Below, piece by piece: positions 1-64,000 of a stretch of 64,000 nt of DNA. A program made the translations under genes and the position numbers. The notes under the pieces were generated by a model, which saw only the letters and a list, made by a program, of their open reading frames with translations, had not been told where the DNA came from and did not search any database. Source of the DNA: Fimbriimonas sp. (GTDB taxonomy: Bacteria; Armatimonadota; Fimbriimonadia; Fimbriimonadales; Fimbriimonadaceae); assembly GCA_031292555.1 (NCBI GenBank), contig JARLGV010000130.1, positions 1 to 64,000 on the forward strand, in the 5' to 3' direction. Position 1 is the stretch's first letter. Each line of letters begins with the position of its first letter.

Positions 1-16
1 GGCCTGATAGACCCGC

Positions 17-85
17 CGCTCGGCCCCAGGGCTGACGCCACTGGGCTGGCAGAGGCTCGCCCCGTTGGGGCTTCGGGGCCGAGCG
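17..85. repeat. GC-rich intergenic element with nested hairpins
   Basis: An exact 11-base inverted repeat (17-27 CGCTCGGCCCC, 75-85 GGGGCCGAGCG) encloses two smaller hairpins: GCCA/TGGC near 36-50, and GCCCC-GTT-GGGGC at about 58-70. The fold would be a three-way junction. No coding sequence is seen in bases 1-127. From memory it resembles GC-rich palindromic intergenic repeats of planctomycete-like genomes, but only one such copy is seen here. It could also act as a terminator region for the minus-strand gene ending at 128. Confidence 0.45.
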
Positions 86-127
86 CCTTCACCACTCCGT
101 CACTCCTCCTCCGCCCTCCGCCAGGCT

Positions 128-1507
128 CTAAAACTCCCTTTTCGGGCTCAATCCAGGGCGCGGAACCGGGTATCGGCCGGTTTCGTCGGGCATGAGCGGG
201 GCGTCTCCTTCGAAACTCAACTTGTCGACGTTCGGAGCGAATTCGTGCTCGCAGTTCAGCATCTCGTCGAATGTCACCTGTTGGCCGGTGTGGGCGGCCA
301 TGCGGCCCATACTCGCGGTCAGACTCGCCTCTACACCGCGCTTGACTTCCGTGTATGGATTGTCGTGCCGAATGGCATCGATGAGCGTTTCCCACTCGTT
401 CTGATAGGGGTTGCTGGTGTCGGTCGATTGCCACTTGGGCTTGCCGGTCGGATTCTGGCCGTGGAAGATCGCGGACGGTCCGCCGCAGTCGTTGGCGCGT
501 GCGGCAATCGCCATGCCCTTTGTGCCGTGAACGTAGCTGGAGTAGATTCCCTGGGCGCCCGTCACACATCGTCCGTCAAAGTAGAATTTGCTGCCATCCG
601 CGAACGTGTACTCCACCGAGTAGGTGTCGAAGTTCTGGTCCACGTATGTGATGCCCTCGGGGCTCTGACGGTAGTGCCGGCCCCCGAGCGCCTGGGCGCT
701 GACCGGCCATGCGTTCTTCATCCAGCAAAGATGATCGACGTGGTGGATGTAGAAGTCGCTGAAGCAACCGCCGCTCGCCCACAGAAAACTGTGGAATCGG
801 CGGATCTGGTACTCAACGTGGCTCACGTTGTCCGGCTTTGGCAACGATTCGAAATAGCCTGCCGGGTCGTGCATCCGATAGCCGCGCATGAGCACGATTT
901 CGCCCAATTGCCCGCTCTGTACTCGGTCGTGCAGTTCGATGAGGTTCGTGGCGTGCCGCGACATCAAGCCGACACCGACCTTCAGATTCGCGGCCTTGGC
1001 CTCATCCGCCAGTTTCAGCATGCGCCGGCTGCTTGGGCCATCGACCGTCACCGGTTTCTCCATGAATACGTTCAGCTTCTTCTGAATCGCGTAAGTGAAA
1101 TGCACCCATCGAAAGGCAGGCGGTGTCGTCAGGATCACGACGTCGCCCGGTTTCAGGCAGTCCATCGCGTGCTTGTAAGCGTCGAAGCCCAGAAACTTGC
1201 GATCATCCGGCACGTCCATCGACGCGCCGACGCTCTGCTTGAGGTTATCGAAGCTGCTGTTGAGACGATCGGCAAACACGTCGGCCATTGCTACGAGCTT
1301 GATAGGCCCGCTCTTGGTCGAAAGCGCATTTACGGCCGCACCACTGCCACGCCCGCCGCATCCGACCAGTGCAACCTGAATCAGATCGCTCCCGCCAGGA
1401 TGCACGGTCGGAAGCGGAATCTTGGACAACATGGTGGCAGCAGCCAGTGATCCGGTCGTTTGGAGAAATTCGCGTCGGGACGGGAGGTTGAACTTGTCGG
1501 TGCTCAT
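128..1507 (-). CDS. Gfo/Idh/MocA family oxidoreductase, Tat-exported
   Basis: NAD(P)-dependent sugar oxidoreductase family protein of 459 residues, the usual size for exported members. The N-terminus has a twin-arginine signal (SRREFLQ, residues 10-16) followed by an Ala-rich hydrophobic stretch, so it is probably folded with its cofactor and exported. The Rossmann glycine motif is GCGGRGSG near residue 50, and the Glu-Lys-Pro motif (EKPV) that places the catalytic lysine is near 150. The C-terminal half fits the family's beta-sheet substrate domain. It starts at ATG 1507; a TAGAAT -10 box lies 18 bases upstream. It is divergent from a second member at 1585. Substrate unknown, probably a sugar or cyclitol. 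Confidence 0.9.
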   Translation of the reverse strand: MSTDKFNLPSRREFLQTTGSLAAATMLSKIPLPTVHPGGSDLIQVALVGCGGRGSGAAVNALSTKSGPIKLVAMADVFADRLNSSFDNLKQSVGASMDVPDDRKFLGFDAYKHAMDCLKPGDVVILTTPPAFRWVHFTYAIQKKLNVFMEKPVTVDGPSSRRMLKLADEAKAANLKVGVGLMSRHATNLIELHDRVQSGQLGEIVLMRGYRMHDPAGYFESLPKPDNVSHVEYQIRRFHSFLWASGGCFSDFYIHHVDHLCWMKNAWPVSAQALGGRHYRQSPEGITYVDQNFDTYSVEYTFADGSKFYFDGRCVTGAQGIYSSYVHGTKGMAIAARANDCGGPSAIFHGQNPTGKPKWQSTDTSNPYQNEWETLIDAIRHDNPYTEVKRGVEASLTASMGRMAAHTGQQVTFDEMLNCEHEFAPNVDKLSFEGDAPLMPDETGRYPVPRPGLSPKREF

Positions 1508-1584
1508 GATAGAATGCTCGTCACCATTCTAGTAAGATCGGGGCGGGAATTGTAGGGTCCCGCTTTCATTTGGGGGAAGATGCC

Positions 1585-2931
1585 ATGGCTGACATTGAAA
1601 AAGACAACGACTGGACACGACGACAGTTTCTAGTTCGAACCGGCGCAGTTGCCGCAGCGGGAGCAGCAGGACCACTGATGCGACTTGCAGATGCTGCTTC
1701 GTTGAAGGGGATTTCGAAATCGCCCAACGAAAAGCTAGTCATCGGCTTAATTGGTTGCGGGGGCATGGGCGCCGCCAACATGCGGAACCTGATGAACTTC
1801 CCGGACGTGGAAGTTGCCGCCCTTTGCGACGTGGACGACGCACGGATACCGAACGACCTGCGCGACGTTGAGCACAAGTACGGTCGCAAGCCGGACGTAT
1901 ACAAGGACTATCGCAAAATCCTCGACCGGAAGGACATCGACGCGGTCATCGTCGGCACGCCCGACCATTGGCACGCCCTCGTTCTGATTCACGCATGCGA
2001 AGCGGGTAAAGACGCATACTGCGAGAAGCCGCTATCCCACGACATCGTCGAGTCGGTCTACATGGCCGAGGCGGTCAAGCACCACAAGCGAATCGTCCAG
2101 TGCGGGACCTGGCAGCGCAGCACCCGCGAATTCACAGATGCTCTCGACTACGTGCGGTCCGGCAAACTCGGCAAAATCATTCTGACCCGTGCATGGATCA
2201 CCGACGGCTTCCGTGCCGGCCACCAAAAGCCGACCACCCCGCCTTCCGGCCTTGATTACGATATGTGGGTCGGACCGGCCGAGTTCGTGCCCTATCAATC
2301 GAACCGGCTGCACTTCAATTGGCGCTGGTTCATGAACTTTGGCGGAGGCATGAGCACCGACTGGGGCGTTCACATGATGGACATCGCCCTCCTCGGGATG
2401 AGCAGAGACCAAGACCTTGTGATGCCCACTTCGGTCAGCGCGTACGGCGGTCAGTGGGCGATCACCGACGACGACCGGAACGCGCCCGACACGATGCAGG
2501 CGATCTACCGGTTCGAGAACCCGGATTTCGCGATGCACTGGCAGATCGGCCTCGACCATCCAGAAAAGGAAGGGCACGGTACCGAGTTCGTGAGCGCAGA
2601 TGGAAGGACGCTTCGAGTCTGGCGAGGCGGCTGGAAGGTATTGGATCCCGGCGGAAAGGAATTGCCGAAGGAAGAGGCAGCCCCTCCTCCCGACCACTGG
2701 CGCAATTGGGTCGACTGCGTGAAGACCCGATCGGCTCCGCGAGCCAGCCTCCCGTCGGTCGCCCAAACCACCATCGTCTGCCACCTCTCCAACGTCGCTC
2801 TAAGCAGCGGCGAGACCGTCCACTGGGACAACAAGAAGCAGGACCTGGTCGGCAAGGCGGGCCGCAATAGCCTGTCGTATCACCGTCCCTACCGAAAAGG
2901 CTATAAACTCCCGGAGTATAAGCCGGCGTAG
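1585..2931 (+). CDS. Gfo/Idh/MocA family oxidoreductase, Tat-exported
   Basis: Second NAD(P)-dependent sugar oxidoreductase homologue, 448 residues from the chosen start. The twin-arginine signal TRRQFLV is near residue 11 and is followed by an Ala/Gly-rich membrane-like segment. The Rossmann motif GCGGMG is near residue 57 and CEKPLSHD near 150. ATG 1585 is preferred over an upstream in-frame TTG at 1570 because GGGGGAAG just upstream is a good ribosome binding site and the signal peptide then has normal length. The promoter must lie in the 77-base gap shared with the divergent gene ending at 1507. The two proteins share the family but are not close copies. Substrate cannot be told from sequence. 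Confidence 0.9.
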   Translation: MADIEKDNDWTRRQFLVRTGAVAAAGAAGPLMRLADAASLKGISKSPNEKLVIGLIGCGGMGAANMRNLMNFPDVEVAALCDVDDARIPNDLRDVEHKYGRKPDVYKDYRKILDRKDIDAVIVGTPDHWHALVLIHACEAGKDAYCEKPLSHDIVESVYMAEAVKHHKRIVQCGTWQRSTREFTDALDYVRSGKLGKIILTRAWITDGFRAGHQKPTTPPSGLDYDMWVGPAEFVPYQSNRLHFNWRWFMNFGGGMSTDWGVHMMDIALLGMSRDQDLVMPTSVSAYGGQWAITDDDRNAPDTMQAIYRFENPDFAMHWQIGLDHPEKEGHGTEFVSADGRTLRVWRGGWKVLDPGGKELPKEEAAPPPDHWRNWVDCVKTRSAPRASLPSVAQTTIVCHLSNVALSSGETVHWDNKKQDLVGKAGRNSLSYHRPYRKGYKLPEYKPA

Positions 2932-2973
2932 ACCGGGGTGCGGTTCGCGGGTTGCCGAATTCGTAGGGAGCCG

Positions 2974-3001
2974 CCGGATGCTTGTCCCGGCGGACATCCG
3001 G
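2974..3001 (+). terminator. Terminator-like hairpin after the oxidoreductase gene
   Basis: CCGGA-(TGCT bulge)-TGTCC, loop CGGC, then GGACA-TCCGG gives a 10-base-pair stem with one bulge, 42 bases after the stop at 2931. No T-run follows, so intrinsic termination is unproven. Confidence 0.4.
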
Positions 3002-3461
3002 TCAAAGGTCGAAGCTCCCCTGCATCATCGCCCGCTCGCCGAGGGTTTGTAATCGACGGATTCGTGCCCCGGCGCAAAAGCCGATCGTGTGCAAAAGTCA
3101 TGGCATTGGATCAACAACACTGGCGACTGCCTGCAGAGTCGCCGTATGCTTGTCCACACCCAGGGCACGATTCGGCACAACGAGCCCCGTGACGTTCCAG
3201 TTTTGAACCTACGAACCTTAAATGTGGGTCTGTGAGCAACTCCACGAAAGGCCGGGACGATCATCCGCCGACTACAAGCCTGTACACGAAAGTGGCTCTC
3301 GTACGAGGTGGCGGCATCGATAGGCTCTTGCGCCAGGACGTACACCGGTTGACAAGCCTCTTCAAGAGAATAGCCATTGGCTGTTTGGTCGCGGCCACTT
3401 GCTCCCTTGAAACACCGACTCGGATGCACCAGACTAAGTGCTTGTAGGTTGGATTCGGGCG
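3002..3461. other. Gene-poor interval before the LamG/beta-helix gene
   Basis: About 460 bases with no convincing gene. Short open frames on both strands have atypical composition and no recognisable motif. A possible promoter lies at 3349-3376: TTGACA (3349-3354), a 16-base spacer and TAGCCA (3371-3376). It is the only good -35 hexamer noticed in the interval and would leave a leader of about 80 bases. Confidence 0.4.
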
Positions 3462-6400
3462 ATGACCATGCTGCTGACTTCCCTTTTGCTCTTCGGCCTT
3501 ACTTCTGGCGCCTCCTTCGACAAATCCGGGCCGGTCTTGCACTGGAAACTCGACGAAGGACAAGTCACGGTGGCTCGGGACTCGAGCGGGCACGGGTTCG
3601 ACGGGGTGATCGGCGCGGCTTGGGTCACGTCGTCCGTCGGCAATGTGCTTCGGCTCGACGGAACGCCGGGATCGACAGTTTCGGTCGAGTTACCGCTCAA
3701 GAGCCGATTGGGGCACGGGTCGTGGTCCGTCTCCGCATGGGTCAAGCCGAAGCAATTCGCCATCGACTCGAGGCAGAATCAGCGACGGCTCTTCGCATAC
3801 GGACTCTATCCCGAGTCGGAGTTCAACGTCGATCTACTCAGCGACGGGCGGCCCTCTTTCTACCAGTGCTACCGGCATGGCGGTCGCGATCAAGCTTTCT
3901 ATGCCGAGGCCCCCACCTCTCTCGCGTTGGACCGCTGGGCGTTCCTTGCCGTCGTCTCCGACCGCAATTCCGGATCGATGGAGATCTTCATCAACGGCGT
4001 GCTCCGCAGCAAGGGGCCGCTCCCAAAGGACGTCGATCCGGACCTGAACGTTAGCGGACTCTTCACAACCGGCAGCGGCTGGCAGAACTACATGGGTGAC
4101 GTCGCCGAGGTTCAGCTCTTCAGCCGAGCCGAATCCCCTGCTGAGATCAAGGCTGAATTCGCGCAGATCAAGGGCCGCTTCGGCGTCGTTCCCACGCAGC
4201 AGGAGCTCATATCGGATGCGATCCAGTCCGCTCAGGATGACCTGGACGGGGCCGACAAAGCGTGGGCCGCCCATGGCGACACCGCCTCAGCCCGTTCCTT
4301 GGCGAAGGTCGTCGCCAATGCCGGCGCGCCGCCCGCCTACCGCAGCTATGCGGAGTTGCGACTCGCCCAAGGCGATCTCCGGACCGGCGATCGATCAAAG
4401 GCCCGCGCCACCTATGCACGCATCGCGGCAAACCCGACCTATCCGGCCATTCACCGCGAAGAGGCGGCAGAGCAGATACGCGAACTCGATCGCACCGGAA
4501 AGGGCCTCCCTCCGCGCGATCCCAACGCATCGAAGATCGTTCCCTCCCACCTTCCCTCGGTTCGGCAGCGCTTCTTCGTTTCACCGGCGGGCAACGACGC
4601 CAATCCCGGTACCAAACAACGTCCGATCGCGACCTTGGCTGCGGCCCGGGACCGGGTCCGCGCCGCGGTCAGCGCCCACAAGAAAGGCACGATCGAAGTG
4701 GAATTGGCTCCCGGCGAATACAAACTTGTCCAATCGGTCACCTTTACCGCCCGAGACACCGGGACGGCAGAATCGCCGGTCGTCTACCGAGCCGAGAAGC
4801 CGGGCACGACGACCTTCTACGGCGGAGCGAGGCTGACAGGTTTCAATCCGGTGACCGATCCGGCGATCCTGGGTCGGCTTCCCACCGAGTCCCGCGGCAA
4901 GGTCGTCCAGTTGGACCTGAGGGCGCGCGGCATCACCGACTTTGGCAAACTGGCGGTGCGCGGGTTCGGCCAGGCGCCGTCGCCTCCAACCCTTGAGCTG
5001 TATATCGACGGGAAACCGCAAACACTCGCGCGGTGGCCGAACACCGGGTTCGTCACGCCGGCCAAGCTGGTCGAACCAGGCAACAACAGCACGGATTCGC
5101 CCTCTGTCCTCGCCTATCAAGGCGATCGGCCCGCCCGGTGGCTGCATGCGGAGGACCCGTGGCTGTTCGGCTACTTCCAGTACCTGTGGGCGGACGGCAC
5201 GGTGCAGGTCGCGAAGATCGACCCGGACGCCAAGACGTTCACGACCGCCCATCCGTACCACTACGGGGCGCCCGGAATGACCGACGAACAGGGGATCAAG
5301 TTCTACGCCTTCAACCTGCTCGAAGAGATCGACATTCCCGGCGAGTGGTATCTGGACCGGAATACGGGGATCCTCTACCTCTATCCGCCTGCCAACTTCG
5401 CCCATTCGACGGTAGAGATCTCGATGCTCACGACACCGATGGTCACTGCCGAGCACCTCAACCACGTACGGTTTGAGGGGCTGAAGTTCGACCTTGGACG
5501 AAGCGACGGGCTCGATCTGACCGACTGCCGGGACTGCCAAATGGTGGGCTGCACGGTCAAGCGGATGGCGCTTAACGGGGTCTGCGTCCATGGCGGGAGC
5601 CGAGACAGCCTGATCAGTTGCGACATCTCCGACACCGGTAGGCGGGCCACCGAGATCATCGGCGGCGATCGAGCAGCCCTCACGCCAGGCGGTCACGTCG
5701 TCGCCAACTGTCTGATCCACGACTTCGGCCGCATCGACCGAACGTACACGCCGGGCATTCAGTTGGAGGGAGTCGGAAACCACGTCGTGCACAACGTGTT
5801 CTACAACTGCCCAAGCAGCGCCATGCGGATCGAGGGAAACGATCACGTGATCGAATACAACGAGGTCCACCACGTCCTACTCGAATCCGACGACCAAGGC
5901 AGTATGGAGCTGTTCGGTAACCCAACCTACCGAGGTGTCGTATTCCGATACAACTACTATCACGACCTGGGCACGGGCGCCCAAGAGAAACTCGTCGCCG
6001 GTCAAGCCGGCATCCGACTGGATGACGCCATTAGCGGCGTGCTGATTTACGGCAACGTGTTTGTGCGGGCCGCCAATGGCGTGTTCGGCGGGGTCCAGAT
6101 CAACTCGGGGCGAGACAACGTCATCGACAACAACGTCTTCGTCGACTCGGCGCGGGCGATCAGCGGCGGATACTATGCGGGGAACGGCGTCTGGGCCCAA
6201 CTCGCGGGAGCGGCCCGCCCGCCCGATTTCATCGTGAACGACCTCTATCGGCGCCGGTATCCCGAGATGAAATTGCTTCTCACCGAACCGGCCGTCAATC
6301 ACGTATGGCGGAACGTCTTCTACCGGATCGGGCAGGATCTTTCCCGCAGCCAAAGTTCGTTCGACGTGATCGGGAACGGGTTCTTCCCTTCGCTGAACCC

Positions 6401-6533
6401 GGGCTTTGTGGATCCCGGACATCGCGACTTTCGGCTCAACCCGAAGAGGCCCTTCGCATTGCCCGGCTTCCAGCCGATCCCGTTCAGTGAGATCGGCCTG
6501 TATCGCGACCCATGGCGGAGTCATCTGAAATGA
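3462..6533 (+). CDS. LamG domain plus right-handed beta-helix protein, secreted
   Basis: Large predicted secreted carbohydrate-active or carbohydrate-binding protein of about 1023 residues. A hydrophobic signal segment (MTMLLTSLLLFGL) opens the protein. A concanavalin A-like LamG domain follows (about 20-230; starts with the LHWKLDEG strand and ends with GDVAEVQLFSRA). A short helical linker covers about 240-350. A parallel beta-helix fills much of the rest, opened by the FVSPAGNDANPGT motif of pectate-lyase-like folds and rich in short N-V-F/N-V-I rungs. ATG 3462 or 3468 is preferred to GTG 3438 because it begins at the signal peptide. The stop overlaps the next start (ATGA), so the two are translationally coupled. 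Substrate unknown; the family includes polysaccharide lyases and glycosidases. Confidence 0.85.
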   Translation: MTMLLTSLLLFGLTSGASFDKSGPVLHWKLDEGQVTVARDSSGHGFDGVIGAAWVTSSVGNVLRLDGTPGSTVSVELPLKSRLGHGSWSVSAWVKPKQFAIDSRQNQRRLFAYGLYPESEFNVDLLSDGRPSFYQCYRHGGRDQAFYAEAPTSLALDRWAFLAVVSDRNSGSMEIFINGVLRSKGPLPKDVDPDLNVSGLFTTGSGWQNYMGDVAEVQLFSRAESPAEIKAEFAQIKGRFGVVPTQQELISDAIQSAQDDLDGADKAWAAHGDTASARSLAKVVANAGAPPAYRSYAELRLAQGDLRTGDRSKARATYARIAANPTYPAIHREEAAEQIRELDRTGKGLPPRDPNASKIVPSHLPSVRQRFFVSPAGNDANPGTKQRPIATLAAARDRVRAAVSAHKKGTIEVELAPGEYKLVQSVTFTARDTGTAESPVVYRAEKPGTTTFYGGARLTGFNPVTDPAILGRLPTESRGKVVQLDLRARGITDFGKLAVRGFGQAPSPPTLELYIDGKPQTLARWPNTGFVTPAKLVEPGNNSTDSPSVLAYQGDRPARWLHAEDPWLFGYFQYLWADGTVQVAKIDPDAKTFTTAHPYHYGAPGMTDEQGIKFYAFNLLEEIDIPGEWYLDRNTGILYLYPPANFAHSTVEISMLTTPMVTAEHLNHVRFEGLKFDLGRSDGLDLTDCRDCQMVGCTVKRMALNGVCVHGGSRDSLISCDISDTGRRATEIIGGDRAALTPGGHVVANCLIHDFGRIDRTYTPGIQLEGVGNHVVHNVFYNCPSSAMRIEGNDHVIEYNEVHHVLLESDDQGSMELFGNPTYRGVVFRYNYYHDLGTGAQEKLVAGQAGIRLDDAISGVLIYGNVFVRAANGVFGGVQINSGRDNVIDNNVFVDSARAISGGYYAGNGVWAQLAGAARPPDFIVNDLYRRRYPEMKLLLTEPAVNHVWRNVFYRIGQDLSRSQSSFDVIGNGFFPSLNPGFVDPGHRDFRLNPKRPFALPGFQPIPFSEIGLYRDPWRSHLK

Positions 6534-7645
6534 ACGCCGCGTTCCCGATTGCGTTCCTATTCACTGGCGGCTGCGCTTTGGCCGCATCGATGTTCGCCAT
6601 GCAAGACCAACCGATCGTCCATGTTGCCAAGGGTTCGAGTCTGCGCCTCTCCGGGCACGTGCCCGGCCCGTCATTGAGGGTTTCGGGCCGACAGCTTGTC
6701 GATCCATGCGGCGAACCGATCGTCATCAGGGGCGTCGAGGACAACGTGCATTCAGACGTGGCGGAGATCGCCAAATCGGGAGCCAACGCGATCCGATTCG
6801 TGTATGCGATGAAGCCGGCCGAACTCGAAGCGCGAATCAAGTCGGCGGTCGAGCACAAAATGCTCGTGTCGTTCATCTCACCCAACGGATATCGGGACAC
6901 CGGCTGGTGGAATCGCCCCGAGATCAAAGCGATCTTGGTCAAGTATCAGCAGTGGCTGCTCCCGCACGCCTATGGCGAGGGCGCCTACTCGAAGAACAAC
7001 GCGCGCTGGCTGCGAGAAACCAAGAAGGTCATCACCGACCTCAGGGGCTTCGGCTACAAGTTCCCGATCGAGATATTGGCCGACCAATGGGGACAGAGTC
7101 TGAGCACCCTCCTCGATCACGGGGCCGAACTGGTTGCCTTCGATCCCGAGCACAACATCCTTCTTGGAAACCAGATGTACTCGGAGTACCATCCGGACGA
7201 AGCCACGATGGGGCGAATCGTCGCCAGCGGCCTTCCGATCATGGTTGGAACCTGCACCTTCCGCAACCCGGAGAAGCCCTCGGAGGGTTGGTACGGCGCG
7301 CCGCTCGACCAATATCAAAAGGTTTGGAGGAGCACCTACGACAACCGCATCGGCTCGTTCTACTGGAACTGGACGACCGGCGGCGACGCGCTCACGACGA
7401 ATGGGAAGTGCGGAAACTGGACAACGCCGGGCAAGTTCATCTGCGGCAGCGGCCCCTATTCGATGCCCAAGGTGTCGAAGAAGACCCACTGGATGGTTTC
7501 GGGGTCGTGTAAGGAAAACGGCACATGGACGTCCAGCGATCCATCGGTCGCCCTGGTCGACGACCAAGGGTGGGTCACCGGACGTTCGATTGGACGCACT
7601 ACGATTTCCCATGACGGAGAGACCACGGTTGTGGACGTCTACTGA
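6530..7645 (+). CDS. GH5-like (cellulase/mannanase fold) protein with C-terminal Big2 domain
   Basis: Predicted exported protein of about 371 residues. The signal peptide is followed by a region matching the order of GH5 mannanase-like TIM barrels: GANAIRFVY, the long helix before DLRGFGYKFPIEILADQWGQ, a Y-rich segment, then FYWNW near the barrel end. The last 50 residues (TWTSSDPSVALVDDQGWVTG) are a bacterial Ig-like group 2 domain. ATG 6530 overlaps the previous stop by ATGA and is preferred to ATG 6512. At the position where GH5 enzymes normally read VGE-F-G, with the nucleophile Glu, this protein reads MVGTCTF, and the usual NEP acid/base motif appears as GEG. It may be inactive or use another mechanism. 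The family call rests on motif order alone. Confidence 0.65.
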   Translation: MNAAFPIAFLFTGGCALAASMFAMQDQPIVHVAKGSSLRLSGHVPGPSLRVSGRQLVDPCGEPIVIRGVEDNVHSDVAEIAKSGANAIRFVYAMKPAELEARIKSAVEHKMLVSFISPNGYRDTGWWNRPEIKAILVKYQQWLLPHAYGEGAYSKNNARWLRETKKVITDLRGFGYKFPIEILADQWGQSLSTLLDHGAELVAFDPEHNILLGNQMYSEYHPDEATMGRIVASGLPIMVGTCTFRNPEKPSEGWYGAPLDQYQKVWRSTYDNRIGSFYWNWTTGGDALTTNGKCGNWTTPGKFICGSGPYSMPKVSKKTHWMVSGSCKENGTWTSSDPSVALVDDQGWVTGRSIGRTTISHDGETTVVDVY

Positions 7646-7686
7646 CGTCGCGGTCGGTATGCTAGCGGCATAACTGCCGGGGACCG

Positions 7687-9867
7687 ATGCTGTCGGGAAT
7701 CTTGCTCCTAATCGCTATGCCGCGGGCCATTCGACCCGACCCAATCTTGTTGGACGACTGCGAGCGCGGAATCGCTCACCAGGGAATCAGCTGGAGCGCC
7801 TTCGGCGACGGCGCGTCGGATGTGTCGCCCAAACCCTTCGCGTTTTCCGAACCAGGATATCGGTCCGGCCATTCGGCGCACATGTCCTATCGGCTCAGGG
7901 CGGGGGCGCGATACAGCTTTGCCGGGATGACCGTCTCGATGCCGGCCAAAGACCTCTCGGCGTGCGAGGGCATCCGGTTCCGGGCACGGGGACAAGGGCC
8001 GTGCACCTGCTCCATCTCGACGGCGGCGACGTCCGTGAGCCACGACGAGTTCGGCACGCCGTTCTTTCTTGACCCATCGTGGCGCGTCGTCGAGATCCCG
8101 TTCGACCGAATGGCCCAAATGCAAACGCACGGAACTCGATGGAATCGCAAGGGAGCGGTGGGGGTCGTCTGGTTGGCGGGCGGCTATCCCGGCCAAACCG
8201 GTTGGCTCGACGTCGACGACGTGGAGTTCTACGGGTCCGGAGATGCGACCTTGCCACCACCCGAATCGAATGTCGTGCTGGCCGAACCGAAGGTCAACCA
8301 ACTCGGATTCCGGCCGGATGCCCCAAAAGCGTTCGTGATTGCAGAAGGCACGAGCGGTCCTCACGGCGGGGCGCCGTTCCGCATCGTCGACGATGCCGGG
8401 ACGGTTCGGTTTGCCGGTCATTTGTCGGCGAACCCCATCGACGACCGAGAGTCGACCGGCGAACGGGTCTTTCAAGGCGACTTCAGCAGCTTGCTTCGGG
8501 AGGGCCGGTTTCGCGTGGTGGTCGGGAACGAGAGATCGCTCCCGTTCCGAGTCGGGAAAAACGTATATCGTCCGCTTTACGCCTCCGCGCTGCAATGTTT
8601 TCGGTTGATCCGGTGCGGCGCCGCGGTGGACGATCCGGCGACGGGCATTCGCCATCCTGCCTGCCACCCCGTCGATGCCTCGTTCCACGGCGAAGGGCCG
8701 AAACTCGACTTGACGGGCGGCTGGCACAACGCGTGCGATTACGGCAAGTGGGTGCTTGAGGCCTCGATCTCCTGCGCGTGGATGCTCAACTTGGCGGAAC
8801 TCGCCCACGATTCCGACCCGAACCTTCTGGCCGAGGCACGATGGGGGCTGGACTGGATCCAGAAGATGCAGCGGCCCGACGGCGGGTTCTTGAGTAAGGT
8901 CGACGCGGAGGATCACTTCTGTTCAAGCACATCGCCCGACCAAGATCCCTTTCCGCGCTACTACAAGCCGGCAAGCTGCATCTCGACCGGCGACGCCGTC
9001 GGCGCTCTATGCCTGGCTTCGCGCGTGTTTCGACCCTCCGATCCCGCTTACGCACTGCGTTGCTTCGAATCTGCTCGACGGGGTTGGACATGGATCGAAG
9101 CCCATCCCGACTCGGTCTATCTCGATGCGGACTACGTAGATCGCGACGCCTCGCAGGAGAAACTTTGGGCGCTCGGCGAGATGGCGCGGACGACCGGCGA
9201 TCCGGTTCTGAGGCAGCGGTGGGAGAAAGATTCGAAGGCGGTCGGCTTGCATGCCCCATCGTGGATGGAGCCCCACTTCTTCGGTTACCTTGCCCAGCGG
9301 TCTCGGCCCGATGCGATCGCCGCCATCCGCCGCTTATGCGACCCGATGGTGGCGGCGTCCGATGCGAACGGCTACCGCGTGCTGCTGAGCCCGTACGACT
9401 ACACCTGGGAGTCGAACGAGTCCCTCCTGTACCGAACGGCGACGCTCCTGTGCTGCCATCGGCTCACCGGCGAGCGCAAGTATCGGGACGCCGCGCAACG
9501 CCAACTGGATTGGCTGCTCGGCACAAACGGGCTCGGGCTCTCCTTTGTCACCGGATTTGGCGCCCGATCGGTGAAGCACCCGTGGCATTGGACGGCAATG
9601 GCGCTCGGCAAGCTCATGCCCGGCTGGGTCGCCGGCGGAGCGAACCGCTTCGAAAGCGGCGATCCGCTCGGAACCGAAATGATCCGGCGCGGGACGCCGC
9701 CCGCGAAGTGCTTCGTGGATGCCAACGCGGGCAATGGCTCGTGGTCGACCAACGAAGGCGAGACCTCGGAGAACGCCGCTCTAGTGTTCGTTGCCGGCTA
9801 CCTGTCGCACGCGTTCGGAGCCCCGGACCCTAAACCGATTAGCACGCGAGAGCGTATCGGAAACTGA
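7687..9867 (+). CDS. Glycoside hydrolase family 9 (cellulase-like) with CelD N-terminal Ig-like domain
   Basis: Endoglucanase-type enzyme of 726 residues, expected to cut beta-1,4-glucan outside the cytoplasm. Order: short signal peptide (about 1-15), a beta-rich carbohydrate-binding-like domain (about 20-190), the CelD_N Ig-like domain (about 197-290, with the VNQLGF signature), and an (alpha/alpha)6 catalytic domain. The catalytic DAGD motif reads NACD inside GGWHNACDYGKW, so the second Asp, the base in GH9 enzymes, is kept but the first Asp is Asn. The C-terminal NE motif with the proton-donor Glu is kept (STNEGE). GGGGA just upstream of ATG 7687 is a ribosome binding site. It follows the GH5-like gene by 41 bases and overlaps the next gene. 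Confidence 0.88.
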   Translation: MLSGILLLIAMPRAIRPDPILLDDCERGIAHQGISWSAFGDGASDVSPKPFAFSEPGYRSGHSAHMSYRLRAGARYSFAGMTVSMPAKDLSACEGIRFRARGQGPCTCSISTAATSVSHDEFGTPFFLDPSWRVVEIPFDRMAQMQTHGTRWNRKGAVGVVWLAGGYPGQTGWLDVDDVEFYGSGDATLPPPESNVVLAEPKVNQLGFRPDAPKAFVIAEGTSGPHGGAPFRIVDDAGTVRFAGHLSANPIDDRESTGERVFQGDFSSLLREGRFRVVVGNERSLPFRVGKNVYRPLYASALQCFRLIRCGAAVDDPATGIRHPACHPVDASFHGEGPKLDLTGGWHNACDYGKWVLEASISCAWMLNLAELAHDSDPNLLAEARWGLDWIQKMQRPDGGFLSKVDAEDHFCSSTSPDQDPFPRYYKPASCISTGDAVGALCLASRVFRPSDPAYALRCFESARRGWTWIEAHPDSVYLDADYVDRDASQEKLWALGEMARTTGDPVLRQRWEKDSKAVGLHAPSWMEPHFFGYLAQRSRPDAIAAIRRLCDPMVAASDANGYRVLLSPYDYTWESNESLLYRTATLLCCHRLTGERKYRDAAQRQLDWLLGTNGLGLSFVTGFGARSVKHPWHWTAMALGKLMPGWVAGGANRFESGDPLGTEMIRRGTPPAKCFVDANAGNGSWSTNEGETSENAALVFVAGYLSHAFGAPDPKPISTRERIGN

Positions 9868-10085
9868 TGCTTCTCCCCTTCTTCTTGCTCCTCGTCCTCG
9901 TCGTCTGGGCGTTGATCGACAGCGAGATGTACGCCAAGGAAGCGATCATCCACGGCGCCGTGTGGGCCGTCTGCCTCGCGGGGCTCTTTCTAGTCCCTGG
10001 CTACGGAGTCGCCTTCGTCGTCCCCGTCTGCCTCCAAGACATCTATCTCCTCATCAAACTCGTAGGCAACCCCCGAGCGTTCTGA
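9867..10085 (+). CDS. Small two-helix membrane protein
   Basis: A 72-residue hydrophobic protein. Two transmembrane stretches are visible (about 2-16 and 27-50) with a third weaker one near 52-65. Its ATG overlaps the GH9 stop codon (TGATG), so it is translationally coupled to that gene. No family is recognised. It resembles small inner-membrane proteins of unknown role, and its place at the end of the glycosidase run does not by itself assign a function. Confidence 0.6.
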   Translation: MLLPFFLLLVLVVWALIDSEMYAKEAIIHGAVWAVCLAGLFLVPGYGVAFVVPVCLQDIYLLIKLVGNPRAF

Positions 10086-10190
10086 TTGACCGGCCCCGCC
10101 TGCGCGGACAGAGAACTCGGAGTCGTGCTCCGGACTGCCCCATAAGCGAAGCGTCCAGAATGGGGAGGTTTGTTCTCGCGCACATCCACT

Positions 10191-10305
10191 GGCAGGCGAA
10201 CGCCTGCCCATTGCGCCGAAGGTGCGTCATATAGCAGCCTAGGGCACCAGCCCCAGGGTTTGGTGTCCGCGCCACCGAACGGGCCAACGGCCCGTGCCAC
10301 CGAAC
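10191..10305. repeat. Two REP-like palindromes in the 10.1-10.4 kb gap
   Basis: Bases 10191-10208 form GGCAGGCG-AA-CGCCTGCC. Bases 10279-10295 form ACGGGCC-AAC-GGCCCGT, and this palindrome is flanked by the exact direct repeat GCCACCGAAC at 10271-10280 and 10296-10305. The surrounding 10087-10440 holds no credible gene. The layout suits a short palindromic repeat element. Confidence 0.5.
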
Positions 10306-10442
10306 AGCCAGGCGAACGCTGCTGAGTGAGTAGGATTCTGTAGGAGAATCTGGGGTAGCTCAAGGGACTAGGCGCTTCTTGCGATCTCAACTGCCTTCTC
10401 CATTGAACTTCCAGACCACATTGTCCGCGTCTCAGGCGCACC

Positions 10443-10577
10443 GATGACACGGGCCTTTGGCGCAACCGATCGCTTCCCGACCTCCGCATCTACAACCTAG
10501 CCCTATCGGCGGGCGAGGTCCTCGCGCGCTACGACCAGGGCCCAACGGCCCATCTGCTCACGTTTGCCGCCCGGTAG
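10443..10577 (+). pseudogene. C-terminal remnant of a LamG protein
   Basis: The frame at 10443-10577 reads as the last strands of a LamG domain: LPDLRIYNLALSAGEVLARY near 10473-10530, then a short tail and TAG at 10575. The segment is nearly the same as the end of the intact LamG proteins here (LSDLRIYNRAITPDEV at 13116-13934). No start or N-terminal domain is present upstream in frame, so this is a truncated fossil. Confidence 0.6.
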
Positions 10578-10639
10578 TTTCACTCCAAGTTCTGGCGGAG
10601 CGATGCGTAGTCGTCGACTCTGCACCTTCTTTTCGTCCC

Positions 10640-10755
10640 CCTTTGCGATCTTTGCGTCTTTGCATGACACTTATCAAGGCGCTCTGATCGACGCCTTCTC
10701 TGGAAGTAAGGTGCCCGCCCAAGGCGGTAGATTTGTCTCGCGCACGGACGCAATG
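10640..10755. repeat. Dispersed intergenic repeat, copy A
   Basis: A block built as TTTGCG-rich arm, then AAGGCGCTCTGATCGACGCC, GGAAGTAAGG, GCCCAAGGCGGTAGATTTGT and CGCGCACGGACGCAATGG. The same order recurs at 15093-15195 and partly at 15240-15325 with many substitutions but the same spacing. The arms carry the complementary words TTTGCGTCTTTGC and GCAAAGACGCAA (the second best seen at 15176-15188), so a full copy can fold on itself. Noncoding. Confidence 0.6.
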
Positions 10756-10835
10756 GTCCAGACAAAGCGTCCCGTCTCACTTTACGCCCACTGAGTGAAA
10801 AAGCAAATCCGCTTCGATCATTGGCGAGATATGCC

Positions 10836-10841
10836 TATAAT
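10836..10841 (+). promoter_or_regulatory. Consensus -10 box of a leaderless gene
   Basis: TATAAT ends 8 bases before ATG 10850. Transcription starting about 7 bases downstream would begin at or next to the ATG. No Shine-Dalgarno sequence is present. Confidence 0.6.
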
Positions 10842-10849
10842 TGCGCCAA

Positions 10850-11641
10850 ATGGTTACCGCATTTGTTTGTCTCGCCTGCCTTGTCACCCGTGACGCGACA
10901 CCGGAATCGACGGTTCAGGGCGTCTTCGACTCGCTGAACAAGCACGACTGGAAGGCGGTATTCACCCGCTTCGAAGGAGCGAAGGTAGACGTGGTGGTGC
11001 CCATCTTCGAAAAGCTCGCAGCAGACAATGCAGCGATGCCCAAGTTCATTCTCAAGATGACGACGCTGACGACGACCGGCGATAACGCCTCGGGACCGGT
11101 TAGCGTTGGCTTCCAGATGGGAACCAGCAGGAGCCCGAACTTCCTGGAGGACGAGGTTCACCTGCATCGGACCGCCGGCGACTGGAAGATCGTGGACGGC
11201 AAGGGGACCCAGAGCATATTCACCCAGTTAGGGCAGGTCGCACGAGACCCGAAGAAGATGAATCAGACGCGGTCCTCGGCGCAGAAGACAGTCATCCTCT
11301 CCAACATGAAGCAGATCGCCCTCGGCGTCCTGATGTACGCCAACGACAATAACGACAAAATCGCCCTGGACCAGTCGAACCTAAAGGCACGCATCGCACC
11401 CTATCTGAGAAACGCCAACCTTTGGAAGGGGCCGGACGGCAAACTCCTGGATGTGCGCCTGAATCCGTCGCTCTTCGGCAAGAGTATGACGGCGGTCGCC
11501 GAGCCGGCCCAGTGCGTCATGCTCTCGATCGGCCCCAAGGACAAGCTCCAGTACTTCGAGGGTCAGACGATTATTGCCTTCGTCGACGGCCACGTCAAAT
11601 TGCTCAAGAAAGAAGGCCTGTCGATTCTCAAGTGGAAATGA
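10850..11641 (+). CDS. Exported protein with a pilin-type DUF1559-like C-terminal domain but no pilin head
   Basis: 263-residue protein. The N-terminus is a short hydrophobic signal (MVTAFVCLACLV). Residues about 20-125 look like an NTF2/SnoaL-type cone (VFDSLNKHDWKAVFTRFEG, then DWKIVDG). From about 140 it switches to the pattern of DUF1559 pseudopilins: SNMKQIALGVLMYANDNNDK, a middle with PYLRN, PAQCVML and the closing FVDGHVKLL motif. The hydrophobic prepilin helix that normally precedes SN-KQ is absent. Start ATG 10850 sits 8 bases after TATAAT, so the mRNA is probably leaderless; the in-frame TTG at 10841 overlaps the -10 box and is unlikely. Role unknown. Confidence 0.65.
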   Translation: MVTAFVCLACLVTRDATPESTVQGVFDSLNKHDWKAVFTRFEGAKVDVVVPIFEKLAADNAAMPKFILKMTTLTTTGDNASGPVSVGFQMGTSRSPNFLEDEVHLHRTAGDWKIVDGKGTQSIFTQLGQVARDPKKMNQTRSSAQKTVILSNMKQIALGVLMYANDNNDKIALDQSNLKARIAPYLRNANLWKGPDGKLLDVRLNPSLFGKSMTAVAEPAQCVMLSIGPKDKLQYFEGQTIIAFVDGHVKLLKKEGLSILKWK

Positions 11642-11661
11642 CCCGGCAGTCCCGCGGAAAA

Positions 11662-11694
11662 CAAGGCAGGCGATCCAATGGATCGCCTGCCTTG
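11662..11694. terminator. Bidirectional terminator between convergent genes
   Basis: CAAGGCAGGCGATCCA (11662-11677) and TGGATCGCCTGCCTTG (11679-11694) are a perfect inverted repeat. Read on the minus strand it is followed by TTTT, so it should terminate the TlpA gene well. The plus-strand side has only a weak T-run. Confidence 0.85.
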
Positions 11695-11719
11695 ACTTTA
11701 GGCATTACGCTCGGACCGT

Positions 11720-13000
11720 CTACAGCTTGACGCCGATCTTTTTGAGCGCTGCTTCCAGCCGCGTGTCGCCGTCGTCGTATCCGACGACCGAGTCCGCGAC
11801 GTTGCCGTTCTTGTCGATGATATAGGTCGTCGGAATGCCGTTGACGTGGAACAGCTTGGCCGCGATGTTATCGGCGCCCCGGCCGGCCGGATCGAACGCG
11901 AACTGGAACGTGTACTTGTCCTGGTTCTTGGGAACCCACTCGGTGTAGGCCGCCTTATCGTCCCACACGCACACGCCAAGGACCGCGACGTCTTGGCCCT
12001 CAACCATCTTCTTGACCTTCTCGATGTGCGGCATCGACTTCTGGCAAGGGCCGCACCAAGTGGCCCAGAAGTCAAGGATGACGACCTTGCCCTTGTAGTC
12101 GGCGAGCGATAAGTTTCCACCACCCCACTTCTCGGCCACGAACGACGGCGCCGGGCTGCCCGACTTGAGCAAGGGCGCCGCCTCTGCGGCCTTAGGCGCT
12201 TCAGCGACCTTCTTGTCGGTGGGCTTGATTTGGAGGTTGAATCCGTCGGCCGAGACGGTGGCTTCGTACGCCTTGTCGCCCAGCTTGAACGGTCCACGCG
12301 CATCCACTGAAACCAGGTGCCCATCGTCGTTCAGGTCCACGAGCAGCCAGAGGGGCCTGCCTCCCTTCTCTTCCATCGTCTTGGCATAGACGGCGTCCGC
12401 GTCGTTCTCGACCAAGACGGCGTGGTGCCCCTTGCCGTCGACCGTAACTCGACCCTCGCGAGAGGTCTCGCGATAGGTGATAAGGCTGGGCAGATCCGGG
12501 AACCGGTAGATGCCGATCGTGTAGTCGGAGGAACTCGTCTCGTGAGTTGAGGTCCCGTAGGAGGCACGCAGGGTGACGTCCATCACCCCGTACATCACGC
12601 GTCCCTTCGTGCGCTTCGTGTTCCAAGCGCCGTCCCCATCGTCGGTCAGGTCGCCATCCCGGTTTTTGTCGATGTAGATCTTGAAGTCTGCGTTTGCCGG
12701 CTCGTCGAGGGCGAAGGCGAAGTCGCTCTTCGGTCCGTTGCCCATGTGAATGATCCCGTACTTGGGCTTGGCGCGGTACTCCGGCTCCTTCACGATCTGG
12801 GACGGCTTGGCATCGGTCAGCTTGATCTGAACGGGGAAATAACCGAGTCGAGCCGTGACCGCGCCCTTTGGGCTGAGGGTCAGGGCGCTCGTCTGCGCCA
12901 GAGACGTTCCAACCGCAACGGCCATCAGGGCCGCCACCGCCAGCGAACGGATCATCACGGCCGGGCCGTTCCAACGAAAATCGGAAGACAATTGGTTCAT
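11720..13000 (-). CDS. TlpA-type thioredoxin-fold protein, exported
   Basis: Extracytoplasmic thiol-disulfide protein of about 426 residues. After an N-terminal signal segment (RSLAVAALMAVAVG) a long beta-rich region of about 230 residues, with calcium-dockerin-like acidic turns (DKNRDGDLTDDGDG), precedes the C-terminal TlpA/ResA domain (about 280-426) with the active site WATWCGPC. Such proteins reduce disulfides of partners such as cytochrome c apoproteins or act as peroxidases. ATG 13000 is chosen because GGAG lies 9 bases upstream and a TAGAAT -10 box a little further. Alternative in-frame starts flank it. Terminates at the hairpin 11662-11694. Confidence 0.88.
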   Translation of the reverse strand: MNQLSSDFRWNGPAVMIRSLAVAALMAVAVGTSLAQTSALTLSPKGAVTARLGYFPVQIKLTDAKPSQIVKEPEYRAKPKYGIIHMGNGPKSDFAFALDEPANADFKIYIDKNRDGDLTDDGDGAWNTKRTKGRVMYGVMDVTLRASYGTSTHETSSSDYTIGIYRFPDLPSLITYRETSREGRVTVDGKGHHAVLVENDADAVYAKTMEEKGGRPLWLLVDLNDDGHLVSVDARGPFKLGDKAYEATVSADGFNLQIKPTDKKVAEAPKAAEAAPLLKSGSPAPSFVAEKWGGGNLSLADYKGKVVILDFWATWCGPCQKSMPHIEKVKKMVEGQDVAVLGVCVWDDKAAYTEWVPKNQDKYTFQFAFDPAGRGADNIAAKLFHVNGIPTTYIIDKNGNVADSVVGYDDGDTRLEAALKKIGVKL

Positions 13001-13115
13001 CGACAACTCCAAAGGTCTATTCTAGCGCCTCCGGCCAGATGAACAGGCAAATTCTGCGTTTCCGACCTTGATGGTATAGTGCCAAGTACGCCAGGTCCCG
13101 GTGAGGTCGAATCGC

Positions 13116-13934
13116 ATGGGCAATCAAAGAACCACTCTTACAGCAACTGCGGCGGCTGCCGCTCTCTGCCTTTCGCTCGGGGCAAGCGTCTTCGCCGGCC
13201 AAGATCAGGTTTCCAAACGGCGCAGCACGTTGACGATGGGACTTATCCATCGGTGGCAGTTCGACGGCAACGCCAACGATTCGATGGGCAACCTGAGTTC
13301 GATTCCGGTCGGACCGGTCGCCTACACCGACGTCGGATACGGGCAGGGCATCGTCTTCAACGGCAGTTCCACCGGCATCAGCCTGCCTCCCGTGGAGGAC
13401 ATGCAGTTCAAAGCATCCTTCTCGATCAGCGTCTGGGCGAAACTCGACGCACGGCCGCCTTCATCGAACATGTGGTCGGCGATCATCTTCGACGGCGACG
13501 ATCGCGCCGGGTATGACTCCTTTGCGTTGCAGGCCGACCCGGGCGGGAAGCTCCATTTCCTTGTCACCGGCGAACCGGATCACCTCGGCGAGATTGAAGC
13601 GCCGTTCCCTCTTCACACGTACGTCTTCGTCACCGCGACCTACGACAAGGCGGCGGGAGTCGAGAACCTGTATGCGGATGGCAAGCTCGTCGCCCAAAGC
13701 GTCGGTCACAAGGACCTCACGCCGGTTTGCCACCTGGTCGACCGCGAGAACGCCGGCATCGGGATCGGCACCGGAAACAGCTTCCAGAACAGCCGATACC
13801 ACTTCGGCTGGAAGGGCGTCTTGAGCGACTTAAGGATCTACAACCGGGCCATCACGCCCGACGAAGTGGCAGAGCTTTTCCATCTCGGCGTGACGCACAC
13901 CAAGACGCGAGTCAATCCGGTTATCAACCCGTAA
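13116..13934 (+). CDS. Secreted LamG (concanavalin A-like) protein
   Basis: 272 residues with a signal peptide (Ala-rich, cleavage near the VFAGQ site) and a single LamG jelly-roll domain: IHRWQFDGNANDSMG opens it, the SISVWAKLD strand lies in the middle and LSDLRIYNRAITPDEVAELF closes it. Such domains bind carbohydrate or other ligands outside the cell. ATG 13116 follows GTGAGG by 9 bases; a TATAGT -10 box lies at about 13074-13079. It is the intact relative of the remnant at 10443-10577. Confidence 0.85.
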   Translation: MGNQRTTLTATAAAAALCLSLGASVFAGQDQVSKRRSTLTMGLIHRWQFDGNANDSMGNLSSIPVGPVAYTDVGYGQGIVFNGSSTGISLPPVEDMQFKASFSISVWAKLDARPPSSNMWSAIIFDGDDRAGYDSFALQADPGGKLHFLVTGEPDHLGEIEAPFPLHTYVFVTATYDKAAGVENLYADGKLVAQSVGHKDLTPVCHLVDRENAGIGIGTGNSFQNSRYHFGWKGVLSDLRIYNRAITPDEVAELFHLGVTHTKTRVNPVINP

Positions 13935-13983
13935 CGAAGCGCCCTTCGAAACGGCGGGAGCCCTGGAACGGTATGAGTCTTCG

Positions 13984-15090
13984 ATGACTCATTCCCTGGT
14001 TCCAAAGCTGGCAAGCCTTGCCGCGATCGCAACGGTCGGCTGCCAGTCGGGACCGACTCCGGCGCCGGCTTCGGGATGGGATGAGGTCAAACGGGCTCAG
14101 GTTCCGGTTTGCGCCTTGAAAGACCGGTACGACGCGCCGTTCCGGCAGCCGATGGCCTCGCTCGCATGGGAGGACGGCGTTTATGTCTCCCGAGACGGGC
14201 TCGCCCTCTACTCCGACTACGTGCAGTGCGATCTGTTCTCGTTTTTTCTCTCCAAACCCGATATGCGCGAGGTGTGGCGCTATCAGCGCGGGCCCAGCCT
14301 GGGGCAAGATCTTGCGAATCCGCTCAACACCGGGCGGCCATGGATCCACGGAGACATCGTCGTCAGCACCCGTAGCGGTCCGGACAAGCCATTCGGACCG
14401 TGGAGGCTGTCGAAGCTGAGCGGGAAGTACGGAAACTTGGGTGGCGTCGTAACGATCGGGAGCCCGGGAAAACCCGGCAGATACGACTACGTCGCCTACA
14501 CCGGAGACCTGAAGAGCGGAGTCAAGATCAAACTCCTCCGCAATACCGGACAAGAACTCGCCGGCGACGACCAGGGCGAAATGCTTCCGGGAAATATCAA
14601 CGACCGCTATCATGCCGACAACCCGCACATCGAACGCCCGGATCCGGCCAAGCCTAATCACCTGGTGCTCCTGTTCGATAGCGACGACCGGCCAGGCCTG
14701 GGCCAGCACGACATCTTCTACTCGGTAAGCGACGACGCCGGAAAGACCTGGTCCGGGCCGTTTCCCGTCGCCTCGGTCAACTCGAAAGCCGACGAGGAAC
14801 AGCCCCACTTATTCGAGGACCATGGAACGTGGTGGCTCTACCTGACGTCGACGAACTTTCAGGACGGAAAGCTGGGCATCTTCCGCTACCGCCAGGCTCG
14901 CAAAGATGACTGGAACGACTGGGTCGACCGCGAACTGGTCGTAGGCGCCGGGACGGCTGCCGCCGTCGGCGAGCCCACGCTCACGGCCGATGGGGACCTG
15001 TCATTCGTCGCGATATCGATCAACACTGCCCACGGAACCGCCACCGATCGCTACGACTGCGACCCCTGGTTCATGAAGCGTAAACGCTGA
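13984..15090 (+). CDS. Lipoprotein with BNR/sialidase-like propeller repeats
   Basis: 368 residues. The signal ends in a lipobox-like ATVGC near residue 20, so the protein is probably lipid-anchored. The body has Asp-box-like repeats (SVSDDAGKTWSGP) typical of BNR/sialidase or GH43-like propellers, plus several Trp-rich strands (GTWWLYLTS). It follows the LamG gene by 49 bases and may share its mRNA. Enzyme activity cannot be assigned; it could bind or cut a polysaccharide. Confidence 0.7.
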   Translation: MTHSLVPKLASLAAIATVGCQSGPTPAPASGWDEVKRAQVPVCALKDRYDAPFRQPMASLAWEDGVYVSRDGLALYSDYVQCDLFSFFLSKPDMREVWRYQRGPSLGQDLANPLNTGRPWIHGDIVVSTRSGPDKPFGPWRLSKLSGKYGNLGGVVTIGSPGKPGRYDYVAYTGDLKSGVKIKLLRNTGQELAGDDQGEMLPGNINDRYHADNPHIERPDPAKPNHLVLLFDSDDRPGLGQHDIFYSVSDDAGKTWSGPFPVASVNSKADEEQPHLFEDHGTWWLYLTSTNFQDGKLGIFRYRQARKDDWNDWVDRELVVGAGTAAAVGEPTLTADGDLSFVAISINTAHGTATDRYDCDPWFMKRKR

Positions 15091-15092
15091 AT

Positions 15093-15330
15093 CCCGCTCG
15101 TTGCGTCTCTCTCGGCGCTTTGATTGTCGACTTCGCAGGAAGTGAGGAACCTGCCCAAAGCAGTAGTTTTGTTTCGCGCAAAGACGCAAGGATTGCAAGG
15201 ATCGCAAGGAAAGTGCTTCTTTTGAGGCTCGACCAGTTCGCTCCCCTTTGCGTCTCTGCGTGATAATTCCCGTTCGCCATTCTGGTCGGGGACCTCGCAG
15301 GAAGTGGTCTTCGCTTCCAAGCAGTCATCC
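15093..15330. repeat. Dispersed intergenic repeat, copies B and C
   Basis: Copy B (about 15093-15195) has the same ordered words as the element at 10640-10755: GGCGCTTTGATTGTCGAC, GCAGGAAGTGAGGAACC, GCCCAAAGCAGTAGTTTTGT and CGCGCAAAGACGCAAGG. Copy C (about 15240-15325) repeats CCCTTTGCGTCTCTGCGTGA, GACCTCGCAGGAAGTGG and TCCAAGCAGTC. The arms TTTGCGTCTCTGCG and GCGCAAAGACGCAA are near-complements. The whole gap 15091-15372 has no gene. Confidence 0.65.
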
Positions 15331-15404
15331 CTATCCCATCCCTGGGGCTGCAACCCGTCGCGGACCTGGAAGGTATAGTGTCAAGTGACATTAGAGCGAA
15401 CCGC

Positions 15405-16001
15405 ATGAAGCAACGAGTACCTGCACAAGATGACGTCGTTTCGTTGGCCGTTTTGGCGCTGCTGGTGGAGAAGCCATGCCATCCCTATGAGATGCATCGG
15501 CTCATCCGGCAACGGGCGAAGACGTTTGTGACCGGGTTGCCTCGGAGTCTGTATCGAGCCGTCGATCGGTTGGAGGCCGCGCAACTGATCGAGGTCAAGG
15601 AGACAGAGCGCGATGCAGGAAGACCGGAACGAACGATCTTTCGCATCACGGACGAGGGACGGTCGGAGTTCTACACCTGGCTGTCCGAACTCCTCTCAAA
15701 CAGCCCCATCGAACCATCGCTCTTCAATGTCGCAATATCCCTTTTGCCCTACGTGACTCCCGACCAAGCGACAACCGCCCTTCGGGTCCGGATCGCCACC
15801 CTGGATGCCTGCCTGCACACGGCCGAGGCAACGCTGTGCCATGTTGGACCCACGTTGCCGCGGGTTTGCCTCCTCGAAGTGGAGCACTCCCGTGCTCTCC
15901 TAAAGGCAGAAGTGGAGTGGCTGCGCTCGGTTGTGGAGTCCATCGCTGCCGGCGACTTGGCTTGGCCCGCCGCTTCGGGCCTCGAAATTGAAGGAAGCTA
16001 A
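15405..16001 (+). CDS. PadR family transcriptional regulator
   Basis: 198-residue DNA-binding regulator. The N-terminal winged helix (about 10-95) has the PadR pattern: LAVLALLVEKPCHPYEMH, then LYRAVDRLEAAQLIEV and the wing GRPERTIFRITDEG. The C-terminal part (about 110-195) is the helical dimerisation domain. The next gene begins 2 bases after its stop, so regulator and glycosidase are one transcription unit. A TATAGT -10 box lies at 15373-15378. PadR proteins are usually repressors that respond to small molecules; here a carbohydrate or phenolic signal would fit, but nothing in sequence names it. Confidence 0.9.
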   Translation: MKQRVPAQDDVVSLAVLALLVEKPCHPYEMHRLIRQRAKTFVTGLPRSLYRAVDRLEAAQLIEVKETERDAGRPERTIFRITDEGRSEFYTWLSELLSNSPIEPSLFNVAISLLPYVTPDQATTALRVRIATLDACLHTAEATLCHVGPTLPRVCLLEVEHSRALLKAEVEWLRSVVESIAAGDLAWPAASGLEIEGS

Positions 16002-16003
16002 CC

Positions 16004-17458
16004 ATGATTCTCACCTCCATCGCACTGACATCGACTCTCCTAACCGGCCTCATGATTGAACCTAAGCTCCACAATCCATTCGGCGTCGCCTGGGGTTTCC
16101 TCTACGGCTACCAGGGAGTTCCTTCGCCTCGCTTCATGCCCGAGCTTCGCCGGATCGGCGGCAGTTGGACGAAGTTGTATCTCATTTGGAATCAGGTCGA
16201 ACCCGAACCTGGTAAGTACGACTGGCGTGCGGTCGACACGTTTCTCGCCCAACTGAAATCGCCGGATGAGGCGCTCCTGTCCGTCTTCTCGACGTCCACA
16301 TGGGCGACTCGGACCAAAGCCACGATCCTTCCCCCCTCGCCGGCAAAGAACGCGGACGACTATGATCGCTTCATCCGGGAACTCGTTCGGCACTGCAAGG
16401 GCCGAGTTCGCTACTTCCAAAACGACAGCGAGCCGAACAACCCGGTCTACTGGTCGGGAACGTCGTCGGAATTCGCAGCCGAAACGAGGGCGTTCTCCAA
16501 AGCGGTGAGAGAGACCGACCCGCATGCGAAAGTCATTCTAGGCGGTTACGACGGGCTGTTCAACCCCGGCCCGGGCTTCAAATTCCCCACCCAAGAGGCG
16601 AGCCTCAAGTTCTTCCGAGACGTCCTGGCGCAAGCGCCGAATACGTTCGACTACTTCGATCTGCGCCTATACGCCGATCCCTCGACGATCCCGGCGCGGG
16701 TCCAATACATCCGATCGATGATGGCGGAACTCGGCGAGGAGAAGCCGATCGTCTGCACGGAGTACAACGGCCCGGGCTTCTTCGAGTTTCCGGACAACCT
16801 CAAGTACGTACAACTCGTGATGAAGTGGTCGGCATCGGTCGCCAATCAGTCCACCGATAGGGGAGGCGGCGGAGTCGCCGAGCTGTATCGCGACCCCAAG
16901 ACACTGAAACCGCAAACTCAGATGTTTTTGTTCGATGTCGACCCTGTCCTGGATGCCAAACTTCGGCGAATCCAGTGCCGGGACTTGGTCGAGCGTAACC
17001 TGTACGCCCTGTCCGCCGGCGTGCAGCGCACCCTGTTTTGGGACCTCTGGCACGACACCACCGAGCACAACGACGTTATGGCGCTGATGTACGGCAAGCT
17101 CAAACTCTTCGATTACGCCAATGGCAAGTTGGACAATCCCTACCCGGCGGCGATTTCATTCTCCCGGATGTCCCGCAACCTCGCCGGAGTGGAGTCGGTC
17201 CGCCGAATCGAAGTCCCAGGTTCGCCCCTGATCAGGCTATTCGAGGCAAGATGCGGATCGCGCGGAACCGTACTGGTCGCATGGAAGCACGGCCCCGCAT
17301 TCGCCGAGGAACCGGCTGATACACCGGTCGAGTTCGCATGGAGTTCTCCGCGCGCATCGGCACAAGACGCCTTGGGGGACAGCGTGAAGGTCTCGGTGAA
17401 AGAGGGCAAGGTCTCGTTGGCAATCGGCGCCACACCTGTCTTCATCGTTGCCCATTGA
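16004..17458 (+). CDS. Clan GH-A glycosidase (GH39-like), exported
   Basis: 484 residues with a short signal segment. A TIM-barrel glycosidase pattern is clear: LGGY-like strands, SEPNNPVYW near residue 145 for the acid/base Glu (GH39-type enzymes read WNEPN), and VCTEYNGPG near 250 for the nucleophile Glu. The residue before the acid/base Glu is Ser rather than the usual Asn. A C-terminal beta domain (about 400-484) is typical of the clan. GAAGGAAGC upstream of ATG 16004 is a good ribosome binding site. Co-transcribed with the PadR gene, which likely controls it. Beta-xylosidase or related activity is a guess. Confidence 0.75.
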   Translation: MILTSIALTSTLLTGLMIEPKLHNPFGVAWGFLYGYQGVPSPRFMPELRRIGGSWTKLYLIWNQVEPEPGKYDWRAVDTFLAQLKSPDEALLSVFSTSTWATRTKATILPPSPAKNADDYDRFIRELVRHCKGRVRYFQNDSEPNNPVYWSGTSSEFAAETRAFSKAVRETDPHAKVILGGYDGLFNPGPGFKFPTQEASLKFFRDVLAQAPNTFDYFDLRLYADPSTIPARVQYIRSMMAELGEEKPIVCTEYNGPGFFEFPDNLKYVQLVMKWSASVANQSTDRGGGGVAELYRDPKTLKPQTQMFLFDVDPVLDAKLRRIQCRDLVERNLYALSAGVQRTLFWDLWHDTTEHNDVMALMYGKLKLFDYANGKLDNPYPAAISFSRMSRNLAGVESVRRIEVPGSPLIRLFEARCGSRGTVLVAWKHGPAFAEEPADTPVEFAWSSPRASAQDALGDSVKVSVKEGKVSLAIGATPVFIVAH

Positions 17459-17573
17459 TTGGCTGCATTCGGGAGAAAAGCTCGCAAGGAGCGCTGGTGA
17501 AGGAGGCGTAGAGTTATCCCCATGAAGTTCTTCGATAGCTTCAAGTCTGGAGCGAAACCGGCTTGGACGCCGG

Positions 17574-18701
17574 CTACACGCGCAAGAACACCTTGTTTCG
17601 ATACAAGTAATAAAGGAACAGCCACTCGACCGTAACCGCGCCCGTCGCCATGAGCAGGTCCTTTTCGGCGGGAAGGGCACGGTTTAGGCCTCCCAAGAAG
17701 AAGGCGGCGATGTCGCCAAACGACACGATGCGCGCCGCCATGTAAATGGTGATCGAGTTCATGCCGATCACCACGAACGGCATCGACCACTTCTTCCATC
17801 CTCGCACGTCGATCACCCAGTAAAACAGGGCTAGCAGCAGAAGGCTGAAGCCGCCGGCGACCAAAACGTATGAACTCGTCCAGATCTTCTTGATGACAGG
17901 GAACAAGGGCGACCAGGCCAGTCCCAGACCCAGACTCACGACCCCTCCCACGACGAGGCCGCGAACCTTCTCCAGGGGCGCACGTTCCGACTTGAGCCAC
18001 CGTCCGGCGAACAAGCCGAGCAGCGCGGTGCAGATCGACGGCAACATCGATACCAGTCCCTCAGGATCCCCGTACTTCTCGTACAACTGCCCCGGCCGGA
18101 GAAACTGTCGATCGACGTAGTTGGCGAAATTGCCCCACTCAGAGTAGTTGCCATGGCCGTAGCCTGGAACTGGCGCCAGCGCAAGCAACGCCCAGTAGAG
18201 CACGAGAATCAAACCGAATACGATCCACTGCGTTTTTGGCTTCGTTGTAACGAACAAGATCCCGGCCATCAAGTAGCCGAAAGCCTGCCGTTGCAAGACG
18301 CCAAAAAAGCGCACATGGTCCCAGCCGTGGAAATCCAGCACGCCGTTGTATACCAATCCGAAGAGACAAAGGATCGCCGCCCGAACCAGCACCTTTTTGA
18401 GGATGTCCCGCTTCGAATGTCCCGCTTCCATTCGCCGCCCAATCGAGAAGGGCAAAGTCACCCCGATGATGAACAGGAACAGGGGGAAGATCATGTCGTA
18501 GAAGCGGAAGCCCGCCCACTGCATGTGATCCGACACCTGGATCGTGACTGCAGAAATCGACGGGCGGTGACTCAGTTTGCCGATCGCCGCCGCGATGCCG
18601 TCACCCCCGACGATCCAGAACATGTCAAACCCCCTAAGGGCATCGATGGACCGAAGTCGAGTCATCGGCGTGCTTCCGGCAATCGCTTCACTTTGAGTCA
18701 T
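17574..18701 (-). CDS. DUF5009 / HGSNAT-like multi-pass membrane acyltransferase
   Basis: 375 residues with about ten transmembrane helices. The N-terminal [15 protein letters not shown] motif and the [20 protein letters not shown] segment are hallmarks of the family that includes human heparan-alpha-glucosaminide N-acetyltransferase and bacterial NagX-like proteins. These pass an acyl group across the membrane to sugars. ATG 18701 is chosen; longer frames (to 18821) would overlap the divergent promoter. It sits back to back with an aldo/keto reductase. Exact substrate unknown. Confidence 0.82.
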
Positions 18702-18759
18702 TGACCATTCATACCGCTTTCCTGAGTCGTCACCGACAACAACCGTGTACGGAACACCG

Positions 18760-18765
18760 TAGACT
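18760..18765 (+). promoter_or_regulatory. -10 box of a leaderless gene
   Basis: TAGACT ends 7 bases before ATG 18773. No ribosome binding site is present. Confidence 0.5.
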
Positions 18766-18772
18766 ACGAAAA

Positions 18773-19648
18773 ATGAGTACAGATCTGACGGGTATCGCAA
18801 CGCAATCGGGGACGTTTTCAATCGGCGGCGACATGCCGGTTCATCGCCTGGGCTTCGGTGCGATGCGAATTACCGGGCCGGGCATCTGGGGAGAGCCCAA
18901 AGACCCGATCGAAGCCAGGGCCGTACTGAAGCGCACGATCGAGTTGGGCATCGATTTCATCGACACCGCCGACTCGTACGGTCCGGAGGTTTCGGAGCGG
19001 TTGATCGGAGAGGCTCTGGCTCCCTATAGCAGCGGAGCAGTGATCGCTACTAAGGCAGGGCTTACGCGTCAGGGCCCGGATCGGTGGCTACCCGTGGGTC
19101 GCCCGGAGTACATCCGCCAGTGCGTCGAACTCAGCCTGCGACGTCTGAAGATGGAGACCATTCCCCTCTATCAACTTCACCGCATCGACGCCAAAGTACC
19201 GGCCGAAGAGCAATTTGGCGTTCTGAAGGATCTCCAAGCCGAAGGCAAGGTACGCCATGTCGGTCTCTCGGAGGTGAGCGTCCAGGAGATCGAACTGGCG
19301 CGCAAAACGGTGCCCATCGCCACGGTCCAGAACCTCTATAACCTTTCGAACCGCCAGTCCGAAGCGGTGCTGGACTACTGCGACCAAGAGAACATCGGCT
19401 TCATTCCCTGGTTCCCGGTGGCCGCCGGCGAACTTGCGAGGCCGGGATCGATTCTGGACGGGATAGCGAAGAAATTGAATGCTTCGGTCGCTCAGATCGC
19501 ATTGGCCTGGCTCCTCAAGCGATCGCCGGTCATGCTGCCCATCCCAGGCACCTCTTTGGTGAACCACCTGGAGGAGAACACCGCCGCCGCCGCTTTGCAG
19601 CTTTGCGATACGGACTACCATGAGCTATCGAATTTGGTCAAGGCCTAA
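18773..19648 (+). CDS. Aldo/keto reductase
   Basis: Cytoplasmic NADPH-dependent oxidoreductase of 291 residues, slightly short for the family. The catalytic tetrad can be read: Asp in [10 protein letters not shown], the Tyr of the same motif, Lys in IATKAG and His in YQLHRID. The C-terminal [11 protein letters not shown] and PIPGT segments are standard cofactor-binding parts. ATG 18773 follows the TAGACT box; an upstream in-frame ATG at 18701 would run through the divergent promoter. Substrate unknown. Confidence 0.92.
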
Positions 19649-19710
19649 CGGGCCCCGACCAAGTTCACTGAACCGAGACGATCGAACTTCGAGTATCGTC
19701 TAGAACCTGG

Positions 19711-20985
19711 ATGAGCATTTCAGGTAATCAGGTGTCCGACGGCGTCCGCGACGTCTCGTTCCGGGACGACTCGCTGTCCCTCTTGGAGAAGCAGATGGGG
19801 TCTGCCGATGCAGACCCTCAGTCCGGTGCTCACGATGAGGACTTCTGGAAGGCCGTCCGTCGCGCATTCGCGATTAACAAGAACCTGACCAACCTGAACA
19901 ACGGTGGATGCTCCCCATCGCCAAGAGTCGTAATCGAATGTTTCAAGAGGCAACTCGACTATGCCAATCAGGCTCCGAGTTACTACATGTGGAGGCACCT
20001 GGACCCCGAGATCGAGGGAGTCCGCAAACGCCTAGCCAAGCTCTTCGGCGCCGACCCGGAAGAAGTCGCGATCACTCGCAACACGAGCGAATCGCTGATG
20101 ACCTGCCTGTTCGGCTTGCCAATGAACCCGGGTGACGAGATCCTGACGACCAACCAGGACTACCCGCGCATGATCAACGCCATCCGCCAACGTGAGCGTC
20201 GCGAGGGGATTCGGATGGTGCAAGTCGACGTTCCGGTCGCGCCGCGAACCAGCCGGGAAGTGGTAGAGGCGTTCGAAAAGGGCATCACCGACCGGACCAA
20301 GATCATTCTTGCTTCGCACGTGGTCTTCCTGACGGGCGAGATCTATCCGATCCATGACATCTGCAAACTTGGCCGTGAGCGAGGCATTCCGGTGGTGATC
20401 GACGGAGCCCATGCCATCTCCCACTTTCCTTACAAGCGAGACGACCTCGGCTGCGACTACTACGGAACGTCGCTCCATAAGTGGCTCATGGCTCCGATCG
20501 GAACCGGCATGCTGTATGTCCGGCGTCCGCTGATCGAGAACCTGTGGGCATTGATGGCGCCTTCGGAGTCGCAGGACAAGGATATCCGCAAGTTCGAGGA
20601 AATCGGCACCCATCAAGCCGCCGTACACAACGCGATTGGAGAGGCGTTGGATTTCCACGAGATGCTGGGTGGGGATCGCAAAGCAGCCCGGTTGAGGTAC
20701 CTAAAGTCGCGCTGGACCGACCGCCTGCTCGAATTTGAAAACGTGAGATTCCACACGAACCTATCACCCGACCATTCAGGGGCAATCTGCACGGTGGGCA
20801 TCGATGGCATTAAGGTCAGCGACCTGTGTTCCTGGTTTGAGACCAAACATCAGACCGTCGTCTGCGGCATCGAGCACCCGCATTTCAGCGGACTGAGGAT
20901 CAGCCCCCAGGTGTACACGTCGATCGAGGAGATCGACCGATTCGCCGATGCAATGGTCGTCGCCGCGACGAAGGGCCTCGTCTAG
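19711..20985 (+). CDS. Class V aminotransferase-fold PLP enzyme (isopenicillin N epimerase-like)
   Basis: 424 residues. The fold-type I motifs are present: NNGGCSPSP near 67, TRNTSES for phosphate contact, VVIDGAHAISH for the PLP-stacking and Asp residues, and Lys257 in SLHKW as the Schiff-base lysine. This layout is closest to the isopenicillin N epimerase / cysteine desulfurase-like branch. It lacks the loop Cys typical of cysteine desulfurases. About 50 N-terminal residues precede the fold. A TATCGT box (19694-19699) ends 11 bases before ATG 19711. Reaction unknown. Confidence 0.85.
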   Translation: MSISGNQVSDGVRDVSFRDDSLSLLEKQMGSADADPQSGAHDEDFWKAVRRAFAINKNLTNLNNGGCSPSPRVVIECFKRQLDYANQAPSYYMWRHLDPEIEGVRKRLAKLFGADPEEVAITRNTSESLMTCLFGLPMNPGDEILTTNQDYPRMINAIRQRERREGIRMVQVDVPVAPRTSREVVEAFEKGITDRTKIILASHVVFLTGEIYPIHDICKLGRERGIPVVIDGAHAISHFPYKRDDLGCDYYGTSLHKWLMAPIGTGMLYVRRPLIENLWALMAPSESQDKDIRKFEEIGTHQAAVHNAIGEALDFHEMLGGDRKAARLRYLKSRWTDRLLEFENVRFHTNLSPDHSGAICTVGIDGIKVSDLCSWFETKHQTVVCGIEHPHFSGLRISPQVYTSIEEIDRFADAMVVAATKGLV

Positions 20986-21036
20986 CCTTAACAATCGAAA
21001 CGCGGTAGGAGCTACCGGCTAGCTCGACGCGACCGG

Positions 21037-21042
21037 TATCCT
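21037..21042 (+). promoter_or_regulatory. -10 box of a leaderless gene
   Basis: TATCCT ends 8 bases before ATG 21051, with no ribosome binding site between. Confidence 0.45.
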
Positions 21043-21050
21043 AGGTTTCG

Positions 21051-22706
21051 ATGCTCAGCTTACTTGCCGCCGCCCTGCTGTCCGGCGCCGCCCAAGGCCC
21101 TCAATCCCGGATCGGCCTCAATCCCCCCAAGTTGGTCGTGTTGATCTCGATCGACCAGTTTCGGGGTGACTACGTCGAAAGGTACTCGCCATACTTCCTT
21201 CCGGCGAAGTCAGGCTCGGTTCTCGGCGGATTCCGCTACTTGATGGAGACCGGTGCCCACTTTCGCAACGCGATGCACAACCACCTCCCCACCGCAACCG
21301 GCCCGGGACACGCCACCCTCATGAGCGGCTCGGAGCCGGCGTTCGACGGTATCGTCGGCAACGACTGGTTCGACCGCAAGACCGGCAAGTCCACCTACTG
21401 CGTGGAGGATCCGTCAGTGGAAGTCGTCGGAGGTACGAGCGGCCCGGAGAGTCCGCGCAACCTCCAGGTGACGACGGTCGGGGATGAGCTAAAGATGGCG
21501 ACCAACGGACGATCCAAGGTGGTCGGCGTGGCGATCAAGGACCGCGCCGCGATTCTCATGTCCGGCCACGCGGCAGACTCCGTCATCTGGCTGGACTATG
21601 CCACGGGCAAGTGGGTAACGAGCACCTGGTACGCCCCCACCAAGCAGCTTCCCACATGGGTCAGCGACCTGAATGCGGAGAAGAACATCGACAAACTCGC
21701 GGGCAAGACCTGGACGCCACTGCTTCCCGCCGATGACTATGCGATCACGCGCAATGCGCCCGGAGAGACGGCCGGCGACAACGGCGAGCCTTTCGCCCAC
21801 GCGTTGCCGAGCACGCCCGGCTCAAAACTGTACAACGGGTTCATCACGAGCTACTTCGGAAACGAGATCACCCTTCAGGCCGCCGAGCGAGCGATCTCAT
21901 CGATGAAGCTGGGAACCCACGACGTTCCCGACATTCTTGTCATCAATCTATCCTCAAACGACTACGTCGGCCACCGATTCGGCCCGAATAGTCCGGAGGT
22001 CATGGACATGACGGTTCGCACCGACCGCGAGCTCAGTCAGTTCATCAACAACCTGCAGCGCGAGGTGCCGGGAGGCATGGATCGCGTCGCGCTCGTTGTG
22101 ACGGGAGACCACGGAGTGGTTCCGATTCCCGAGGAATCGAACAACGTCTACAAGACGGGCGCCATCAACAATGTGGCCGCGATGGCAGTGGCCAACGTCA
22201 AGAAGGCGCTCAACGCGAAGTATGGCGAAGGCCAGTGGGTGCTTGGGTCTGGGCTCTATGAGCAAAACCTCTACCTGAACCGCGCGCTGGCCGCTCAGAA
22301 GCAGATTCCCATGGCGGATCTCGAACGAACGGCGGCCGATGCGGCAACCGAAACGCAAGGCGTCTTTGCCGCCTACACGCGGACCCAGATCCTTACTAAC
22401 GCGATTCCGCCGTATGCGTTCCGCGAGCGGATTTTCAACGGATTCAACGCGAAGCTGGGAGGCGACCTGTTCGTTTTGGAGGCGCCGGGAGACTATGCGT
22501 TCGGAGGCACGGGAACCGGCCACCAGGCCGTCTGGGACTACGACGCCCACGTGCCGATCTTCTTCCACGCGCATGGCGTGCATCAGGGAAGCTACCTTCG
22601 TCGCGTGCATACGTCGGACATCGCTCCGACGATCTGTCGGCTGCTTGGCATCGAGTCCCCGACCGGTAACGTCGGCGTGCCGCTCGTCGACAGCTTCGAC
22701 AAGTAG
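21051..22706 (+). CDS. PafA-like alkaline phosphatase superfamily protein, exported
   Basis: 551-residue metalloenzyme of the alkaline phosphatase superfamily. A signal peptide (MLSLLAAALLSGAAQG) opens it. Metal and nucleophile motifs follow the PafA pattern: VLISIDQFRGDY near 33, NHLPTATGPGHATLMSG near 85 with Thr as nucleophile, NDYVGHRFGPNS near 300, VTGDHGVVP near 350 and the GTGHQ-like His motif near 487. PafA-type enzymes release phosphate from many monoesters outside the cell. It may be leaderless. A strong hairpin follows the stop. Confidence 0.88.
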   Translation: MLSLLAAALLSGAAQGPQSRIGLNPPKLVVLISIDQFRGDYVERYSPYFLPAKSGSVLGGFRYLMETGAHFRNAMHNHLPTATGPGHATLMSGSEPAFDGIVGNDWFDRKTGKSTYCVEDPSVEVVGGTSGPESPRNLQVTTVGDELKMATNGRSKVVGVAIKDRAAILMSGHAADSVIWLDYATGKWVTSTWYAPTKQLPTWVSDLNAEKNIDKLAGKTWTPLLPADDYAITRNAPGETAGDNGEPFAHALPSTPGSKLYNGFITSYFGNEITLQAAERAISSMKLGTHDVPDILVINLSSNDYVGHRFGPNSPEVMDMTVRTDRELSQFINNLQREVPGGMDRVALVVTGDHGVVPIPEESNNVYKTGAINNVAAMAVANVKKALNAKYGEGQWVLGSGLYEQNLYLNRALAAQKQIPMADLERTAADAATETQGVFAAYTRTQILTNAIPPYAFRERIFNGFNAKLGGDLFVLEAPGDYAFGGTGTGHQAVWDYDAHVPIFFHAHGVHQGSYLRRVHTSDIAPTICRLLGIESPTGNVGVPLVDSFDK

Positions 22707-22713
22707 CCGTCCG

Positions 22714-22748
22714 GTTGGCCGGTCCGGCACTCTACCGGGCCGGCCAAC
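22714..22748 (+). terminator. Strong hairpin after the phosphatase gene
   Basis: GTTGGCCGGTCCGG pairs with CCGGGCCGGCCAAC (one G-T pair) around a short loop. It lies between convergent genes, 8 bases after one stop and 13 before the other. No long T-run is seen on either side. Confidence 0.65.
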
Positions 22749-22760
22749 AGACACCAAGCT

Positions 22761-23213
22761 TCAGTGGTGGATCTGACAATCCGCGAGCGACAATGGCATC
22801 TCTTCGCCGACGCTCACGAGGAACATCACGGTCGTCGGTTTGCCCATGAACTTGAATCGAGCGCTGACCGCCTCGCGCACGAAGCGTTCGTCCCCCTTCT
22901 CCCACAACGATCGCAAGTAGAGCTCGAATGAGCCGAATTCGATCACGAGACGATCGATCTCCTGGGCATTTTTCACGATCGCGTTGATCTTCGTGCGATT
23001 GCGGATGACATCCGGATTGCCAAGCAGTGCCTCGATGTTGTCAGGACTGAATCCACTGACGGTCTCCAGAGCGAATTCGCAAAAAGCCTTCCGAATCCCC
23101 GGCCATTTCCTCTCCAGCATCGCCCGGCTGAGGCCGGCCTGGAAGATGACGAAGCACATCTTTTCGAAGTAGCCGTCGTCCGACTCCGGTTTGCCGATCG
23201 TATCGATATTCAT
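22761..23213 (-). CDS. Short TagI-like DNA-3-methyladenine glycosylase
   Basis: 150 residues against about 190 in E. coli Tag. The conserved core is present: YFEKMCFVIFQAGLS, then the helix block ending in DVIRNRTKINAIVKNAQ, which is the DNA-gripping part of the family. The N-terminal Cys/His zinc ligands of Tag are missing and the C-terminus ends early in DCQIHH. It is therefore either a compact relative or a diverged one with changed specificity. ATG 23213 is chosen; a TAGAAT box ends 14 bases upstream. A longer frame to 23318 lacks similarity. Confidence 0.65.
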   Translation of the reverse strand: MNIDTIGKPESDDGYFEKMCFVIFQAGLSRAMLERKWPGIRKAFCEFALETVSGFSPDNIEALLGNPDVIRNRTKINAIVKNAQEIDRLVIEFGSFELYLRSLWEKGDERFVREAVSARFKFMGKPTTVMFLVSVGEEMPLSLADCQIHH

Positions 23214-23302
23214 GAAGCTCTGTGGGGATTCTAGCGCGAATGCCCGGGCCGGAGAATCGGGTCTAGATCGTTCGAGCCCCGCCATCAGCCTCAAACACGC
23301 CG

Positions 23303-23336
23303 ACGGCCCGTTGCGCAAGAAAGCGCCACGGGCCGT
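23303..23336. terminator. Terminator hairpin downstream of the beta-barrel gene
   Basis: ACGGCCCGT (23303-23311) and ACGGGCCGT (23328-23336) pair, with an inner GCGC/GCGC stem. It lies 24 bases beyond the stop of the minus-strand gene ending at 23361. Confidence 0.65.
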
Positions 23337-23360
23337 TCTGAAACAAGTCCCTGGAATGGC

Positions 23361-23918
23361 TCAGAAGTGATAGGCGTATACGAGGCCCAGCGAGGTCGGC
23401 TGAACGCCGGAGCTGCTCGGGCTAATTCGATACGACAATTCGACCTGAGAGTTCGCGTTGACGTTCAATCCAAGAAGAATCTCGGCGCCACCGGTATATG
23501 TCGTGGAACTTGTCTTCGAAGTCGTCGTTCCACTTCCACCCACGACGGTCGTTGAGTAACTGGTCGAATTTCGAAGGACGCCCAAGCCGAGACCATAGTA
23601 AAGACCCGGACCTTTTCCGTTCCCCATTCCTGGGAACGCGGTTCGGCCCACAAGCATCAACGAACCGGTGTGTAGATCGTTTCCATGGCCGTTGTGAATG
23701 CTGTAGTCGGCGTCGACGCTCAATTTGAACGGAATGCCAGGTATGCCGGGTAGGTCATAGCCCAATCCAACCGTATAGCCGTGGCTGCCAGTGATATCGG
23801 CAGTCGACAGGTTGGGGAGCCAGCTGTAGCCCAGGCGTAACGACAAGGGGTTTGTTTGGGCTTGAGCGCTGACCGTAGCCAGCAAGCCAAGCGAACCTAT
23901 GACAGCAAGTTTCTGCAT
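23361..23918 (-). CDS. Small outer-membrane beta-barrel protein
   Basis: 185 residues: signal peptide with cleavage near SAQAQ, then alternating hydrophobic strands (LSLRLGYSWLP, YTVGLGYDL, FKLSVDADYS, GLYYGLGLGVL, AEILLGLNVN, QVELSYRIS) and a terminal Phe (YAYHF) as in outer-membrane barrels. One long Ser/Thr-rich loop (residues about 115-140) would be exposed. Such eight-strand barrels bind ligands or act as adhesins. It has its own terminator and is separate from the GT gene upstream. No closer family seen. Confidence 0.75.
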   Translation of the reverse strand: MQKLAVIGSLGLLATVSAQAQTNPLSLRLGYSWLPNLSTADITGSHGYTVGLGYDLPGIPGIPFKLSVDADYSIHNGHGNDLHTGSLMLVGRTAFPGMGNGKGPGLYYGLGLGVLRNSTSYSTTVVGGSGTTTSKTSSTTYTGGAEILLGLNVNANSQVELSYRISPSSSGVQPTSLGLVYAYHF

Positions 23919-23944
23919 CTTTACATAGTCTCCGTACTCGGACT

Positions 23945-25594
23945 CTACCCAATGGACTTTCTGAATCGGACAAAACCACGCTTTAGAAGTAAAGCTACAG
24001 TAAAAATACTGTCTTCAGACCTATCACTTTTGATAGTCTCGGCCACCTCTCTGAGTTCTCTGGGACCGTCGGCAAGGCACTCCAATGCGGACTGCATGGC
24101 CCTCGGAGGCGAGAGCAAACCCACTTCGAAATAAGTTGGAAACTCTCGTCTGCCTTCCAGCACCTCTCGGCCGGACGGCGCCAATTCGAGGACATCGCTT
24201 GCCGACAGCGATCTCGTGGCCTGAGCTTTCAAGATTCTATCGTAATTCGATGGCAAGCCCAGTCGGCAAGCAGCCGCCTTTCGAGCGGTCTTGCTTGCGT
24301 CACGTTCGGATCCGGCTGCGTGTAGTTGCTCGCTGAACGTCCTAATCAACTTCTCTCCAATAACCTCGGGACGGAAGGCTGCCGCCGACTCCCGGGCAGC
24401 AATCCCTAGCCGCTCACGAAGGGCTTCGTCACGAAAAAGCAAACGCATTCGCTGCTCCAACACCTCTTGATCCACCACAACGCATTGAGAGAGGAGCAAG
24501 CACTCGGAAAGGTGTGGATTGAACGGACTGAACTCGGCGATACGTGAGGAACCAGGCGCCCAATAGGTCGGAACCAAGTAACCGTTATGCCCGTTCCGTA
24601 CCGCTTCTCTCATTCCATCCCAATCGGAAACCAACGCAGGTAGGCCGCAGGCCATCGCTTCAACAGGAGCGATCCCGAGACCCTCGGACGGATTGTCACA
24701 GGGAAGAACAAAGAAATCGCCTGTCCAAAGCCGCTGAGGAACTTCTTCCTGAGGGCAGCTTCCCAACAGCCGGGCCCTATCGAGGACCCCTGCTTCGGCC
24801 AACCAGTCTTTTACCCTCGCGTAGGCCGTATCCGACGTGGGCCCACCACCGATGACCAACCAGTCGTTCGGCCCGGACGATCGGGCAAAGGCTTGTACCA
24901 GAGGATAGAGATCCGCCTTGCTATGAGGGCCAACGCGCGACAGAAAAATCGCTACGTTTGCACTATCCGGAATGCGCAGTGCTCGCCGAGATTCCAACTT
25001 TTCGCCAAGAGTAGGCGGCCGAAACCTCTCGATATTCACCGGGCGCGGTATTACATCGAGACGGAAAGGAGGGGTGTCGCATCCGAGCGAGTTCAGCGAA
25101 GAGACCAGCGCATCGCGCAACGAATGGCTGATGCACTGAACCGAATCGAAAGCCACCTCGGGCGCATCCAGCACCCGACGCAAAGAAGCCCAGGACTCAT
25201 ATTCTGCGACGATGTGGGTGTCCACGCTAAGCGCCACCGGACCTTTGGCACATGAGTCCCGCAAATACCTGTCCCGAGCCATGAACTGCGGGTCGATGCT
25301 GCGAAGAACCCTTGGCACCTCGTCGGCCCATACCTCGGGTAGTTGATGAACAGGGTAGAAACTAAGCCTCCCTCGACCGCGAGACTGAGGTTCAAGCGTA
25401 TGCTCGGCCGCTTCCCTGATTACTTGGGCATCGCCCATCACGGCTGGCGGAAGAAAGACCTCGAGTTTGTCGAACGCAGGCTCGTTGGCGACCCACTTGA
25501 AGAAGGCGGCCGAAGCCAGAAAGGCGCCGTGTCTGACTGACTCAGTGGGTTTGGAGAGATAGTGGCAATCCTCCAGGAACACGCTCAGTCTCAT
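23945..25594 (-). CDS. GT4-type glycosyltransferase with an extra C-terminal domain
   Basis: 549 residues. Residues about 180-430 match the GT-B fold of family GT4: ISHSLRDAL, VIPRPVNIERF, FLSRVGPHSKA, LVIGGGP, and the donor-sugar motif EGLGIAPVEAMACGLPAL with its two Glu residues. The N-terminal half is the acceptor domain. About 110 residues follow the GT core; the last 60 look like a small winged-helix-type unit (helices, then LLLKRGFVRFR). No signal peptide. A TAGACT box (25601-25606) ends 6 bases before the ATG, so it can be transcribed alone despite following the methyltransferase by 55 bases. Confidence 0.82.
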   Translation of the reverse strand: MRLSVFLEDCHYLSKPTESVRHGAFLASAAFFKWVANEPAFDKLEVFLPPAVMGDAQVIREAAEHTLEPQSRGRGRLSFYPVHQLPEVWADEVPRVLRSIDPQFMARDRYLRDSCAKGPVALSVDTHIVAEYESWASLRRVLDAPEVAFDSVQCISHSLRDALVSSLNSLGCDTPPFRLDVIPRPVNIERFRPPTLGEKLESRRALRIPDSANVAIFLSRVGPHSKADLYPLVQAFARSSGPNDWLVIGGGPTSDTAYARVKDWLAEAGVLDRARLLGSCPQEEVPQRLWTGDFFVLPCDNPSEGLGIAPVEAMACGLPALVSDWDGMREAVRNGHNGYLVPTYWAPGSSRIAEFSPFNPHLSECLLLSQCVVVDQEVLEQRMRLLFRDEALRERLGIAARESAAAFRPEVIGEKLIRTFSEQLHAAGSERDASKTARKAAACRLGLPSNYDRILKAQATRSLSASDVLELAPSGREVLEGRREFPTYFEVGLLSPPRAMQSALECLADGPRELREVAETIKSDRSEDSIFTVALLLKRGFVRFRKSIG

Positions 25595-25600
25595 ATCGCC

Positions 25601-25606
25601 AGTCTA
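25601..25606 (-). promoter_or_regulatory. -10 box of a leaderless gene
   Basis: On the minus strand TAGACT ends 6 bases before ATG 25594. Confidence 0.4.
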
Positions 25607-25649
25607 TCTCCTCGATTCCCGCCGACGGATGCGTCAAGGCAAAAAGACT

Positions 25650-26462
25650 TCAAGACGGCTTCTCCGAGCGAAACGCGATCGATGGGCAGGATTCTCCCAA
25701 GGGATAACTCGGCACCTTCACGCCCTGGAGTTCGAACCGTCCCGCCTTGCAGAACACGCTGACCACCTCGTCAACGGTCAAGAGCCGGTATATGTCCTCG
25801 CAGTTTCGGTACAGTTCGAGGGCATCGAAGCGCTCGACCTGCCATCCGATTCGGGTGGCCAAGTCATCAAAATCGTCGACACCGGAGCGAACCTCGTCCC
25901 ACACGTCCGCCAACCTCACGCCCTGATGGGGATTGGCCTGCAATGCCTGCCACAGACGGATTTTGAGTATGTTTAGATCTCCGATCCGGCCGCATTTTAG
26001 ATCGTCTACTACCGATGCAGGAGTCATCGTTGCTGGCGAAGGCAGGAATACGCGGAATATTGCATACCCGCCGGGGCTCAGAACCCGATAGAGTTCTTGG
26101 GCGATCTGGTCGACTGAATCGGGATAATCCACAACCGTGAGGCCACCGTCGCAGAGCACGATATCCTGCGTGTTTGGATCGACAGGTAGCGAACGCCAGT
26201 CCGCCTCGTAGGCTCGGTCCGGATCTCCAAGCCACAACTTCTGGATCATCGCCTTCTCGCGATCGGCCGCACACAATACGGTGGCCTCGGGCCATTCGAT
26301 TCTCTGGTACTCCTGGGTGACGCCCAAGATCAAAACGCGCAGGTCTCGTCGACGCCACTGGGACACAAAATCGGTGATAAAGCCGATGTCCGAGGCCGAT
26401 GGCCTGAGAGGCGGGCCGATATGTCCCCAATAACCAGGCGCCTGATCCCAATATGTGCTCAC
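25650..26462 (-). CDS. Class I SAM-dependent methyltransferase
   Basis: 270 residues. The central part has the Rossmann-type order: VLILGVTQEY (motif I, without the usual glycine-rich loop), an acidic end of strand 2 (CAADRE), NTQDIVLCDGGL (motif II) and LYRVLSPGGYAIFRVF (motif III). The N-terminus (STYWDQAPGYWGHIGP) is Trp/Tyr-rich. Its ATG overlaps the stop of the ATP-grasp gene by 4 bases (ATGA), so the two are coupled. Substrate unknown; small molecule or glycan is likelier than DNA because there is no target-recognition region. Confidence 0.75.
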   Translation of the reverse strand: MSTYWDQAPGYWGHIGPPLRPSASDIGFITDFVSQWRRRDLRVLILGVTQEYQRIEWPEATVLCAADREKAMIQKLWLGDPDRAYEADWRSLPVDPNTQDIVLCDGGLTVVDYPDSVDQIAQELYRVLSPGGYAIFRVFLPSPATMTPASVVDDLKCGRIGDLNILKIRLWQALQANPHQGVRLADVWDEVRSGVDDFDDLATRIGWQVERFDALELYRNCEDIYRLLTVDEVVSVFCKAGRFELQGVKVPSYPLGESCPSIAFRSEKPS

Positions 26463-27286
26463 AAGGGATGCTCCAGGAACCCATCGATACCCGTTGAAAG
26501 GACCTCAATCATGCCTTGCAGAGCACGACTTGTCGGCCCTCCGCCTACCATCGGAGTTCGATTGACATCGTATAGCACCGGGCGTCCGTCGCTGATCGCA
26601 TAGTCGAACTTGCCGAAGTCGAATCCAAACTGGGCACGCATGGCTCGAATCTCATCCGGCACCTCGGAGATGACTTCCCGCCCGATGATATTCGAGAGCT
26701 TGACGACGGGTTCCCTGGACAGGGAACGAGAATTCGTTTCGCTAGTGCCGAGAAACATCCATGTACGAAGACAGAAGAACTCCCCTTGCCGCTCAGGCAA
26801 GAACCGCTCGACAACGTAGTCGGTTCCCTCCCATACCGCTGCGGGCACGTCGCAAGCACATTCGAATACCCGGTAATCGTTGGAAGCAGATGCGCCGCGG
26901 CCAGCGGCGACACGATCATTTACCAATTGCGCCTCTCTCCAGCCTCCGGCATTGAGATTGCTCTTTACGATGACTGGGCCATCGAAATCGGACGGCCGAC
27001 ATATCAGATTACGGCTGATGTGGCGCTTGGAGGAATCGTCGAGTTTGCCGTTCAGCGTTAGAGGAAACCTCGAAGCAAGAGCGAGCAGTTCGTCCGGGAC
27101 TCGGGTCAGATCCACATGCATGATTCCCAAATCGCTGGGAACATAGTCCGCCTCGGATGTAACGATCGAAATCGCGATTCGCCTTCGGAGCCAGATATCG
27201 GATATGCGGTGGAGGACGTAGCGGCAATCGTAGTGATCTGTAGGATGAACGATGATCGCAAGCCGCTTCACAAATGGATGATACAT
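26459..27286 (-). CDS. ATP-grasp fold protein
   Basis: 275 residues. The ATP-grasp core is seen from about 90 on: DGPVIVKSNLNAGG for the nucleotide-binding strands and Lys, VVERFLPE, and the metal-site block FDFGKFDYAISDG followed by VLYDVNRTP with the Asp/Asn ligands. ATP-grasp enzymes join a carboxylate to an amine or thiol via an acyl phosphate. ATG 27286 is chosen over GTG 27292. It is the first gene of the trio ATP-grasp, methyltransferase, GT4. The likely product is a modified peptide, glycan or small metabolite, which sequence alone cannot settle. Confidence 0.75.
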   Translation of the reverse strand: MYHPFVKRLAIIVHPTDHYDCRYVLHRISDIWLRRRIAISIVTSEADYVPSDLGIMHVDLTRVPDELLALASRFPLTLNGKLDDSSKRHISRNLICRPSDFDGPVIVKSNLNAGGWREAQLVNDRVAAGRGASASNDYRVFECACDVPAAVWEGTDYVVERFLPERQGEFFCLRTWMFLGTSETNSRSLSREPVVKLSNIIGREVISEVPDEIRAMRAQFGFDFGKFDYAISDGRPVLYDVNRTPMVGGGPTSRALQGMIEVLSTGIDGFLEHPL

Positions 27287-27501
27287 TCCCACGATCGCGA
27301 TTAACCCTTAGCTAATATCTGCGTTTACATAGATCATTGCATTGCGCTTCCAAATCCACATTCGAAGGGATGGAGGACGCAAGGCCGGGCACACTTCAAG
27401 AAGCAAGAGGATCGCTTACTGCCGCATCACCTTCTTGGACGCGGGGCTTTCGAACTCGGTAGTCACGCCCGTTACCGATGCATGGTCACCAACCTTCTTG
27501 A

Positions 27502-27507
27502 TAGAAT
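27502..27507 (+). promoter_or_regulatory. -10 box of a leaderless gene
   Basis: TAGAAT ends 9 bases before ATG 27517; no ribosome binding site. Confidence 0.5.
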
Positions 27508-27516
27508 GACGTAAGC

Positions 27517-29655
27517 ATGTTTCTGCGTAGGGAGAACGACAACGATGCGGCTCGCCAGCGGATAGCGGACACTGACCGCCAGATTGAACTCCTAACCGGC
27601 GCTATTGGTAGCTCTGGGGCGCCCGGCAATGCCCGGCACTGCCTTGACCTCGCAGCAATTCACTGTTGGCACGGTCGATTCCAGAAGACGCAGGAATTGC
27701 TCACACCCCTTTTGCAGCCAACGTATCCCTCCGATATCTCACTGGAGGCTCGGCAACTTATCGCGGACAACCAGTTTCGGCACGATCAGTACGACTTGGC
27801 CAATCGCACTTATCACGAGAATCTGGTCGCGGCACGTGAATGCGGAAACGAGTACTGGATCGCGCGGGCAAGAGACGGCATCGCCTGGGTACTGATCGAC
27901 GTAGGGCACTTCACGACCGGGGAGTTCAGCGAAGCTAGCAAAGTGTTCGAAGAGACGCTGCCACTGCATCGCAAACACGGCATGTGGGTGCCGGAAGCGA
28001 TGGATATCTATGGGCTTAGCCGAGCGGCAGCCGGAAACGGCGACTACAATCGATCGGCCGAGTTGGCGCAAGAGTCGATTGAAAAGCTGCAGGAACACGG
28101 GGGTTCTCGTCTTCTCCAGTTCCCTCTCCTCCAACTTGCCAACGTGTATCGCGATAGCGGGAACTTCGACAAGGCTCTTCCCTACTACGATCAAGCGATC
28201 GACGCCGCCGACGACAGCCAAGACCCCTACATGCAGGTTCTCGTCGCCTATCACTATGGCTGCCTTCTGAAGTGGACGAAGCGAAAGGACGAAGCGCGCG
28301 AAATATGGCAATCCGTGCTTTCTATACCGGCCGACCTGGACTTTCCCCGTTTGGGGAGCGAGCTTTGTCGAGGTCTCGCCCAACTTGCCGAGCAGCGATC
28401 GAACTTCGAGGAGGCCTACCGACTTCAGATCGATTCACAGAATTACGGCAACCGCGTAGGCGTGATCTCGCACATCCTCCAGAACCAGCAGATGCTTCTC
28501 CGCGAAGCGATTCATCGAACCGGTCAACTAGAGGCCCAACTCAGCCACTTGACCGCCGGCGTGGAAGCAAGCGACGACGGTATTTTTGTTTTCGGCCCGC
28601 CCGTTTCAGGCGTCGCGGATGAGAGCTTCCTCATCCAGTTCGTCAATGAGGCGGGCGCGGACATGCTTGGGCGCAAACCATACGAGATCATGCATGTCTT
28701 GCTGAACTCAGTTTGGAAGTCGCCGACCTCGGCTAAAGTCGTCGAGACGTCTCGCAATGTCTATGTCTCGGGCCATCGGCAGGCACTCGATCCGGTCGAG
28801 TTGGAATTCCGGGATGGCCGACGACGATGGTATGCCGTTAGGATTGCCAAAATCGACGACGGTATCGCATGGACAGTAACTGATGTGACGGAGCGCGAAG
28901 CGATGCGCAGACAGATCGAGGCCCAGCGCGACCGCCTGACCGAGACCAACGCTCGCCTAACTGCGGTTGATCGAGAGAAGTCGGAAATGCTGGGGATTGC
29001 CGCTCACGACCTGCGGAGCCCGATCGGCAACATCCGCTCTCTCTGCGACTTCATCCCCAAGGACGACGCCAAGACATCCGAGCTAGTCTCCATCGTCGAA
29101 TCGAGCGCAGATGCCCTGCTAGTGTTGATCGCCAATCTCCTGGATGTAGAGCGAATCGAACGGGGAGAGGTCACCCTAAACGTTCGCTCCATGCAAGTCG
29201 AGCCTCTGATAAGGAGAGTCGCCGAGGAGTTCTATGCAGTTGCCGCCAAAAAGCAGATTCGGGTTGCAACGTGGATGGCCGATCCGGGCATCTCGGTGCG
29301 GGCCGACGAAGGAGCTTTGCTGAGGATCCTGCAGAATCTCGTGTCGAACGCCGTCAAATTCTCTCCCACTGGTTCGCAAGTCGAGATCCGAGCGTGTGCT
29401 TGCCAATACCGGATCCGGTTTGAGATAAAAGACGACGGTCCAGGAATTTCGGACGGCGACATGAAGAGGCTCTTTCGGAAATTCGGTCGACTCTCCGCGC
29501 GTCCGACAGGGGGCGAGTCTTCGAGCGGCTTGGGCCTATCCATCGTTAAGCATCTCGTCGAAGCGATGAGCGGCTATGTCGGCTGCGATTCGGAAATCGG
29601 AGCCGGGTCGACGTTCTGGTTCGAGATCCCGCGCTCGACGTACGAGGACACGTAG
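27517..29655 (+). CDS. TPR-PAS sensor histidine kinase
   Basis: 712 residues, no transmembrane segment, so a cytoplasmic sensor. TPR-type helical repeats fill about 30-340 (FDKALPYYDQAID). A PAS domain covers about 345-470. A short coiled coil leads to the HisKA helix with phospho-acceptor His497 (AAHDLRSP). The HATPase domain (about 600-705) has the N box NLVSNAVKFS, DDGPGIS and SSGLGLSIVKHLV. There is no receiver, and no response regulator lies next to it. TPR arrays suggest peptide or protein sensing, as in the BTAD regulator nearby. Probably leaderless. Confidence 0.9.
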   Translation: MFLRRENDNDAARQRIADTDRQIELLTGAIGSSGAPGNARHCLDLAAIHCWHGRFQKTQELLTPLLQPTYPSDISLEARQLIADNQFRHDQYDLANRTYHENLVAARECGNEYWIARARDGIAWVLIDVGHFTTGEFSEASKVFEETLPLHRKHGMWVPEAMDIYGLSRAAAGNGDYNRSAELAQESIEKLQEHGGSRLLQFPLLQLANVYRDSGNFDKALPYYDQAIDAADDSQDPYMQVLVAYHYGCLLKWTKRKDEAREIWQSVLSIPADLDFPRLGSELCRGLAQLAEQRSNFEEAYRLQIDSQNYGNRVGVISHILQNQQMLLREAIHRTGQLEAQLSHLTAGVEASDDGIFVFGPPVSGVADESFLIQFVNEAGADMLGRKPYEIMHVLLNSVWKSPTSAKVVETSRNVYVSGHRQALDPVELEFRDGRRRWYAVRIAKIDDGIAWTVTDVTEREAMRRQIEAQRDRLTETNARLTAVDREKSEMLGIAAHDLRSPIGNIRSLCDFIPKDDAKTSELVSIVESSADALLVLIANLLDVERIERGEVTLNVRSMQVEPLIRRVAEEFYAVAAKKQIRVATWMADPGISVRADEGALLRILQNLVSNAVKFSPTGSQVEIRACACQYRIRFEIKDDGPGISDGDMKRLFRKFGRLSARPTGGESSSGLGLSIVKHLVEAMSGYVGCDSEIGAGSTFWFEIPRSTYEDT

Positions 29656-29742
29656 TCGACGGTCGCCGCTACCGAATAGCTTCTCAAAGTGGGGAAATCT
29701 GACGCACAATTCAGGGAAAGCACCTTGTCGTGCCGCTAGAGC

Positions 29743-30513
29743 ATGCGCATCATTTCCAAGTTCCACGACTTTTACGATTCTGCCGCCGGATTCGGGCTCG
29801 ATCCGGAGAGGATCTATCGGCGCACGCCCAGCCGAGTGGAGATTGAAACGCGGTTCTGGAGCGGTAGCTCCGATGTTCTCCCCTATCCGTGGATACCCAG
29901 GTACCGGGGGCTGCCAGAGCCCGCCAGATCCGTCACCCTTGGGTTCTGCGGTCGCTTCTATCCGCTCTGGATCGACAGTTCAACCGCAATCGCCCCAGAG
30001 GCCCTCACGTCGGAATCCGGCGAACGGTTCTGGCTGTCGCAGGACGACGCGCTAGCAAAGCTGCGCGATCTGGTCGATGCGGTCGAGTACGTCCGGGGAT
30101 ATCAGGAACGATTCCTGGCACGAGCACGGAAGATCGTCGAACATGACCGGCGCGTTCTAGAATCGCCGCTCGATTCAAAGTTGTTTCGCGATCTCAAATG
30201 CCCGGCCTTGGTCCTGTTCGGCCATGGAGGCAGTGGCTTCTCGCCGATGCATACTGTCGAGATCATCAGGAACCCTCGGCTCACAAGCTTTGGATTCGAG
30301 AAGATCCTCGACCCATTCGCGGCGTATCAAGCGATCGCCACGTTCCTGAGCAACGACCTCGTCGAAGGCGACCCCGCCCCCGAAACCGTCGGAGGGGACG
30401 AGGTCATCGCTCGTTCAAAGGGATTCGACGACATGAGCTTCCGCACTATGGCGCCCGGCAACAAGAAACTCAATCGGAAGGAGAACAGGCTACGAAAGCG
30501 TGGGACAGTGTGA
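29743..30513 (+). CDS. Conserved hypothetical protein (KFHDYYD family)
   Basis: 256 residues. The N-terminal ISKFHDFYD motif, LGFCGRFYP near 66, CPALVLFGHG near 155 and the block FEKILDPFAAYQAI near 190, followed by KGFDDMSFR, match a conserved family that I know only as hypothetical proteins in bacteria and some phages. No catalytic motif, signal or membrane helix is seen. The last 20 residues are rich in Lys and Arg. Gap to the kinase is 87 bases; a functional tie is not shown. Confidence 0.6.
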   Translation: MRIISKFHDFYDSAAGFGLDPERIYRRTPSRVEIETRFWSGSSDVLPYPWIPRYRGLPEPARSVTLGFCGRFYPLWIDSSTAIAPEALTSESGERFWLSQDDALAKLRDLVDAVEYVRGYQERFLARARKIVEHDRRVLESPLDSKLFRDLKCPALVLFGHGGSGFSPMHTVEIIRNPRLTSFGFEKILDPFAAYQAIATFLSNDLVEGDPAPETVGGDEVIARSKGFDDMSFRTMAPGNKKLNRKENRLRKRGTV

Positions 30514-30593
30514 TTTGTGTGGGTTAACGCAAGCCCATTGGCGGAAGGGGCGGTGATCGCCAAAGAACTGAGACACTGACAGGCAATTCAACC

Positions 30594-30599
30594 TAGAAT
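30594..30599 (+). promoter_or_regulatory. -10 box of a leaderless gene
   Basis: TAGAAT ends 7 bases before ATG 30607 (4 before ATG 30604). Confidence 0.5.
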
Positions 30600-30606
30600 A
30601 GGGATG

Positions 30607-33600
30607 ATGTGGCGCATCGAGCTGTTTGGGGGCCTCACTGCGCGTCGCGGGGATATCGTCATAAACCGGTTCAACACGCGCAAAACCGGGGAGTTGCTTG
30701 GGTTCTTGGCCGTCTATGCCGGTCGAGAATTCAGCAGGCATGAGCTGGGCTCGGCGATTTGGCCCGAATCTGACGATTCAGATGCAGTCAAAAACCGACT
30801 TCGAAACGCACTCTCTTCCCTACGAAGGCAACTCGAACCACCTGGAATAGAATCGGGATCGGTCCTGGTAAGTGCCCGAGATACGATCTCTCTCAACCGG
30901 CAAGTAGTCCACACAGACTTGATCGAATTCAAACACCAAGTCGCATTGGCCCGATCAAGTGATGTCAACCAGCTGAGTGCTCCGACTGCGCGGGCCCTCG
31001 ATCTGTACGGAGGTGCCCTCCTGTCCGGCTATGAGGGCGACTGGGTCTACCTAGAGCAGAGGGTCATCGAACTGGATCTCCTGCACATGGCCAGGCAAGT
31101 GAGCGAACCTATGGTTGGTGAGCAAGTACCGGCCTCCGTTCGAAGTCGATTATTGAAGATCGCCTTGAGTATCGAACCATATGACGCTCGTTGGGCAGAA
31201 CTTCTCGTCCAGACTTTGGCCAATGGAGGGTCGACAAAGGAGGGCCTCGATATCCTCAGGGCGTTCCGCAAGCGCCTTGAACAAGACCTCGGAGATTCGA
31301 TTCCAGCCGATCTAGCCAACTTGGAGTCATGTCTGGTGTCGGCTCTCAAGTCGCCTTCGGCTAGCAAGACGAATGGCGATCCATTGCTTCGATCCCAACC
31401 GGCTTCGATCGCGTCATCTCGTTTTCCAATTCCGCCAACCCGATTCTTCGGTCGCGAAGCCGAACTAGCCAACCTTCGCCGTCTACTAGTCGATGAGAAG
31501 TCTCGACTTGTTACGGTGGTCGGCCCCGGAGGTTCCGGAAAGACGAGGCTATCCCTTCAACTCGCCAGTTCGCTTGCTCCGGAAGGAGTGAACGAGACGT
31601 GGTTTGTCCCACTTGCCGACCTCGACGACGGAGACAAGATCGCCGACGCGATCCTTGAGGCGATTTGCGGTACGTCTAGCGTCGAAGGTCATGGGACGAA
31701 CTCGGTCGTGGAGGCACTGTCGCACTACGCAAAACCGCTCCTTGTGCTGGACAACTTCGAGCACCTGATCGAACAAGGCGCCGACATCGCCCATTCCCTC
31801 CTCAGGAAGATCCCGACGCTCCAGCTACTGATCACGTCGCGACATATGCTCCAGCTTGAGGGAGAGCAGATCATGGCCCTCGGGCTACTGCCGACGCCAA
31901 CGTCGGACGAGATGAATCCGGAAGATCTCGGAAAGATTGCCAGCGTTCAACTCTTCCTCGATCGAGCAAGACTGGCGAAAGCAGATTTTCAGGTCACTAC
32001 ACGTAATTGCCAGACAATCTCCCGCCTGGCAATGCGACTTGAAGGCATTCCGCTTGCGATCGAACTTTGTGCTGCACTTGCGTCGACTACGACGCCTTTC
32101 CAGATGCTCCACAGCCTTGATGAGAGGTTTGGACTATTGAAGAGCCGAAGGCGCGATATCCCTGCCCGGCATCGTACTCTACACGCTGCCATTCAATACA
32201 GTACCGATCGGTTGCTCGATTCCATGGCCCAGTCATTCTTTCGGCTGAGCGTATTCCGGGGCGGGTGGTCCCGCGATGCCGCCTCCGCACTTCTAGGCGT
32301 CGATAACTCCGATCAGTTGGTTCTCGAATTGCAGGATCGGTCGCTCGTCACTCCGGTTGTCGTTTGGATCGGCCAAGACGAGCATGTACGATTCACAATG
32401 CTTGAAACGATCCGTGACTTCGCCAAGAGCGAACTTCCCGAATCGGAACGAATCCCGCTTGCTGACCGACATGCGAAGTGGTTCAGCGACTTTGCCCATC
32501 GGGAAAACGAAAGGGCAAAGAGTGGTGACGCATCGGCGTTTGAACGTATTGAAGCCGACTACGCGAACATCTGCACCGCCTTGGACCACCTGATCGAAAC
32601 CGCCCGTTTCGACGATGCCCTTGACCTGTGCAACGACCTGTATCGAATGTGGGCAAGCCGAAGCGAGGCCGAGGACGGTTACCAGAGATTCGACTCGATT
32701 CTATCCAACTCCGGCAGCCTCGATGCGCCGTTACGATTGCGCTGTCTTGCCGCCCAGAATCAGGCGGGATTGGCGGGCCGAATCGAGGATGCGGCGAAGC
32801 TGCTTCACTCGGCAACCAGATACTTGGTGCTTGCGGAGGAACTCCAGGACGATGGGCGCATCGCGGCGGCGTTCAATTTGGTGGCACTTCAGAGGGTCTA
32901 TATCGGTGCCCCCCATGACGCAACAAGTTTCTTCCTCAAGGGGCTGGTCCACGCCAAGAAGGCAGGTTCGATTGCCCACGAGGCGACGCTTACCTGCAAC
33001 CTAGGGATTGCTTGGATGGACACCGGAGAACGTCAACGGGCTTGGAATGCTTTCGAGAAATCGATCGATCTGTCGCTTGAGGTGAAGGAGTACAGCTACG
33101 CCTGCGTCTCATGCGCCAATCTGGCCGCCCTTGCGATCACCGAAGATAAGCTCGAGGCAGCAGGCAGATTCCTAGAACAGGGCCGTGCCCTCGCTGATCA
33201 GATCGGCCACCTCATCATTCAGCGTTCATTGGCGGCCGAGGCTGCCCGGATGGAGCTTAAGCGCAAGAACTGGCAAACGTGCGTCCAGGCGATCCAGTTC
33301 TGCCTGTCGGGCGCGACGCGCGAAACGACAACGATTGCTCTCATCTGTGCTGCCGTCGTTTTCGACGAATGGAATGAACCGCGTGCTGCGGCCACGTCAC
33401 TTGGCGCTGCCGACCGTATGTTGTCCGAAGACCAATCGCCAACTTCTTTCCTGGTCCGGTACCCCGAATTGGTTGATGCACGTGCGACAATCATGGACCA
33501 ATGGAGCGATGATTCCGCCGACGCCTATCGAGCCGGGCGAGAGATGAGCCGAATGGCTACTTGCCGCGCGACGCAAGAAAGACTTGAGGCGCTGACCAGC

Positions 33601-33624
33601 AGGCTTGCCGCCAATCCGCGCTAA
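30607..33624 (+). CDS. SARP/AfsR-type regulator: wHTH, BTAD, NB-ARC-like ATPase, TPR
   Basis: About 1005 residues. Residues 1-95 form the OmpR-like winged helix of SARP activators (LFGGLTARRGD, NRLRNALSSLRRQLE). The BTAD helical domain follows (about 97-245; LDLYGGALLSGYEGDWV). An ATPase of the STAND/NB-ARC class begins near 285, with Walker A GPGGSGKT at about 306-313 and Walker B LLVLDNFEHL near 378. The LEGIPLAIEL motif near 480 is the GLPL-type box. TPR-like helices fill the C-terminal third. Such proteins are ATP-switched transcription activators. Two in-frame ATGs (30604, 30607) are possible. A matching direct-repeat operator lies just downstream (33647-33682). Confidence 0.9.
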   Translation: MWRIELFGGLTARRGDIVINRFNTRKTGELLGFLAVYAGREFSRHELGSAIWPESDDSDAVKNRLRNALSSLRRQLEPPGIESGSVLVSARDTISLNRQVVHTDLIEFKHQVALARSSDVNQLSAPTARALDLYGGALLSGYEGDWVYLEQRVIELDLLHMARQVSEPMVGEQVPASVRSRLLKIALSIEPYDARWAELLVQTLANGGSTKEGLDILRAFRKRLEQDLGDSIPADLANLESCLVSALKSPSASKTNGDPLLRSQPASIASSRFPIPPTRFFGREAELANLRRLLVDEKSRLVTVVGPGGSGKTRLSLQLASSLAPEGVNETWFVPLADLDDGDKIADAILEAICGTSSVEGHGTNSVVEALSHYAKPLLVLDNFEHLIEQGADIAHSLLRKIPTLQLLITSRHMLQLEGEQIMALGLLPTPTSDEMNPEDLGKIASVQLFLDRARLAKADFQVTTRNCQTISRLAMRLEGIPLAIELCAALASTTTPFQMLHSLDERFGLLKSRRRDIPARHRTLHAAIQYSTDRLLDSMAQSFFRLSVFRGGWSRDAASALLGVDNSDQLVLELQDRSLVTPVVVWIGQDEHVRFTMLETIRDFAKSELPESERIPLADRHAKWFSDFAHRENERAKSGDASAFERIEADYANICTALDHLIETARFDDALDLCNDLYRMWASRSEAEDGYQRFDSILSNSGSLDAPLRLRCLAAQNQAGLAGRIEDAAKLLHSATRYLVLAEELQDDGRIAAAFNLVALQRVYIGAPHDATSFFLKGLVHAKKAGSIAHEATLTCNLGIAWMDTGERQRAWNAFEKSIDLSLEVKEYSYACVSCANLAALAITEDKLEAAGRFLEQGRALADQIGHLIIQRSLAAEAARMELKRKNWQTCVQAIQFCLSGATRETTTIALICAAVVFDEWNEPRAAATSLGAADRMLSEDQSPTSFLVRYPELVDARATIMDQWSDDSADAYRAGREMSRMATCRATQERLEALTSRLAANPR

Positions 33625-33646
33625 AGATCTCTTTCAGTTCGAAAAC

Positions 33647-33682
33647 CATTTAATGCGACATTTAATGCACCGTTCGTACAAT
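33647..33682 (+). promoter_or_regulatory. Direct-repeat operator with -10 box, SARP-type layout
   Basis: CATTTAATGC occurs at 33647-33656 and again at 33659-33668, a 12-base period, near the place of a -35 box. TACAAT (33677-33682) follows 8 bases after the second repeat. SARP activators bind tandem repeats (usually 11-base period) whose last copy sits 8 bases from the -10 box. The leader to ATG 33729 would be about 40 bases. Confidence 0.5.
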
Positions 33683-33728
33683 CCCCTCATCCCTGGGTCG
33701 CCGAGATCCAGCACTAGAGCTGATTATT

Positions 33729-34520
33729 ATGAAATTGCATCGGTCAAACCTCCGTTCAGGCTTTACCCTCATCGAGCTACTTGTCGTGATCGCTATCATC
33801 GCGATCTTGGCTGCCATTCTGTTCCCGGTTTTTGCCCAGGCAAAGGAGGCAGCCAAGAAGACCCAGTGCCTCAGCGATCTAAAGCAGTTGGCGCTCGCCT
33901 CGACCATGTATGAAGGGGACTATGACGACTCGATCGTTCCCTACGAAACGGCACTTCCCACTGGCTTCTTTGCGGCATGGTATGGAGTCGATATGGGATG
34001 GCAAGGCTGCGACCTAAGTAATCCCGCTGGGCTGTTGAGCCCCTATTTCAAGAACAACGATATCAAGGTCTGCCCGACTGGCAAGAGCATACCGTTTCCG
34101 ATCCAGGGGACCTGGCCAAGCTATGGTTACAACGAGCTGATCTGGAATGCGAATATGGATCGCCACTTCCCATCGTTGTCAGTATTTCAGCAGCCGTCCG
34201 AGACAGTCATCTTCGGGGACGCCGCAACCTATTGGGATGGATACGGAATCTCGAAGGACATGGCACTCTATCCTGCTTCTGAGACTTCGCTCTTCGATGC
34301 ACCGAGCGCACATGGCCTCCACGGAGGCAGCATGTGCAACGTCGCTTGGATCGACGGCCACGCCAAGTCGTTGCACCCAGTCCCGCGTCCGAACTGTGCC
34401 GACCCAGCTCAGTTCGCTGCAAACAACTTGGGCGATCTTTTGAAAGGGGCGAGAACTGGCAACTTGGTTACGGACAGCTACTACTTCCTCGCCGACAAGA
34501 CCACCCTCACGATGCCGTGA
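33729..34520 (+). CDS. Type II/IV pseudopilin with DUF1559-like domain
   Basis: 263 residues. The prepilin peptidase site is RSGFTLIE, with Phe+1 and Glu+5, followed by the hydrophobic helix [19 protein letters not shown]. The head domain has [20 protein letters not shown], two conserved-looking Cys pairs, and the closing [11 protein letters not shown] motif. These proteins are exported and processed by PilD-like peptidase and assembled in thin fibres or secretion machines; Armatimonadota carry many copies. The [13 protein letters not shown] run is the lineage marker used in the summary. Likely target of the SARP-type regulator upstream. Confidence 0.92.
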
Positions 34521-34523
34521 GAC

Positions 34524-34736
34524 TCACGCGGGATGCCCTTTTGAACCGGCTCTAAAGTCCGTCGAAAGGGATTCCCGCGAATCGTGTCCCCCAAAGGAAA
34601 GCGAAAGCTCGTTACGATTCGGGATCCCGCGCCAATCGTGGAACCTATCGTAATCGAATACGGTCAAAGGCAAATCCACGTGCGGCGATTGTCTCTCATC
34701 CGTATAGTCCTTGAGGTGGCCATAAAATCGATTCAT
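34524..34736 (-). CDS. Possible small hypothetical protein
   Basis: A 70-residue minus-strand frame starting MNRFYGHLKDYTDER and ending GSKGHPA. Amino-acid make-up looks protein-like, with a Trp and many charged residues. It has no recognised family, no clear ribosome binding site and stops right at the convergent pilin gene. It may be an old fragment. The rest of 34521-34773 holds nothing else. Confidence 0.3.
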   Translation of the reverse strand: MNRFYGHLKDYTDERQSPHVDLPLTVFDYDRFHDWRGIPNRNELSLSFGGHDSRESLSTDFRAGSKGHPA

Positions 34737-34773
34737 TTCTAGTCGCATACTTTTGTAAAGGGACCCTTTCAGC

Positions 34774-36260
34774 TTGAAGAAGCTACTGCTCTGGGGGATC
34801 CCGACGGTCGCAGTTATTGGCCTCGTCATTTGGCGATTTGCACTCCTTCACGTATCGCAAGCTCAAGTTGCCGGTCAACGAGGAGCAAGTAACGCTCCGG
34901 AAGTACAAGTCGTTGCCGCATCCAGTCGGCTGATCGTCCAGAAGCTCCAGGGCGTCGGAGACATCGAGTCGCCCCAGAAAGTCGAGGTCTCACCAAAATC
35001 CGCCGGCCGGATCGACTATTTGAATGCTCGTGAGGGCGATGTCGTCGTTCCGGGCCAACTACTCTTGAAAATCGACCCGAGTGACTTGAAGGGAGCGATG
35101 CTCCAGCAACAGGCGAACTTGGCCGAAGCACGGGCGCGATTGGCCCAGGCCAAACTCACCCAGAATTCCAACAGGCGTCCTCTGCTTTCTCTCCCCAAAT
35201 TGGAGCAAGTACCGGATACAACAACCAACAGTCCATTCGCGATAGCGGTCCCCTTATCGCACCCTATGCGGCTGGGTTAACGGTGCAGCAGTTGCTTTAC
35301 GATTTCGGACGAACGCGGGACGGCGTTCGTCAGCAAGACGCTTTGGAGCGCTCGTCACGATGGACGCTCAGTCGTACGCAGCAGTTAGTTGCCTTGCAGG
35401 TCAAGTCAGCCTTCTACGATCTGTCGCAGGACTTGGCAAACGTCGCGATCAGTTAGGACGATGTAGCAACGCGTCAACGGGAGTTGGAAGAGGCTACGGC
35501 CAGAATGAACAACGGGCTTGGCGCTCCAGCCGACGTCCTTCAGGCGAAGACGAACCTGGCAGGCGGCGCCGTTTCATTGTCAACGGCCCGAGATACTGCG
35601 TTGAATTCCCGAATCGCTCTCGCTCAGCTAATGGGAATCAACCCTAGGACCCCTATCGTACCGGCTCAATCCAACGAGATTCCGTTGAGCGAGGAGGCCG
35701 ATATCGAACGGCTGGTCGCATCGGCGATGTCCGACCGTCCGGACATAAAGTCAGCCAAGGAGCAAGTCTCTGCGGCAGTCTTCGCCGTATCTTTGGCCAA
35801 GAAAGGGACCCTGCCTCGTGTCGATGCAGTTGCCGGCATCACCGGTAAGGGCTCAAACGATCCTTTCACAACCCAGGCCGCCACATATGGGATCACCGTC
35901 AGCTGGCAGTTCGGAGATGGAGGACTTACGGCCGGCCAGGTGAAACAGGCTCGAGGAGCCGAAGACATTGCTCGCCAAAGCTTGATCGACGTCACGAATC
36001 AGGCGATCACCGACGTTAGCCAGGCCTACGTCGATTTGCAGTCTGCGCTCCAACGACTGGATCTCGCCCGAGTCGGCGTCGACAACGCTCGCGAGCTTGT
36101 TCGGATCGACGATGGCCGATACACCGGCGGAAACGGTCAGTTCCTAGACGTCACGACGGCACAAGCATCCCTGTTTACGGCTCAGCACAGTCTGACTCAA
36201 GCCCAAGGCGACGTCGATCGGGCGAGAGTTCGACTTCGTGCAGCGGTGGGCTTGCAATAG
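34774..36260 (+). pseudogene. Fused remnant of an RND efflux adaptor and a TolC-type outer-membrane factor
   Basis: The first part (34774 to about 35165) encodes an HlyD/MFP adaptor N-terminus: membrane anchor LLLWGIPTVAVIGLVIW, the lipoyl strands VEVSPKSAGRIDYLNAREGD and the start of the helical hairpin. The adaptor frame then runs to a chance stop at 35278. From about 35165 another frame carries a TolC sequence (FSPQIGASTGYNN, then APYAAGLTVQQLLYDFGRTR), which is broken by an in-frame TAG at 35454-35456 and resumes (QRELEEATARMNNGLGAPADV) to 36260. The adaptor's C-terminus and TolC's signal and first domain are missing, so a deletion joined the two genes. No inner-membrane pump gene is present here. 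Confidence 0.82.
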
Positions 36261-36314
36261 GGGCGAGTCATGGCCCAAGTCCCCAAAACCCAGACGTCCG
36301 TGGCGCGATCGCTA

Positions 36315-37005
36315 TTACAAGCGAACAAAGGTCTGCCGGAGCCCATTCCACCGAATCACGCCTTCGGCCTTCGCCGGCAACGCAGCCCTCGATAGAGGTT
36401 GAACGGGTGTTTCCACGCAGGCAATTACTTCGTTCGCCTGGCGGCGGAGGTTAGCCTCTACCAACTCGATGCTGGCATGGTCGCTAGGGGAGTAGGGCCA
36501 TCGGTCGTAGAGCTTCAACCGGTCCATAATCCCCCTGGGGTCGCAGGTGGGTACAAGCAACTTCGTTCGAAAGTTAGCCACCTTCCTGAGTCCCTCCAGC
36601 TGCGATGAGATCGGCTCTTCTTGCCCCCCCCAGCAGGACACCCTGCACGAGATCGAAAGGAAAACCTTGGAAGATCATCACGGGATAGAACGGCAACCGG
36701 CTTTGATTCGAAGGACGGCTTGGGATGATCGCACCGATCATCGGCGTCGGAAGGTAGCCTCCTGGCTTCTTCGGAAGGTAAAGGCAGCGAAGCAACTCGC
36801 TCAGGAGCAGATTTGTCCCTTCTTTGCCGTAACGAAGCACGCATTCGCCTGCGTCCCTTTCACCCAGAGCGATCAAGTAGTTTGCCGCTCTGATCAAGAT
36901 CAGAGGGATCGGCTCGTGCTGCGTGATTCGAGTGACAAAGCCCTGATACTCGGATTGCCATGACTGACAAATCATATGAGTGGCTATGATTATGGGAAGG
37001 AGCAT
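36315..37005 (-). pseudogene. Hypothetical protein gene frameshifted at a G8 tract
   Basis: From ATG 37005 the frame reads a hydrophobic start (MLLPIIIATHMI), then ANYLIALGERDAGECVLRYG and FDLVQGVLLGG, and then meets eight G residues (minus strand; plus strand C8 near 36625-36632). Beyond the tract the zero frame gives a short nonsense tail to 36574, whereas removing one G continues into a longer protein-like frame (QEEPISSQLEGLRKVANF onward) to 36315. It is either a disrupted gene, a slippage-switched gene or a sequencing error. Family not recognised. Upstream 36261-36314 holds nothing. Confidence 0.65.
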
Positions 37006-37084
37006 CGCGATTCCATGAAGCCCGGTTCCACTATGAGTGAGCGTATTGCCGCATTAGGTTCAAACGTATAGCAAGCCACCTATG

Positions 37085-38026
37085 CTATGCCGATTTCAAG
37101 ATTCTGAGCTTCACACGATCGAATAGAACTGCGAGCAGAAGAATGGTGCCCGTTACCACTAATTGGTAGAACGCGTCGATGCTCTTAAGGCGCATCACGT
37201 TCTCCACTATTCCCATGATCAGCACCCCGACCACCGTCCCGCTGATTGTCCCGATGCCGCCGCTGAGCGATACACCGCCTAGAACGCAAGCGGAAATACA
37301 CTGCAATTCCAAGCCTACGCCGGCGTTGTTGCTAGCTACTACCAATCGCGAAGCCGCCACAACACCGGCAAATGCGGCGACCATCCCCGACAGAGCAAAG
37401 ATCGCGATCTTGCTCCGGTCGACCTGAACGCCGGCCAGAAGGGCCGCCTCTTTGTTGCCGCCGATGGCAAGGATGTTTCGGCCGAACACCGTCCGATTCA
37501 AGAGGATTCCGAAGATCACGAAGAACAGAATCATGATCCAGATCGGCAGCGGAATCGACAGATACGCCTGATTTCCAAGGAAGTCGAACCCGGGTTTCTC
37601 GGCGGTCTGAGGGGTCCCGTGACCAAGAATGTTGGCCAGGCCCCGCACAATCTGCATCGTTGCCAGCGTGGTGATGAGAGCGTTGATCTTGAATTTGGCG
37701 ACCACGATGCCGTTAAGCAACCCGAACACGGCCCCCGCCGCGATCGCAGCCAGGACTCCGAAGAACAGGCTGCTTGTGGCGTTGCCGACCAGTACGCCCA
37801 CCATCCCACCGAGGGCGAAGTTCGATCCGACGGATAGGTCGAAGTCTCCCGCCGCAAGGCAGAACAGCATCGTGCATGATACGACGCCGATTGATGAGAC
37901 CTGGAGACCAAGACTGATCATGTTCTCCTTGCTCATGAACTGAGGCGCCGTCATGTAGGACACGACCACGACTACGAAGAACACGAGGAACATGCCCGAC
38001 TGGGCGAGAAATTGCTTGAAGTTCAT
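37085..38026 (-). CDS. araH: L-arabinose ABC transporter permease AraH
   Basis: 313 residues, about ten transmembrane helices, of the RbsC/AraH inner-membrane permease family. The EAA-like cytoplasmic loop with NGIVVAKFKINALITTLATM is the family signature, and GGNKEAALLAGV and LGGVSLSGGIGTISGT are also conserved. ATG 38026 overlaps the stop of the ATPase gene (ATGA), so the two are coupled. The role, moving L-arabinose through the membrane, is taken from the AraF-like binding protein of the same operon. It is the last gene of the operon. Confidence 0.9.
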   Translation of the reverse strand: MNFKQFLAQSGMFLVFFVVVVVSYMTAPQFMSKENMISLGLQVSSIGVVSCTMLFCLAAGDFDLSVGSNFALGGMVGVLVGNATSSLFFGVLAAIAAGAVFGLLNGIVVAKFKINALITTLATMQIVRGLANILGHGTPQTAEKPGFDFLGNQAYLSIPLPIWIMILFFVIFGILLNRTVFGRNILAIGGNKEAALLAGVQVDRSKIAIFALSGMVAAFAGVVAASRLVVASNNAGVGLELQCISACVLGGVSLSGGIGTISGTVVGVLIMGIVENVMRLKSIDAFYQLVVTGTILLLAVLFDRVKLRILKSA

Positions 38027-39504
38027 GCGGCCTCTCCCTTCGGCAGTGCCAACGATAGGAGCTTGGGCTCGGTCGCTTCGCGGGTCGGCATGGCGCCGGC
38101 TATCCGCCCTTCGCACATCACGTAAACCCGGTCGCTCAGCGCCAGGATCTCAGGTAATTCACTGCTTACGAACAAAACTCCTATTCCCTTCCCCGCCAGA
38201 TCTCGAACCAGCGCATAGATTTCCGCCTTCGAACCCACGTCGATGCCCCTTGTCGGCTCGTCAAGCAGAATCACTTTCACACGTTCGCTCAGCCATCGAG
38301 CCAAGATCACTTTCTGCTGATTCCCTCCGCTCAGGTTGGAGATCGGTGTGTTCAGGGAAGCCGTCTTGATTCTGAGCCGGTCGATGAAAGTTGTGGCGTT
38401 CTCTTTCTCGGCCCCACGGGATATCCAGAATCCCAGTTTGGCAAGCGATCGACGGATGCTTATGTTCAGGTTCTCCGCAACGCCGAGCATCGGCACAATC
38501 CCTTCCTGTTTGCGATCTTCGGGGCAGAGCACGAGGCCGTTACGGATCGACGTGCCGGCGCCCTTGCGAGGCACCCGCGAGTTGGCGACCAGCACCTCGC
38601 CCTGCTTGCCCATGTAAATCGCCTTGAGCAATTCGGTCCGTCCCGCACCGATCAAGCCGAAAACCCCGACGATCTCGCCCTGCCTTACGGTGAGGCTTAC
38701 CGGTTCGGCCAACCCGGGGCCAACGACATCACGCAGTTCAAGAATCTCGTCGCCTGCCTGGCGGGTGGTGTCCACCATCGCGGCGGCAAGCTCCCGACCC
38801 ACCATTCGATTAACGATCATCGCGGCATTCACACCGTTCATCGAGGCAAAAGTCTCGATGTGCTTGCCGTCGCGCAAGACGGTACAGGCATCGCAGATCT
38901 TGGTGATTTCGTCCATCCGGTGGGACACATATAGAATTGCCAAACCCTGCGACCGCAGTTCTTCAATCAGTCCAAAGAGGGTGTTGACTTCTCGGGCGCT
39001 CAAGCTGCTCGTGGGCTCGTCGAACGCGATGACTTTCGCATTGCGCGTTAGCGCCTTGGCAATCTCGACCATTTGCTTCTGGCCGATGCTCAAGGTTCCG
39101 ACTCGCGTCGTCGGCGGTACATCCAGCCCCACTCGCCGAAGTGACTCTGTCGTCTTGCGCTGTAATTCCTTGAAATCGACGAACGGCCCTCTCGTCGAGT
39201 AGTGACCCAGCCACACGTTCTCGGCCACCGACATCTCGGGAACAAGATTCAGTTCCTGATAGATCACGGCGACGCCGCCGTTCAGGGCATCCAAAGCAGA
39301 CCGAAAGGTGCACGACTTGCCTGCGATATCGAGAGAGCCCGAGTCCGGTTGGTGAACACCGCTGAGAACCTTCAGGAGCGTGCTCTTGCCCGCTCCATTC
39401 TCTCCGCACAACCCGTGCACCGACCCCCCAGTCACCGCGAACGAGACGTCCTTGAGGGCTTGGACGCCGCTAAAGCCCTTCGATATCGATTGGAACGTCA
39501 GCAA
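38023..39504 (-). CDS. araG: L-arabinose ABC transporter ATP-binding protein AraG
   Basis: 493 residues with two ATPase halves, as in AraG/RbsA/MglA. First half: Walker A GENGAGKST, signature LSIGQKQMVEIAKAL, Walker B with FDEPTSSL. Second half: degenerate Walker A GLIGAGRTE, signature LSGGNQQKVILARWL, and LLDEPTRGIDVG. It powers sugar import through AraH. The start is TTG 39504, one base after the araF stop codon (TAAGTTG). Length is normal. Arabinose is inferred from the neighbouring binding protein. Confidence 0.92.
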   Translation of the reverse strand: MLTFQSISKGFSGVQALKDVSFAVTGGSVHGLCGENGAGKSTLLKVLSGVHQPDSGSLDIAGKSCTFRSALDALNGGVAVIYQELNLVPEMSVAENVWLGHYSTRGPFVDFKELQRKTTESLRRVGLDVPPTTRVGTLSIGQKQMVEIAKALTRNAKVIAFDEPTSSLSAREVNTLFGLIEELRSQGLAILYVSHRMDEITKICDACTVLRDGKHIETFASMNGVNAAMIVNRMVGRELAAAMVDTTRQAGDEILELRDVVGPGLAEPVSLTVRQGEIVGVFGLIGAGRTELLKAIYMGKQGEVLVANSRVPRKGAGTSIRNGLVLCPEDRKQEGIVPMLGVAENLNISIRRSLAKLGFWISRGAEKENATTFIDRLRIKTASLNTPISNLSGGNQQKVILARWLSERVKVILLDEPTRGIDVGSKAEIYALVRDLAGKGIGVLFVSSELPEILALSDRVYVMCEGRIAGAMPTREATEPKLLSLALPKGEAA

Positions 39505-39505
39505 C

Positions 39506-40546
39506 TTACTTGAGTGGCACGCCTGCTTTCTGGAACGCGTCCTTATAGTTGTCCTTCGTGATCAACAGGCCAGAAGTGTAAGTCTCCATCGGAGGTTTCG
39601 TGCCGTCCTTGATCCACTTGTACATCATCTCGACCGTTCCGGCGCCGTGCATCTTCGATTGCAGTAGGATCGAAGCGTACATGCCGGTCGGCTGACCCTT
39701 CTCCCACTCCTGGGCGGCCAGCTGGCCGTTGATGCCGACTCCGATGATGTCGGTGGGAGGAATGCCTCGATTCGTGATCGAGCGGATACCGCCAAGAACG
39801 CCGTCGTCGTTCGAACTGAACACGACCCACTTCTTCAGGTTCGTGTGGGCTGTCAGGACCGCATTGGCGGCGTCGCTGGCAGATGCTACGTCGACCGATC
39901 CGGTCCACGGCACCTCGAAGACGTTCTCCTTCTTGAAGCCGTTCGCGGTGATAATGTCCTTCGCGCCGTCGACACGCTGCCGAGCGGTTTCCAGGTTCGG
40001 AGCCGTAATCGCCAAAGCACCGACTTCTTCCGGTTTCCAGCCTCGCTTCTTCATCTCGTCGGCAATCGCCTGGCCCACCTGATTACCGATCTTCACAGCC
40101 GAAATACCGAGGTGAGGAATCTCGGTCAGCGGCTTGTTGTCCGATCCGACCAGTCGGTCATCCACACTCATCAGTTTGAGGTGATGGCGGTCGGCCGCCG
40201 CCTGGATCGACTTACCCAACTGAGTTTCGGGTGAGCAGATGATAATGCCCTGAACTCCATTCGTCGCCATGGTATCGATCGTCTCTAAAACAGCCGTGCC
40301 GTTGAGTGTCTCCTGGACCTCGATGTCGGCGCCGAGCTTCTTTGCCTCTTCTTTGGCGAAGCTCGTCTCCGTCTGGAACCAGCTGTCACCCATCGACTTG
40401 ACGAGAAACCCGATCTTGACGGAGCCCGTCGTCGCCCCAGAACCCCCTCCGCTTGTAGCGTTGTCTGTCGATTTCTGGTCCGATCCACAACCCGCAGCGA
40501 TCAATCCTAAGATCGCAAGCGTCCCGAAAACGATGTTCTTGTTCAT
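39506..40546 (-). CDS. araF: L-arabinose-binding lipoprotein AraF
   Basis: 346 residues; a lipobox-type signal (GLIAAGC) anchors it to the membrane. It aligns with E. coli AraF along its length as far as I can recall: IGFLVKSMGDSWFQTE (family: LGFLVKQPEEPWFQTE), IICSPETQLGKSI, VDDRLVGSDNKPL, AITAPNLETARQR, VLGGIRSITNRG and IIGVGINGQ. A Gly/Ser spacer follows the Cys. It captures L-arabinose outside the cytoplasm for AraG/AraH. ATG 40546 follows GGAAGAG. The order araF-araG-araH matches E. coli. No AraC or LacI regulator is adjacent. Confidence 0.92.
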   Translation of the reverse strand: MNKNIVFGTLAILGLIAAGCGSDQKSTDNATSGGGSGATTGSVKIGFLVKSMGDSWFQTETSFAKEEAKKLGADIEVQETLNGTAVLETIDTMATNGVQGIIICSPETQLGKSIQAAADRHHLKLMSVDDRLVGSDNKPLTEIPHLGISAVKIGNQVGQAIADEMKKRGWKPEEVGALAITAPNLETARQRVDGAKDIITANGFKKENVFEVPWTGSVDVASASDAANAVLTAHTNLKKWVVFSSNDDGVLGGIRSITNRGIPPTDIIGVGINGQLAAQEWEKGQPTGMYASILLQSKMHGAGTVEMMYKWIKDGTKPPMETYTSGLLITKDNYKDAFQKAGVPLK

Positions 40547-40717
40547 CTTTCTCTTCCGCACCCCCCAAGAGCTTAACCCAAACCTCGTCCCGTTGGCACG
40601 TACGAGGCGATCAGGCGCGCCGACGCTGTCCATTTCGTCACCGATTTAGCTGGAAACGGCTAAACCATCCCTAAACGCCCTCGCCACGAAGGCGCCTTCC
40701 CATTCGTAGATATCAGC

Positions 40718-41422
40718 ATGAGTTATCCGATGTACGGATCGGTCCCGGCATTTGCTGCGCCAGTCGACGCACGCATGGCCTTCGTGCGAAAGACCTATGC
40801 TCATCTTGCCGGCGCGGTCGGCTTGTTCATTTTGCTGTCCTCAGTGTTCTATGCGGCCGGTTTGGGGGTTGCAATTGTCGGCATGCTTGGAACCAGCCGG
40901 TTCATGTGGCTCATGATCCTCGGCGGCTTCATGATCGCCGGATATCTTGCTCAGTCGCTCGCCCGTTCGAGGCAGTCGTTGGCCCTCCAATACGCCGGTC
41001 TGGGGCTCTATGCGTTGATTGAAGCGTTCATCTTCGCTCCGATGATCGCTATTGCGGCGGTCTATGCTCCGGGTGTATTGCCTGAGGCCACGGTCATCAC
41101 ATTGGCCGGGTTCACCGGCCTAACCGCCTATACGCTGTTTTCCAAGAAGGACTTTTCCTTTCTTGGTCCGGGCCTGGCCATTGCCGGTTTCGTCGCTTTG
41201 GGCACGATTATCGTCGGCGTGATCTTCGGATTCAATCTTGGCATTTGGTTCAGCGCGCTGATGGTCCTCTTCGCATCGGGAGCGGTCGTCTACAGCACGT
41301 CGAATATCCTCCGCGTCTATCCTACAGATCAGTACGTCGCAGCCGCCCTCGATCTGTTCGCCGCCGTCGCTCTGCTCTTTTGGTACGTGCTTCGCATTCT
41401 CCTTGAATTACAGCGCCGGTAG
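40718..41422 (+). CDS. Bax inhibitor-1/YccA family membrane protein
   Basis: 234 residues, seven transmembrane helices. FVRKTYAHLAGAVGLFIL, then YAGLGLYALIEAFIFAPM and the acidic-lined last helices (DLFAAVALLFWYVLRILLELQ) match the TMBIM/BI-1 family, which forms pH-gated calcium leak channels. A TAGATA box at 40707-40712 is near the start, though it is not a full TANNNT match. Divergent from araF; the gap 40547-40717 holds both promoters. Confidence 0.9.
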   Translation: MSYPMYGSVPAFAAPVDARMAFVRKTYAHLAGAVGLFILLSSVFYAAGLGVAIVGMLGTSRFMWLMILGGFMIAGYLAQSLARSRQSLALQYAGLGLYALIEAFIFAPMIAIAAVYAPGVLPEATVITLAGFTGLTAYTLFSKKDFSFLGPGLAIAGFVALGTIIVGVIFGFNLGIWFSALMVLFASGAVVYSTSNILRVYPTDQYVAAALDLFAAVALLFWYVLRILLELQRR

Positions 41423-41517
41423 CACGACCCTGGGATCCGCTCTAGATTTTCTGGAACTAACGGTCCGAGTGCCGCATTAGAATCTGCGTCCGGGCAATTG
41501 GCTCGGGCGCAAGCGCC

Positions 41518-42102
41518 ATGAGTCCCACCACGATGACCAATCCCCCGCGTCCGAGCGAAAAGCGATCCGCGTTCGCCTTGATCGCGAGACAGCATGAGGC
41601 GAACTTGCTTCGTGCCGCAAAGCGAATGTGCGGCTTGGACCACGATCTGGCCCAAGACCTCGTTCAGGAGACGCTCGTATCCGCCTATCGAGCTTATCTG
41701 GACGGTCGGTTCGACGGGCGGCACCCTGGCGCATGGCTCACCCGGATACTGACAAACGCCTTCCTATTCGCCAAACGGCAAAATCGAACCCTGCCGGGAC
41801 TTGAATCGGAATTGCTGCCCAACGACGACACGTTCGGCGTTTCGTGGAACAGCAAGATCCCGTCGCCGGAAGAACGACTCATGCAAGGGACCCTCTCCGA
41901 ATCATTGGAACGAGCACTGATGAGTTTGCCGGAATCCCAGCGCCTGTGTGTCATCCTCGCCGACATCGAAGAACTCCCCTATGCCGAGATCGCCGAAGTG
42001 ATGGAAGTACCAATCGGAACTGTCCGATCCCGACTGGCTCGTGCTCGTATGCAAATGCTCACCGTGCTCCGCGACCTACAGAAACTCGACTCCCTGTCAT
42101 GA
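41518..42102 (+). CDS. ECF-type RNA polymerase sigma factor
   Basis: 194 residues. Region 2 (about 20-95) has the DHDLAQDLVQETLVSAYRAY pattern, and region 4 (about 125-185) the helix-turn-helix LPESQRLCVILADIEELPYAEIAEVMEVPIGTVRSRLARAR. ECF sigma factors redirect polymerase to stress or envelope promoters. A TAGAAT box lies at 41478-41483 and gives a leader of about 28 bases. The stop overlaps the next ATG (ATGA), so the downstream gene is likely its anti-sigma factor. Confidence 0.93.
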   Translation: MSPTTMTNPPRPSEKRSAFALIARQHEANLLRAAKRMCGLDHDLAQDLVQETLVSAYRAYLDGRFDGRHPGAWLTRILTNAFLFAKRQNRTLPGLESELLPNDDTFGVSWNSKIPSPEERLMQGTLSESLERALMSLPESQRLCVILADIEELPYAEIAEVMEVPIGTVRSRLARARMQMLTVLRDLQKLDSLS

Positions 42103-42401
42103 AACTTCACAAAGAAACCGCCGAATCTCTTGAGCCCTGCAAGCATATGGAAGGGATGCTCAATCGTACCGCCGAAGGATCGGCGCCCCCCCTGATGAAA
42201 TGGTATGCCCTATGGCACGCGAAGGGCTGTAGCCGATGTGGAACGTTCTTGGCCCGTATGACCGCGCTTATCGCCCAACTCAAGGGACTGCATGGGGTGG
42301 GCGCCGACTCAATCGGAGGCGAACGCCTAGGCGACGATCGGTGGACTTCCCTCGAATCCAAGTGGTCGGAGGTCGAGGAATCCACGCAGACTCGAAAGTA
42401 G
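42099..42401 (+). CDS. Zinc-finger anti-sigma factor candidate
   Basis: 100 residues, translationally coupled to the sigma factor gene. The pattern CKHMEGM, then a spacer, HAKGCSRCGTFL, is close to the H-X3-C-X2-C anti-sigma zinc domain (here Cys, His, Cys, Cys). It lacks a transmembrane helix, so it would be a cytoplasmic redox or metal-sensing anti-sigma factor. The C-terminal part is acidic. Identification rests on gene order plus the short motif. Confidence 0.65.
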   Translation: MKLHKETAESLEPCKHMEGMLNRTAEGSAPPLMKWYALWHAKGCSRCGTFLARMTALIAQLKGLHGVGADSIGGERLGDDRWTSLESKWSEVEESTQTRK

Positions 42402-42406
42402 CCGGC

Positions 42407-43189
42407 CTACCGATCCAGCCTCTCCGCGACATGCAAGATCGCTTGATAGTGCTTGCGGATGGTCGGACAAGATCGCTTGCCGGCAATCGATCGAATGGAA
42501 GTGAAGAGGTCGGCTCGCCTTTGAGGCTTCATTGCCAAGTGATCCGAGTAGGTTCCGAGTAGGTCGATGTATTGCTCCACCGTGTAGTCGACGTGCCAAA
42601 GCGTGCGGCGCACTTGGACGTTGCGAAAGAAGCCAGATGCCTGGATCTCCGGCGAAACGTCCGGGGTTGCGTCGGGCCGGAGAGGTGGCCAAAGGAAACG
42701 GCGTTCGTCCGAATCGCAGGTTGCTTCGTAACAGGTTTGGATCTCACGGAAAAACGGATCGAAGCCATCCGGAAATGCGTGCCCGTTCGTGAGGATGCAG
42801 AGTTTTCCTGCCCTTTCCAGGCATTCGTACGCATGCCGGTAGCGAGAAGCAGGATCCAACCAGTGCCAGCACGTCGCCGCGAACACTGCGTCGAATGACG
42901 ACTCTTCCGGCACGTACGACTCGAACCTGCTTGAGACGATCTGCACGTTGGCGCAACCCGCAAGATTATATGCGGCCCTTTTGGCCAGATTCGTACCGGC
43001 CTCCACGCAGAGCACCGATCCGACTCGGGGTGCAAGATCGACGGTTGCCTGTCCCGTTCCACATCCGATTTCTAGAACCCTTGAAGAAGGGCCAAGGCCC
43101 GCCATCTCAGCGAGGTCGTCGAAGATAGTGCTTGGGTAGTGGGGACGCGAACGATCGTAAAGATCTGATATGGAATCGAAAACGCTCAT
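42407..43189 (-). CDS. SAM-dependent methyltransferase
   Basis: 260 residues. Motif I VLEIGCGTGQAT near 37, motif post-I VEAGTNLAKRA, motif II SFDAVFAATCWHWLDP near 110 and motif III LERAGKLCILTNG. This order is that of the class I family close to type 11/25 methyltransferases. GGAGTTAAGG before ATG 43189 is a ribosome binding site, with a TAGATT -10 box overlapping it. Convergent with the anti-sigma gene. Substrate unknown. Confidence 0.88.
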   Translation of the reverse strand: MSVFDSISDLYDRSRPHYPSTIFDDLAEMAGLGPSSRVLEIGCGTGQATVDLAPRVGSVLCVEAGTNLAKRAAYNLAGCANVQIVSSRFESYVPEESSFDAVFAATCWHWLDPASRYRHAYECLERAGKLCILTNGHAFPDGFDPFFREIQTCYEATCDSDERRFLWPPLRPDATPDVSPEIQASGFFRNVQVRRTLWHVDYTVEQYIDLLGTYSDHLAMKPQRRADLFTSIRSIAGKRSCPTIRKHYQAILHVAERLDR

Positions 43190-43468
43190 CCTTAACTCCA
43201 ATCTAGCGGAATGGGAAACAGCCCCTGACAGGTGTCCAGCCATTCAAGCAAGGCAGCGCCTCGCCGCTCCTATTACCGGTTAAATGGCCAAAATCGGCAC
43301 GAATCACCGTAAAGAGTATTGCTCTGTGTGCCGATAGTGATTGAGCAGATTCGACTCTCATTGTTTTGATTCGCTCGGTTGGTTCTGTCGGAATGGCTCG
43401 CAGCGCGTGATGACGATAACCTTGGAATCCCACTTTGATGTTCCGACGACGGCAATTCAACCGATGAA

Positions 43469-45733
43469 ATGACTCTCTCCCTTAAGCACGCACGATTTCA
43501 CGATGTACCCAACCCTATCTGGGTCATCGACAGGGAGACACTGCGCTTTCTGGATGTAAACGATGCGGCTTGCGTCAAGTACGGATATACGAGAGACGAA
43601 TTCGTCAAACTCTCACTATACGATGTCCGTGCGCCTGGCGAGACCGAGAGACACGGTGCAGAGCACCTTGGAAGCGGCAGACCTTGGGAGCATCGCACAA
43701 AGAGCGGCGAATCGTTGTTCGTCGAGGGCCACATACTCCCCCTCGACGAATCGGAATCGCACCGGGTCTTGATGATGGTCTTCGACGTGACCGAGCGCGT
43801 CAGGATGGAGCGGGAAAGAAGCGAACTGCTCAAGCGGTATCAGATTCTCTCGGAGGCTGCCAACGATCTACTATGGGATTGGGATCTCCGCACTAACCGA
43901 GTCACTCACAATGGCGTTTTGGTGAGCGTCTACGGCTACGATCCATCGCACCTCCAGGAGGACATCTACTGGTGGGCAACTTTGATCCATCCAGATGACT
44001 ATGAGGTCGCCTCATGGTCCATCCAGCAGGCAATCCGCGAGAAACGCAGATATTGGAGCGCCGAGTACCGGTTTCGCAAGGCCGACGGCACCTACATTCC
44101 AGTCTTCGATCGTGGGATTCTGCAGACGGACGAGCACGAGAACCCGGTCCGTATGATCGGCTCGATAGTCGACCTGACGACGCGACAGGCAGCGGAGGAC
44201 GAACGCAAGCAGCTCTTTCGGCTATCAAGAGACTGCATGCTGATGCTGGACCCGAGTGGAACGATCACCATGTCGAACGCCGCCTTTCAGGATCTCGTTG
44301 GAGACCCGAGCGTGGATGAACAAAGGCAGAACTTCCAACACTATCTTTGCGAAGACGACATCGAGCCCTTCAAAATCGCAAGCGAACGAGCACTCACCGA
44401 AGGAACTGAATGCAACTTCAGGTCGTCGATCTCGACCGACGGGGGGAGAGGCAGAATCGTCCAATGGGACCTCATGACGAACGAGGCGAGGAGCCGCCTC
44501 TTCCTCGTCGGTCGCGAGATTACCAAGGAGATTGCGGCTCAGAATGAACTGGAGCGAGCGTTTGCCCGATCTCAGGAACTAACGATGGCCGCTCAGGCAG
44601 CAACCAAGGCACAGACCGAGTTCCTCCAGAACATGTCGCACGAGTTGCGCACGCCCATGAACGGATTACTGGGGACGGCCCAACTTCTAGCTGCCTCCGC
44701 ATCATCCGACCGACAACGTCATTACGCATCCATCTTGATCCAGTCTGGTGAATCGTTACTCCAGATACTCAATGACATTCTCGATTTTTCAAAGGTTGAG
44801 GCGGGGGAGATCAGCCTCGACAGCGCCCCGTTCTTGCTCCCAGATGTCATACAGACCGTATTTGATCTGTTTAGCCTTCCCGCCCATCGGAAGCACCTCA
44901 ACCTGACATCGAGCGTCGATCCGAGGGGACAGGTTATGGTTCTAGGCGATCAGTACCGCTTGCGGCAGGCTATCAACAACCTTGTCGGCAACGCCATCAA
45001 GTTCACCGATCACGGCAGCATCCACGTGGCGATCGAGGTCGAGCCGAAGTTCGACCGGAAAATCGAAGCCGTGATCTCGGTTCGAGACACTGGCATGGGG
45101 ATCGATCCGTCGATGCACGAGAAGGTCTTTAGCCGTTTCGTTCAGGCAGACGCGTCTCTCACACGACGTCATGGCGGGACCGGTTTGGGCCTATCGATTA
45201 CCAAAACGCTTGTAGAGCTTATGAAGGGCACGATCACGCTGGAAAGCCAGCTTGGGCACGGTAGCCTTTTCACGATCCGGATTCCTTTCCAAACGGTCGA
45301 GTCAGTCGATACCCTCAAGGCGCCCAAGGTTTCGCAGAAGGTCTCGGTGCGCCCTGGCTCACGAGTGCTGATCGCCGAGGATGTCGAAGTGAATGCGATC
45401 ATTCTGACCAGTTGGCTCGAAGACCGCGGCTTCGAATGCATTACGGCAGCGACGGGCCGTGAGGCGATTGACTTGTTGCGAGACGACCGATTCGACGGTC
45501 TGTTTTTGGACCTGCACATGCCTGATTTCTCGGGATACGAGGTCATCGGTATGATTCGGGACGTCGAACGTGGCACTGCGCAGCGGCTACCGGTCGTTGC
45601 CGTTACGGCGAGCGTGTCTCACGACGAACGGCAGAAGTGCCTGTCCTCGGGATTTGACGACTACATTCCCAAGCCGGTGATGGTTGAGGACCTCGATAGA
45701 GTGATCACGAGGCTGTTCAGTACGAAGTCCTAG
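43469..45733 (+). CDS. PAS-containing hybrid histidine kinase with receiver
   Basis: 754 residues, no membrane helix. Three PAS domains lie at about 5-115, 125-250 and 255-370 (first NPIWVIDRETLRFLDVNDAA). HisKA follows, with phospho-acceptor His391 in QNMSHELRTPMNG, then HATPase (about 500-615; NLVGNAIKFTD, DTGMGID, GTGLGLSITKTLV). A receiver at about 625-750 has the acidic pair in LIAEDVEVN and the phospho-acceptor Asp681 in LDLHMP. It senses a ligand, light or redox signal through PAS and passes phosphate internally. No output regulator lies beside it. The gap 43190-43468 holds no gene. Confidence 0.93.
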   Translation: MTLSLKHARFHDVPNPIWVIDRETLRFLDVNDAACVKYGYTRDEFVKLSLYDVRAPGETERHGAEHLGSGRPWEHRTKSGESLFVEGHILPLDESESHRVLMMVFDVTERVRMERERSELLKRYQILSEAANDLLWDWDLRTNRVTHNGVLVSVYGYDPSHLQEDIYWWATLIHPDDYEVASWSIQQAIREKRRYWSAEYRFRKADGTYIPVFDRGILQTDEHENPVRMIGSIVDLTTRQAAEDERKQLFRLSRDCMLMLDPSGTITMSNAAFQDLVGDPSVDEQRQNFQHYLCEDDIEPFKIASERALTEGTECNFRSSISTDGGRGRIVQWDLMTNEARSRLFLVGREITKEIAAQNELERAFARSQELTMAAQAATKAQTEFLQNMSHELRTPMNGLLGTAQLLAASASSDRQRHYASILIQSGESLLQILNDILDFSKVEAGEISLDSAPFLLPDVIQTVFDLFSLPAHRKHLNLTSSVDPRGQVMVLGDQYRLRQAINNLVGNAIKFTDHGSIHVAIEVEPKFDRKIEAVISVRDTGMGIDPSMHEKVFSRFVQADASLTRRHGGTGLGLSITKTLVELMKGTITLESQLGHGSLFTIRIPFQTVESVDTLKAPKVSQKVSVRPGSRVLIAEDVEVNAIILTSWLEDRGFECITAATGREAIDLLRDDRFDGLFLDLHMPDFSGYEVIGMIRDVERGTAQRLPVVAVTASVSHDERQKCLSSGFDDYIPKPVMVEDLDRVITRLFSTKS

Positions 45734-45809
45734 TAACGTGCTTCAGCGTCAATCTCGCTGGTAAAGTCTCTTACAGCTCCGTCCGGATCACAGACGCTTC
45801 GGGTGAAAC

Positions 45810-46991
45810 ATGAAGAAAACGTTCGCCGTCCTCGGCTCAGGCATGCAAGGCACCGCCGCCGCATTCGATCTCTGCAAATATGCCAATCCGGCAAAAGTTC
45901 TCCTTGCCGATGCCCATCTAGCCCAAGCTCAGAGAAGCGCGGAACGTGTCAATGGCCTTATTGGGAGGCACGTCTGTTCGCCTTGTCAGTTGGATGCTCT
46001 CGACGCCCGCGACCTAGGCGTCTTCCTCGACGGAGTGGACGTAGTCTTGAGCTGCGTGCCGTATTGGATGCACCCAAGAATCGCCAAGGTTGCGATCGAA
46101 ACCGGCACGTCGATGTGCGATCTCGGCGGCAACACCGATGTCACAATGGAGACCCTCGCTTTGAACGACCGAGCGGTGTCCAACGGCGTCACTTTGATAC
46201 CGGACACGGGATTGGCGCCTGGCTTGGTGAACAGCGTCGGGCTCTATCTCATGGAGCATCTCGACGTGCCGGAGTCGATCAAGCTCTATTGCGGCGTCCT
46301 GCCGCAGAATCCGATCCCACCCTTCAACTACAAGCTCACGTTCAATGTGGAGGGCCTCGTAACGGAGTACGACTATCAAGCGGTAGCCCTTCGAAATGGA
46401 GAAATCGTCCACCTGAACACGCTTGACGAATTGGAGGAGATCCACATCAAGCAGCTGGGTCAGATGGAGGCGTTCAATACGTCCGGTGGCACAAGCACAG
46501 CCCCCTACACATTTGTGGGCAGGGTCAAGGACTATCAGTACAAGACGATCCGCTTTCCCGGACACTGCGAGAAGATGAAGATCTTCAAGGATTTCGGCTT
46601 CTGGGGTGATGAGCCCATCGAGATCAAGGGGCAGACTGTCAAACCGCGCGACGTATTCTGCCGGGTCTTTGGATCGAGTCTCGCCAAAATAAAGGACATG
46701 GATCAATGCGTCGTCCGCGGCGTCGGGAAAGGCATCAAGGACGGTCGGGCGGTAACGATCCAGGCCGACATCTTTGACAAACAATGTCACGAAACTGGAT
46801 TCACGAGCATGGAGCGAATGACCGGCTTTTCGATCGCCATCCATGCCTCCGCAATCGCAAACGACAAGTTGCGGCACGGGTGTCTGAAGTACGAAACTGC
46901 CCTTACGGGGAAGGAGTTCTGCGAGGAGATCGCGAAGCGCGGTATTCAGCTAGAATTCACGACCGTTATGGACGATCTACCCAAAAAGTAG
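45810..46991 (+). CDS. Saccharopine dehydrogenase-like oxidoreductase
   Basis: 393 residues. The N-terminal Rossmann motif GSGMQGTAAAFDL binds NAD(P), and the VLSCVPYWMHPRIAKVAIETG and DLGGNTDV segments are typical of the family. The C-terminal half is the catalytic/dimer domain. Members act on saccharopine, lysine-derived or related amino acids; which one is not clear here, and no lysine pathway genes are near. GGGTGAAAC before the ATG gives a weak ribosome binding site, and a TAAAGT -10 box lies at about 45762-45767. Confidence 0.85.
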   Translation: MKKTFAVLGSGMQGTAAAFDLCKYANPAKVLLADAHLAQAQRSAERVNGLIGRHVCSPCQLDALDARDLGVFLDGVDVVLSCVPYWMHPRIAKVAIETGTSMCDLGGNTDVTMETLALNDRAVSNGVTLIPDTGLAPGLVNSVGLYLMEHLDVPESIKLYCGVLPQNPIPPFNYKLTFNVEGLVTEYDYQAVALRNGEIVHLNTLDELEEIHIKQLGQMEAFNTSGGTSTAPYTFVGRVKDYQYKTIRFPGHCEKMKIFKDFGFWGDEPIEIKGQTVKPRDVFCRVFGSSLAKIKDMDQCVVRGVGKGIKDGRAVTIQADIFDKQCHETGFTSMERMTGFSIAIHASAIANDKLRHGCLKYETALTGKEFCEEIAKRGIQLEFTTVMDDLPKK

Positions 46992-47095
46992 CGGCTGGGA
47001 TCACCAGTTTTTGAGGCTATGTCTCCCCAGGCCAACGTCGGGGAGCTATCCTTTAGCAGACGGCTACATCCTGTGATGCAGCCTTGCCTTTCTTT

Positions 47096-49090
47096 ATGAG
47101 CCTGCACGCCGATACTCCCGCCGTTCGTCCTCCCTCCGTTCCACTCGTTACCCACACACCGTATTTCAGCATTTGGTCGCCGCACGACGCCCTCCATCAG
47201 GGGTGGAGCACTCATTGGACGGGGACTACTCAAGCGATGTGCGGACTTGTGCGCGTCGACGGCAAGGTTGGCCGCTTCATGGGAGGCGGTCCGGCGGACG
47301 TGGAGCCCATCCAGCAGGTGAATCTCACGGTTACGGCAACTCGATCGATCTATGAGTTCGAATTTGCCGGCATCCACCTGAATGTCGAGTTCCTTTCGCC
47401 GCTCGTGCCGGATGATCTCGACTTGCTGACTAGGCCCGTTACCTACCTAACGATCGGAGTGACCTCGACGGACAATACGGCACACGAGGTGTCGGTTTAC
47501 TTCGATTGCAGCGGAAGCATCGCGGTTAATACGAACGACCAACCAATCTACGGGGCCCGCCATCGTGTCGATGGCTTGGAGACCGTCTCTTTCCGATCGG
47601 CTGAACAGCCGGTCCTCCAGAAGAAGGGCGACCATCTGCGGATCGACTGGGGCACGCTTTATCTGTCCAGTTCGTCGTCCTACTCGCGCGCTTGTGTGAG
47701 CGATGCCCGATCCTGCCGAGAAGCGTTCGTTCTGGAGGGGTGCGTTCCAGCAAGCGACGACATGCGGTTCCCTCGATCGGTATGGGACGAATCCCCCGTA
47801 CTCGCCCTCAGCCTGGAATACGGAGAGGTTGAAGCCGAGTCAGTTTCTCGGTTCCTGTGTCTCGCCTACGACGAGGAATATGCAATCGAGTATTTCGAAC
47901 GTAAGCTCGTTCCCTATTGGAATCGAGCAGGAATCGGAATCTCGAAGCTTCTCTTTGACGCCCAGGCCGAGGCATCAGAAGTACGCCGCCGATGCATTGC
48001 CTTCGACTTGACTCTTCACAAGGAGCTTGCCGATCGAGGTGGCGAGAAGTACGCCAAGATCGCCGAATTGGCGTTCCGCCAGTGCTTGGCCGCACATGGA
48101 ATCGTCGAGGATTTCGACGGAACCCTTCTGATGTTCAGCAAGGAGAATTTCAGCAACGGATGCATCGGAACCGTCGACGTGACATACCCCGGATCACCGT
48201 TCTTTCTGCGATTCAATCCGGCAATGCTCCGAGCCCAGATCGAGCCGATTCTGTCCTACGCCGGGACACCCCGATGGAGATTTCCCTTCGCACCTCACGA
48301 CCTTGGTACCTATCCAAAGGCGAACGGACAGGTATATGGTGGCGGCGAACGCACCGAGGACGACCAGATGCCGGTTGAGGAGTGCGGAAACATGCTCATC
48401 CTAGCTGCTGCCGTGTGCAAGGCCGAGCAATCGACCGAGCTTGCCGTCAAGTATTGGAAGACGCTTTCGGCGTGGGCCGGATATCTGATGCAGAAGGGGC
48501 TCGACCCCGACAACCAACTCTGCACCGACGACTTTGCCGGACACCTGGCTCACAATGCCAACTTGTCGGTCAAGGCAATCGTGGCCCTCGGAGCGTTCGG
48601 TCAGCTCTGCGAAATGCGGGGCGATGCCACTCGGGCTCAGATCATCTATCAAAACGCAAAGCGAATGGCCGACCAATGGCAGAGACTGGCCAGAGACGGA
48701 GACGCTTATCGACTGGCGTTTGACCGCGAAGGGACCTGGAGCCAGAAATATAACCTGGTGTGGGAACGTCTACTCGGCCTAAAGCTGTTTCCTCAAGATG
48801 TCATCGACTTGGAGATCGCCCACTACCTGACCATGCAGAACGAATTCGGATTACCTCTGGATAGCCGCGCCGACTACACCAAGCTGGACTGGGTTGTTTG
48901 GACGGCAACAATGTCACCATCCAGAAGCACTTTCGAACGATTTATCGATCCGCTCTTCGAATACGTGAACCAAACGTCCAGCCGGGTCCCTCTTAGCGAT
49001 TGGCACGACACAAAGAACGCCAAACAAGTTGGATTTCAGGCTCGCAGCGTCGTTGGTGGAGTCTATATTCCTTTACTAAACCCGCTCTAA
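47096..49090 (+). CDS. Glutaminase A-like protein (DUF4964/DUF5127/DUF4965/DUF1793)
   Basis: 664 residues. The start PSVPLVTHTPYFSIWSPHDAL is the DUF4964-type opening, then a beta region (DUF5127) and an (alpha/alpha) helical catalytic-like half: FLRFNPAMLRAQIEPILSYA, AHDLGTYP-like PHDLGTYPKANG and LCTDDFAGHLAHNANLSVKA. This is the Aspergillus glutaminase A order. That fungal enzyme is secreted, but no signal peptide is seen here, so the protein may be cytoplasmic. Relatives are also near glycosidases, and substrate is not certain. ATG 47096 is chosen over TTG 47084. Confidence 0.83.
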   Translation: MSLHADTPAVRPPSVPLVTHTPYFSIWSPHDALHQGWSTHWTGTTQAMCGLVRVDGKVGRFMGGGPADVEPIQQVNLTVTATRSIYEFEFAGIHLNVEFLSPLVPDDLDLLTRPVTYLTIGVTSTDNTAHEVSVYFDCSGSIAVNTNDQPIYGARHRVDGLETVSFRSAEQPVLQKKGDHLRIDWGTLYLSSSSSYSRACVSDARSCREAFVLEGCVPASDDMRFPRSVWDESPVLALSLEYGEVEAESVSRFLCLAYDEEYAIEYFERKLVPYWNRAGIGISKLLFDAQAEASEVRRRCIAFDLTLHKELADRGGEKYAKIAELAFRQCLAAHGIVEDFDGTLLMFSKENFSNGCIGTVDVTYPGSPFFLRFNPAMLRAQIEPILSYAGTPRWRFPFAPHDLGTYPKANGQVYGGGERTEDDQMPVEECGNMLILAAAVCKAEQSTELAVKYWKTLSAWAGYLMQKGLDPDNQLCTDDFAGHLAHNANLSVKAIVALGAFGQLCEMRGDATRAQIIYQNAKRMADQWQRLARDGDAYRLAFDREGTWSQKYNLVWERLLGLKLFPQDVIDLEIAHYLTMQNEFGLPLDSRADYTKLDWVVWTATMSPSRSTFERFIDPLFEYVNQTSSRVPLSDWHDTKNAKQVGFQARSVVGGVYIPLLNPL

Positions 49091-49118
49091 TTAGTGGGCA
49101 CGATGCAGAGAGTTGCTA

Positions 49119-49124
49119 TAGAAT
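49119..49124 (+). promoter_or_regulatory. -10 box of a leaderless gene
   Basis: TAGAAT ends 7 bases before ATG 49132; the ATG at 49123 overlaps the box and is not used. Confidence 0.5.
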
Positions 49125-49131
49125 GAAGGAT

Positions 49132-49356
49132 ATGAAGACAGTCACCGTCGACCCGGAGATCATGTGGGGAGCGCCCGTCTTCGCCGGTACGAAGGTTCCG
49201 GTGCAAACCTTGCTCGATTACATCGAAACGGGTGAGACGGTCGACACGTTCCTCAGCGAATTTCCGTCGGTTTCTCGTGAGATGATTGTCTCATTCCTCG
49301 AGCAGGGCGCAGAAAGACTCATTGCGCCTGAGCGAGAGGCTGTTTCCAGCCTGTAG
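49132..49356 (+). CDS. DUF433 family protein (orphan VapB-like)
   Basis: 74 residues. VDPEIMWGAPVFAGTKVPV, then LDYIETGETVDTFLSEFPSVS and FLEQGAE are the DUF433 core, a small helix-turn-helix-like module. It is normally followed by a DUF5615/PIN-like toxin, but here the next gene is a GH172 enzyme. It is therefore an orphan antitoxin-like gene or has another role. ATG 49132 follows the -10 box by 7 bases; an in-frame ATG at 49123 would lie in the box. Confidence 0.85.
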   Translation: MKTVTVDPEIMWGAPVFAGTKVPVQTLLDYIETGETVDTFLSEFPSVSREMIVSFLEQGAERLIAPEREAVSSL

Positions 49357-49391
49357 GGCCGCAAGCACCTAACCTGTGCTGTCCGGTGCGG

Positions 49392-49397
49392 TAACGT
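49392..49397 (+). promoter_or_regulatory. -10 box of a leaderless gene
   Basis: TAACGT ends 8 bases before ATG 49406. Confidence 0.35.
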
Positions 49398-49405
49398 GGC
49401 TTTAC

Positions 49406-50563
49406 ATGTCTAATGGCCCTCTTAGCGGCATCGCCACTATTGTCGATGCCCGCTCAAAACGAATCTCCAGCTTTGATCGCTCCGGCGGAAACGGCGACTG
49501 CGTTCACATCCCCAAAGGAACGACCTTCGTCATGGCAGATATTCCCGGCGCCGGTATCGTTAAGCATATCTGGATCACGATCTCTGGCAAGGACCCACTG
49601 CTTCGACGGAACCTCGTTCTTCGGGCTTTCTGGGATGGACAGGAACATCCGTCCGTCGAGTCGCCGATCGGCGAGTTCTTTGGGCAAGGCTGGGGCCAGA
49701 AATACAACTTCATCTCACTGCCGCTTGCAGCATCGCCTGCGAACGGAAATGCTTTGGTTTGTTACTTCCCTATGCCGTTTGGAAACGGCGCCAGGATCAC
49801 GGTCGAGAACCAGGGCTCGGAAGATATTGATGCGTTCTACTACTACGTAGACTACGACGAGCATGCTTCGATCCCTGATTCGCAGGGGCGATTCCATGCG
49901 TGGTACCACCAGGAACTGACCAAGCCAGAAGGGCAAATCGACAACGTCGGCGTGGGTGGCGACGTCGAAAATGAATGGGAGGTATTCGGCAGGTTCCCGA
50001 ATAACCCGACGGACGAGAACAACTACGTCTTCTGCCAGCCGGAAGGAGAAGGTCACTATGTTGGCGTCAACTACTATGTGAACAGCCCGAGCCCCATCTG
50101 GTACGGCGAAGGGGACGATATGTTCCTCGTCGACGGCGAAGCCTGGCCGGGGAGCGCTCACGGAACAGGAACAGAGGACTACTTCAATCAAAGCTGGTGT
50201 CCGGACGAGCACTATTGCCATCCCTACTTCGGAACCGCCCGTGCCCCAGGGAGGAGCAACGACAGCCCTCGCTTCGGTTGGCTCGGCAGGACCCATGTCT
50301 ACCGCTTCCACCTTGAGGACCCGATCCGGTTCAAGAAGTCGCTTCGAGCAAGCATTGAACACGGGCATGCAAATTGCCTTACGCTCGATTTGGCGAGCGT
50401 GGCGTATTGGTACCAGACGACGCCGAGCAAACCGTTCCCGGCCCTTCCGAGCGCGGAGGAGCGCAATCCGCGCCCCGAGATCGGCGCGGTAGACGTGCAT
50501 CGCTGGCGCGACGTTTGGCGAAGAACGCACGGTGGTGGAACGCTCCTCGGAAATGAGAAGTAA
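49406..50563 (+). CDS. GH172 family enzyme (DUF2961)
   Basis: 385 residues, single jelly-roll-type catalytic module. Family marks are VESPIGEFFGQGWGQ, FPMPFGNGARITVEN, DAFYYYVDYDEHASIP and HGTGTEDYFNQSW, which carry the conserved Glu and aromatic residues. Characterised members include alpha-D-arabinofuranosidases and difructose-dianhydride-forming enzymes. No signal peptide, so it would act on an imported arabinoside or fructoside. With araFGH in the same window, an arabinose-containing sugar is a reasonable guess. ATG 49406 is preferred to GTG 49376. Hairpin 50572-50594 follows. Confidence 0.87.
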   Translation: MSNGPLSGIATIVDARSKRISSFDRSGGNGDCVHIPKGTTFVMADIPGAGIVKHIWITISGKDPLLRRNLVLRAFWDGQEHPSVESPIGEFFGQGWGQKYNFISLPLAASPANGNALVCYFPMPFGNGARITVENQGSEDIDAFYYYVDYDEHASIPDSQGRFHAWYHQELTKPEGQIDNVGVGGDVENEWEVFGRFPNNPTDENNYVFCQPEGEGHYVGVNYYVNSPSPIWYGEGDDMFLVDGEAWPGSAHGTGTEDYFNQSWCPDEHYCHPYFGTARAPGRSNDSPRFGWLGRTHVYRFHLEDPIRFKKSLRASIEHGHANCLTLDLASVAYWYQTTPSKPFPALPSAEERNPRPEIGAVDVHRWRDVWRRTHGGGTLLGNEK

Positions 50564-50571
50564 TACTCATC

Positions 50572-50594
50572 GGCCCCAAGAGCTTCGTGGGGCC
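50572..50594 (+). terminator. Terminator hairpin after the GH172 gene
   Basis: GGCCCCA (50572-50578), loop AGAGCTTCG, TGGGGCC (50588-50594); 9 bases after the stop. No T-run follows. Confidence 0.6.
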
Positions 50595-50677
50595 AATACT
50601 CGCGGCACCAACTGGCTTTAGCTTCGGATCGTGCCGTCCAGCCATACTCTTTTCAGCTTTCCAGTGGAGGAATTCCT

Positions 50678-53600
50678 TTGAGCCTTATTCTGACTTCTGC
50701 AGCGTTGCTCGTCGCATACGCCCAAAATGGCGATGCCATCGAACCTCGCCTGATGAGGACGCCCGCCATTTATGGCGATACGGTCGTGTTTAGCTATGCG
50801 GGCGACTTGTGGGTCGCCAAGAAGACAACTGGCGAATATGCCCGAAGGCTAACCAGCCATCCGGGCCTTGAGGTCCGGCCCAAGATATCGCCTGATGGCC
50901 AGTGGGTAGCATTCACCGGCCAATATGACGGTGGGTCAAACATCTATCTGATCCCGATCACGGGCGGTGAACCTAAGCGCCTCACATACGACTCGGAGCC
51001 GGACTCGTGCCTTGGGTGGACTCCAGATGGCAAGATCGCTTATGCGTCGGTGTCCGGAAACTTCATCAATCGTCAGAATCGGCTCTGGACGGTCGACCCG
51101 AAGGGCGGACTCCCCGTCGCCACCAAGATCAACGAAGTGGCCGACATCTCCTGGTTCCCGGACGGCCACACCATGGCATACACGCGGATGAACTCGTACG
51201 GGTTCAACTGGCGGCACTATCGCGGCGGTTCGCAGGGGCGCATTTCAATTTACGATTTTGCCTCCAACCATTACAGCGAGTTGCCAAGCAAACGAGAGCA
51301 GTCCTTCTTCCCGATGGTCGTAGGCAAGGAGATCTACTACATCAGCGACAAGGCAAATGGGACGCTCAACCTTTTCGTGCACGATACGTCCTCCGGTTCC
51401 GACAGTCAGCTGACGAAGTACGCGGACGCCGATATCCGCTATCCGAGCACCGACGGCAAGACCATCGTGTTCGAGCGAGACGGTTACCTCAACCTATTCG
51501 ACATCGCAACCCGGAAAATCGAGACGTTCTCGCCCCATATCGCCAGCGAGAACATCGTTGCTCGCCCTTATCTGCGTGCCCTCGGAAATCAGATTTCCTC
51601 GATCTCCCTGTCGCCGAGCGGCGTACGGGTTGCCGCCGAAGCGCGGGGTGATATCTTCACGATTCCTGTGAAATCGGGCGATACGCGCAACCTCACCCGT
51701 TCGACGGCCTCGCGCGAACGCTACCCACAATGGTCGCCGGATGGCAAGTCGATCGCCTACCTTAGCGACGAATCCGGTCAGTATGAAATCTACACGCGTC
51801 CCCAGATGGGTGGCGATGCCGTTCAGCTAACCAAAAACAGCCCGTACGCGATACAGGGCATCGATTACACGCCAGACGGCAAAAGCATCGGCATTCGAAC
51901 GAACGACAACCAGTATCTGCTGCTGGATGTGGCTACGAAGCAGATCAAGCCAGTGCTAAAGGCAAAATACGGCATTGCCGACTTGGACGTCTCGCCCGAC
52001 AGCAAGTGGATTGCCTACACGGAAGCGGGAAACAACGAGTTCGCCGCGCTATATCTGTACGAGATCGCGACGGGAAAGTCGACGAAGATCACCGATGGGT
52101 ATTACGACGACACAAACGTCTCATTCGACTTGAACGGAAAATATCTTTACTTAGTATCGAGCCGCACGTTCAGCCCAACCAGTGGCGAGTACGAGTTCAG
52201 CCTGAAGGTGGATCGCACGCAGAAGATCTACGTGATTCCGCTTCAAAAGTCGACCACGAACCCGCTGACGCCCGCAAACGACGAGGAAGCCTCGAGCGCA
52301 TCGGACTCCGATGCAAAGCAGGCTGCTCCCAAAGGCCCCAAGCCTGTCGCGCCGGGTAAAGGAACTCCCACAGGCGGCGACTCGCAAACGAAGATCGACC
52401 TTGACGGCATCGGGAATCGAATGATCGAGCTTCCGATTCCTGCAGGGAACTACCCGTTCGTAATCGGCTCGTCGAATGGCGTCTTCTACCCGGGTGGCGC
52501 AGGACTCATGAAGTTCGACCTCGCGAGCCGCGAATCTACGCCAATCTTCTCGGGTCCTCTGGGGAATCTGACGTTCAATGCGTCGCGATCCAAGATTGCC
52601 TACATGGCGGGAGGAATTCTCGGAGTCATCGATGCCCACCCTGGAAATACGATGGGCCAAGGCAAGGTCGACACGGGCAGTGTTGAAGCGACCATAAGCC
52701 CGCGCGACGAGTGGAACCAAATGTTCTGGGAGGTCTGGCGATTCTATCGCGATAATTACTACGATTCAGGATTCCGGGGTCTGGACTGGAATGCGGTCGG
52801 GAAACGATATCACGCCTATCTGAAGTACGTGAACAATCGATGGGATCTATCCTACGTTCTAGGGTTGATGATCTCGGAGTTGGGCACAAGCCACTCTTAC
52901 GTTATGGGGGGCGACTTCGGAGTCACCGCACGACCGGTCCCCGTTGGACATTTGGGCGCTGATTACGAGGCTGACGGCGACCATGTCAAGTTCAAGAAGA
53001 TCTATCGCGGACTCAGCTATGACGAGGCCCATAAGGGTCCGTTGAACGAACCGGGCATCGATGTGAAGGAAGGCGACTACCTTCTCGCCATCGACGGCCA
53101 ACCGGTGACCGCCCATACTGATCCAGCCTCGCTAATGCTGGACAAGGTCGGCAAGGGAGTGACCATCGCCGTCAGTTCGACGACTTCGATGAAGGACTCG
53201 AAGCAGTTCCGCGTGTTCCCGATTGGTTCCGAGATGGATCTCCGGTACGCCGAATTCGTGGAAGGCAATCGTAAGCGAGTCGAGGAACTGTCGGGAGGCC
53301 GAATCGGATACATGCACATCTCTGATACGGCGACCCAGGGCGCGATCGACTTCATTCGCGGCTTCTATCCGCAAACCGACAAGGATGCAATGATCGTCGA
53401 CGAGCGTTGGAACGGCGGCGGCTTCATTCAGCCTTGGTTCGTGGACACTTTGGCCCGAAAGGTCAAAGCGATGATCCAATCGCGAACACGGCCCGACGTT
53501 CCTGAAGAGCGAGCGATGGAAGGACCGAAGGCAATGCTCATCAACGGCTACGCCGGTTCGGGCGGCGACTTCTTCCCTTGGATGTTCAAGCACGCCAAAC

Positions 53601-53917
53601 TCGGTCCACTTATCGGTAAGCGAACCTGGGGCGGGCTCGTCGGCATCAACGGCGGCGTACCCCTGATCGATGGCGGAACGGTGACCTGTCCGGCCTTCAG
53701 CATCTTTGATCCTGATACGAACGAGATCATTGCGGAGAACCATGGCATTGACCCGGACATCGATGTGGACCTCCGCCCCGATCTGGCCGCTCTTGGTCAA
53801 GACCCTCAACTTGAGGAAGCAGTGAAATATCTGCTCGACGAGATCAAGAAGGCTCCAGCACACAAGGAACGAACGCACCTGCCGGTAGTCGGCAAGGACG
53901 GTCGGATCAACCCTTAG
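50678..53917 (+). CDS. Tricorn-type protease with PDZ and S41 domains, exported
   Basis: 1079 residues. A short signal (MSLILTSAALLVAYAQ) precedes WD/PD40 propeller blades (about 30-520; LEVRPKISPDGQWVAFTG, YPQWSPDGKSIAYLS). A Ser/Ala/Lys/Pro low-complexity linker at about 535-570 splits the propeller region from a second one. The C1 domain carries His739 (LGTSHSYVM), PDZ lies at about 760-850, and the S41-type C2 domain has the nucleophile Ser961 in YAGSGGDFF. This is the catalytic His/Ser layout of tricorn, which cuts peptides to di- to tetrapeptides. GGAGG 8 bases before TTG 50678 fixes that start. Hairpin 53924-53945 follows. Confidence 0.9.
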   Translation: MSLILTSAALLVAYAQNGDAIEPRLMRTPAIYGDTVVFSYAGDLWVAKKTTGEYARRLTSHPGLEVRPKISPDGQWVAFTGQYDGGSNIYLIPITGGEPKRLTYDSEPDSCLGWTPDGKIAYASVSGNFINRQNRLWTVDPKGGLPVATKINEVADISWFPDGHTMAYTRMNSYGFNWRHYRGGSQGRISIYDFASNHYSELPSKREQSFFPMVVGKEIYYISDKANGTLNLFVHDTSSGSDSQLTKYADADIRYPSTDGKTIVFERDGYLNLFDIATRKIETFSPHIASENIVARPYLRALGNQISSISLSPSGVRVAAEARGDIFTIPVKSGDTRNLTRSTASRERYPQWSPDGKSIAYLSDESGQYEIYTRPQMGGDAVQLTKNSPYAIQGIDYTPDGKSIGIRTNDNQYLLLDVATKQIKPVLKAKYGIADLDVSPDSKWIAYTEAGNNEFAALYLYEIATGKSTKITDGYYDDTNVSFDLNGKYLYLVSSRTFSPTSGEYEFSLKVDRTQKIYVIPLQKSTTNPLTPANDEEASSASDSDAKQAAPKGPKPVAPGKGTPTGGDSQTKIDLDGIGNRMIELPIPAGNYPFVIGSSNGVFYPGGAGLMKFDLASRESTPIFSGPLGNLTFNASRSKIAYMAGGILGVIDAHPGNTMGQGKVDTGSVEATISPRDEWNQMFWEVWRFYRDNYYDSGFRGLDWNAVGKRYHAYLKYVNNRWDLSYVLGLMISELGTSHSYVMGGDFGVTARPVPVGHLGADYEADGDHVKFKKIYRGLSYDEAHKGPLNEPGIDVKEGDYLLAIDGQPVTAHTDPASLMLDKVGKGVTIAVSSTTSMKDSKQFRVFPIGSEMDLRYAEFVEGNRKRVEELSGGRIGYMHISDTATQGAIDFIRGFYPQTDKDAMIVDERWNGGGFIQPWFVDTLARKVKAMIQSRTRPDVPEERAMEGPKAMLINGYAGSGGDFFPWMFKHAKLGPLIGKRTWGGLVGINGGVPLIDGGTVTCPAFSIFDPDTNEIIAENHGIDPDIDVDLRPDLAALGQDPQLEEAVKYLLDEIKKAPAHKERTHLPVVGKDGRINP

Positions 53918-53923
53918 GAGTGC

Positions 53924-53945
53924 GGGGGTCGGCCATCCGACCCCC
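53924..53945 (+). terminator. Terminator hairpin after the tricorn gene
   Basis: GGGGGTCGG, loop CCAT, CCGACCCCC: a perfect 9-base-pair stem 7 bases after the stop. No T-run. Confidence 0.6.
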
Positions 53946-53966
53946 ATCCGGCTATCGGCAACCCGC

Positions 53967-53972
53967 TAAAAT
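53967..53972 (+). promoter_or_regulatory. -10 box of a leaderless gene
   Basis: TAAAAT ends 5 bases before ATG 53978, the start of moaC and of the moaC-mogA-tatD unit. Confidence 0.45.
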
Positions 53973-53977
53973 GGGGT

Positions 53978-54439
53978 ATGCCGAAACTTAGCCACGTGAA
54001 GGCGGACGGCGCCATTCAAATGGTGGACGTCTCCGGAAAAAGCGCCAGCCGAAGGTTCGCGTGCGTAAAGGGCCTGTTGCGTATTACCGACGCCCACCGC
54101 TCGGCCCTTGGTGAATTGCCAAAGGGCGATGCGTTTACCACTGCCCAGGTGGCTGGTATCCAGGGGGGCAAGCGTTGCTCGGAGCTGATACCGCTTTGTC
54201 ATCCCGTTCCGTTGTCTCATCTCGACGTGTCGCTCAGGCTCGTCGATGAGGGCATCGAGATCACTGGCTCGGCTAGGACCGATGCGGTGACCGGTGTGGA
54301 GATGGAAGCATATACCGCCGTCGTAGTCGCTGGGATAACCCTGATCGATATGTTGAAAGCCGTTGGTCCGGACCTGGTGCTGACCGACGTCCGCCTTGAG
54401 GAGAAAACAGGAGGCAAGACCAATTGGCGGCGCGCATAG
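53978..54439 (+). CDS. moaC: Cyclic pyranopterin monophosphate synthase MoaC
   Basis: 153 residues, full length. It converts the MoaA product to cyclic pyranopterin monophosphate in molybdenum cofactor synthesis. MVDVSGKSASRRFA opens the fold, IPLCHPVPLSHLDV carries the active-site His pair and TGVEMEAYTAVVVAGITLIDM the conserved Glu and Asp region. First gene of a three-gene overlapping run; the mogA start lies 16 bases inside its 3' end. No moaA, moaD or moaE is in the window. Confidence 0.95.
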   Translation: MPKLSHVKADGAIQMVDVSGKSASRRFACVKGLLRITDAHRSALGELPKGDAFTTAQVAGIQGGKRCSELIPLCHPVPLSHLDVSLRLVDEGIEITGSARTDAVTGVEMEAYTAVVVAGITLIDMLKAVGPDLVLTDVRLEEKTGGKTNWRRA

Positions 54440-54906
54440 GAATTCTTACGGTCAGCGATACTCGCACTCCAGAAACCGATGTCAGCGGGGCCACTGCGCG
54501 CGAAACGTTGCACGAACTCGGCTTTCGCGACTTCGAGACCCGCATCGTTCCCGATGAGGTGGACGCCATCCAGTCCGCGATTCTGGAGCTGTGCCATAAC
54601 TGCCACGCCGTTTTTACAACGGGGGGTACCGGTTTTGCTCCGCGCGACGTGACGCCGGAGGCCACGGCGCCGCTCCTCGAGAAGCGCGCCGACTCGCTCT
54701 GCGAGTTGATGCGGCTCAAGGGCATGGGGCAGACGTCGTTCAGCCACCTTTCGCGTGGAATCGCAGGAATATGCCGTGGCGCGCTGGTAGTGAACCTGCC
54801 TGGCTCGCCGAAGGCGGTGCTTCAGGGCATACGGGCGATCGCCCCGCTCATAGGGCCCATCATCGAGAACCTCAACGAAGGCCACTGCCCGGTGACCGAG
54901 TGCTGA
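54424..54906 (+). CDS. mogA: Molybdopterin adenylyltransferase MogA/MoaB
   Basis: 160 residues. Activates molybdopterin by adenylation before molybdate insertion. The family motifs are GILTVSDTRTPETDVSG, AVFTTGGTGFAPRDVTPEAT (the molybdopterin-binding TGGTG) and NLPGSPKAV. The start is TTG 54424, inside moaC. It overlaps tatD at its end by 7 bases, so the trio is coupled. MogA versus MoaB cannot be told apart from length alone. Confidence 0.93.
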   Translation: MAARIGILTVSDTRTPETDVSGATARETLHELGFRDFETRIVPDEVDAIQSAILELCHNCHAVFTTGGTGFAPRDVTPEATAPLLEKRADSLCELMRLKGMGQTSFSHLSRGIAGICRGALVVNLPGSPKAVLQGIRAIAPLIGPIIENLNEGHCPVTEC

Positions 54907-55661
54907 TCGACACGCATTGTCACATCAACTTCCCCGACAAATTCCCCGACGTTGAGCAGACGATCGCAGACGCTCGATCCGTCGGAGTCGATAGGATGAT
55001 GGCGGTCGGATGCGATCCTGAGACCAGCCGTGCTGCCGTCGCGTTGGCCGATCGGTACGCCGAAGTCTACGCGATCGTCGGCTGGCACCCAACCTATACC
55101 AAGGACTACGTGTCCGGATCGTTGGGGGAAATCACAGAGATGCTGAAGCATCCCAAGGTCGTGGCGATGGGCGAAATCGGCCTCGACTTCCATTGGGATT
55201 TCTCCACACCCGAAGAGCAGATGCTTGCACTATCCGAGCAACTCGATCTGGCAGTGCGACTAGATACTCCTCTCGTATTTCATTGTCGAGACGCCTATCC
55301 GGCACTCTTGGATGTTTTGGAGGCTCGCCCGATCCGTCCTTATCTCTTTCATTGCTTCGCCGGCTCGATCGACGACGCGAAACGGGCGATGGCCCTCGAC
55401 TGTTACTTTGGAGTGGACGGCCCGATTTCGTACAAGAACGCGAAGGCGCTGAAAGAGGTGGTCCGTGAGGTTCCGCTTGACCGCTTGGTGATCGAGACTG
55501 ACAGCCCTTACATGCCGCCCGAACCGTTTCGTGGCAAGTCGAACCAACCCGCCTATGTCCGCTATGTGAACGCTGCGCTCGCGGACTCTCTTGGAATCGA
55601 TGTTGAGGAATGTTCGAGAATTACCACAGAGAACGCGATGCGCTTCTTCCGGATGCTATGA
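54900..55661 (+). CDS. tatD: TatD family metal-dependent nuclease
   Basis: 253 residues from GTG 54900. The TIM-barrel metallo-hydrolase ligands are all present: LIDTHCHINF, MGEIGLDFH, FHCRDA, FHCFAG and ETDSPYMPPEPFRGK. TatD enzymes are 3'-5' exonucleases on single-stranded or damaged DNA. Overlap of 7 bases with mogA makes it co-translated, a link to cofactor synthesis that has no known mechanism. Confidence 0.93.
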   Translation: MLIDTHCHINFPDKFPDVEQTIADARSVGVDRMMAVGCDPETSRAAVALADRYAEVYAIVGWHPTYTKDYVSGSLGEITEMLKHPKVVAMGEIGLDFHWDFSTPEEQMLALSEQLDLAVRLDTPLVFHCRDAYPALLDVLEARPIRPYLFHCFAGSIDDAKRAMALDCYFGVDGPISYKNAKALKEVVREVPLDRLVIETDSPYMPPEPFRGKSNQPAYVRYVNAALADSLGIDVEECSRITTENAMRFFRML

Positions 55662-55674
55662 GGCCTTGTCTGGA

Positions 55675-56091
55675 TCAGCCAGCCGTCGTCGCTCCGGCGC
55701 TTCCACCCTCATCGACCTTCTGAGATCCATCGTCCTGAGTGGGCGGCTGATCTTCGGCAAGAACGTGCTTCTTGTGCCGATGCTTGGGCTTTGTCTCAGG
55801 ATCGGCGGCCACAACGCTTGTGGCTTTGTGCGATACCTTCTGAACGCTAATGTCAAGATCGGGTGGCGTCGGCTTCGATTCGGTCTGGTCAGCCGTAGAC
55901 GGATGTCCCACCGGGTCGGACTGTGGGGTTTCCATGGCCGTCGAACTGGGCTGGGCAGATTCCTGTGTCTCAGGCTTTGCCTTTACTTTGCCGATGCGCG
56001 GACCGATCACGAAGTAGCCGAGCAGGGCGAGCAGGATTGGCAGGATGATCCACTTTCCAATGAGCAAACCTGGGGATTGCTTTCTCGCCAT
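55675..56091 (-). CDS. Single-pass membrane protein with long disordered tail
   Basis: 138 residues. Residues about 10-32 are a transmembrane helix (LLIGKWIILPILLALLGYFV). The other 100 are Pro/Ser/Thr/Gln/Lys-rich and probably disordered, with a His/Lys cluster (KHRHKKHV) near 105. No family recognised. ATG 56091 follows TACAAT by 6 bases. It lies tail to tail with tatD. Confidence 0.65.
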   Translation of the reverse strand: MARKQSPGLLIGKWIILPILLALLGYFVIGPRIGKVKAKPETQESAQPSSTAMETPQSDPVGHPSTADQTESKPTPPDLDISVQKVSHKATSVVAADPETKPKHRHKKHVLAEDQPPTQDDGSQKVDEGGSAGATTAG

Positions 56092-56097
56092 CGATGT

Positions 56098-56103
56098 ATT
56101 GTA
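56098..56103 (-). promoter_or_regulatory. -10 box of a leaderless gene
   Basis: On the minus strand TACAAT ends 6 bases before ATG 56091. Confidence 0.5.
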
Positions 56104-56180
56104 GCTTAGGTAACCTCGCCATTGCCCTCAAACGGATTCCTGGAAACGATCCAGATACCAACCGCACATTTTGCACGATC

Positions 56181-57923
56181 ATGCCCCGCTCATCGGCTCT
56201 TGCCTTCGAAGATACGGTCGATATCGAAATCGACTTGGTAGACGCATTCGTCCCTCAGCAGCCATCCCAGTGGAACGGATACCCATTTCCTCGCCTGGCT
56301 CGAACGTCCCTCCGCGAGAGCCGGGCCTTTCAGGCGATCCTCCTTGAAAACGATTTATTGCGGGCGACTCTCGTACCGGCGCTCGGGGGCCGAGTGCTGA
56401 GCCTTCTCGACAAGCGGACCGGCACCGAAATCCTGAGCGAAGCCAAAGCCCTGACCATGATCGACGACGAACGTCGTGGACTCGGCATCTCCGATGGTCT
56501 GCAGATCGTTCTCGACGGACAGCCGCGACTGAACTCCCTCGGCTCGATGGACTGCCGGCTCGAATCCGGTGATGAGGAAGACGACGAAGCCGTTGTGTGG
56601 ATCGCGGAGGCGGTCACCGGAACTGGACTGAGCTTTCACGTCCGCGTGTCAATGCCCAGCGACCGAGCGGAGCTATTGCTAGAAGCCCGGGTGCTCAACC
56701 GCTCGTATCGGCATCTTCCCTACAACGGAGGCGTGTGCGCTCGGCTTGGAGAGGTTGTAGCTACCGGCTCGGCAGTCTATTGCGCAGAGCGCCGTGCCGG
56801 CTTGGGCTTTTTTAGCGAAGCCGCCTTCGAAGGCATCGGATGCGAACAGGGTGTATTCGTCCGGACGCGGTTCGACCGAACGCGCTGGCTTGCACCGCAT
56901 CAAGCCGATACCTGGCAGCTTGCAGTCGTTCCCTATTCGGGATTCGAATCCCTGACTAGTGCCGGCCGAGAAGGGGCGATCGACGTATCCGAGGCACGAA
57001 TACGGATTCAGACCACTGAGACCAGACCTGAACACAAACTCCTCCTGCTGACGGACAGTGGGGAAACGCTCGAGGCGAAGGTAGACATCTACGCTGAGCA
57101 CGCTCAAGAGTTTCCGTTGAACGGCATTACACCGACAAGCGTGGTGCTACGGCACCCCTCGAAGGCGGACGTTCTAAGGCACGATAGCGCAGACAATGCC
57201 ATTGCTTTGGGCAGCACTCGCGCCCTGCGAAGCCAACCGGTAGAACCTGAGCCAATCGAGTTGGATCGGACGAAACCAGAAATCGACCTCAAGCGGGCCA
57301 CTTTCGATATCGCCACCCGTCATACGGGCCATCTCCTGCTAGGACAGCGCCATTTGAGAGACAAGCGATTCGAGGAGGCGGCCGAGGCGTTCGAACAGGC
57401 GTTGCTGTACAACGCCGATGACCCATTGGCCTGGTGGGCGAAAGCGGTCGCGCTACGGATGGCCGACATCGACAACCAGGCAGAACTCCTTAACGCCCAT
57501 TATCTTGCGCCCCTGGAGCCGGCTCTGCGGGCCGAGAGTTTCCTTTCTCAACCGGTCAGTTTGGATGCAGAGGGGAGCCCCTTGGTTGCTCCACTTGCCG
57601 AGAACCCGGGCGAACTTATCGAAGTAGCATGCCTTCTTATCGACTGCGGACTATTCGATCAAGCGAACCGGTGGATCGACGAGGCGCTCCGCCACGCCGA
57701 CTTGCCGATGCTGCGCTATCTGATGGCATATTGCTTTCTGCAAGGAACCCGACTCGACGCCGAGGCGTTCGACAACGTTCAGCGTGCGTCCAGGAGCCCG
57801 ATCGCTCCGCCGTTTCCCTATCGGGACACCGAATGGACAGCAATCGAAACGCTTTCCAGGAATTTCCCTCAAGATTCGCGGCTCAAGACACTCCTCGACA
57901 TCGGCGCTCGGCAACGCCAGTGA
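56181..57923 (+). CDS. DUF5107 domain protein with C-terminal TPRs
   Basis: 580 residues. The N-terminal 280 residues resemble galactose-mutarotase-like beta-sandwich domains (ILLENDLLRATLVPALGGRVLSLLDKRTGTEIL), labelled DUF5107 and often fused to TPRs in bacterial glycoside-associated proteins. TPR helices follow (about 400-560; LRDKRFEEAAEAFEQAL). No signal peptide. ATG 56181 is preferred to the upstream ATG 56094, which would overlap the divergent gene's promoter. Carbohydrate binding or conversion is inferred. Confidence 0.75.
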   Translation: MPRSSALAFEDTVDIEIDLVDAFVPQQPSQWNGYPFPRLARTSLRESRAFQAILLENDLLRATLVPALGGRVLSLLDKRTGTEILSEAKALTMIDDERRGLGISDGLQIVLDGQPRLNSLGSMDCRLESGDEEDDEAVVWIAEAVTGTGLSFHVRVSMPSDRAELLLEARVLNRSYRHLPYNGGVCARLGEVVATGSAVYCAERRAGLGFFSEAAFEGIGCEQGVFVRTRFDRTRWLAPHQADTWQLAVVPYSGFESLTSAGREGAIDVSEARIRIQTTETRPEHKLLLLTDSGETLEAKVDIYAEHAQEFPLNGITPTSVVLRHPSKADVLRHDSADNAIALGSTRALRSQPVEPEPIELDRTKPEIDLKRATFDIATRHTGHLLLGQRHLRDKRFEEAAEAFEQALLYNADDPLAWWAKAVALRMADIDNQAELLNAHYLAPLEPALRAESFLSQPVSLDAEGSPLVAPLAENPGELIEVACLLIDCGLFDQANRWIDEALRHADLPMLRYLMAYCFLQGTRLDAEAFDNVQRASRSPIAPPFPYRDTEWTAIETLSRNFPQDSRLKTLLDIGARQRQ

Positions 57924-57929
57924 TCGGCT

Positions 57930-59063
57930 TCAGGCGAACGCCTCGAGGTACTTCAAGCCGGAGCCCGTGTTGAAGATCACCACCCGATCTGAGGGCGAAA
58001 GAAAGCCGCTTTCGGCTAATTGCTGCGCCCCCGCCAAAGCGGCTCCCCCTTCCGGCGCAGCAAAGATCCCGGTTCGACGTCCCATCTCCTTTGTCGCGGC
58101 TATCATCTCCTCGTCGGTAACCGTCACCGCAGTTCCTTTGGACTCGCGAATCAGATCGAGCATCACGAAATCGGCGATCGCCTTCGGAACGCGCAAGCCC
58201 GATGCCACGGTGTGGGCGTTTGGAAACTCGGCGGCAAACCTCTCTCCGTTCCGATAGGCGGTCACAATCGGTGCGCATCCCTCTGCCTGAACGCTGATCA
58301 TCTTGGGTCTCTTCGAGCCTATCCAGCCAAGACGCTCCATCTCGTCGAACGCCTTCCACATACCTACCAGGCCAGTGCCACCGCCAGTTGGGTACACGAT
58401 GACATCCGGCAATTCCCATTCCATCTGCTCGGCGATTTCGTAACCCATCGTCTTCTTTCCTTCAGCACGATAGGGTTCCTTCAGAGTGCTCAGGTCGAAA
58501 ACGGGCTTCAATTGGCTCTCGATGAACTTACGCGATTCCGCTCCGCAGACGTGGATCAGCCCATCCACGAGATATACATGGGCCCCAAGGACCTCACACT
58601 CGACAATGAACGCGCGAGGCGTGTCGCTAGGCATGAACACGTGCGCTTCCATACCGGCCTTGGCAGCGTAAGCGGCCATCGCGCCGGCCGCGTTTCCGGC
58701 ACTGGGAGCGGCGACCCCTTCGATGCCGAGGTGTTTTGCCATCGACACCGCGGCCGACATACCACGAGCCTTGAAACTCGCCGTCGGATTCACGCCTTCG
58801 TCCTTCACATACCAACGCTCTCCGAGACCGGGTGCATGGTGAAGCGGGGTCATCCCCTCTCCCAGTGTGATCGCGGGGCAAGGCGGCATGACCTCTCGGT
58901 ATCTCCACATCGACGCTTCGCGATCCTTCAAGGCCGCACGGTCAAGCGTATTCGGCGTCAGATCGTACTGGGCGAGCAGCGGCTTGCCGCACGTACAGGT
59001 ATTGATCGGCTTACGCCAGTCGTATTTCTCTCCGCAAAGCGAGCATTGTAGATGGGTCAGCAC
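57930..59063 (-). CDS. thrC: Threonine synthase
   Basis: 377 residues. A zinc-ribbon-like N-terminus with CSLCGEKY and CTCGKP pairs leads into the PLP fold type II core: ASFKARG with Lys98 as Schiff-base lysine, SAGNAAGAMAAY for phosphate binding, and TGGGTGLVGMW and NTGSGLKY near the C-terminus. It converts O-phosphohomoserine to threonine. GTG 59063 follows a TATGCT box by 6 bases. The next minus-strand gene upstream is the DgcN-like gene; the gap is 18 bases. Confidence 0.93.
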   Translation of the reverse strand: MLTHLQCSLCGEKYDWRKPINTCTCGKPLLAQYDLTPNTLDRAALKDREASMWRYREVMPPCPAITLGEGMTPLHHAPGLGERWYVKDEGVNPTASFKARGMSAAVSMAKHLGIEGVAAPSAGNAAGAMAAYAAKAGMEAHVFMPSDTPRAFIVECEVLGAHVYLVDGLIHVCGAESRKFIESQLKPVFDLSTLKEPYRAEGKKTMGYEIAEQMEWELPDVIVYPTGGGTGLVGMWKAFDEMERLGWIGSKRPKMISVQAEGCAPIVTAYRNGERFAAEFPNAHTVASGLRVPKAIADFVMLDLIRESKGTAVTVTDEEMIAATKEMGRRTGIFAAPEGGAALAGAQQLAESGFLSPSDRVVIFNTGSGLKYLEAFA

Positions 59064-59069
59064 CCCTCA

Positions 59070-59075
59070 AGCATA
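59070..59075 (-). promoter_or_regulatory. -10 box of a leaderless gene
   Basis: On the minus strand TATGCT ends 6 bases before GTG 59063. The box lies in the 18-base gap after the DgcN-like gene, so it may be a secondary promoter. Confidence 0.35.
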
Positions 59076-59081
59076 CTGTCC

Positions 59082-60113
59082 CTACAAGAAGAGCCGGTCC
59101 AGAAGCCGATCCGGTCCGTGACGTACGGGATCCACGCATGGCAAACCCAATTCGCTTTCAAGGGCGGCGCATTCATCCAGCGCCACATCGTCCGACTTGA
59201 CGTGCGAGGTGTTCAGCGCCACGCCAATCGTGGTTGGGCTCGGAAACAGACCGCAAGCCGACGCAAGATTCTCGTAGAGGCGTATCAGATCTCCAAGCGG
59301 GGCGATTGGAACCTCGGGATGGGTCGTAAGGTGCGTCTGGCCAGCGCGATGACACAGGACCAAGTGAGTAGGCATCGAGCCGCGCATCAACGCCAGCGTG
59401 GCCGTACTCCCCGGATGGTTTAGGCTACCCTGCCCTTCCACGATGACCAACTCGGCATCCTGGCGATTCATCACCTCGCGCTCAATCGCACCGGCAGAAA
59501 AGTCGACGCGTACGGCATCGAGAGGAACTCCCGACCCGGTAATCGTAATTCCAATCTGGCCCGTCGCCACGAATTCGGCATTTTTGCCACGCTCGAGAGC
59601 GGTCCGGTAGATTTCGAGGCCGGCCGTCATCTTTCCGATCGCCATATCGGTTCCCACAAGCAGTAACCGCCGATTAGCGACGCCCGCCGCTGCGCCAGTC
59701 CCTGGTTTGATCCCGGGGGGCTCGATACGGATATCCCAAACCCATTGTCCATCCGGCAACTGGGGATACCTTGGACCGAGGAGGTCGTGGAGGCCGTTGA
59801 TCACCGACATGCCCAGTTCGACGGCACGATCGATCACCGCATACCAAGGCTGCGGGATAAGTCCGCCCGGAGGCGCGATCCCGAGAACAAAAACCTCTGC
59901 GCCCATCTCATGCGCCTTCTCGATCGAAGCGACGATGGGGCACGGCTTGGGGAACGGCCCCTCTGTCATCATATCGAGTCCGGCGGTTTCCGTGTCGATC
60001 ACGCAACAGATTGGGTTCGGGGAGTAGCGCAGGACGCCGAATCCCATCTTGCCGCCATAGCCATGCACGGCCCCTTCCATGTAGATCGCGAGCTTCTGGT
60101 CCCTTCTAAGCAT
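59082..60113 (-). CDS. dgcN: DgcN-like DUF1611 protein (D-glutamate N-acetyltransferase family)
   Basis: 343 residues. The DUF1611 order is visible: MEGAVHGYGGKMGFGVLRYS, CCVIDTETAG, an ATP/acyl-CoA-type loop VGTDMAIGKMTAGLEI, VATGQIGITITGSGVPLDAV and VEGQGSLNHPG. The family was found to act with DgcA on D-glutamate: DgcN N-acetylates it, then DgcA racemises the product. The stop of the epimerase gene overlaps its ATG 60113, so they form one unit. The pairing is what supports this function; homologues may use other D-amino acids. Confidence 0.78.
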   Translation of the reverse strand: MLRRDQKLAIYMEGAVHGYGGKMGFGVLRYSPNPICCVIDTETAGLDMMTEGPFPKPCPIVASIEKAHEMGAEVFVLGIAPPGGLIPQPWYAVIDRAVELGMSVINGLHDLLGPRYPQLPDGQWVWDIRIEPPGIKPGTGAAAGVANRRLLLVGTDMAIGKMTAGLEIYRTALERGKNAEFVATGQIGITITGSGVPLDAVRVDFSAGAIEREVMNRQDAELVIVEGQGSLNHPGSTATLALMRGSMPTHLVLCHRAGQTHLTTHPEVPIAPLGDLIRLYENLASACGLFPSPTTIGVALNTSHVKSDDVALDECAALESELGLPCVDPVRHGPDRLLDRLFL

Positions 60114-61140
60114 CGAGCGAGGCTCCGTGTCCAGGTTGGTCAGTCGGAACGATGACGCCGTCGACGATCGGCGCCCCACTCGCCGGGTCGGGGTTCAGGT
60201 TCAGGTGGCTGTCCAAATCGATATGGTCGAAGAGCGCACCGATCGCTGCGCCGGCCGCGATCGCGATGCTTGTCTCGCTCATACATCCGATCATGGTTTG
60301 GAGCCCGAATGCCTTGGCGGTCGCCACGATACGGACCGCCTCAGTAATTCCGCCGCATTTCATCAACTTTAGGTTGATCCCATCGACTCGATCCGCGACC
60401 TTTACGACGTCGGGCGCAAAACGGATCGACTCGTCGACGAAAATCGGTAGGGGACGGTTCGCGAATACTGTCATTAGCCCTTCTTCTTGCCCCTCTGCTA
60501 GCGGCTGCTCGACATAGTCGACGCCTCGGTCGGCAAGCCAACGGCACATCGCGATCGCCTCGTCAACCGTCCAACCCCCATTTGCATCCACACGCAGCTT
60601 TACACCGAATGGCTCGGCTGCTTCCGCTGCTGCCATGAAGTGCGCCTTGTCGTGGTCGCGCCCTTCCGGAGACCCTAGTTTGATCTTGAGGCACTTTGCA
60701 CCGGACGAATTCAAGATTGACGGCACGCGTTCGGCGGTGACCTCGGGTGGATTGATTCCGATTGTTACGCTTGTCGGTTCGGTCGGTTTGGGCAGGCCAA
60801 GTAAACGGTAGAGAGGCATGTTTGCCTGCTTGGCGAGGAGATCCCACAAGGCGACGTCAAGAGCCGCCATTGCGGGTGGATCGATCCCCGCCTCGCGCAT
60901 CCTCGCGTAGTTCGTATACGGATCGGAGGCGACTCCGACTCGGATGAACGCCTCCAACTGAGCTTGCCCGTGTTCAGCGGTCCAAGCCGATCCGGTCGCC
61001 GGAGAAAGCTCTCCCACGCCGATGTGTGTTCCGTCACCGACGAAAACGAACAGGTTCTCCGAGGAGCTCATTGTCCCTCGACTGATCATCAACGGAAAGA
61101 GCTTCTGAACTTCGACGATCTTGAAATCTACGCGAATCAC
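60106..61140 (-). CDS. dgcA: DgcA-like enolase-superfamily racemase / dipeptide epimerase
   Basis: 344 residues. Muconate-lactonizing-type fold: N-terminal capping domain, then barrel with KIKLG (Lys-X-Lys pair), RVDANGGWT (Asp ligand), VEQPLAEG, FVDESIR and INLKLMKCGG (second catalytic Lys). The known relatives are L-Ala-D/L-Glu epimerases and N-acetyl-D-glutamate racemase DgcA. Linked to a DgcN-like gene, the DgcA role is favoured. The GTG 61140 start follows a TAGGCT box (61147-61152) by 6 bases. Confidence 0.8.
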   Translation of the reverse strand: MIRVDFKIVEVQKLFPLMISRGTMSSSENLFVFVGDGTHIGVGELSPATGSAWTAEHGQAQLEAFIRVGVASDPYTNYARMREAGIDPPAMAALDVALWDLLAKQANMPLYRLLGLPKPTEPTSVTIGINPPEVTAERVPSILNSSGAKCLKIKLGSPEGRDHDKAHFMAAAEAAEPFGVKLRVDANGGWTVDEAIAMCRWLADRGVDYVEQPLAEGQEEGLMTVFANRPLPIFVDESIRFAPDVVKVADRVDGINLKLMKCGGITEAVRIVATAKAFGLQTMIGCMSETSIAIAAGAAIGALFDHIDLDSHLNLNPDPASGAPIVDGVIVPTDQPGHGASLDA

Positions 61141-61146
61141 GGGAAA

Positions 61147-61152
61147 AGCCTA
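61147..61152 (-). promoter_or_regulatory. -10 box of a leaderless gene
   Basis: On the minus strand TAGGCT ends 6 bases before GTG 61140. Confidence 0.4.
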
Positions 61153-61168
61153 CCTTCCCGCGATCCAG

Positions 61169-61657
61169 CTACAGATGACAGCTGGTCTGTCCGCGCTTCT
61201 CTAGGTACTGTTGATGGTACTCTTCGGCCCGATAGAATGGCTGAGCCGGCACAATCTGCGTCGCGATAGGGCGCTTGAACTTGCCAGCATCGGCAAGAGC
61301 CTCCTTGGATCGTTCGGCTTTCTCTTTCTGTTCGGGCGTGTGGTAGAAAATAACCGTCCGGTACTGGGTTCCGAAGTCGGGGCCCTGCCGATTGACTTGG
61401 GTCGGATCGTGATTTGCCCAGAAGACCTCGAGCAGATCGTTGTAGCCAACGACCGACGGGTCGAAGGTTACTTGAACGACCTCCGCATGGCCGGTCCGGT
61501 CGGTGCAAACGTCTTTGTAGCTGGGGTTCTCGGTTGCCCCGCCCTCATAGCCGACTGCCGTGTCGATGACCCCGCCAATCCCGCGGAAGGTCGCCTCGAC
61601 TCCCCAAAAGCAGCCCGCGCCGAATGTCGCCAGTTCAGTGGTTGTTTCGCTTGCCAT
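61169..61657 (-). CDS. msrA: Peptide methionine sulfoxide reductase MsrA
   Basis: 162 residues. Catalytic Cys16 is in [47 protein letters not shown] and [12 protein letters not shown] follow as in all MsrA proteins. One Cys near the C-terminus (GQTSCHL) can serve as resolving Cys, so thioredoxin-type recycling is likely. It repairs oxidised methionine S-sulfoxide in proteins. Confidence 0.96.
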
Positions 61658-61685
61658 TGCTATCTATACGTCTCTTGTCGATCGA

Positions 61686-62414
61686 TCATCGGACATGATC
61701 GTCGAGCCAGTCTACGGCATCGCGGGCAACTTTGGCGGCCCTGGTTCCCAACAACGGTCCGACGTGGCTCATACGATCGTATACAAGCAGGTCCGCCCGA
61801 TAGGCTTGAGCAACCTGTCGGCTGACCGAGGCCGGTATGTCTTGATCGAGCTCTCCTGCCATGATCAGCACCGGACACTGAGGTGGAGAAACTTCGATTC
61901 CGTCCGCAATCTCGCGAAGCACCGCTCCCGATTCGTCTCTCCAGCGTTCGAACGCGAGCCGAACCGTTGACTCGTCGCTGTCGGGCATCGCCTCTCTCGT
62001 CTCCTCGATAGTTCCTTGTGACCACCGCACGACGTCCGGATAGTCTCCCTTGCTGTTCCATCCGAACCCTGAAGGTGGCACTCCATTTACTAGAATCAGT
62101 GCCGAAGGTTTTAGGGCTTCGGAGACGCTTAGCGCGAGCAGTCCACCCATGCTTGCCCCTACGATCGCCAGCCGGAAGGCAGGTTGGGTGCTGGCCAATG
62201 CGAGTATCTGGCGCCGATACTCTTTAAATCTCGTGGCCGCGATGCCTTCGGCCGCAGGCTGGAGGCTTGGGCTCAAGACGGTCCACCCACGTTCTTCGAA
62301 GACCGGCAGCCATGCGTTCCACTCCCAACCTCCGCCTCCTGCTCCGTGCAGCAGGAGCGCGATTCTATGCTCTTCTGCGGTTGGGAATAGTTGCTCCATA
62401 CGCAGCCCAAGCAT
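61686..62414 (-). CDS. Alpha/beta hydrolase
   Basis: About 242 residues. LLLHGAGGGGWEWNAW is the oxyanion-hole strand, VGASMGGLL contains the nucleophile Ser in G-X-S-X-G form, VLIMAGELDQDIP the acidic residue and SHVGP the His. The Ser-His-Asp triad is therefore complete. ATG 62414 is chosen, ATG 62399 being another option; a longer frame to 62507 lacks similarity. Ester or amide substrate unknown. Confidence 0.8.
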   Translation of the reverse strand: MLGLRMEQLFPTAEEHRIALLLHGAGGGGWEWNAWLPVFEERGWTVLSPSLQPAAEGIAATRFKEYRRQILALASTQPAFRLAIVGASMGGLLALSVSEALKPSALILVNGVPPSGFGWNSKGDYPDVVRWSQGTIEETREAMPDSDESTVRLAFERWRDESGAVLREIADGIEVSPPQCPVLIMAGELDQDIPASVSRQVAQAYRADLLVYDRMSHVGPLLGTRAAKVARDAVDWLDDHVR

Positions 62415-62645
62415 CCCTGGGAATGAGGGCCGAATACAAGCCCGGGCCGGGTGGCCGATGTCATTTCCGACGGCCCTGAGGGCATAGACATTGCATAGTA
62501 CGCGCATTCGACAACAAATGGACTAGGCAGAATTAGACCATTTTTCCACAAAATTGCCGACCATCCCGATCATACGAACGTAAGTCCAAGCTCCTATATT
62601 TGTCGTTCGACGTTTTGGTCGTTTCGCATTTCGGACTCATTTGCC

Positions 62646-64000
62646 ATGGACTTCTTCACACGCCCTCCACGTGTCGTCCTTCGTGATCACCGGTCGGTTC
62701 TATTCCGGACGATCCTAGTCGTCTCCTTGCTCGCCCTTGCCCTTTTGGGACGCGCTCAGTTGGCGAATTCGCCCTGGCCAAAGGTATTCGGTAACTCGAG
62801 TAACACCGGCTTGGGCCCGGGAACGCACACGGATGGCACCGTCAAGTGGAGTTACAGTGATTCCTCGTCGGTCGCCCTGAATGGCATTCGATTCCCTGCG
62901 GTCATCGGGTCCGATGGCACGATCTACATGGTTGCGGGAGACGTCTCGGGCCAGTATCCGACCGTCGTGTACTCGCTCAATAGGGCAAACGGCTCCCTCA
63001 ATTGGTCTTGCCCAATCTCCGATCATGTAAACACCGCGCCTGCCGTTTCACAAGACGGAACCGTCTATTTCGGCTGCTCTGAAGGCACATTCTACGCAGT
63101 CAGGCAGGGCTCTGTGAGCTGGGTCTACCCCGCCACAAACGCAATCGAGAGTTCGCCCGCGGTAGGAACCGACGGAACGATTTACTTTGGGTGCGACGAT
63201 ACGTTCGTGTACGCCCTCAATCCGAACGGGACATTGAAATGGAAGTACACGCAGGCCGGGAACAAGATTCAGACTCCTCCCGCAATCTCTCCCGACGGAA
63301 CCACTATCTATGTTGGAAACAACTTCTCGCTTCTTGGCTTGGATACTGCGACCGGAGGGGCGGTGTTCAATTTTACGACGATGGGCAATATCGGAGCGGC
63401 TCCGGTTATTGCCCCAGATGGGACCATCTACCTCTCTTCGTACGACGGACTCCTCTACGCCTTGGCGCCAGGAAGCCATCAGCTGGAGTGGACTTTCTGG
63501 GCGGGGGACGCAATACTGGCTTCTCCTGCAATCGGACCAAACGGGACTATTTATCTTCCCTCGTCCGACTACAACCTCTATGCCCTGACACCGTCCGGTG
63601 CACTCAAGTGGAGTTATGAAGCTACGGGGCCCCTTACATCTTCTCCGGCAGTGGGCGCCGACGGGACCGTCTATTTCATTGCAGGATTCTCACTTTTCGA
63701 TTCGAGCGTCAGCGGCTTGTTCACTGCGCTCGATGGCAAGACCGGCGAAGTGAGCTGGATGTTCCAGGTCACGAACGGCGGCTACAACATATACGGCACC
63801 GCGATCTGCCCAGCGATTGGGGCGGACGGAACGGTCTACGAGGGATTTGGGGACGGGGTCCTAAGAGCATTCAGGAGCACGCTGGTCACCTCAATTTCGC
63901 TGAGCCCGACGACCGTGTTAGGTGGCCAGGTCGCGACGGGAACAGTGAATATCAACTACCCGGCGCCGGTTGGCGGCATGGCGGTCAGCCTTCTCAGCGA
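62646..64000 (+). CDS. PQQ-like beta-propeller protein, secreted (runs off the end)
   Basis: At least 451 residues, with no stop before the window ends. An N-terminal signal anchor (ILVVSLLALALLG) precedes seven or so repeated blades, each with DGT(I/V)Y followed by Y-AL-G-LKW as in PQQ/BamB-type propellers (for example AVGTDGTIYFGC, AIGPNGTIYLPS). From about 63880 the sequence SISLSPTTVLGGQVATGTV begins an Ig-like domain that is common after such propellers in Armatimonadota. Repeats of about 40 codons are visible at DNA level. The gap 62508-62645 holds only its promoter region, with TATATT near 62596. Confidence 0.85.
   Translation, partial: MDFFTRPPRVVLRDHRSVLFRTILVVSLLALALLGRAQLANSPWPKVFGNSSNTGLGPGTHTDGTVKWSYSDSSSVALNGIRFPAVIGSDGTIYMVAGDVSGQYPTVVYSLNRANGSLNWSCPISDHVNTAPAVSQDGTVYFGCSEGTFYAVRQGSVSWVYPATNAIESSPAVGTDGTIYFGCDDTFVYALNPNGTLKWKYTQAGNKIQTPPAISPDGTTIYVGNNFSLLGLDTATGGAVFNFTTMGNIGAAPVIAPDGTIYLSSYDGLLYALAPGSHQLEWTFWAGDAILASPAIGPNGTIYLPSSDYNLYALTPSGALKWSYEATGPLTSSPAVGADGTVYFIAGFSLFDSSVSGLFTALDGKTGEVSWMFQVTNGGYNIYGTAICPAIGADGTVYEGFGDGVLRAFRSTLVTSISLSPTTVLGGQVATGTVNINYPAPVGGMAVSLLS

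Follow-up and report, generated by a model that had tools for sequence, protein, structure and literature searches.

The stretch of DNA analysed here, hereafter the window, comprises 64,000 nucleotides and carries on its forward strand a gene for an AfsR-like regulator which is followed, after a gap that holds an exact tandem repeat and a -10 element, by a gene for a prepilin-type protein. The features on which the analysis relies are the following, with the basis of each annotation given in brackets:

30604..33624, + strand: AfsR-like regulator gene, 1006 aa, with OmpR-type winged helix, BTAD, NB-ARC/AAA NTPase and C-terminal repeat region (Pfam, profile, model)
30778..30837, + strand: codons 59-78 of this gene, recognition helix and end of the preceding HTH loop, VKNRLRNALSSLRRQLE region (alignment, model)
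33647-33656, + strand: candidate operator, copy 1, CATTTAATGC (sequence)
33659-33668, + strand: candidate operator, copy 2, CATTTAATGC, 12 bp from copy 1 (sequence)
33677-33682, + strand: -10 element TACAAT, 8 nt past copy 2 and 9 nt past TTTAATG (sequence)
33729..34520, + strand: putative target gene, prepilin-type protein of 263 aa with N-methylation motif and DUF1559 (Pfam, NCBIfam)

Between 34774 and 36260 the window also holds short ORFs which, as judged by eye from the ORF list, resemble the N-terminus of an efflux adaptor and a TolC-like C-terminal part; these are apparently incomplete genes.

The two copies of CATTTAATGC are identical, recur with a period of 12 and together span 33647-33668; the first starts 22 nt past the end of the stop codon of the AfsR-like gene, and the prepilin-type gene starts 60 nt past the end of the second. 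Expressed in heptamers, the site reads TTTAATG-N5-TTTAATG-N9-TACAAT, the heptamer frame within the longer repeat being our own choice both here and in the cassette L312 described below, and if TTTAATG is the heptamer, the distance to the -10 element equals that of the homologous cassettes. The sole sigma70-like -35 sequence at 16-18 nt is GCGACA (33655-33660), which agrees with the consensus at 4/6 positions, leaves a 16-nt spacer and covers the linker as well as two bases of each CATTTAATGC copy. A preliminary description of this DNA had reported a repeat of 12-base period ending 8 bases before TACAAT and, just before it, a gene for a BTAD/NB-ARC activator, and both observations stand, the repeat being exact and the gene product being AfsR-like by profile and predicted fold. 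Its further statement that the repeat replaces the -35 box holds roughly, the weak GCGACA being the only candidate, whereas the designation of the target as a surface fibre, for which the basis is the prepilin N-terminus and DUF1559 only, is not retained.

The domain composition of the regulator was analysed by Pfam, by profile comparison and by structure prediction. The BTAD domain (PF03704) scores 27 bits against a cut-off of 22.1 and AAA_16 is also found over its cut-off, with Trans_reg_C (23.6 bits, cut-off 26.2) and NB-ARC (20.3 bits, cut-off 23.5) remaining below theirs; Pfam yields neither a TPR nor a receiver-domain match in this protein. The window protein by itself retrieved nothing from the PDB, and a search with the profile of its clade placed AfsR on top (8k60, 8jke, 8hvr; 5.2e-31), with alignments to the SARP-NTPase part (32-390) and to the C-terminal repeats (780-923) of AfsR, as well as to TPR proteins. 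It is by way of this clade profile that the NTPase and the C-terminal TPR region of an AfsR-type large SARP are recognized. The OmpR-type N-terminal DNA-binding domain, whose Pfam match is sub-threshold, is recognized from the predicted fold: the model of residues 1-270 has a pLDDT of 94.3 and a helix at 59-77, and matches AfsR (8k60, 8hvr) and EmbR first and OmpR-type domains thereafter, the AfsR and EmbR matches having a TM of about 0.6 and an rmsd of 5-6 Å across both subdomains. As judged from profile and model, the window protein passes the tests for an AfsR-type large SARP that were run.

We have analysed the surroundings of related BTAD genes in other genomes. A first set comprised 60 regions around BTAD matches from the genus, family and order, and in 9 of these the BTAD gene is directly followed on its own strand by a pseudopilin gene, as it is in the window. 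A family search of 85 genomes later added 20 further regions; altogether, 115 loci were reduced to 96 genes from 95 loci by dropping duplicates, genes with an unaligned N-terminus and those with less than 250 nt downstream, the resulting sample being a non-random one which consists mostly of the best matches to the window protein. A pseudopilin gene lies directly downstream of 12 of these 96 BTAD genes, the window included, in 8 genomes of which two belong to a sister genus. In ten of the 12 gaps a GTTGACG-like heptamer is repeated at a period of exactly 11 bp, with 0-3 mismatches over the 14 positions, and these gaps share the layout GTTGACG-N4-GTTGACG-N9-NANNNT, in which the distance from GTTGACG to the -10 element is 9 nt. 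When these ten gaps are aligned on the box, the two heptamers reach a mean column identity of 0.78 and 0.84, the linker 0.67 and the -10 element 0.56, the values for the spacer and the flanks being 0.29 and 0.24-0.28, respectively; within the -10 element A2 and T6 are invariant (10/10) and a TA start is found in 7/10. The eleventh cassette, L312, uses another word, CTTTTCGA-N3-CTTTTCGA, also with a period of 11 bp and with TAGCAT placed 9 nt past TTTTCGA.

The same period emerges when no motif is assumed. Scanning the regions downstream of the 96 BTAD genes for 7-mers with a self-match of at least 6/7 gave period 11 in 31/96, the next best period reaching 15/96, and 65/96 genes were without such a repeat at this level. 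Exact runs of at least 7 are found with period 11 in 12/96 regions and with any other period in at most 4 (period 12: 4, window included), while in 200 shuffles the period-11 runs averaged 0.77 with a maximum of 6; when the minimum is raised to 8, period 11 is found in 8/96, the next period in 4, and the shuffle mean is 0.2. As in SARP operators, the 3' repeat of the window site lies 8 bp from the -10 element and over the -35 region. The direct repeats of such operators lie 11 or 22 bp apart, which is the case in 11/11 of the other pilin-linked gaps and is not in the window (12 bp), and for this reason we class the window site as a variant of the SARP operator rather than as a standard one.

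The word itself behaves differently from the arrangement. When 3 mismatches or fewer are allowed, a second copy of the 22-mer pattern is found neither in the window nor in the 6.46-Mb genome, and 20 genomes of the genus yield three other matches, each with 3 mismatches, the same number as the reversed control (three). The repeat together with its -10 element, at up to 2 mismatches, has one other match in 85 family genomes; this lone match, in G005, overlaps the start codon of a pilin gene, and we attribute it to coincidence within coding sequence. The window's own repeat is thus without a credible copy elsewhere, and it is the arrangement, not the word, that recurs; the second pilin-linked box of the same genome (L077) is likewise unique in that genome. 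Conservation of the repeat next to BTAD genes, which the preliminary description had proposed as a check, is found for the arrangement with a tandem box and not for CATTTAATGC, an outcome which, in the literal sense, that description had named as refuting its idea. On comparative sequence grounds, the SARP circuit that it had suggested is supported for the cassette family, given the 11-bp box in 11 of the 12 pilin-linked gaps, and partly supported for the window's own site, in which the period is 12 and not 11.

We have estimated how often a repeat of this kind would arise in the gap by composition. In 20,000 dinucleotide shuffles of a 154-nt region, an exact 10-mer direct repeat occurs with a frequency of 0.00045 for periods of 10-12 and of 0.00265 for any period of 8-30. 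The 64-kb window holds in total 7 exact 10-mer direct repeats with periods of 8-30, so that a bare repeat is unremarkable at this scale and the argument rests on context. These seven repeats would suit a chance repeat devoid of function, placed in an ordinary, weak pilin promoter (GCGACA, 16 nt, TACAAT), as would the lack of conservation of CATTTAATGC and the fact that a 9/12 sigma70 match covers the site, such matches being expected 0.9 times on average in the 1.6-kb region and found 3 times. The low frequency in the gap shuffles for periods of 10-12 argues against it, and so do the other pilin-linked BTAD gaps, 11/11 of which have a tandem box equally far from a -10 element, and we regard a chance origin as improbable.

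The symmetry of the repeat brings in another possibility. Each CATTTAATG copy is a near-palindrome, and the reverse strand of the window site also matches the unit pair, with 2 mismatches; since the site overlaps the promoter core, two tandem palindromes might serve as the operator of a dimeric repressor that blocks RNA polymerase. The homologous boxes GTTGACG and TTTTCGA are, however, non-palindromic, and no repressor gene is adjacent among the window ORFs, which leaves repression the most improbable of the explanations considered here.

A regulator that reads the box linked to its gene should have a recognition helix that varies in step with the operator word, and this is what we observe. 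The core of the recognition helix is NLRQ in 10/10 regulators linked to GTTGACG boxes and RLRN in the window, and an inserted residue near codons 57-60, in the HTH loop, sets the window protein apart from all other rows of the 45-row alignment. In the regulators linked to Gfo/Idh-type and mscL-like genes, described below, this core is RLNQ. According to the available part of the AfsR study (PMC10936776), the base contacts of AfsR are made by T88 and R92 of the recognition helix, and in our own reading of the profile alignment these correspond to N68 and S72 of the window protein. A tree of the best 40 of the 96 BTAD genes places the window beside the main pilin-linked clade (support 85/90), in a position which is unsure because of its long branch, and places L312 in another clade.

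GTTGACG boxes are also found at pilins away from a BTAD gene. The pattern GTTGACGN4GTTGACG with at most 1 mismatch occurs in 70 places in the 20 genus genomes, against 35 for the reversed control, and 8 of these 70 lie just before a pilin, namely in five linked cassettes and in three unlinked loci (L167, L172, L190). A TA at +9 accompanies 7/8 of the pilin-preceding tandems and 0/62 of the others. Of these 62, as many as 55 fall within open frames 150 or more codons long, all six frames being considered; most tandems being non-pilin and inside open frames, the word alone is not specific. The DNA upstream of L167, L172 and L190 contains no BTAD homologue over about 3.5, 1.5 and 0.48 kb, respectively, the last distance being set by the contig end. 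The genomes of the three unlinked boxes (G012, G002, G004) also carry linked cassettes, and the linker words agree between the two kinds, being TTTG in G012 and G004 and, for one of the two cassettes of G002, CTCG. In all 13/13 GTTGACG boxes, the 3 unlinked ones included, a -35 is absent at a distance of 16-18 nt from the -10 element (0-2/6 matches).

An exact search of the 85 genomes with GTTKAYRN4GTTKAYRN9TANNNT returned 6 matches, 5 of them before pilins (4 linked, 1 unlinked), and 2 for the reversed control. The full-pattern match L336, in G052, is not followed by a pilin. When 80 distinct pilin upstream regions, taken from the loci analysed here and hence enriched for linked pilins, were compared with the GTTGACG box, 12 had 0-2 mismatches (9 linked, 3 unlinked), 3 had 3 mismatches (one linked), 5 had 4 and 60 had more. 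Paralogues of the three unlinked pilins (L362, L363, L345, L346, L364, L347) have no box at 0-2 mismatches.

A second family of boxes is found upstream of pilins. TTAA cores lie 11 bp apart in 16 of the same 80 pilin upstream regions and 22 bp apart in 12/80, other periods being found in 0-5/80; for period 12 the count is 2/80, the window being one. Triple STTAAS sites number three in the 20 genus genomes, and all three precede pilins. Loci with TTAA boxes include L353 and L352 (upstream of pilins at 1506 and 3089), L346, L355, L368, L370, L371, L374 and L200, the last of which belongs to the window's own genome and reads TTTAACT-N4-CTTAATG-N9-TAATGT, close to the window site. PhoB/PhoP-type response regulators are winged-helix proteins whose boxes are direct repeats with an 11-bp period that cover the -35 region; the regulator adjacent to the window site differs from them in having no receiver-domain match in Pfam. 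We take the TTAA-core boxes of this genus to resemble the box of a PhoB-type regulator, and taken together they look like an OmpR/PhoB-type pilin regulon.

These boxes give rise to the main rival explanation of the window site, by which its repeat would be the box of an OmpR/PhoB-type, or other winged-helix, regulator encoded elsewhere that uses TTAA units at several pilins, the BTAD neighbour being incidental. The preference of TTAA cores for 11 and 22 bp among pilin upstream regions and the placement of the triple sites are in line with this explanation, as are the likeness to L200, the TTAA core within TTTAATG and the near-palindromic character of the window unit, shared with the TTAA units. 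On the other hand, the window site has a period of 12 in place of the 11 and 22 bp of the TTAA family and the 11 bp of PhoB/OmpR boxes, TTTAAT misfits STTAAS, TTAA pairs are rare in BTAD gaps, and the other 11 pilin-linked BTAD gaps hold a GTTGACG-like box (10) or TTTTCGA (1). A distant regulator of this type is in our view a less likely but serious alternative at the window site, and we rank control by the linked regulator above it.

From the sequence comparisons as a whole, the tandem repeat of the window is probably the operator of the adjacent AfsR-like regulator, which would activate the downstream pseudopilin gene; we read the repeat as the regulator's own docking site because relatives keep the arrangement of regulator, repeat and pilin. 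In such a mechanism, two regulator protomers would sit side by side on the two copies, in the position of the -35 element that sigma region 4 requires, and would recruit RNA polymerase to TACAAT, thereby switching the pseudopilin gene on in response to a signal which may be sensed by the NB-ARC/repeat part of the regulator. Binding, activation and signal are all steps that we infer, and the 12-bp TTTAATG form may be a divergent variant of the site, recognized by a likewise divergent helix. Against this explanation stand the lack of conservation of CATTTAATGC, its period of 12, the TTAA core that it shares with the second box family, the unsure position of the window in the tree, the 65/96 BTAD genes without a repeat at the 6/7 level, the lack of a clear box at mscL-linked genes and the absence of the box from paralogues of the unlinked pilins.

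A circuit of this kind may, by analogy, work like the AfsR-afsS switch of Streptomyces coelicolor, which, in the available part of its description (PMC10936776), has the same HTH-BTAD-NTPase-TPR architecture of about 1000 aa and the same two tandem direct repeats before a -10 element with a poor -35. The distance from the repeat to the -10 element is given there as 8 bp in SARPs, which is also that of the window. The window circuit differs from AfsR-afsS in its phylum, in having as target a pseudopilin and not a regulator of secondary metabolism, in its repeat word, in its period of 12 (11 in 11 other cassettes), in the adjacency of regulator and target, and in having N68/S72 where AfsR has T88/R92. 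PimR/SARP-LAL regulators similarly use heptameric direct repeats, two of which are needed for binding, with a spacing of 10 and 11 bp (PMC5930380, available part); the PimR operator is upstream of the -35 element, whereas that of the window lies over the -35 position. A 12-bp SARP operator appears neither in the available part of PMC5930380 (10 and 11 bp) nor in that of PMC10936776 (11 or 22 bp). A sequence precedent for the window's period is offered by L217, a Chthonomonas record in which ATCCACGTT occurs twice at 12 bp after a BTAD gene. A literature search that covered few subscription papers found no report on BTAD activators with pilins or on regulators of DUF1559 prepilins.

Both protein families are largely expanded in the window's 6.46-Mb genome (G000), in which the pseudopilin has 117 matches and the AfsR-like regulator 17; for Fimbriimonas ginsengisoli, 79 PulG-like genes have been reported (PMC4072686, available part). 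A wider interpretation, plausible but advanced tentatively, is that the AfsR-like genes of this bacterial family are portable cassettes, each with a private operator after or overlapping its stop codon which consists of two heptamers one helical turn apart and a -10 element without a -35, the heptamer diversifying together with the recognition helix. By this means single members of a pseudopilin family of more than 100 genes would be wired to separate sensors, beside the TTAA-box pilin regulon.

The study of SARPs has mostly concerned antibiotic activators in Streptomyces. Should the portable-cassette interpretation be true, SARP geometry would be a promoter principle of general use in bacteria rather than one peculiar to antibiotic genes. 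The locus ties SARP architecture and promoter geometry to pseudopilin genes, in a group of bacteria that has received little study, regulator, putative operator and target being immediate neighbours. The cassettes may further constitute a natural library of paired recognition helices and operator words, a resource for deriving a SARP recognition code, and they may help to explain the large number of pseudopilins retained in such genomes.

BTAD genes with other neighbours complete the picture. Exact 11-bp repeats of other words are found at L079, L083, L292, L314 and L315. Six AfsR-like genes that form a clade (L290, L293, L295, L299, L313, L317) are followed by a gene which, by its N-terminal sequence, is Gfo/Idh-type oxidoreductase-like; 3/6 of these gaps reach a 6/7 self-match, and inspection by eye of L290, L293, L295 and L313 shows CTTTTAG-like heptamers that recur with an 11-bp period at the stop codon. 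In three genus genomes, an AfsR-like clade (L065, L066, L068) precedes a gene that is mscL-like by its N-terminal sequence, and the scan of downstream regions detected no clear tandem box in these gaps. Among the best 80 loci of other phyla, a downstream period-11 repeat of at least 7 is found in 1/24 BTAD genes with an aligned N-terminus, which indicates that the position of the box after the stop codon is not general in those phyla. In the same best 80 loci, an exact 11-bp repeat lies upstream of the BTAD gene in 5/24 (L205, L221, L239, L262, L273), the highest count of all periods from 5 to 35, the next being 3; such upstream 11-bp repeats would fit autoregulation.
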